Virus record (IMG/VR): IMGVR_UViG_3300025769_000910
Location: 1-22,768 of that record
Strand: one strand, 5' to 3'
From: a virus
Length of the DNA: 22,768 nt
Part shown: one piece after another, positions 1 to 22,768 of the stretch
How the letters are laid out: the number at the start of each line of letters is the position of its first letter
Numbering within the stretch: position 1 is the first letter of the stretch
Made by a program: the position numbers and the translations under genes
Notes under the pieces: model-generated
What the model was told of the DNA's origin: nothing
Database searches by the model: none
The model's input: only the letters and a program-made list of their open reading frames with translations

Positions 1-65
1 TGACCTTCGGTTTCTACGTCTTCAAGCTCTATTTCAGCCTCATCGACAATATCTTCCTGTTCCAT
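1..65 (-). CDS. N-terminus of probable scaffolding protein (partial)
   Basis: Only the first 21 codons lie in the window and the frame runs off base 1. The peptide reads MEQEDIVDEAEIELEDVETE and is strongly acidic, with 11 Asp/Glu in 20 residues. In P22-like phages the gene after the portal is the scaffold, followed by the coat, and scaffold proteins often begin with such an acidic stretch, so the assignment rests on position and composition only. I chose the ATG at 65 because a GGAAGG lies about 5 bases upstream. An in-frame ATG at 77 has no ribosome site. A 139-bp gap with a possible promoter separates it from the gene upstream, which may let scaffold and coat be expressed more strongly than the packaging genes. 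It could instead be another acidic head protein. Confidence 0.5.
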   Translation of the reverse strand, partial: MEQEDIVDEAEIELEDVETEG

Positions 66-142
66 CTTACCTTCCATAAATGCCGTCAAATAAACGGTGA
101 CGTTCCGTGCCTCCAAAAAAGCGTGGAGTTCGCTGTAGCCTA

Positions 143-173
143 ACTATACCACATATTGTGGTTTTGCAAGCAA
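143..173 (-). promoter_or_regulatory. Possible promoter before the scaffold-like gene
   Basis: On the minus strand a TATAGT (-10 like, 143-148) follows TTGCAA (164-169, 15-base spacer) or TTGCTT (168-173, 19-base spacer). Neither spacing is ideal. It lies in one of the few gaps of the window and its -10 touches the palindrome at 148-162, which suggests control by a bound protein. Base matching only; no experimental support. Confidence 0.35.
148..162. repeat. Short palindrome overlapping the -10 (operator-like)
   Basis: ACCACA and TGTGGT form a perfect 6-bp inverted repeat around a 3-base centre. The site abuts the TATAGT hexamer, where a repressor would block RNA polymerase. It could also form a small hairpin in a transcript coming from upstream. 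It has no T-run, so it is not a terminator. Confidence 0.4.
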
Positions 174-178
174 TATAC

Positions 179-202
179 CTATATCAAAATATTTTAATAT
201 AG
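179..202. repeat. 24-bp AT-rich palindrome after the 605-aa gene
   Basis: The two 12-base halves (minus strand CTATATTAAAAT and ATTTTGATATAG) are complementary at 11 of 12 positions with no spacer; the twelfth is a T/G pair. It starts 2 bases past the stop codon at 205-207. With no loop it is more like a DNA-binding site than a terminator. Confidence 0.4.
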
Positions 203-204
203 AT

Positions 205-2022
205 TTATGAATCTGGCTCTTGTTCCTCCTTATCCATCATGCCCAGTGCGCCTATGGCAACGAGAGGAACGGTATAAACTTTCTTAACGTCATACGGGTC
301 AAATATTGCTGCAACCTTGCCCAGCTTTGAATCGTCAATGTAATACCCAGTGTAACCGCTGTTGGATATCAGCTTTTCGTATTCAGTAACGTCTTTAGCT
401 TTTGATCTGATGTTATCTGGGTCAGCCCTTAAATCGTACATGAGTTCTGGCTCTACCTCGATCTCATGCCTGATTTCTCCTACTCCGCGCTCGGGTCTGT
501 ATGGATTTTGTGATGCAGGAACACCATAATACGATCTTTTGATGAAATCTCGGTTTCCTCTGGCTCTGTTCTGTTCTGCTCGGGTTCTTCCCGATAAGTT
601 TCTTCCGTATCGCTCTGGGTCGATTCTTTCGATCTCTCTTGGGCTGTAATGGATAAGCCTGAGCTTTCCATCGCCCGTGATTGCTCCTTGAAGCCCACTC
701 TCGCCAGCTTGCAAAGTATCGAAAAATCTTTGTCGTTTATCATCGTTAATTACCAAGCCAGACTCAGAAACATATCTGGGCATTAACCCTGTCTTTTGAT
801 CAGCAAATATTGTGTCTTCTATATTTGCGGTTCTGTTTGCCTCGCCATAAGGCCCAAAATTTAAAAAAGAATTTTGTCCTCTTGTCTCGCTGGCTACAGC
901 TCTTCTAGCCTCTGGGCTAAACATACCAGCGTGTGACTGATAGGCGTTTTCCTCGCCCATCGCCCTAAAACCAACACCGGGCTTGGCGTGACCATAGTAA
1001 TCGTGAACGGCTCTAAATATGTCATTATAGGTTGCTGGCTGCCCTCCAAGGAGCCTGCCAGAATCCCTTAGTAACGGATTGCCACCGGGATCAAAGTTTT
1101 TGTTTGAGCCAAATCCCTCTACTGAAGGGAATACTGCAAGCCTTTTATTGTCATAAACATCTATTAGCGCTTCGTATGGGCTATTTGAATACGGGTCTAC
1201 ACCCGGCTTCATAAAGTAAGGGTTTACGCCAGCCTCTAGCATTGCATCATATTGAGGCATCATTTCCTGAATCATTCTGTTGTATGCACTAGCAACTACT
1301 GGATCGTCAGGCGTGTGCTGCATTATATCGTATTCCCTTGCAGCAGCGCTTGCGATCTCTGGGTTTACTTGAACATATCTTCTCAATGAAGTGTAAGGCA
1401 CTCCTGCCGCCTCTGTTGCCCTGACGGCAGCAGCCTCTGCCTCTGGGTTCTGTCCAATCCTGACAGTCCCTACATTTGGAATGTTTGGTGTGCTGGGAGC
1501 GCCGCGTAAAGGCTCATCGCCTATCTTTTTAATAACCTTTGCAGCAGCATCACCGACAACAGGAATCATCCCAGCAGCCAAAGCCGTAGTGTCCACTGCC
1601 GTGCCAATCAGGTCACCAGAGCCAATAGATTGACGCAGGTCTCCTACGCCCATCGCATCGCCTACACCGGGAATGAAGTCCATCGCTCCTACCGCAGTAT
1701 CTACTAGCTGGCCTGTGCGATAGCCCTCTCTGCCTGCAATATTGCTACCGCCAAAGAAGTCATTTAGAGCTGATCTTGCGGTCTCTCTGAACGCAGGATT
1801 GAACGGATTGATTGATGTAGGCGCAGCCATCACGCTCTGATTGGACGGCACAGGAGCCTGCGCTGTTATGCCTCTGCGGCTCAGCTCCCTTGCGGCTTCC
1901 TGTCTGTCCCTCTCATCAACTGGTAAAGGATTCTGCTGTGTATAACCAGATAAGCCCTCTACGCTCATCAATGACGTAGTAGGCTCAGGAATAAACTGTC
2001 GCAGAGATGTTTGCTCAGCCAC
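205..2022 (-). CDS. Multidomain phage protein: pretoxin-like, HDYYGH and ADP-ribosyltransferase-like segments
   Basis: A 605-aa protein between portal and scaffold. I start it at the GTG at 2022, which overlaps the portal stop and has AGGA 9 bases upstream; a TTG three codons earlier lacks a site. Visible parts: residues 108-165 are Gly-rich and hydrophobic (DFIPGVGDA, later MIPVVGDA), like the pretoxin segments of polymorphic toxins. Residues about 300-400 hold a conserved block with HDYYGH at 340-345, GEENAYQSH and SETRGQNS, which I recognise from phage proteins of unknown function. Residues about 453-587 begin LIHYSPREI and carry SYYGV, MYDL and GYTGYY, resembling ART-like domains of phage polyvalent proteins. 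A hydrophobic VPLVAIGALGMM precedes the charged C-terminus. Likely packaged with or injected beside the DNA, or a conflict effector; this role is inferred. Catalytic residues were not proved. Confidence 0.6.
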   Translation of the reverse strand: MAEQTSLRQFIPEPTTSLMSVEGLSGYTQQNPLPVDERDRQEAARELSRRGITAQAPVPSNQSVMAAPTSINPFNPAFRETARSALNDFFGGSNIAGREGYRTGQLVDTAVGAMDFIPGVGDAMGVGDLRQSIGSGDLIGTAVDTTALAAGMIPVVGDAAAKVIKKIGDEPLRGAPSTPNIPNVGTVRIGQNPEAEAAAVRATEAAGVPYTSLRRYVQVNPEIASAAAREYDIMQHTPDDPVVASAYNRMIQEMMPQYDAMLEAGVNPYFMKPGVDPYSNSPYEALIDVYDNKRLAVFPSVEGFGSNKNFDPGGNPLLRDSGRLLGGQPATYNDIFRAVHDYYGHAKPGVGFRAMGEENAYQSHAGMFSPEARRAVASETRGQNSFLNFGPYGEANRTANIEDTIFADQKTGLMPRYVSESGLVINDDKRQRFFDTLQAGESGLQGAITGDGKLRLIHYSPREIERIDPERYGRNLSGRTRAEQNRARGNRDFIKRSYYGVPASQNPYRPERGVGEIRHEIEVEPELMYDLRADPDNIRSKAKDVTEYEKLISNSGYTGYYIDDSKLGKVAAIFDPYDVKKVYTVPLVAIGALGMMDKEEQEPDS

Positions 2023-4234
2023 CGTTAGCAATCCTCATCAGGTCCACATCGGACATCATAGCCATCCGGGCCTTGCGCTCTTGCTCATCCATCATGTCGG
2101 TCATCTGCTCTTGGTTGTCTAGCTGATCACCAAATGCCTTGATGTTGGTGTGGTCTATAACAGCACCAACCTTCTCAGCCTCAACCTGCGCCTTGATGCG
2201 ATTGGTCTGAGCATTGAAGACATCAACCTGCGTCTTGGCCTGCTCCGCTACCAACTCGTTCTGATCGTTCTGAGCTTGTAGCTGTATCCTCAAAGTGTCG
2301 TTCTGCACCTTCTGAGCGTCTATCTGGGCCTTCATCATGTCGGCCTGAGCCTTCATCTGTTCTGCCTGCGCGAGCACCATAGCCGGATCAGGAGCCTGTT
2401 GTCCCTGCGACTGCATCTTAGCGGCCATTTCTTGCAGCTCTTCCTCGGTCATCTGAGATTGCGGGATCAATCCGGCAGCAATCATCTGTATCCGCTTGCG
2501 CTCTGCGATCTGAGACGCGGCTGGCGTGGAGATGTTCTGCAGCAAAAGGTCACCAGCGATCTGCATCAGGCTTGGATCAGTCTGTGCCAGTGTCGTGATG
2601 GCCTCAATCGTCTCCTGCTGCCGATTGCGGAAGCTAGGGCCAGCCCGACAGGTAACGTCATAGGTTCCAACCTGCAGATCATTGACGGTGACAATCTCGC
2701 CTGTGGCGTTGTCGATCACCTTCTGATTGATAGGCACCATATCGTAGGACTCATCCTCTCGCAGGATGCGAACCTGACGCTCTGTGTCGTAGACCATAGG
2801 GATGGCATCCTTTAGGAGCCTTCCTGTAGCCGCTACCGCAATCTCTAAACCGCGACTGTACTTCATCGTGCTATTGGTCCCACGGTCCTGCAACTGCTTG
2901 ATAGCAACGCCAGACTGTAGCCCGGGATTGTCGCCCATATTGGCCGCGAACATACCAGCCGTCTGGCCTATGATTGCTCGCATAGACTCAGATATCCGCG
3001 CCAATCCGGGATTAACCTGACTGCCTCCCTGCTGTTGTGGCACGGCAGGTGATTCTGGGTCTATGTTGTAAAATTGGACGGGATCTGCGTTGGTGTTCAA
3101 AGTTTCGAGCTGCTTCTCATGCCCACTGGCTTGAGCCATTGTCATCCAATACTTAGCTCTTGGAGCCAGCGCACCCTCTTCGATTTCACGTGAAACGCTG
3201 TAGTTCATCACCCGCTGAGGATCGAGCAGCTTCTCAACGACTCCCCAGTAGATTGTCTTGTTCTCGAATATCTTAAAGTTGGCGTATGCCGGGACCACGG
3301 GAATGCGGCAGAAGACAGTCTCTTTCTTGTCTTCTAAGAAGTCTTTGGCATCAAAGAACCGAGAGCAAACATAGTGCTTCTTGCGGGTCCGGCGCTTTGC
3401 CTCTGTCACACCAATGGCCGCGAGATCATCTACAACCTTCTCAAAGTCCTCGTTGACCTCATGTACCTGACCGTTGGACATCATTACAAGCTCACGGTCT
3501 TCTGACTCCAAATACAGAAACTCACCAACTACAATGCACTCAGCCTTGTCGTAGTACGCCTCACCTTCGCGGTCATCATCTACGCTTTCGCCAGAGCCCT
3601 CTGGGAATCGGGCCTCGTACTCATCCTTCGCCATCGCGTGAAGCACGAAGGCATACCGACTGTCTGACTTATCTTGATTCTCTGCTGCGGGATCGAACCA
3701 CACCCGATCTACAAAGTTTCCGATATGCTCAATAGCTAGGTCTTGGTCGAAACTGTTGTCATCAACGTACTTCTGGACCACGCGCCAGCCATCCATCCCG
3801 CCGATCACCATATTCCTAGCGCACTGGGCATAAGTAGTCTTGGCGTTGGACATCTGCTCGATGTTGCGGATGATGCCGTCATAGGCAATGGCAAGGTCTT
3901 TAGTTGCATCGCCTCCAGCGGGAGATACTCGGATGTCGTAGTCGGATTGCTCTATCTCAGAGGCAACCTGATCCACTATGGGATTAACCATATCGAACGT
4001 ATAGCGCGGCTTAGCTTCGTTAGAGTTCCACCAGTAGGGTTCCCACTGACCATCGCGCTTGTCCAAGAACAAGTGCGCCTCTCTTACGCGCTCCCGGTTG
4101 TCCTTATCTGCTTGCTGGCATTTATCCAGCAGCTCGATAACGTCCTGATGCTCTTCGTAATCTGCCTTGTAGGCAAGATCATCCTCGGTAGCACCGCGAT
4201 CCTCTAACTCTTTGCCATTGTCATATTCTGCCAT
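2015..4234 (-). CDS. P22-type portal protein
   Basis: A 739-aa protein of the P22 portal family (P22 gp1 is 725 aa). The dodecameric portal sits at one capsid vertex, docks the terminase and lets DNA in and out. Family features are the N-terminal WWNSNEAKPRYTFDMVNP region, the DRVWFDP segment, the long central wing/stem region and a C-terminal Gln/Ala-rich coiled coil (about residues 625-720, with repeated AQ and KAQ). This matches the helical barrel that extends into the capsid in P22-like portals. I chose the ATG at 4234; a TTG five codons upstream has no ribosome site, whereas GGGA lies 7 bases before the ATG. It overlaps the large terminase by 14 bases and the next gene by 8 bases, so the packaging genes are translationally coupled. 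Confidence 0.93.
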   Translation of the reverse strand: MAEYDNGKELEDRGATEDDLAYKADYEEHQDVIELLDKCQQADKDNRERVREAHLFLDKRDGQWEPYWWNSNEAKPRYTFDMVNPIVDQVASEIEQSDYDIRVSPAGGDATKDLAIAYDGIIRNIEQMSNAKTTYAQCARNMVIGGMDGWRVVQKYVDDNSFDQDLAIEHIGNFVDRVWFDPAAENQDKSDSRYAFVLHAMAKDEYEARFPEGSGESVDDDREGEAYYDKAECIVVGEFLYLESEDRELVMMSNGQVHEVNEDFEKVVDDLAAIGVTEAKRRTRKKHYVCSRFFDAKDFLEDKKETVFCRIPVVPAYANFKIFENKTIYWGVVEKLLDPQRVMNYSVSREIEEGALAPRAKYWMTMAQASGHEKQLETLNTNADPVQFYNIDPESPAVPQQQGGSQVNPGLARISESMRAIIGQTAGMFAANMGDNPGLQSGVAIKQLQDRGTNSTMKYSRGLEIAVAATGRLLKDAIPMVYDTERQVRILREDESYDMVPINQKVIDNATGEIVTVNDLQVGTYDVTCRAGPSFRNRQQETIEAITTLAQTDPSLMQIAGDLLLQNISTPAASQIAERKRIQMIAAGLIPQSQMTEEELQEMAAKMQSQGQQAPDPAMVLAQAEQMKAQADMMKAQIDAQKVQNDTLRIQLQAQNDQNELVAEQAKTQVDVFNAQTNRIKAQVEAEKVGAVIDHTNIKAFGDQLDNQEQMTDMMDEQERKARMAMMSDVDLMRIANGG

Positions 4235-5651
4235 TCTTCCATCCCGCAAAGTTTATAGTCACTGGTTTAACAGCGCTGGCTTTAGGGCTGTGCATCGACA
4301 TCATTAAGGCATCGCCCATATTTGGTGAAGGTATTGAGTACGGCTTCTTCGCCATCTCTACCTTGCTTAGTATCTGGATTTTACCAGAGTTTGAGCGTTT
4401 TAGTGGAATTCTGCACACCTCAGAGCGTAATTGTTCAATATTGTCAATATCTGATGACAAACTAATTAACTCCTCCGGGTTTATGTATTGGCCCTTGACC
4501 ACAGCGCGATACGTTGCCTCGAACCTATCTCGCAGGGTCCACCACATCTGAGCGCGTTTATTGAAGAATGTCTCTTTATTCGTCTTGGCCCTCTGGCTAC
4601 CGCCCAGCGTGTACGGCATCTCTGGGTCATACGGTGACTCGGAGCCCTTGAACATATGGTACTCCATCTTCTTGCCATCCAGCGCCTGATCTACTTGCCG
4701 TTTGAGGCTTATACCAAGACCGTCACAGTCCCAGATGAAGTGGTCCGCCTGAGCTGCTACCGCCTTGTCTAGTGCCCAGTCCATACCCTCGTTGGAATCA
4801 CCTGTTACCTTTTCGCACACATCAAGAATCACGTTGCCGTGGCGCAGTGCGTAGCCTTTGCTGTCACCGCCCTCATCCGATGGATCATGCGAAGCAAGAA
4901 GAGCACCCTCTGGCTTCCATCCAAGCTTGGTGTGCGCGTCTATAGCGGCATCAAACCAATCGGGCTCAATAATACTATCCTGCACCGTATCAAGGTGCTT
5001 GCCTTCCCAGATGTGCTCGTACATAGCTCTGGGCAAGTTCTGCCTATCATGCAGCCTCTCCTGCTCCAACGGTGTCTTCACGAACCACGGGTTATCCTCA
5101 TAGTTCATGCGGATCACTAGGTGCATATCGTCTTCGTATATGCCGTCACGGTTGAGCTGCTTCTCAAATGGCTTAATGAATCGCTCGGAGAATGCGTCAG
5201 TGCTGGCCCGTGGGTTACCCGACAGCCATATCTGACTGCCCTGCTCCCGGAGAGTAGGAGTTAAAGCCTTGAGACTATCGAAGGATATCGTCTGCGCCTC
5301 TTCAACCCAGAAAAGGTTAAAGCCGAACATCGACTTAACGGCCTCTACGTTGCGGGCTAAGCCTCTAAACTTAAAGGCTACCTCACCGTTGAAGAGTATC
5401 TGGTTGTTCTGAACCTCAAAGTCTTCTAGCTCATAAGAGCCTATCTGAGACGCTAGGAGGCTGTGTACTGAGTCATCTATGCTGTTCTGAAACTCTCTAA
5501 AGGCTCCGATCTTCTGGCCCTTGAGAGCTTTCAGGAGGCTCAGGGAGCCAAGCCCGTAGCTCTTGCCACTTCCCCGGCCGCCGTATACAACAACAAAGCG
5601 CTGCTTGGCGGTTAGTATTGGCAGTAGTTTAGGTGCAATCTGTAGATTCAT
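4221..5651 (-). CDS. Terminase large subunit (PBSX/Terminase_3 type)
   Basis: The 476-aa motor and nuclease that pumps DNA through the portal and cuts the concatemer. The N-terminal ATPase has Walker A GGRGSGKS at 24-31, Walker B plus catalytic Glu in LFWVEEAQ (113-120) and the coupling motif SGN at 144-146. The C-terminal RNase-H-like nuclease has the expected acidic residues: D256 in SHDPSDEGGD, D308/D310 in IWDCDG and D447 in GDA. The length is normal and no motif is missing. The ATG shares four bases (ATGA) with the 58-aa gene upstream and lacks a strong ribosome site, so it is probably translated by coupling. Confidence 0.95.
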   Translation of the reverse strand: MNLQIAPKLLPILTAKQRFVVVYGGRGSGKSYGLGSLSLLKALKGQKIGAFREFQNSIDDSVHSLLASQIGSYELEDFEVQNNQILFNGEVAFKFRGLARNVEAVKSMFGFNLFWVEEAQTISFDSLKALTPTLREQGSQIWLSGNPRASTDAFSERFIKPFEKQLNRDGIYEDDMHLVIRMNYEDNPWFVKTPLEQERLHDRQNLPRAMYEHIWEGKHLDTVQDSIIEPDWFDAAIDAHTKLGWKPEGALLASHDPSDEGGDSKGYALRHGNVILDVCEKVTGDSNEGMDWALDKAVAAQADHFIWDCDGLGISLKRQVDQALDGKKMEYHMFKGSESPYDPEMPYTLGGSQRAKTNKETFFNKRAQMWWTLRDRFEATYRAVVKGQYINPEELISLSSDIDNIEQLRSEVCRIPLKRSNSGKIQILSKVEMAKKPYSIPSPNMGDALMMSMHSPKASAVKPVTINFAGWKNGRI

Positions 5652-5824
5652 TCAATCTCTACTGACGACTTCCGAATTCGTATAGCCCGACTTTGCGCCT
5701 CGGCCTTATCCTTAGTGTTGTGGCCGCCGCCATCAATCGCTGTGCCCCTGTCGTTCTTGGCGATGGTCCCATCAGGCTCTACCAGCCTGTATCTCTTGCC
5801 TATACGCTTCACGCTAATCGGCAT
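5648..5824 (-). CDS. 58-aa basic protein between the terminase genes
   Basis: A short gene read directly from the minus strand. It begins MPISVKRIGKRYRLVEPDG and contains a Gly-rich AIDGGGHNTKDKAEAQ segment, then a basic tail RAIRIRKSS. GGGAG lies 7 bases before the ATG. It overlaps the small terminase by 11 bases and ends in an ATGA junction with the large terminase, which is strong evidence that it is real. The first part looks like a small beta-hairpin (RYRLVEPDGTIAKND). I recall similar small proteins at this position in other phages but know no function. A packaging accessory or terminase-linking role is only a guess from position. Confidence 0.8.
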   Translation of the reverse strand: MPISVKRIGKRYRLVEPDGTIAKNDRGTAIDGGGHNTKDKAEAQSRAIRIRKSSVEIE

Positions 5825-6191
5825 CTAAGTCTCCCGGGTTAACAACCTCAATGGTAACGTGGTAGTCCTTCTCAATCGGCCTTCCATCTGGTCCTGATAT
5901 CTCCTGACGGCTCTTCTCGGTCCATCCCATCCTTTGTGACAGCCAGAGCTTCATGCTTGGATGATCGCCTTCCATCGCCTTGTCATATAGCTTCTCAACC
6001 ATAATTATCCCGGCTCTGGTCAGTCCGCGCTTGTAACTATCAGAAACGCGCTTATCCCGCTTCATGATTTCCTTTAAAGTATTGACGCTAATACAGAAAT
6101 AATCAGCGAGCTGCTGCTGGGTTAATGATGGAGCAAGCCTTTCAACCTCAGCGATCTCTTCCTCTGTGAATACCCTCTCTGGCCTAGCCAT
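5814..6191 (-). CDS. Terminase small subunit
   Basis: A 125-aa protein that would recognise the packaging site and regulate the large subunit. It has an N-terminal helix-turn-helix (about residues 8-45, with LTQQQLADYFCISVNTLKEI), followed by MKRDKRVSDSYKRG, a helical middle and the signature MKLWLSQRMGWTEKS (80-94). That combination is typical of small terminases and their HTH-domain relatives. The C-terminus (EISGPDGRPIEKDYHVTIEVV) resembles the region used to contact the large subunit in this family. GGAGAAG lies before the ATG. It overlaps the HNH gene by 8 bases and the 58-aa gene by 11. Confidence 0.88.
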   Translation of the reverse strand: MARPERVFTEEEIAEVERLAPSLTQQQLADYFCISVNTLKEIMKRDKRVSDSYKRGLTRAGIIMVEKLYDKAMEGDHPSMKLWLSQRMGWTEKSRQEISGPDGRPIEKDYHVTIEVVNPGDLDAD

Positions 6192-6480
6192 CTTGCTTCT
6201 CCGCTTGAATATCCATCATGACATCAATAGCTTTGGCTAAGAATATACGCGATTCTCTGCCTAAGTTGGGGAAGTCTTGGATAATCTTCCCAACCCATTC
6301 CACACTCCAGCTTTCTATTTTGAAGCGGTCTTTCATGTTATGGCACATGACACAGCTATCTACCATATCTTTGCCTCCTAGCCTATTGGGAACAGGGAAG
6401 TGATCTCGCTCAATACGTTGTTTTATATCGCCAGACTCAAGTGTCGCATCACAATAAAAGCATGACCTAAATTCAGCCAT
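6184..6480 (-). CDS. HNH endonuclease next to the terminase
   Basis: A 98-aa HNH nuclease. It has C7-x2-C10 (SCFYCDAT), the catalytic ERDHFPVPNRLGG (D26 H27) and C43-x2-C46-H-N with K50, giving two zinc-knuckle pairs around the betabetaalpha-metal fold. An HNH gene beside the terminase is a known feature of HK97-type packaging systems, where it is needed for cos cleavage, so this one may help genome packaging rather than act as a homing enzyme. The start is the ATG at 6480 with GGAAGGA 6 bases upstream. A longer frame back to 6573 is not supported because the overlapping 49-aa gene occupies that stretch. The stop overlaps the small terminase. Confidence 0.88.
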   Translation of the reverse strand: MAEFRSCFYCDATLESGDIKQRIERDHFPVPNRLGGKDMVDSCVMCHNMKDRFKIESWSVEWVGKIIQDFPNLGRESRIFLAKAIDVMMDIQAEKQDG

Positions 6481-6622
6481 TTGAATTCCTTCCGCAGTAA
6501 TCGGCGCCCGCGGGTATACCAACATAATCATGCCCGGTAGCTTCCCAGCGCCACCTTTCCTCGCATAACTCATCGCGTGGTACGCAGCAGGTCAGCAATA
6601 GAGCAAACAGTAATCTAGACAT
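6473..6622 (-). CDS. 49-aa Cys-containing secreted peptide
   Basis: A gene below the usual length cut-off. The peptide starts MSRLLFALLLTCCVPRDELC, a positively charged start, a hydrophobic core and two Cys at 12-13, like a signal peptide with a weak lipobox (LLTC). The short mature part is Trp-rich (EERWRWEATG) with further Cys at 20 and 43. GGGAG is 6 bases before the ATG, which directly follows the upstream stop. Its end overlaps the HNH start by 8 bases (ATGGCTGA). Spacing and signals argue that it is real. It may be a lipoprotein or periplasmic peptide, for instance for superinfection exclusion, but no function can be read from the sequence. Confidence 0.65.
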   Translation of the reverse strand: MSRLLFALLLTCCVPRDELCEERWRWEATGHDYVGIPAGADYCGRNSNG

Positions 6623-7042
6623 TTATAGCTCCCTGAAGTCATGTATCGGGATGTATACAGCGGGCTGTATGTCTTGAGGATCTCCGCGGTCCTTCCTGCC
6701 GCCCATCTTTATTACGCCCCTGCAGTGTAGCAGATCAGCGTATCCTATCTTGTCCTTCCATCGAACCACTAGAGTTACCGGGAGATTAGTTATGCTACCC
6801 AGTTGCACAGAGGCATTGTATTTATCCAATGATAACATAAAGCTATCGAAGTCATTCATGTTGTACTTTCTCGTCTTAACCTCTATCCAAGCCACAATCT
6901 TACCGTTGCGCTCCGCAGCGTAGTCTACGCGATACTTGATAGGCAGCTTGTTTAGCTTAGTATTCCACGCAGCAGATATCTTTTGTGCCACTTCATCCTC
7001 ATTCTTGAGGCTCTCTGGTGTTTCGTACATTGGACGATTCAT
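6623..7042 (-). CDS. PD-(D/E)XK-type nuclease
   Basis: A 139-aa protein with the restriction-endonuclease-like core: D40 in KYRVDYAAE, then E54 and K56 in AWIEVKTRKY (D-x13-E-V-K). This matches the metal-binding triad of PD-(D/E)XK enzymes, and the small size fits stand-alone phage recombination or repair nucleases. I start it at the ATG at 7042, 16 bases after the upstream stop with GGAG 10 bases before. An ATG at 7087 would add 15 basic residues but overlaps the previous gene by 29 bases and lacks a clear site. Its neighbours (helicase, primase zinc domain) suggest a replication-fork or recombination role. Substrate unknown. Confidence 0.72.
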   Translation of the reverse strand: MNRPMYETPESLKNEDEVAQKISAAWNTKLNKLPIKYRVDYAAERNGKIVAWIEVKTRKYNMNDFDSFMLSLDKYNASVQLGSITNLPVTLVVRWKDKIGYADLLHCRGVIKMGGRKDRGDPQDIQPAVYIPIHDFREL

Positions 7043-7058
7043 GTAGGTCAGGCTCCGC

Positions 7059-7445
7059 TTACAGGTTTTTTTGCTCTCTGATCTCATTTCTTTTTCTTGC
7101 CAATTTGTATCTGCTGAATTCCTTTGCCCGGATCACATCACCCCTTGCCCTAGCGCTTTCGTAGATCAGGCAGTACATTTGGTCCTCGTCCTTTGTCTTC
7201 TTCAGCATCCAGTCCGGGTCATGCGGCAACTCATCGCTGAACAGGACTCTTGGCCTCAAACCTAGCTCCTGCACTACATCGAGCCCGCTTACGCCGCAGG
7301 CGAAGCAATGAATGAGCACCTTGCCGTCCTTCTCTGTTAAGCTAAGACTAGGATCTTTATCCTCGCCGTGGATCGGGCAGCTCGCCCTGTAGCTAGAGCC
7401 GTGCTGCCTTACTCGGTTTAAGTGCGGGAGTATCTCAGCAAGCAC
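7059..7445 (-). CDS. Stand-alone CHC2 zinc-finger (primase N-terminal type) protein
   Basis: A 128-aa protein whose first half is a DnaG-type CHC2 zinc domain: C23-P-I-H26, then C47-F-A-C50 with the usual DPSLSL between them and GVSGLDVVQ after. In primases this domain recognises the template start site. There is no TOPRIM catalytic domain here, and the C-terminal 60 residues are charged and helical. It could supply template binding to a host or phage primase encoded elsewhere, or work with the helicase whose stop it overlaps by 11 bases. The start is GTG at 7445, with GAGA about 9 bases upstream. Confidence 0.8.
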   Translation of the reverse strand: MLAEILPHLNRVRQHGSSYRASCPIHGEDKDPSLSLTEKDGKVLIHCFACGVSGLDVVQELGLRPRVLFSDELPHDPDWMLKKTKDEDQMYCLIYESARARGDVIRAKEFSRYKLARKRNEIREQKNL

Positions 7446-8910
7446 GGGCGGGTCTCTTCGCTGAGCGAATGTTGGCGTAAGTGATAAAGCTCATTACATC
7501 CTTCGACTTGCAGACCTCTGGTGTCCGATCTAACCCAACGGGCCAAACCCCAAACTTCTCACGATATTTATGGGATGCCCAGCCGGGATTGAAGCCCTTG
7601 CGATGGCAGTAGTCCATCAGCTCCGACATCCAGCGCTGCTTCATCTGCTTCAGGGTCTCACCATCGGCTAGTACCAGCTTAGTGCCATCGTCTTTCAACA
7701 TCTGCGTATCTGCGGGAAGTATGTATCCGCAATCACACCTGCGGCCCTGAAACGCTGCAGTGCACTGTGGACAGGTATGAGTAATCGGTTCCTTTTCTTC
7801 TTTCTTGACCTGCTCGGTCTCTTTGAATCGCTTCTCGCCGTCATCAAGAGACTCAGGCACTATATCTTCCGCAAAGCCGTGGAGGCTCACGTTGCCCGCA
7901 TGATCGAGGTAGGTAGCCTTCTCCTTGCCCGACGCGGTCCTGAGTATACGCCCAGCCCGCTGCTGGTAGGCTATTATGGACTTACAAGGGAAGCAGTCTA
8001 TTAAGATTTCACACCCCGGATCATCCCAGCCAACACCTAGCAGCCGAGAGCACGAGAGAACCTTATAATCGCCACGCTCAAAGTCACGGTAGAGCATGTC
8101 ACGCTCTTCCTGCGGCGTGTAGCCATCTATATGCGCGGCTGGTATCCCTGCAGAGTTGAATTGCTCAACAAGGTTCTTGCTGTAGGCGATGTTTGGTGCG
8201 AATGCCACAGCCCTGCGCGTTAAGCCGTTACTATGGTCGCGGTAATTATCAACAATACTCCCGGTAAGCTCGATGTCATCAGACATCCGATTACCCAGCT
8301 CTTCCGGATCATAATCACTTCCACCAGTTGTCAGCGCCTTGGTTTTGATACCCTTCGTATCTACACTCTTGCCGACATAATATTCACACTTGGAAAGCCA
8401 GCCTTGCTCTTGCAGCTGCCGAGTAGTGATAGGCACAACAACATCGTTGAATATCTTGCCTAGTCCTTTACTGAACGGTGTAGCCGTCAACCCTACAACG
8501 GGCACCGCATTCCATTGCTCTAGCTTTTCAACAAGAGACTTGTACATGACATGCGCCTCATCGACAATAATTAGATCAGCGTGGGGCCAATCCTTACGCT
8601 TAACCAAAGTCTGCACTGAGGCAATTTGGATAGGTGCCCGATAGCCATCTGATAGGTGATGCTGCGCTTGGATCACGCCAAATTCTAAACCGTGCTCTGC
8701 GTAAGCCTCAATCGACTGCTCGACCAGCTTTATCCGGTCACAGACAAACAATACCCTTTTACCCTTCTCAACCGCTGACTTCGCAATCGCAGCTGCTGTT
8801 ATCGTCTTCCCAAAGCCGCAGGGAGCCGCCAGTATTACCCGGCGATTACCCTGAGACATTGATTCCCGAACCATCTGTATTGCTTGAATCTGATGCTCTC
8901 TTAAATCCAT
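7435..8910 (-). CDS. Superfamily II DNA helicase, RadD/UvsW-like, with C-terminal zinc ribbon
   Basis: A 491-aa ATP-dependent helicase. From the ATG at 8910: Walker A APCGFGKT at 29-36, VDEAH with DEAH at 117-120, TAT at 142-144 and motif VI QQRAGRILR at 316-324, i.e. a complete two-RecA-fold SF2 core. A Cys cluster CPQC...CDCG (380-394) forms a zinc-ribbon-like module, as in RadD (YejH) relatives, and a helical tail follows. Such enzymes remodel forks and recombination intermediates, which fits the Rad52-type gene in the same genome. The frame is open upstream to a TTG at 8967, but that stretch is occupied by the 30-aa gene. The ATG overlaps that gene's stop by 10 bases, with only a weak GGTG before it, so coupling is likely. 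Confidence 0.88.
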   Translation of the reverse strand: MDLREHQIQAIQMVRESMSQGNRRVILAAPCGFGKTITAAAIAKSAVEKGKRVLFVCDRIKLVEQSIEAYAEHGLEFGVIQAQHHLSDGYRAPIQIASVQTLVKRKDWPHADLIIVDEAHVMYKSLVEKLEQWNAVPVVGLTATPFSKGLGKIFNDVVVPITTRQLQEQGWLSKCEYYVGKSVDTKGIKTKALTTGGSDYDPEELGNRMSDDIELTGSIVDNYRDHSNGLTRRAVAFAPNIAYSKNLVEQFNSAGIPAAHIDGYTPQEERDMLYRDFERGDYKVLSCSRLLGVGWDDPGCEILIDCFPCKSIIAYQQRAGRILRTASGKEKATYLDHAGNVSLHGFAEDIVPESLDDGEKRFKETEQVKKEEKEPITHTCPQCTAAFQGRRCDCGYILPADTQMLKDDGTKLVLADGETLKQMKQRWMSELMDYCHRKGFNPGWASHKYREKFGVWPVGLDRTPEVCKSKDVMSFITYANIRSAKRPARAC

Positions 8911-8993
8911 ATCAACACCATTAACATGAAAGAAAGCATTATTGTGTGGGCGCCCATCAGTGCCCAAAATTCTATGTTTTTATTGTGCCTCAT
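8901..8993 (-). CDS. 30-aa membrane peptide
   Basis: The peptide begins MRHNKNIEFWALMGAH and ends in a Met/Leu/Ile-rich segment (MLSFMLMVLIWI), a single membrane span filling the C-terminal half. GGGGG lies 4 bases before the ATG and the stop overlaps the helicase start. No homologue is recognised. The charged N-terminus followed by one span fits a small inner-membrane protein, perhaps a holin or antiholin-like peptide or an inhibitor of a host membrane protein, but this is a guess. Its reality rests on the ribosome site and tight fit between neighbours. Confidence 0.55.
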   Translation of the reverse strand: MRHNKNIEFWALMGAHTIMLSFMLMVLIWI

Positions 8994-9042
8994 CGTACCC
9001 CCGGACAATTCTTGTGATTTTATTTGGACTTTTGTCCGTGAC

Positions 9043-9126
9043 TTAAACCGACCAGCCTGCTAGCACGATTAGCATCATCAGGGTGACAATCGCGCAGCTT
9101 CCGACAAATGCAGTGAATTCTTTCAT
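9043..9126 (-). CDS. 27-aa membrane peptide
   Basis: The peptide starts MKEFTAFVGS and continues with a hydrophobic stretch of about 18 residues (AIVTLMMLIVLAGW) to the end: one membrane span and almost nothing else. The ATG overlaps the upstream stop in an ATGA junction and has GAGGG 7 bases before it. It is followed 50 bases on by the 30-aa membrane peptide. The tandem arrangement suggests related roles. No family recognised. Confidence 0.55.
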   Translation of the reverse strand: MKEFTAFVGSCAIVTLMMLIVLAGWSV

Positions 9127-9470
9127 GCGTGCGCCCTCATTGGTACGCAGACTCGATCCCACTCGCCCCACGCATCTGACTCGTATCCATCAATGTAACC
9201 TTTCGCGTGTTCTCTGAGCAGGTGATTGCTGCGCTTGCGGTACTTTTTCTCTAATAATTCGATCTCTTCACCCTTTGCCCAAAGCATCCGTACAGCTATA
9301 TCAGCTAACTGATCATCGCCATCATGAGCGTCATTAACAATTACACTCGCAGATTCGTCCTCAACGAGCGCCTCAATAACAAGATTTAGCACTCGCTCTG
9401 TAGGGTCCCACTCGCCAAACCGGATGCAAGAATCAAGGTTATCCATCACAATGTTATATATGCTCTTCAT
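9123..9470 (-). CDS. 115-aa protein of unknown function
   Basis: An acidic, helical protein with no motif I recognise. It contains Trp/Asp-rich segments (IRFGEWDPTERVL near the start, YESDAWGEWDRV near the end) and a Lys/Arg-rich central helix (LLEKKYRKRSNHLLREH). The ATG overlaps the upstream stop (ATGA) and has AGGAGG about 7 bases before it, one of the best ribosome sites here, so it is probably well expressed. Part of the small-protein cluster between the structured RNA and the helicase. No transmembrane segment. Confidence 0.7.
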   Translation of the reverse strand: MKSIYNIVMDNLDSCIRFGEWDPTERVLNLVIEALVEDESASVIVNDAHDGDDQLADIAVRMLWAKGEEIELLEKKYRKRSNHLLREHAKGYIDGYESDAWGEWDRVCVPMRAHA

Positions 9471-9685
9471 GCCTCATCCTCCTGCAGCATTTGATCAATT
9501 TGTTGGCGAAGATCTATCAGTGCGTTACTGACCATCAGTTTTTTGGTTTGATCATCGTCACCGTAGCCGCCAAAGAATGTATTTACCTCTATTGATCCAT
9601 CGTCTGATTCTAAAGAAAACTCTATCCAGTTATCGCTTCGCTCCAAGTTAATATTAATAGTTCGATGCAGGTTTAAATTTGTCAT
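9467..9685 (-). CDS. 72-aa acidic protein of unknown function
   Basis: Starts MTNLNLHRTINI, continues with a beta-rich middle (NWIEFSLESDDGSIEVNTFF) and ends in a helix with LRQQIDQMLQEDEA. The ATG at 9685 has GGAGAA 6 bases upstream. The frame is open further up to 9811, but that part overlaps the preceding gene and has no ribosome site. The stop overlaps the 115-aa gene by 4 bases. No family recognised. Confidence 0.65.
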   Translation of the reverse strand: MTNLNLHRTININLERSDNWIEFSLESDDGSIEVNTFFGGYGDDDQTKKLMVSNALIDLRQQIDQMLQEDEA

Positions 9686-9720
9686 TTTATTCTCCGATTG
9701 AGTTATGTTTCTACCTACAA

Positions 9721-9738
9721 ACCCGCAGTTAAGCGGGT
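9721..9738 (-). other. Stem-loop in the gap between two small genes
   Basis: ACCCGC and GCGGGT form a perfect 6-bp stem around TTAACT, followed by TTG rather than a T-run. It lies between the 85-aa stop and the 72-aa ribosome site. It is more likely an mRNA processing or stability element than a strong terminator. Confidence 0.4.
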
Positions 9739-9759
9739 CTGGTGCTGGTTGCTGGCAGA

Positions 9760-10017
9760 TCATGCTGCCTCGTTGACGATCCTTTTTAACTTCTTCTCGC
9801 ACTTCTTGCATACTGTTTCAGGATAATTTCTTCTCATGTCCAAGAAAAAATTGATGTCATGAGCGCTGTGCGTATCGCCACACATATTGATGTCGCTATC
9901 AAACTTCTGTCCAGCAACCATCATTTTGACCTTGCGGAGCTTTACTTTGCCATCAACATTGCGAGCAAAATATTCTTGGAGGTGAATCTTTTCGCCTGCG
10001 TTTAATCTGTTAGCCAT
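9760..10017 (-). CDS. 85-aa small probable zinc-binding protein
   Basis: The N-terminal half is a basic beta-rich segment (GEKIHLQEYFARNVDGKVKLRKVKMM across residues 8-33). The second half contains CGDTHSAHD and then TVCKKCEKKLKR near the end, so C, H, H and a C-x2-C could bind one zinc. Similar small phage proteins with a terminal C-x2-C exist, but I cannot assign a function; nucleic-acid or protein binding is the usual guess. Translation starts 4 bases after the 59-aa gene with AAGG just before the ATG. Probably in the transcript from the promoter at 10249-10276. Confidence 0.65.
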   Translation of the reverse strand: MANRLNAGEKIHLQEYFARNVDGKVKLRKVKMMVAGQKFDSDINMCGDTHSAHDINFFLDMRRNYPETVCKKCEKKLKRIVNEAA

Positions 10018-10021
10018 TGCC

Positions 10022-10201
10022 TTACCGCTCCTGATAATCGCTTGGGAAGTCTCTGATGAAACTTTTAATCAGCTTTACAAGCTCAGTTAGCTTCTCATCG
10101 CTCATCCCGTCATAGTTAAAAGTAAAGCCTTTCATAACGTGCGACTGTCGATTGCAATATTCAATAGCAGATTCTCGGTCAAAGTTCTGTGTCAAAGTCA
10201 T
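10022..10201 (-). CDS. 59-aa protein, first gene after a strong promoter
   Basis: Begins MTLTQNFDRESAIEYCN and has a helical second half (KLTELVKLIKSFIRDFP). A near-perfect AGGAG lies 8 bases before the ATG. It is the first gene of the transcript predicted from the promoter at 10249-10276, behind a 5' hairpin, which argues for high expression. It is too short for most gene callers. No family recognised; the composition is that of a small soluble, mildly acidic helical protein, of the sort phages use as early host-takeover factors. Confidence 0.7.
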   Translation of the reverse strand: MTLTQNFDRESAIEYCNRQSHVMKGFTFNYDGMSDEKLTELVKLIKSFIRDFPSDYQER

Positions 10202-10219
10202 CGGTTTTTCTCCTCAAAG

Positions 10220-10238
10220 GAGCAGCACCGCGCCGCTC
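10220..10238 (-). promoter_or_regulatory. 5'-leader hairpin of the small-gene transcript
   Basis: GAGCGGC and GCTGCTC pair over 7 positions (one G-U) around GCGGT. The hairpin begins only a few bases after the expected start of transcription (about 10242) and ends just before the AGGAG of the 59-aa gene. Stems at the extreme 5' end are known to stabilise mRNAs, and this one could also tune access to the ribosome site. Confidence 0.5.
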
Positions 10239-10248
10239 TATGGTTCCC

Positions 10249-10276
10249 ATTTTACGGATGTAAACATTGGTGTCAA
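10249..10276 (-). promoter_or_regulatory. Strong sigma70-type promoter
   Basis: A perfect TTGACA (10271-10276), a 16-base spacer and TAAAAT (10249-10254, one mismatch to TATAAT) lie in the 89-bp gap between the 50-aa and 59-aa genes. This is the best promoter match I found in the window. It would start transcription near 10242 and serve the small genes, helicase and possibly the packaging genes. The match to the host consensus suggests use soon after infection. Confidence 0.65.
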
Positions 10277-10290
10277 CAAATCCACAACAT

Positions 10291-10443
10291 TTATTTTACA
10301 TTTCTTTCTCGGAGTATTGCTTTGTCCCACGCCTTACACTCAGGGCAGTACCATCCCTGCCTAAATGGCTGGTCTTTATCATCAAATCCAATGACTTGCT
10401 GCATCTGTAATCCGCATTTACACGATTTTGCTAACTCATTCAT
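10291..10443 (-). CDS. 50-aa zinc-ribbon protein
   Basis: Has C8-K-C10-G near the start and W31-Y-C33-P-E-C36-K-A-W later, i.e. C-x-C and C-x2-C knuckles about 22 residues apart, a compact zinc ribbon. AAGGA lies 5-6 bases before the ATG at 10443. It is the first coding sequence after the structured RNA region and follows its last helix by about 30 bases. Small zinc ribbons bind nucleic acids or RNA polymerase, so a transcription or translation regulator is possible. The family is not recognised. Not detectable with a 60-residue cut-off. Confidence 0.7.
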   Translation of the reverse strand: MNELAKSCKCGLQMQQVIGFDDKDQPFRQGWYCPECKAWDKAILRERNVK

Positions 10444-10476
10444 ATATATCCTTATTATGCTGCTGTTAGGAGCCGG

Positions 10477-10882
10477 AGAGATTACAGGGCAATACTCACC
10501 CTAGCCGGGACCGAAGCCCCGGTTTAGTGATATGCCGCCGTCAATCGCCATCGAAGACAGGGAAAGGGCCAGAGGTAGGTCTGCCCTTCTCAGTAGATTA
10601 CGGCCCGTACACGCCGCCTGAGAGCGTTCTACTGCGCTAAATGTGCGTACTGCCAGAGGTTATCCCAACTGGAGCGCGTATTCAGCCACTCATAACGCTG
10701 ATGACAGGGCTTTCTCAGTTTCCCTCAGATTTTACATGCCGGGAGACGCCGGAGCGGACCAACGCATGTGCCTGCCAGTTTGAGAAAGTAGGGAGAGGTG
10801 TTACAATACTACCCAGTCGGGCAGTTGACATCTTTCCCCCTTATCTCTGTCGGCTTTTGCTGGGCTCGTTACCCAGACCGAC
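10477..10882 (-). ncRNA. Candidate large structured RNA (about 400 nt)
   Basis: The 465-base stretch 10444-10908 has no credible gene, but its minus-strand transcript folds nearly end to end. Helices found by eye: 10849-10882 (two stacked 5-bp stems with an internal loop); 10791-10840 enclosing hairpin 10808-10825 (7 bp); 10781-10788 with 10710-10717 (8 bp), enclosing 10764-10769 with 10734-10739 (6 bp); 10682-10701 (5 bp); 10653-10672; 10643-10650 with 10607-10614 (7 of 8), enclosing a small hairpin 10623-10638 whose loop 10628-10634 pairs with 10591-10597 (7-bp pseudoknot); 10564-10588 (9 bp, one bulge); 10505-10522 (7 bp capped by a C(UUCG)G tetraloop) on a longer arm 10488-10536. A possible closing helix joins 10843-10848 to 10477-10482. 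G-U pairs and the tetraloop fix the strand as minus. It does not match tmRNA, RNase P RNA or the riboswitches I could recall. Confidence 0.6.
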
Positions 10883-10888
10883 TTTCCA

Positions 10889-10931
10889 ATCCTAAACCCG
10901 GGTGAAGTTTAATGCAACTCCCGGGTGACGT
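10889..10931 (-). promoter_or_regulatory. Weak promoter with two 12-bp direct repeats, upstream of the structured RNA
   Basis: On the minus strand TTGCAT (10912-10917) and TAGGAT (10889-10894) are 17 bases apart and would start RNA near 10882, the first base of the first RNA helix. The hexamers match only 3 and 4 of 6. The repeat AC(G/T)TCACCCGGG occurs at 10920-10931 and 10897-10908, 23 bp apart (about two helical turns), upstream of and inside the promoter spacer. This suggests an activator or repressor pair of sites. The upstream copy lies in the end of the 69-aa gene. Confidence 0.4.
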
Positions 10932-11118
10932 ACTCTTCATAGCTATCTATGTGCTGCTCGTTATCTTCGAACCAGTTCTCAATCATCTTGAGAAAAAAGT
11001 TCATCGTGTTAATCGCATCGTGATCCTTGCCGGAGAACCTGCTGTGGCTCTTGATAAACCACTCATTTAGCTCATCTGGGGTCATAATTTGGAAGGTAAT
11101 CTCTTCTTCTTTTTTCAT
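10909..11118 (-). CDS. 69-aa acidic protein of unknown function
   Basis: Begins MKKEEEITFQIMTPDELNEW and is helical, with aromatic residues (FFLKMIENWFED) and an acidic end. AGGA lies 7 bases before the ATG, one base after the stop of the HNH/NinG-like gene, so it closes the recombination operon. Its last bases carry one copy of the direct repeat ahead of the structured RNA. No family recognised. Confidence 0.65.
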   Translation of the reverse strand: MKKEEEITFQIMTPDELNEWFIKSHSRFSGKDHDAINTMNFFLKMIENWFEDNEQHIDSYEEYVTRELH

Positions 11119-11119
11119 C

Positions 11120-11536
11120 TTAAAATCCTGTAAATTCTAATCTGCCTGACTCACCCGCGGCTCGCCTAGAGAGCATAGTCTCATACTCCAGCTTATAGTG
11201 CTTAGCGATCTCCTTCTCCGATTTGTGCATACTTTTAGCCAGATTAGTGTCGTTGCGCTTTTCGTTTAGAATCTCTACGGTTCCCGGTCCGAGCTTTTCC
11301 TCTGCCCAGCGCTGAAAATCATGAGGATTACTCCCCAGTAACATATGGCAGCTCATGCAGTGAGCGAAGGCATTGTCTGGGTCCCACCGAGTACCTTTAG
11401 CCCGGCGCCCGAAGTAGTGGCTACAGTGGAGCCCTTGAGAGTTCTGCGGGTACACTGTCTCACAGTGCTCGCAGGTCCAGTTAGCCCTCTCCCTGACGCA
11501 CTTACTAAACCAACTATCTGAAGCTTTTAATCGCAT
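11120..11536 (-). CDS. HNH/NinG-like recombination nuclease
   Basis: A 138-aa protein with zinc-knuckle residues C22-x2-C25, the core HCSHYFGRR (C38, H40), then DPDNAFAHCMSCH (C60-x2-C63-H64). The spacing and the WDPDNAFAHC segment are those of phage HNH proteins often annotated NinG or Rap-like, whose lambda namesake influences recombination in the Red pathway. It ends in a charged helical tail. Neighbours (Rad52-type protein, SSB-like protein) support a recombination role, probably cutting branched or structured DNA; that activity is inferred. It overlaps the preceding gene by 23 bases and has only a weak GGGAT site. Confidence 0.75.
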   Translation of the reverse strand: MRLKASDSWFSKCVRERANWTCEHCETVYPQNSQGLHCSHYFGRRAKGTRWDPDNAFAHCMSCHMLLGSNPHDFQRWAEEKLGPGTVEILNEKRNDTNLAKSMHKSEKEIAKHYKLEYETMLSRRAAGESGRLEFTGF

Positions 11537-11717
11537 CGGTTTTGATATCCCACGCTAAATTATATTTAAGGCACTGGATGGTCCAGATAGCACGTTTCTG
11601 AACGTCTGGCTTCATGTGCTCGCTATAAAATTTGATCATCTCAATGCTCGATTTTTTGTTCATAAGCGGATTCTGGCGCAAGATATCTTTAACCTCACGC
11701 CGAACCACATAGCTCAT
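11514..11717 (-). CDS. 67-aa protein of unknown function
   Basis: Begins MSYVVRREVKDILRQNP and contains KKSSIEMIKFYSEHM and ends DIKTDAIKSFR: a basic helical protein. I start it at the ATG at 11717, which shares ATGA with the stop of the upstream gene. A GTG at 11762 with GAGG 8 bases before is also possible and would add 15 residues rich in Glu/Gly. It overlaps the HNH/NinG-like gene by 23 bases. No domain recognised. Confidence 0.6.
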   Translation of the reverse strand: MSYVVRREVKDILRQNPLMNKKSSIEMIKFYSEHMKPDVQKRAIWTIQCLKYNLAWDIKTDAIKSFR

Positions 11718-12040
11718 CTCAAGTTCATTTCCGCCCTGCTCGTTGCCTGCTTGCTCCGCCACGTTTCAAACCTCATTTTGAAAACTTCAATCTGAAACCG
11801 TAAGGCTGTAGCCTGCTCTACGGCTTCCTTGATGCCTTCTAACAGTTGTTGATACTCAGGATTAGAGTATGCCTCTCGTTCCTGTTTAGCAATGGCTAAA
11901 CCCGGCTCATTAGCCTCTGCATCGGCCATAAGCATAGCTTTTTTAGACTTTCTGAATTCACTCAAATAGGCTCGGTTGGCCTCCGCTTTCGCGTAGTCTT
12001 TTGTTAGCTGCTCGATTTTTAGCCAGCTTTCTTCTCTCAT
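11714..12040 (-). CDS. 108-aa coiled-coil phage protein, conserved but uncharacterised
   Basis: Contains a conserved pattern: AYLSEFRKSKKAMLM near residue 30, KQEREAYSNPEYQQLLEGI in the middle and FETWRSKQATSR near the end. I recognise it from many phages as a small protein beside Rad52/RecT/SSB-type genes, but no function is established to my knowledge. It is predicted to be almost entirely helical. I start it at the ATG at 12040 with GGAG 7 bases upstream, which gives the family's usual length; an ATG at 12055 lacks a site. It overlaps the 73-aa gene by 83 bases in another frame, unusually long for this window. Confidence 0.75.
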   Translation of the reverse strand: MREESWLKIEQLTKDYAKAEANRAYLSEFRKSKKAMLMADAEANEPGLAIAKQEREAYSNPEYQQLLEGIKEAVEQATALRFQIEVFKMRFETWRSKQATSRAEMNLR

Positions 12041-12179
12041 AACTGATCTCCACATGAGTTTTTACAAGCGCTTGGAAGTGCTCCGGGACTCTCCCCAGAG
12101 CCTCCCTGCGCTCTTTTTTAGTTTCTAGCGACATGATATATGCCGCCATCTGTCTAGGTTTTCCAGATAGCAAAGCCAT
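11958..12179 (-). CDS. 73-aa small phage protein
   Basis: Reads MALLSGKPRQMAAYIMSLETK, then a helical segment RREALGRVPEHFQALVKTHV and a basic region (YERRKLAKNRAANKRL), ending SGGQPSLFE. The RVPEH...VKTHV pattern resembles small uncharacterised phage proteins found with recombination genes. AAGG lies 6 bases before the ATG. It overlaps the upstream gene by 26 bases and the 108-aa gene by 83 bases. Function unknown; the basic region suggests nucleic-acid binding. Confidence 0.65.
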   Translation of the reverse strand: MALLSGKPRQMAAYIMSLETKKERREALGRVPEHFQALVKTHVEISYERRKLAKNRAANKRLRESGGQPSLFE

Positions 12180-12384
12180 CTTCTACCTTTCGGCTTTTAG
12201 GTCTAAAATCCAAATCGTGCCTACGGCAGTAGCTGTGGATGTTGCTCAGCTCCTTACGCATTTCTTCCTGCTCATCGTACAGCAAGCATTCGCTGCTGCC
12301 CTTTTTGAGATCAAGAAAGGCTGCTACGCAATCACTTTTTAAATAATGGCCGTTTTCTGGAATTTTTCTGTTGGCAATTTTCAA
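12154..12384 (-). CDS. 76-aa protein of unknown function
   Basis: Starts at a TTG (12384) that shares TTGA with the stop of the SSB-like gene; no ATG or GTG is available until late in the frame. Contains ENGHYLKSDCVAAFLDLKKG and a helical middle (DEQEEMRKELSNIHSYCRRH), mixed charge, three Cys. An AGGA about 10 bases upstream may serve as the ribosome site. The frame is fully open and matches its neighbours in packing, but no family is recognised, so the exact start is less certain. Confidence 0.55.
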   Translation of the reverse strand: MKIANRKIPENGHYLKSDCVAAFLDLKKGSSECLLYDEQEEMRKELSNIHSYCRRHDLDFRPKSRKVEDGFAIWKT

Positions 12385-12677
12385 AACGGGATATCCTCTT
12401 CAAGATCAATAGTTTGAGCCTTTTCAGGATTGCTTGCAGGCTTGCTTTCAGTCTTAGTCCACTTCAAAGAAATATATGCAGCACCGCCGTCTTTTGGCTT
12501 GTTGATCCAGCCTCTGACTTCAACATTGCCATTCTTATTCAGCTTTACCACGCCAGCCTCCAAAGCGTCCGCAAGCTCTTTAATATTTTGCGGCTTTAGT
12601 GTTTGATAGTAATCACAACCATCGTATTGTGATTTGTTCACATTCATTAAATTCACAAACTCTAAATTATCTGCCAT
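12381..12677 (-). CDS. SSB-like single-stranded DNA-binding protein
   Basis: A 98-aa protein ending in TIDLEEDIPF, the acidic tip with terminal Pro-Phe that bacterial and phage SSBs use to recruit partner proteins. The body has beta-rich segments (NVEVRGWINKP, AAYISLKWTKT) that could form a short OB fold, followed by a flexible linker with PASNPEKA. It is shorter than typical SSB, and I cannot confirm the OB fold by eye. It starts one base inside the Rad52-type stop (TAATG) with GGAG 8 bases before, and annealing protein plus SSB is a well-known phage recombination pair. Confidence 0.68.
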   Translation of the reverse strand: MADNLEFVNLMNVNKSQYDGCDYYQTLKPQNIKELADALEAGVVKLNKNGNVEVRGWINKPKDGGAAYISLKWTKTESKPASNPEKAQTIDLEEDIPF

Positions 12678-13435
12678 TAGTAACTCTCCTGATTGAGTGC
12701 CGAGACAAATTTTTCTTTAATTACCTTTCTCTCAGCTGTGGTGAATGGGCCGCCCTTTGATGGAGCCCGGAAAAGTAGCTTACTGTCCTGCGGTGATAGT
12801 CCAAACCACAGCTCAGCAGCTACATATAGCTCTTCAAGGTTCTCTTCGCGTGAGTACCTTTCAATGGAATCTTTGACATCCTGAATCAACCCGTGGTTGT
12901 TCAGAATCGCCTGAGTGTTATCGGTCATGAAGGTATCTAGCTTCCAATCATCGTCACGGGTATAGCTGTATCGAATCTCATTGTCGCTGTAAGCGCGAAG
13001 CTCAACCACACCCTTTTCATCAGTTAAGCCCTCCCAGCGCAGACGCAGGTATTTAGGATCTTCGCCATCTTTCAGATCAATAACGATATTGGGATAGTCG
13101 TACAGCTCCCGGCCTATGCCGAGATTGAAGCAAGCCCGCTTGAACGCATCAGACGCTGCGCCTTTCTCGGACTCGAAGTTAGATGGTGTTCCGACATCTT
13201 GCACCCACACCCAGTCCTTAATCTCTGAGTTGTAGATGCCGACAGAACAGTAAAGGTTGCCGTCAATAACATCATGCTTGCGCTGCCAGTAACCGGGACC
13301 GACTGCAGAATCTAAGCGGTTTTGATCAACGCGAGCATCCTTGTAGGCTAAGTAGCTGACTTTGTTTTTAAACTGTCGGCCTTGCCTAAATTCTACTTCG
13401 CTGATTTTTAATGGTATTTTTAGTTTTTCGTACAT
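12677..13435 (-). CDS. Rad52/Sak-type single-strand annealing protein
   Basis: A 252-aa protein with the Rad52/Rad22 family signature: YLAYKDARVDQNRLDSAVG (28-46), YWQRKHDVI, then LYCSVGIY and WVWVQDVGTPSNFESEKG leading into ASDAFKRACFNLGIGRELYDYP. These segments form the annealing core that wraps single-stranded DNA in Rad52-like rings. Phage members (Sak type) anneal complementary strands in recombination-dependent replication and repair. The C-terminal 110 residues are a variable charged region. It heads the recombination block: GGAG lies 7 bases before the ATG and a 54-bp gap separates it from the lysozyme. No promoter was evident in that gap. Confidence 0.9.
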   Translation of the reverse strand: MYEKLKIPLKISEVEFRQGRQFKNKVSYLAYKDARVDQNRLDSAVGPGYWQRKHDVIDGNLYCSVGIYNSEIKDWVWVQDVGTPSNFESEKGAASDAFKRACFNLGIGRELYDYPNIVIDLKDGEDPKYLRLRWEGLTDEKGVVELRAYSDNEIRYSYTRDDDWKLDTFMTDNTQAILNNHGLIQDVKDSIERYSREENLEELYVAAELWFGLSPQDSKLLFRAPSKGGPFTTAERKVIKEKFVSALNQESY

Positions 13436-13489
13436 AACAATTCTCCAATGAATCTGGAGATAGATTGTAATGCAGGTGATGTTGTATTG

Positions 13490-13906
13490 CTAGCTTTTTG
13501 TGTATTGGTTGCTGACAAGCATATCAGCAAGCTCTACCGCCCGGTTTCCGGTCTGTCTAGCGAATTTAGAATCAAGCACCTCTGCGCCAGCGTCCTTCCA
13601 ATTCCCGTTCTGAATTGCCCACATCAATTTACGAAAGTGAGAAAAAGAAGGTCCACCGACGCAGAAGTACAAATCTATAATAGCATCACGGCGGGCGCCG
13701 TCCAGCGTATTAAACCATTCATAATGACCGAGTTCTTGGATGCAGACGTTGATGTCACGCTGGAGAAGCATCATAGCCTCTTTCTCGGTAATCCCGTTAT
13801 CTGTAAGGTTACGCCCTACCCCGATAGTTGTTTTGCCCGCAGTGCACTCGTAGGGTCTCAGGCGCAGCCCTTCGTGCTTTATGAGTAGGTCAGTCAGCTT
13901 GTTCAT
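13490..13906 (-). CDS. T4-type lysozyme (GH24 endolysin)
   Basis: A 138-aa muramidase that cuts the glycan strands of peptidoglycan at lysis. The start LLIKHEGLRLRPYECTAGKT aligns with T4 lysozyme: E12 is the catalytic Glu, C21 stands where T4 has Asp20 and T27 matches Thr26, giving E-8aa-C-5aa-T. Cys at this position is an accepted variant in GH24 endolysins (E-D/C-T), so the enzyme should be active. TIGVGRNLT follows as expected. There is no signal peptide or SAR domain, so export depends on the holin. The C-terminal helical lobe (RRDAIIDLYFCVG) is complete. It overlaps the 64-aa gene by 17 bases and is the last gene of the lysis block. Confidence 0.93.
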   Translation of the reverse strand: MNKLTDLLIKHEGLRLRPYECTAGKTTIGVGRNLTDNGITEKEAMMLLQRDINVCIQELGHYEWFNTLDGARRDAIIDLYFCVGGPSFSHFRKLMWAIQNGNWKDAGAEVLDSKFARQTGNRAVELADMLVSNQYTKS

Positions 13907-14084
13907 CGGTAAGTTGCCCTGCGAGCCACGATTGATTCAGTGAAAGAATGCCGAGTATTGTGTACGGACTAAGACCAGCACATAGCTTCATCTCTACCCA
14001 TCCGCTAAGCTGCTCATCAGCCTCAACAGCAAGCTCTTCGAGCTTCTCAGCCGATAACACTGGAAGATCGATAACATTGCTCAC
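13890..14084 (-). CDS. 64-aa acidic protein of unknown function
   Basis: Starts at a GTG that shares GTGA with the phosphoesterase stop. Reads MSNVIDLPVLSAEKLEELAVE, then a helix with a moderately hydrophobic patch (SPYTILGILSLNQSWLAG) and an acidic end. The patch is too polar for a confident membrane span. It lies between the phosphoesterase and the lysozyme, so it may be co-expressed late. No family recognised. Confidence 0.6.
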   Translation of the reverse strand: MSNVIDLPVLSAEKLEELAVEADEQLSGWVEMKLCAGLSPYTILGILSLNQSWLAGQLTDEQAD

Positions 14085-15271
14085 GGCGTTGCGGTAACCC
14101 GTGCTATTTCGCCCCTATCCTTGTCGTAAGTGATTGCTAATGCGCCTCTTTGCGAATGCTCAAATCCACGAGCAGCATAAGCATCTCTCGCAGCTAAAGT
14201 TGGATGTCTCTCAATCACCGCACCAGAGCTTTCTATCACCTCCCTTGTGTGGAGATGACCAGTTGATATGTATATATGCTTGCAGGACGCCATATTTGTT
14301 CGGAATTCTGGTTCTGAGAAAAACTTTCCTGATAAGTTCTTGATTCGCGTCAAGTGCCCGTGGTGCCAACCTAAGAACACGTTGCCCCACCTAAACTGAT
14401 AATATGGCATCCCGGAGTCATCAATCGTAACTCTGGGATTTTTAGCAAACGACATTTTCATAATCGCTTGCAGCCACACAGAGCCAGCCATATCGTGATT
14501 ACCCTCGCACATCACAACGTGCACATTCTTGTGCTTGTGCAACAACATCTCTACTGACTTGACGCAAGTCTTTACGGCTACCTCCACAAGCTCGCTATAT
14601 CTGCCGCTTGCGTCTAGCGCATGCTTGCTCATCGGAGTAACTGCTTGCAGGCCGTCAAAGTGCAGGAAGTCTCCCATCTGCACAAAAACCGCCTGCTCCG
14701 AATCCGGGCACCCGCCCATCATAGCGTTGATACCGCGATGCAGTGTATCCTCGGCTATTTGTAAATCCCACGATTCGCCAGTTTCACGGTTAGTAGAATA
14801 TGCGCCTATGTGGTAGTCCGTAATCGTGTAAACGCTGCAAAGATCCTTGTTTACATTTTTCGGACACTTTACCCGGGGCCACGGCTTAATGCCTTCAGCA
14901 AGAGACTCTGTGACATCTTTCATTATGTCGAGCTGGCGCTGCTTATCGGCCTCGGTCTTTATCCACTCAACTTTCGTGTTGCCGTCTGCGTCTAAAAGTG
15001 TGGACCTACCCTTTAATCTAAAGCCGTCAGGGATATCGGTAGTATTTTCCTTGTAACCTTTAGCCGCGGCCTCTGCCCTAATGTTAGATACGTGCTGCTG
15101 AACCCCGCGCACATCTATACCCAAATCAGCTGCAGCTGCTTTGCTGTCGCAACCGTGCATAATCACAGCCTCAACAACCTCTCTCTGTCTTCTGCTAGAA
15201 GCGTAAGGGATAATCGATGGGTCTATTTTAGCTCGGACATCCGCCCTATTCCAAAGTCTAGGCTTACTCAT
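14081..15271 (-). CDS. Calcineurin-like metallophosphoesterase with N-terminal HTH
   Basis: A 396-aa protein. Residues about 30-65 (REVVEAVIMHGCDSKAAAAD...VQQHVSNIR) form a helix-turn-helix that resembles small-terminase or sigma-like DNA-binding helices. The catalytic domain has all metal-binding motifs: D152-Y-H154, G200-D201-x2-H204, G257-N-H-D260, H303/H304-G-H306 and G338-H-L-H341. Members hydrolyse phosphomonoesters or phosphodiesters in nucleotides or nucleic acids. HTH plus phosphoesterase is a recurrent phage architecture with unproven substrate; DNA is the obvious candidate given the HTH. It sits oddly inside the lysis block, overlapping the lipoprotein gene by 8 bases and the 64-aa gene by 4. 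Confidence 0.88.
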   Translation of the reverse strand: MSKPRLWNRADVRAKIDPSIIPYASSRRQREVVEAVIMHGCDSKAAAADLGIDVRGVQQHVSNIRAEAAAKGYKENTTDIPDGFRLKGRSTLLDADGNTKVEWIKTEADKQRQLDIMKDVTESLAEGIKPWPRVKCPKNVNKDLCSVYTITDYHIGAYSTNRETGESWDLQIAEDTLHRGINAMMGGCPDSEQAVFVQMGDFLHFDGLQAVTPMSKHALDASGRYSELVEVAVKTCVKSVEMLLHKHKNVHVVMCEGNHDMAGSVWLQAIMKMSFAKNPRVTIDDSGMPYYQFRWGNVFLGWHHGHLTRIKNLSGKFFSEPEFRTNMASCKHIYISTGHLHTREVIESSGAVIERHPTLAARDAYAARGFEHSQRGALAITYDKDRGEIARVTATP

Positions 15272-15476
15272 CAGATTGGCAGACTCTGTTCCAAGATATT
15301 ATCGGAACAAGTGATAAAAGGTTGTCTACCGTTGCATCTATATTTTTAGCAGTCTGTAGCGGACATAAAGACTCTTCTAATTCTCTGGCTTTTTGCCCCA
15401 CCTCAACCGCGTTGAATGAACCGCAGCTGGTAAAAGCAACTAGAATAATAAAACTAAGTGTAACTCTTAACATCAC
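15264..15476 (-). CDS. Small lipoprotein, possible outer-membrane spanin
   Basis: A 70-aa protein with a hydrophobic signal (VTLSFIILVAF) and lipobox FTSC, Cys18 being the likely lipidated residue. The mature part of about 52 residues is helical with two Cys and ends in a semi-hydrophobic LLSLVPIISW. It lies in the lysis block between the holin-like and lysozyme genes, so it could be the outer-membrane spanin, though it lacks the Pro-rich sequence of Rz1 and no separate inner-membrane spanin is evident. The GTG at 15476 has GAGGG 8 bases upstream; the adjacent ATG at 15473 is an alternative. It overlaps the DUF1353 gene by 4 bases. Confidence 0.65.
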   Translation of the reverse strand: MMLRVTLSFIILVAFTSCGSFNAVEVGQKARELEESLCPLQTAKNIDATVDNLLSLVPIISWNRVCQSDE

Positions 15477-15850
15477 TTAAATAACCCTCTTGCCCATTGA
15501 TAGGCTCTTACCGGAGTCCACATAACCCACTGGCCTACAGGGTGTACATTACAAACTGCTAATGCCTCTCTGAATATCTTATCTGCCACTCTCTGGTCTA
15601 TGCCGTACATATTTTGTACCGCCTCACAGCATAAGTAGTCGTGAACTATTGCAGCCTTGCGATTCTTGGCATTTGCCACTGGAACAAGCCATCTCATTAA
15701 CCTTGGCACACTAGCTAGGTCTGTAAAGAATCCGTGAGGAACAGTAATAGTCTGGTTCAATGTATCGCTGTGATACCTAAAAGAAGATAATAATCTCCAG
15801 CCTTTATCTACAGGTTCCATAAGCAGAGTTTGGTCTACAAAATGACTCAT
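15473..15850 (-). CDS. DUF1353 phage protein
   Basis: A 125-aa protein with the family hallmarks: FFTDLASVPRLMRW (41-54) and KAAIVHDYLC (65-74), followed by ADKIFREAL. It begins MSHFVDQTLL and has two beta-strand pairs before the motif. DUF1353 proteins are common in tail or lysis regions of phages. Their conserved Asp, Ser and His-Asp suggest an enzyme fold, but no activity is established to my knowledge. ATGA overlap with the holin-like gene upstream and 4-base overlap downstream place it inside the lysis operon. Confidence 0.85.
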   Translation of the reverse strand: MSHFVDQTLLMEPVDKGWRLLSSFRYHSDTLNQTITVPHGFFTDLASVPRLMRWLVPVANAKNRKAAIVHDYLCCEAVQNMYGIDQRVADKIFREALAVCNVHPVGQWVMWTPVRAYQWARGLFK

Positions 15851-16047
15851 TTATTTTCCCGGCTTTCTCGCATAGACTTTACTCCTAAAACAACCGTAGT
15901 TACGCCGCCAGCAAATACGCCAAAATCTGCCAATATCGTAAACCAAAAGGATACTTCCTCTACGTTTAAGTTTATGCCCCAGACTGAAACGGTAGACACT
16001 CCTGTCACCATCGCCTTGACGGTTGTTGCTTCTCCGTTTGCAATCAT
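15847..16047 (-). CDS. Holin-like membrane protein
   Basis: A 66-aa protein with a weakly hydrophobic N-terminal stretch (VKAMVTGVSTVSVWGI), a clear membrane span at about 34-57 (WFTILADFGVFAGGVTTVVLG) and a charged tail KSMRESRENK. Size, topology and position upstream of the lysozyme fit a class II or III holin that would permeabilise the inner membrane and release the signal-less lysozyme. AAGGA lies about 8 bases before the ATG, and its stop forms an ATGA junction with the DUF1353 gene. The assignment comes from context and topology, not from a recognised motif. Confidence 0.68.
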   Translation of the reverse strand: MIANGEATTVKAMVTGVSTVSVWGINLNVEEVSFWFTILADFGVFAGGVTTVVLGVKSMRESRENK

Positions 16048-16058
16048 TGTCTTTTTCC

Positions 16059-19000
16059 TTAAACAATCCTAATCTTCAAGTTAGCCGCGTTGGTTGACGT
16101 TATCCTAACCTTATTCTGAGCAGGAGCATCGTAGGTGTAGTCAGTGCCTAGTATTGCGCCTTGGTTTAAGACATTCGCATCGTAGTTAATCGCAACACCG
16201 TCACTGCTTGGAACCGTACTGCCACTAGACATGTTAAAGATAATTGCTAAGTCTAGGTCATTAGCTAACGTAAAGTGGTTGGCATCAGGGATAGCGTCCA
16301 GTTGCGTCTTGTTCATTTGGTTTGGATAGGATGCTGTTCCCAGACTGTATTCTTTAATTGTGTCATCTCCCGGCAAAGCTCCCAGCAGCTTTGTACCCGC
16401 AGAATTAACGAACACTCCCGCAATGTTATTTCCCGTAACAAAGCTCTTACTAGCATAGCTTAGACTGCTGGTGTCGTAAGCGGTCGTCAGCGTGTATTGA
16501 TATACGGTTCCGCTGCTGTCGTTCTCATCAGCAACATAAAGTTTAGTTCCATCACCGTTAAAACAAAATCCCTGCGGATTTCCTGATTGTGTGCTTACGC
16601 TTGTAGATGACTCGTGACTAGCAGTGGTTACGTCATAAGCAGTGCTAAGATTAAACTCTTCAATTTGGTCATCGCTATCTGAAATCGTATATATTTTTGT
16701 TCCGTCATTATTTATTTGCACATCTCTCATATCAGTTGTTACAGAGCTAGTGTTAAAAGAACCAACGGCACTAGCGCCAGCGGTGCTAATATCAAACCCA
16801 GTGCTTAGGGAGAACTGATGTATTGAAGCGTTACCGGAGCTAACAACGTACATTTTTGTTCCGTCACTATTAAAAGTTACTCCATCTATTCTTCCAACTC
16901 CTAAAGAATTTGAAGAATCAAACGACGCAGTGCTGACATCAAAGCCAGTGGTAAGATGGTATTCTTTGATTGAGCTATCAGTCGTTGAACCAACAATCAT
17001 TCTTGTTCCTGTTGGATTAAACGTAACGGCTTCAGGGCCAGTGGTCTGGCTGCTAACGTCAAATGAATTATTTAGTGATGCCGTAGACAAATCATCAGCT
17101 CCAGTTACACTAGCCGCACCCGTCATAGCCTCCTGAATAGCAGCTAGCTCTGCGTTGGTAGTAGCATTCGCCCAAGTCGTAGAGCCATAAGTACCATTAG
17201 AGTTGTACTGCCACGTTCCTGAGTTGTTCCTGACTATGCTTCTCTCACCATCAGTACCTTTGGCAACCTTCCACGTTGTCCTGTCATCAGTAGATACGCA
17301 GTAGTAGATCGCGCCAGAACCAGCAGCTTCATCTGCTGTCATAGAATTAATGTCAGTCCAGTATGTTGAGTCTGTGGAGGTTGTGGTGTGGGCTGCGTGG
17401 TAGCCTGATGGGATATTAGAGGATGCGCATGAATACTCATAGACTGTGCTTGCAGCATTTTCACCAGATATAAAGCTCTGGTCATCAGGTAATATAAAAA
17501 GATGCGCGCTTGAACTCATCTGCCCAGACATCGCATACGACCTACCTGTATAACTAGCTGTGGCAATGTCAAAGCCTGTTGTCAGCTCATATTCAAAGAC
17601 CGTTTCGCTAGAAAAATCATTTACGAATATTTTTTTCCCGTCTGAGCTAATGCCCATTGATGCTGCAGAGCTTATCTGACTGCTTACGCTAAAAGACTTG
17701 TTTGCATAACTTGCGCTGCTGACGGTAAAAGCTGTAGACAATGTGTATTGGTACAATGCGTTATCTGTATCATCTACGATAATCATTGTTGTGCCAGCAG
17801 GATTGAAAACGACTCCTTTTGCATCAGTAGATTGCGAACTAATATTAAAACTGCCGTCAAATGAATATTGGTCTATTTCAAACTCATTTCCTGACGAGGC
17901 GCTAAACTGCAAAAGATTGTTGCCGTTTTTGCCCGCAATAAACATTCTGTGTCCAGTAGGGCTAAACCATAGTCCACTAGGGTTTGAGTCCCTGTTCCCG
18001 ACTCCAAGATATTTACTTGCGTAACTTCCAGTTGTTATGTCAAAAGCAGTGCTAAGATTTAGCTGTATTACGTCATTTGGCCCATCATCAGTAACAAATA
18101 ACCTAGTTCCCGCAGAGTTAATGAATATTCCAGTAGGTGCGCTTATGTTTGCGCCACCTGTAGCTAGATTTAAGGTAGCAACTTGAGAAGGGCTAGAAAG
18201 GTTTGCCAATTTCACCTGACCACTTAGCTCCAAGTCACCATCAGTCGTGTTAAATACAACGCCATACATCTCCCAAGAGCCTGAAGCTACTTGAGCGTAT
18301 GAAGTTGGTGCTGTGGTTTGAGATATAGCGCCAGCAGTAGAAGTTAAAATAAACACACCACTGTTAGCTTCAATGGTTTTACCTACATCAGCAGATGCGA
18401 AGGAGCCTGAGCCTAGCGCCACTTTTGGGACTATTGAGTATTCATTTACCTCATCTCCAGCATTACCAACAATAAACATCTTAGTGCCGTCAGTGTTAAA
18501 AGTTATTCCTGCTGGCGATGTTTCTTGTGCTGAAACGCTCAAGTTTTGTGAGTAAGAAGCAGTAGACACGTCAAATCCAGTAGTCAATGTGTACTCATTA
18601 ATATCATCTCCAGTAAAACCACAAATGAACATTTTTGTGCCATCAGTGTTAAAAGCTATTCCTGCTGGCTGTGTTTCTTGAGCATTTACTGAAAAATTTT
18701 GAGAGTAACTAGCTGTGGATACGTCAAATCCTGTGCTTAACGCATATTCATTAACCTCAATGCCATCAATACCAACGATGAACATTTTGGTGCCATCATT
18801 ATTAAAAGCTATTCCTTGTGGCTCAGTCTCTTGTGATGCTACTGAAAAACTATCTACAAATGATGCTGTAGATACATCAAACCCTGTACTCAATGTGTAT
18901 TCGTTGACATCCTGTCCAGTATAACCAACAACAAACATCTTAGTGCCATTAGTGTTGAAGGCTAAATCTTTTGGATTAGCCTCTTGCCCTGAAACACTAA

Positions 19001-19532
19001 AATTTTGCGAGTAGCTTGCCGTTGATATATCAAAGCCTGTAGTTAACGTATATTCGTTTACATCTTGCCCAGATTGTCCCAAGATAAACATTTTGGTGCC
19101 ATCTGTATTAAAAGCTATACCTTGTGGGTCTGTGTCTTGGGATGAAACGCTAAAATTCGTAGTAAAAGAGGCTCCAGACACATCAAACCCTACAAAGTCC
19201 AAAGTAGTCGCAGAAGCAGTGTTATATCGCGTGTAGTTCTCCGAGGATGAATTAACATCCCATTCGTTATTACTCACACCTGATTGAGCAACTTCTTTAG
19301 TTACTCCAATAATCGGAGACAGCACATTACCCGACAAGGTAATAGTAGATGATTCACCTGCGGAGTATGTCTTGGTTTGACTGCCAGAGGTTACATTGAT
19401 ATTCGATATTGCTGTAGCATTAGTAGCTACGTTAGCTGTAAGCGTATTGAGCTGAGTCTGAGCATCAGAAGTCAGGTTATCAATAAAGTTAATCGTGGCG
19501 GCGCTATCGCCAATGTCTCTTGATTTGCTCAT
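16059..19532 (-). CDS. Tail fibre-type protein with 15 propeller-like repeats
   Basis: An 1157-aa virion surface protein, probably host-binding. Layout: coiled N-terminus with TLTANVATNATAIS (about 1-70); repeat block 1 (116-366), five units of exactly 51 residues with core FNTDGTKMF and ending NEYTL; linker (370-440); block 2 (441-703), five more diverged units of about 52; insert (704-814) with AIYYCVSTDDRTTWKVAKGT; block 3 (815-1066), five units of 49-53; and a C-terminal domain (about 1070-1157) with NKTQLDAIPDANHFTL and ending KIRIV. The repeats resemble beta-propeller blades of the NHL/YVTN kind, seen in marine phage fibres. GAGG lies 7 bases before the ATG; the gene follows the chaperone-like gene by 2 bases. 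I infer receptor or glycan binding. Confidence 0.75.
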   Translation of the reverse strand: MSKSRDIGDSAATINFIDNLTSDAQTQLNTLTANVATNATAISNINVTSGSQTKTYSAGESSTITLSGNVLSPIIGVTKEVAQSGVSNNEWDVNSSSENYTRYNTASATTLDFVGFDVSGASFTTNFSVSSQDTDPQGIAFNTDGTKMFILGQSGQDVNEYTLTTGFDISTASYSQNFSVSGQEANPKDLAFNTNGTKMFVVGYTGQDVNEYTLSTGFDVSTASFVDSFSVASQETEPQGIAFNNDGTKMFIVGIDGIEVNEYALSTGFDVSTASYSQNFSVNAQETQPAGIAFNTDGTKMFICGFTGDDINEYTLTTGFDVSTASYSQNLSVSAQETSPAGITFNTDGTKMFIVGNAGDEVNEYSIVPKVALGSGSFASADVGKTIEANSGVFILTSTAGAISQTTAPTSYAQVASGSWEMYGVVFNTTDGDLELSGQVKLANLSSPSQVATLNLATGGANISAPTGIFINSAGTRLFVTDDGPNDVIQLNLSTAFDITTGSYASKYLGVGNRDSNPSGLWFSPTGHRMFIAGKNGNNLLQFSASSGNEFEIDQYSFDGSFNISSQSTDAKGVVFNPAGTTMIIVDDTDNALYQYTLSTAFTVSSASYANKSFSVSSQISSAASMGISSDGKKIFVNDFSSETVFEYELTTGFDIATASYTGRSYAMSGQMSSSAHLFILPDDQSFISGENAASTVYEYSCASSNIPSGYHAAHTTTSTDSTYWTDINSMTADEAAGSGAIYYCVSTDDRTTWKVAKGTDGERSIVRNNSGTWQYNSNGTYGSTTWANATTNAELAAIQEAMTGAASVTGADDLSTASLNNSFDVSSQTTGPEAVTFNPTGTRMIVGSTTDSSIKEYHLTTGFDVSTASFDSSNSLGVGRIDGVTFNSDGTKMYVVSSGNASIHQFSLSTGFDISTAGASAVGSFNTSSVTTDMRDVQINNDGTKIYTISDSDDQIEEFNLSTAYDVTTASHESSTSVSTQSGNPQGFCFNGDGTKLYVADENDSSGTVYQYTLTTAYDTSSLSYASKSFVTGNNIAGVFVNSAGTKLLGALPGDDTIKEYSLGTASYPNQMNKTQLDAIPDANHFTLANDLDLAIIFNMSSGSTVPSSDGVAINYDANVLNQGAILGTDYTYDAPAQNKVRITSTNAANLKIRIV
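16335..17090 (-). repeat. Fibre repeat block 3 (5 diverged units)
   Basis: Codes residues 815-1066 of the 1157-aa fibre, five units of 49-53 residues. Cores such as FNPTGTRMIV, FNSDGTKMYV, INNDGTKIYT, FNGDGTKLYV and VNSAGTKLLG show the same blade with much change. The unequal unit lengths mark it as older than block 1. Confidence 0.7.
17424..18212 (-). repeat. Fibre repeat block 2 (5 diverged units)
   Basis: Codes residues 441-703, five units of about 52 residues with cores INSAGTRLFV, FSPTGHRMFI, FNPAGTTMII, ISSDGKKIFV and the most degraded ILPDDQSFIS. The last unit has lost the Gly-Thr-Lys core. Confidence 0.7.
18435..19187 (-). repeat. Fibre repeat block 1 (five units of exactly 153 bp)
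   Basis: Codes residues 116-366. The Glu of the NE-Y motif recurs at 160, 211, 262, 313 and 364, exactly 51 residues apart with no insertion or deletion. DNA similarity between units is visible (repeated 'ttttggtgccatc...ttaaaagctat' type blocks, with changes), which indicates recent tandem duplication or ongoing homogenisation. Confidence 0.8.
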
Positions 19533-19534
19533 CT

Positions 19535-19819
19535 CTATACCTCTGGCTCATCGGGCCAAGTAATCGTGTTAGGAAATGCTTCCTGTGAAGGGATGTCCCG
19601 TAATGCCTGTCTGTAATTAGCCCATTCAGTTGGCAGTGTTAGGTCGCTAGAAGCTCTCCAATCTGTAGCAGCTAGTTTTTCATCTCTCTCTGCTCTGACT
19701 TGAGCGGCTGTCCTGTCATCTGCGCCAGCAGCCCATTCTGCTTCCTGTATATCCCATTCAGCCTCTTCTGCAGGAGTAAAATGAACATTACCATTTGGCG
19801 TTGCTTTATAACGTGTCAT
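19535..19819 (-). CDS. Tail assembly chaperone-like protein
   Basis: A 94-aa acidic protein with an N-terminal segment RYKATPNGNVHFTPAEEAEW, a helical AAQVRAERDEKLAATDW and a C-terminal WANYRQALRDIP...FPNTITWPDEPEV. The 'RDxxLxxTDW...YRQALRDIP...WP' pattern is that of the phage tail-assembly-chaperone family often encoded beside tail fibre genes, where it helps fibre folding or attachment. It stands between two fibre genes, which fits. AGGAG lies 6 bases before the ATG. Confidence 0.8.
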   Translation of the reverse strand: MTRYKATPNGNVHFTPAEEAEWDIQEAEWAAGADDRTAAQVRAERDEKLAATDWRASSDLTLPTEWANYRQALRDIPSQEAFPNTITWPDEPEV

Positions 19820-19828
19820 TGTTTGCTC

Positions 19829-22462
19829 CTAAGAATTAGCTATACCATATAGTCTGACTGTTCCACTAACTATATTTCCGCTAGACATATAAATTCTAAT
19901 TGCATCCACATCGGCTGCCGTTTCTCTTTGACCGCTACCAAAAACTCTTAATGCTTGTGAGGTTGGGTAAGTCAATCCAGCCAAATCCCAAAAACATACA
20001 AAGTTTGCTGCCTCTGATGGTTTGACCAAATAAATAAATCCTGTCAAAAACTCACCTGCGTTAGAGCCAAGCCCCGCATCTGATAAATTTATAAAAGAGT
20101 CTGATGTAGAAGAGCTAATAGCAACAGATGCAGATGCGTCAGTAATTGTGCCAGACCCGTAAGAATAGCCACTTGTATCAAAAGTGCTACCTCCGTCAGT
20201 AGAGGTTCTTAAATACATAGACCGCCCACCAGTAGCTGCTGGTTCTACTTTTATAAGCTCCAACACATACATATCATAAGTGCTGTCAATGCCAGAAGTT
20301 ATATCAATAGAAGATACTGTGCCAGAAACTGTAGTCGAGTTAATAAAATTCCAAGCACCACCACCAGCATCCGCAAGAGATAGTGTTCCGCTTCCGTTAG
20401 TAGTTAATACTTGGTTGGCCGTTCCGTCTGAAGTTGGTAAAGTAAAAGTCCCAACAAAACTAGTTAAGTTTGAGTCATAGGCTTGAACGTCAGTGCCTAT
20501 TGCTACACCAAGATTAGTTCTTGCCGTTCCAGCGTTAGCCAAATCAGACAGGTTGTTTGCGGTAGCTGCGTAATCCGAAGTCGCAGCTGTAGAAATTGTG
20601 CCTAGACCAAGATTAGTTCTTGCTGTACCAGCGTTAGCAAGGTCTGACAAGTTATTAGCAGTTGCAGCGTAGTCACCAGTTGCGGCTGTGGCGATTGTGC
20701 CTAAGCCCAAGTTGGTTCTGGCCGTCGAGGCAGTAACATCACTAAGGTTGTTGGATATCTGCAAGAACCGGGCATTGCTTTGTGCCTGCGTATACACATC
20801 GGCTACGCTAAATGCGCCGTAAGCAATTATACCAATGTTATCGCCTGTAGTTGCGCCAGTGGTCAATACTACTTGTGAACCGTTTGTCGCGGTAAAGTCA
20901 GTGTTAGGAACAAGTCGAGAACCATTAAGGTATACATCAACAAATCCCACATCATATGTGGCATTGAAGGTAGTCTGGCCGGAAGTTGCTGTGTATTCCT
21001 GCCGCTCTGCAGTACCGTTTACCGCTGATCCAGCCTCAGTCCAAGCCGATCCTGAGTAGACAAACATCGTGTTGGATGTGGTGTTGAAATACAAAGCACC
21101 TGCTTGAAGCGCGTTACCGTCATTGTCTACGGTCGGAGCAGACGATTTAGCACCGAGGTAAATATCGTCAAATTGATCAAAGGATGCAGCCGCTGCTGTC
21201 GCGCTTGCTGCTGCAGATGTGGCACTTCCTGCCGCTGCTGTGGCTGAAGCACTTGCTGCCGAGGCGCTAGAAGATGCTGATGAGCTAGATGCCGCTGCGG
21301 CAGACTCAGAGGCCGCGCTATTTGACTCGCTTGTCGCGGCATTTGCGGCGCTGGTGCTAGCCGAAGTCGCAGAAGAAGCCGCATTATTTTCAGACGTTAA
21401 TGCAGCCGCAGCAGAGGCGGCACTAGCTGTGGCGCTATTTGCACTATTAGTCGCGCTGGTGCTGGCTGATGTGGCAGATGAAGCAGCATTTGTCTCAGCC
21501 GTTTCGGCTCCTGTCTGCGCGGTTTCGGCAGCCGTCTGAGCTGTCTCAGCAGCCGTCTGAGCGGTTTCGGCGGCAGTTTGTGCGGTCTGACTAGCTGTTG
21601 CGCTGGTTGCACTATTTGTAGCGCTAGTCGCCGCATTTGCTTCGGAAGTCGCCGCTGCCGCTTCACTGGCTGCCGCTGCGGTTTCCGAGGCCGCACTTGC
21701 TGTCTCAGAGGCCGCCGCTGCTGTCGCTGAGCTTGCCGCCGCCGTAGCACTCGCCGCTGCCGCCGCTGACGTACCTACCCAGTAGGTAGGAGAGCTTGCC
21801 GGGATGTTGCCAGTGTTGCTGTTCTGCAAGCTGGTATACAGAATCCCATCAGTGCCTACCGCATTCTCATTGATAGCGTAGGTTCGCGTAGATAACCAAG
21901 CGAAACTCAGAAGCACCCAGTACGTTGTCGCGCTCGATGGGTTGTTGTTCAGGTTAGTGTTCTGAAGGCTCTGGTACTGCTCACCGTTATAGGTGACTAC
22001 AGCGCCTTCCTGATAGGTTATGCCAGAGTTCCATTCTACTGAGTAAAGAAGAGTCCAGTATCCTGACGTAGACGTAGGATCGTTATTCTGGTTACCTGCG
22101 GCAAGAGATCGGTAGTATTGACCGTCACTGCCCAATACAACAGCATCAGCACTGTATATCTTCGTAGCTACCCAGCCGTCACCAAATACACTAGCCGTCT
22201 GACCTATCGGGTCACGGACCAGTATCTGCACATCGTTCTTGTCTACCAGTATTGCCTTAGCAGTACCACTAAAGAATATGTTTGGTTGCCTACCAGCCGC
22301 AGTTAAGATGACCGGATTGGTGTTGGCAATAGTCTGGTTGATGTCGCTGAAGGTATCTTTGAGAGTAGTTGTACCTGTCTCGTAGAAATATATCTTACCG
22401 CTGCTTAGCGGATCGCCTGCGTCATCAAAGTATTGTGCGTTTATCTCGCCAAATCTAGCCAT
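19829..22462 (-). CDS. Tail fibre with podoviral-type head domain, three carbohydrate-binding-like repeats and Ala-rich coiled coil
   Basis: An 877-aa fibre. Residues 1-90 resemble the virion-attachment domain of podovirus fibres and tailspikes (GKIYFYETGT, NPVILTAAGR, ILVDKNDVQILVRDPIG). Residues 97-229 hold three units with the W...Y...V....YxS...P....YW pattern of small chitin/carbohydrate-binding modules. Residues 231-427 are almost only Ala, Ser, Thr, Glu and Asn, with AQTAAET heptads, suggesting a trimeric coiled shaft. Next come a beta-rich region (about 455-550), three copies of NNLSDLANAGTARTNLGLG (571-650) and a globular end (about 704-877) with YVLELIKVEPAATG and RTSTDGGSTFDTSG. 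It probably binds the host surface. The ATG at 22462 follows a modest AGG site. Confidence 0.82.
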   Translation of the reverse strand: MARFGEINAQYFDDAGDPLSSGKIYFYETGTTTLKDTFSDINQTIANTNPVILTAAGRQPNIFFSGTAKAILVDKNDVQILVRDPIGQTASVFGDGWVATKIYSADAVVLGSDGQYYRSLAAGNQNNDPTSTSGYWTLLYSVEWNSGITYQEGAVVTYNGEQYQSLQNTNLNNNPSSATTYWVLLSFAWLSTRTYAINENAVGTDGILYTSLQNSNTGNIPASSPTYWVGTSAAAAASATAAASSATAAAASETASAASETAAAASEAAAATSEANAATSATNSATSATASQTAQTAAETAQTAAETAQTAAETAQTGAETAETNAASSATSASTSATNSANSATASAASAAAALTSENNAASSATSASTSAANAATSESNSAASESAAAASSSSASSSASAASASATAAAGSATSAAASATAAAASFDQFDDIYLGAKSSAPTVDNDGNALQAGALYFNTTSNTMFVYSGSAWTEAGSAVNGTAERQEYTATSGQTTFNATYDVGFVDVYLNGSRLVPNTDFTATNGSQVVLTTGATTGDNIGIIAYGAFSVADVYTQAQSNARFLQISNNLSDVTASTARTNLGLGTIATAATGDYAATANNLSDLANAGTARTNLGLGTISTAATSDYAATANNLSDLANAGTARTNLGVAIGTDVQAYDSNLTSFVGTFTLPTSDGTANQVLTTNGSGTLSLADAGGGAWNFINSTTVSGTVSSIDITSGIDSTYDMYVLELIKVEPAATGGRSMYLRTSTDGGSTFDTSGYSYGSGTITDASASVAISSSTSDSFINLSDAGLGSNAGEFLTGFIYLVKPSEAANFVCFWDLAGLTYPTSQALRVFGSGQRETAADVDAIRIYMSSGNIVSGTVRLYGIANS
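20513..20752 (-). repeat. Three tandem 33-residue repeats in the tail fibre
   Basis: The unit NNLSDLANAGTARTNLGLG plus TIATAATGDYAATA occurs three times (starting residues 571, 603 and 636), near-identical in protein and clearly related in DNA. Common in fibre shafts; likely a recent duplication. Confidence 0.75.
21182..21772 (-). repeat. Low-complexity Ala/Ser/Thr shaft with heptad repeats
   Basis: Codes residues 231-427. AQTAAET recurs in register four times (7-residue period), and a longer NAASSATSASTSA block recurs after 35 residues (five heptads). It gives spurious long open frames on both other strands and frames. Confidence 0.75.
21776..22174 (-). repeat. Three carbohydrate-binding-module-like units
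   Basis: Codes residues 97-229 of the fibre. Each unit of about 43 residues starts with Trp (W97, W144, W189), has a mid-unit YxSL and ends with Pro then YW. The aromatic spacing resembles CBM5/12 chitin-binding folds, known in tail fibres. Confidence 0.6.
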
Positions 22463-22478
22463 TATTCGTTACCTGTAT

Positions 22479-22768
22479 CTAATCGAAGCTAAGCAGAAGC
22501 TCTCTCATTGCCCTAATTTGGGATTGCTCGTCCCTGCCCAGAGCTGCATCTGCGGCTCTTCTAGCCGTTGCCCTTGCAACATTTGCCGCTGCGCCTACTC
22601 TGCTTTGAGACTGCCCGACAGCTTCACCAATTTGACCAGCGAAGCTAGTGGGAGCCTCTGTGCCAAACATTTTATCTAGCTCTATTGTAAAAGCTGTTTG
22701 ATTAATTACATCATCATCAAATTTGCCGCCATACTTATTGCTTAGAGTTTGCATTTCATCTATTGAGT
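22479..22768 (-). CDS. C-terminal end of a virion protein (partial)
   Basis: The frame is open to the window edge and continues past it. The visible 95 residues include SIDEMQTLSNKYGGKFDDDV, then FAGQIGEAVGQSQSRVGAAAN and a helical Ala/Arg-rich tail (ARATARRAADAALGRDEQ) ending LLLSFD. Position just before the fibre gene, with a podoviral gene set, suggests the end of an internal or ejection protein or a tail-hub protein. An internal Met at 22754 is not a supported start. No motif allows a firmer call. Confidence 0.5.
   Translation of the reverse strand, partial: SIDEMQTLSNKYGGKFDDDVINQTAFTIELDKMFGTEAPTSFAGQIGEAVGQSQSRVGAAANVARATARRAADAALGRDEQSQIRAMRELLLSFD

Follow-up and report, generated by a model that had tools for sequence, protein, structure and literature searches.

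Locus and predicted RNA

The window (the whole stretch of DNA analysed here) is a complete IMG/VR record of 22,768 bases representing a fragment of a tailed phage with terminase, portal and tail-fibre genes. A 1157-aa ORF without a PHROG match (16059-19532) adjoins the tail-fibre assembly and tail-fibre genes. The minus-strand genes include those for NinG, an Erf-like protein, an exonuclease, an SF2 helicase and a primase zinc-ribbon protein, NinG being the HNH gene of the window and lying upstream of the RNA described below. This RNA is flanked by a 69-aa ORF (10909-11118) and by a 50-aa ORF with CxxC motifs (10291-10443), for the product of which the family search gave no match. The features of the locus are as follows.

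10889-10917, minus strand: putative sigma-70-type promoter, TTGCAT 10917-10912, 17-bp spacer, TAGGAT 10894-10889; ends 6 nt before P1
10444-10883, minus strand: whole RNA, about 440 nt, from the predicted transcription start to the base preceding the next start codon
10849-10883, minus strand: 5' hairpin of P1 local (10882-10878/10853-10849) and P2 (10876-10872/10864-10860), paired in all groups
10815-10883, minus strand: P1 distal, AGUCGG 10883-10878 with CCGACU 10820-10815, from the swap test (see below)
10790-10841, minus strand: P3, purine-rich 10841-10835 with pyrimidine-rich 10796-10790, from the swap test
10702-10777, minus strand: P4 (10777-10771/10708-10702) around P5 (10768-10764/10739-10735) and P5b (10756-10754/10749-10747)
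10686-10697, minus strand: conserved strand CGUUAUGAGUGG at the P4-P7 junction, its final G opening P7
10636-10686, minus strand: P7 (10686-10680/10642-10636) around P8 (10672-10669/10656-10653)
10666-10665 and 10659-10658, minus strand: inner GG and CC of P8
10591-10634, minus strand: P9 (10634-10628/10597-10591) around P11 (10615-10613/10604-10602) and a conserved CGUAAU strand
10564-10588, minus strand: P12 hairpin (10588-10583/10569-10564), the loop of which kisses loop 11 in other groups
10488-10536, minus strand: P13, the 3' hairpin (10536-10526 with 10502-10488), with a UUCG stem cap (10522-10516/10511-10505) and the conserved 3' strand AGGGUGAGUAUUGCC
10456-10542, minus strand: direct repeats r1 (GACGGCGGCAUA, 10542-10531) and r2 (AACAGCAGCAUA, 10467-10456), flanking P13
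10441-10453, minus strand: predicted Shine-Dalgarno sequence AAGGAU (10453-10448) and start codon of the next gene (10443-10441)
10291-10443, minus strand: CxxC protein of 50 aa, first gene past the RNA (from the ORF list)
7059-8967, minus strand: SF2 helicase (RadD-like) and CHC2 primase zinc-ribbon protein, in the operon headed by the RNA

A sequence-only reading of the window had proposed a large multi-helix RNA with a UUCG-capped hairpin on the minus strand of 10444-10908, and this proposal was borne out by covariation and by a covariance-model match on the predicted strand. The extent had to be shortened, the RNA reaching only to about 10883 and positions 10884-10908 belonging to the promoter. 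The boundaries rest on the homologous stretches (L004-L014 and the diverged groups) and on promoter geometry. That the minus strand of 10444-10883 encodes a large structured RNA is, in our judgement, practically certain.

Homologues and covariation

Folding energy was only suggestive. The minus strand of the non-coding stretch has a minimum free energy of -172.4 kcal/mol against a mean of -158.4 for shuffled sequences (z -2.13) and the plus strand gave z -1.67, so that folding energy by itself would not have decided the matter. The structured RNA was accepted because homologues and covariation do. Close relatives, 80-96% identical, were reached in IMG/VR via the proteins adjoining the RNA, and diverged members (L052/L103, L114/L122, L104/L108/L124, L088/L090/L121/L127, L069 and L050/L075) were then reached via conserved strings of the window's group. 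The relatives, from many uncultured phages, fall into at least eight diverged groups. Reading frames across the RNA stretch are not conserved among them, which marks the stretch as non-coding.

A covariance model, R1, was built from eight sequences only (L052, L103, L114, L122, L069, L104, L108 and L124), with the window's own group left out. It matches the window once, at 10562-10700 on the minus strand (E=6e-15), and also recovers the rest of the window's group, the L088 group and L050/L075. A final pattern scan added the members L218 and L175, at E of about 1e-15 or below; no model match up to E=0.1 was obtained in 73 other loci (660 kb). Members found by pattern share the pattern letters by selection, the helices being part of no pattern. 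The string GUUAUGRGU belonged to the search pattern, and the conservation of the P4-P7 junction strand is thus partly due to selection; it is conserved in otherwise-found loci too. The genome-scan route with R1 missed the window itself and was discarded, whereas with model R2 it recovered seven known members.

In the plain MAFFT alignment of eight sequences (A3), the 36 named pairs were formed in 96.4% of 275 cells, compared with 75% in shuffles and 29-42% when the partners were slid. Changes on both sides were seen in 25 of these pairs, with 66 both-side changes versus 19 in shuffles. The 22-sequence alignment, which leans to the structure, kept 97.1% of pairs and contained 191 both-side cells against a shuffled mean of 53. 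P4, P5 and P5b, aligned separately with MAFFT, gave 86% vs 66% and 51 vs 19 both-side cells, the shortfall coming partly from a shift by one column among the L088 sequences (judged by eye). Sliding of the partners by 1-3 columns abolishes the pairing signal. P9 has the strongest support of all helices in the family, with both-side changes at all seven pairs among the 22 sequences; in the same alignment P12 is paired in 100% of cells and covaries at 6/6 pairs. P7 is paired in 105 of 107 cells, with as many as six kinds of pair at a single position, and P4 is 98% paired (MAFFT, 16 sequences) with both-side changes at 5/7 pairs.

In most groups loops 11 and 12 form a 6-bp kissing contact that covaries in five of its six pairs (A3). 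Matching loop partners occur in L218 (CGUUAA/UUAACG) and L175 (UGUUAU/AUAACA), neither of which was used to define the contact; no clear equivalent was detectable in the window's own group. Helices P1, P2 and P3 are manual assignments, which were examined in a swap test that exchanged the partner strands of different species. P1 distal kept 95 of 99 pairs versus 46% when swapped, and P2 kept 63 of 66 versus 52%, with 11 distinct strand pairs. The support is weaker for P3 (68/69 over 10 sequences versus 73%), and P1 local (65/65 versus 93%) is uninformative by covariation.

The individual helices proposed earlier, counted on the eight sequences of the window's own group, fared unequally. The 6-bp stem 10764-10769/10734-10739 is identical to P5, pairs in 48/48 cells with a C-G to U-A change, and covaries in all groups. 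The C(UUCG)G hairpin at 10505-10522 and the 7-bp pairing 10628-10634/10591-10597, which is P9, are both intact in 56/56 cells. In the case of the 9-bp hairpin at 10564-10588, the outer six base pairs correspond to P12, but the inner three pair in only 0-5 of 8 cells. Three further helices were not supported: the 8-bp helix 10781-10788/10710-10717 is present only in the window's group, has three broken cells and crosses the strongly covarying P4; the stem 10643-10650/10607-10614 pairs in 49 of 64 cells, one position never pairing; and the stem at 10808-10825 (48/56 cells) competes with a long-range pairing. Of the pseudoknot that had been described between P9 and the 10643/10607 stem, P9 stands, but since the second stem is unsupported the crossing fails with it. 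The crossings actually present are the loop 11-loop 12 contact, seen in most groups and not in the window's, and that between P1 distal and P3.

Promoter, downstream genes and alternative pairings

The promoter of the window is weak, with 7/12 matches, no better than shuffles, and was not reported by the promoter scan. All 18 sequences compared have their best promoter-like match upstream of P1 with a spacer of exactly 17, ending 4-9 nt short of this helix. These matches average 8.8/12 versus 7.0 in shuffles, reach 8-11 in the other groups, and are strong in L050, L088, L090, L103 and L108. The terminator scan of window positions 10200-11200 found none (other members were read by eye), and in L218 a GC stem followed by a T-run, also recognised by eye, lies directly before the promoter and is probably the intrinsic terminator of the upstream gene. 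Given the promoter geometry, the absence of a terminator and the terminator-like stem upstream in L218, a separate transcript very likely begins with the RNA and continues into the next gene, as far as can be predicted from sequence.

The 3' hairpin motif and the next start codon are separated by 42-54 nt in 13 sequences, the genes that follow being unrelated and encoding the small protein, the CxxC protein, the helicase, an HNH protein and others. In several groups the gene of a small conserved protein (alignment A5) comes next after the RNA, ahead of those for the helicase and the primase protein. This A5 family (e.g. L142 1198-1389) consists of 64-65-aa proteins of the pattern MxCPxGGxxTExxHxVKTxxKAxEW encoded directly past the RNA; no match to it was found in INPHARED. 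The helicase gene comes directly after the RNA in L069 and L127, L175 has other small genes and the helicase, and in L163 HNH and RecT genes follow, with an O-like initiator elsewhere. The upstream flank in several groups contains NinB/NinG-type recombination genes. The predicted probability of the Shine-Dalgarno sequence being unpaired ranges from 0.11 to 0.90 with no common hidden or open state, and a model with an always-hidden site is not supported by these values.

Two features resemble those of a switch. For the 5' strand of P1 there is a near (local) and a far (distal) partner, the two pairings being mutually exclusive, and both partner strands are present in nearly all sequences covering the region. 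The repeats r1 and r2, of which r2 adjoins the Shine-Dalgarno sequence, differ between species and match within a species. Comparable repeats occur at the same places in other groups and are singly significant in L052, L104, L124 and L014, being weak in others. A common third strand pairing with both repeats was not found by eye. Taken together, the P1 alternatives and the repeats suggest strand exchange.

Possible functions and relation to known RNAs

The promoter of its own, the lack of a terminator and the fixed spacing to whichever gene follows suit a long operon leader better than a free-standing RNA. For these reasons we prefer, tentatively and at somewhat less than an even chance, to regard the RNA as a new class of phage leader of about 440-530 nt that would control a replication/recombination operon in cis. 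The nascent RNA would fold into the P4-P12 core, with an exclusive choice between P1 local and distal at the 5' end and between r1 and r2 at the 3' end; this choice might set transcription into, or translation start on, the downstream genes, in response to some ligand, protein or infection state. Such a leader shares with the large riboswitch-type and put-like antitermination leaders an own promoter at the 5' end of the operon (weak in the window), the lack of a terminator and exclusive pairings, and its relation to the start codon is fixed. However, it is much larger, has no known aptamer, and its fold has no Rfam family; the core far exceeds the usual size of leader switches. The first gene past the RNA varies by group, which argues against gene-specific control, the Shine-Dalgarno sequence has no common accessibility state, and, phage genomes being compact, the short distance to the gene could reflect packing.

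Size, together with the precedent of OLE, ROOL and GOLLD, places close behind it a stable noncoding RNA of the ornate large kind, cut from an early transcript and acting in trans as an RNP, an RNA assembly or a ribozyme, a role that is possible but doubtful. It would accommodate the number of helices, the invariant unpaired stretches, the covarying loop-loop contact, the promoter at the 5' end and the varying downstream genes. OLE, ROOL and GOLLD self-assemble via kissing loops among other contacts (PMC12286853). The absent terminator and the near-constant start-codon distance speak against this role, and no processing signal was identified. The likeness to ornate large RNAs pointed out in the sequence-only reading accordingly extends to size and complexity and no further, the promoter, terminator and distance data favouring a leader.

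A categorically new RNA machine, that is, a switchable RNA or ribozyme which heads a replication operon and gates or primes phage DNA replication, appears rather unlikely. Quite improbable is an origin or primer RNA, in which the structured transcript would stay hybridised to DNA and serve to initiate replication together with the helicase and primase encoded nearby. Phage UvsW unwinds RNA-DNA hybrids of this type, plasmid RNA II is of about the same length as the present RNA, and the RadD-like SF2 helicase and the primase zinc protein are encoded downstream of the RNA in most members. Yet HNH and RecT genes come next in L163, the O-like initiator being elsewhere, and origin function needs no fixed start-codon distance. 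A DNA-level element (operators, iterons or a recombination site) with repeats mimicking RNA helices could explain r1 and r2, but is very improbable, as G-U pairs and loop-loop pairing are among the compensatory changes and the signal is lost on sliding by 1-3 columns. Chance folding of an eroded coding region, compatible with the moderate z-scores on both strands, is refuted by the covariance model, the covariation and the lack of a conserved frame, and its probability is negligible.

The earlier reading had recognised no signature of GOLLD, ROOL, OLE or HEARO, and Rfam gave no match at E<=10 beyond two chance-level scores. The cmscan searches of the window and eight member loci returned no GOLLD, ROOL or OLE match up to E=10 and E=1, and no catalytic core of group I or group II introns. 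GOLLD and ROOL are likewise large, phage-encoded RNAs of unknown function with many helices and with crossing and loop-loop contacts, and often lie near tRNAs (PMC12286853), whereas the present RNA matches neither model, is smaller and heads a replication operon, and ARAGORN found no tRNA in the window. OLE, also large and structured, differs in organisms and gene partners. HEARO/OMEGA RNAs are similarly a few hundred nucleotides long and sometimes located near HNH genes, but the present RNA has no Rfam match and no IscB-type HNH partner, being followed by the CxxC gene and, in most members, by the helicase operon. An ~800-nt noncoding RNA in ORF-less space by the lysis genes of phage ICP1 (PMC7567579), compared by description, is comparable in size class and setting and differs by its lysis-gene location.

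INPHARED DNA searches with the window RNA, L069, L052, L088 and L104 found no match. In the scanned genomes the strict pattern found nothing and a looser one yielded four chance matches in coding regions only; R2 found nothing in 369 genomes of the Pseudoalteromonas class, a weak negative given the stricter filters. No published description was found in the open-access literature searched. With no match in Rfam, cultured-phage DNA, scanned genomes or this literature, the RNA is a new family of an already known kind, that of large structured phage RNAs and operon leaders. RNA classes this large and complex are few and mostly without known function, and the present one offers a defined 5' end, a helicase/primase gene context and natural compensatory changes, by which structure and function become testable together. 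Cis control of the phage replication genes would place it with the largest leader switches known, and action in trans would add a class to the ornate RNAs.

Several further loci deserve mention. L183 5519-5635 is clearly coding, yet scores E 5e-4 with R1, and short-calibrated E-values near 1e-3 are thus unsafe; for this reason L146 2026-2148 (E 2e-4) is taken as no more than a candidate member. In this locus and in L154 (~1955-1990), strings resembling the P8 hairpin (AUUGGNNNNAACCUUG) precede the same small-protein gene, and both are possible, very diverged members. Upstream of the small-protein gene in L147, a contig without a match to the covariance model, further strong hairpins occur at 1270-1400 and 1660-1720, one of them terminator-like with a T-run. 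In Pseudomonas phage YA3 (L141, MK819239.1) a G+C-rich gene-free gap of 472 nt (38066-38536) is followed by a 64-aa gene, the helicase and the primase. Despite the same setting it was rejected as a member, R2 giving no match, and possibly represents an unrelated or very diverged structured leader. In L011 (~7100-7560) an additional ORF, several hundred bases long, is inserted between the RNA and the CxxC ORF, and the 3' part of the RNA stays adjacent to the new start codon.
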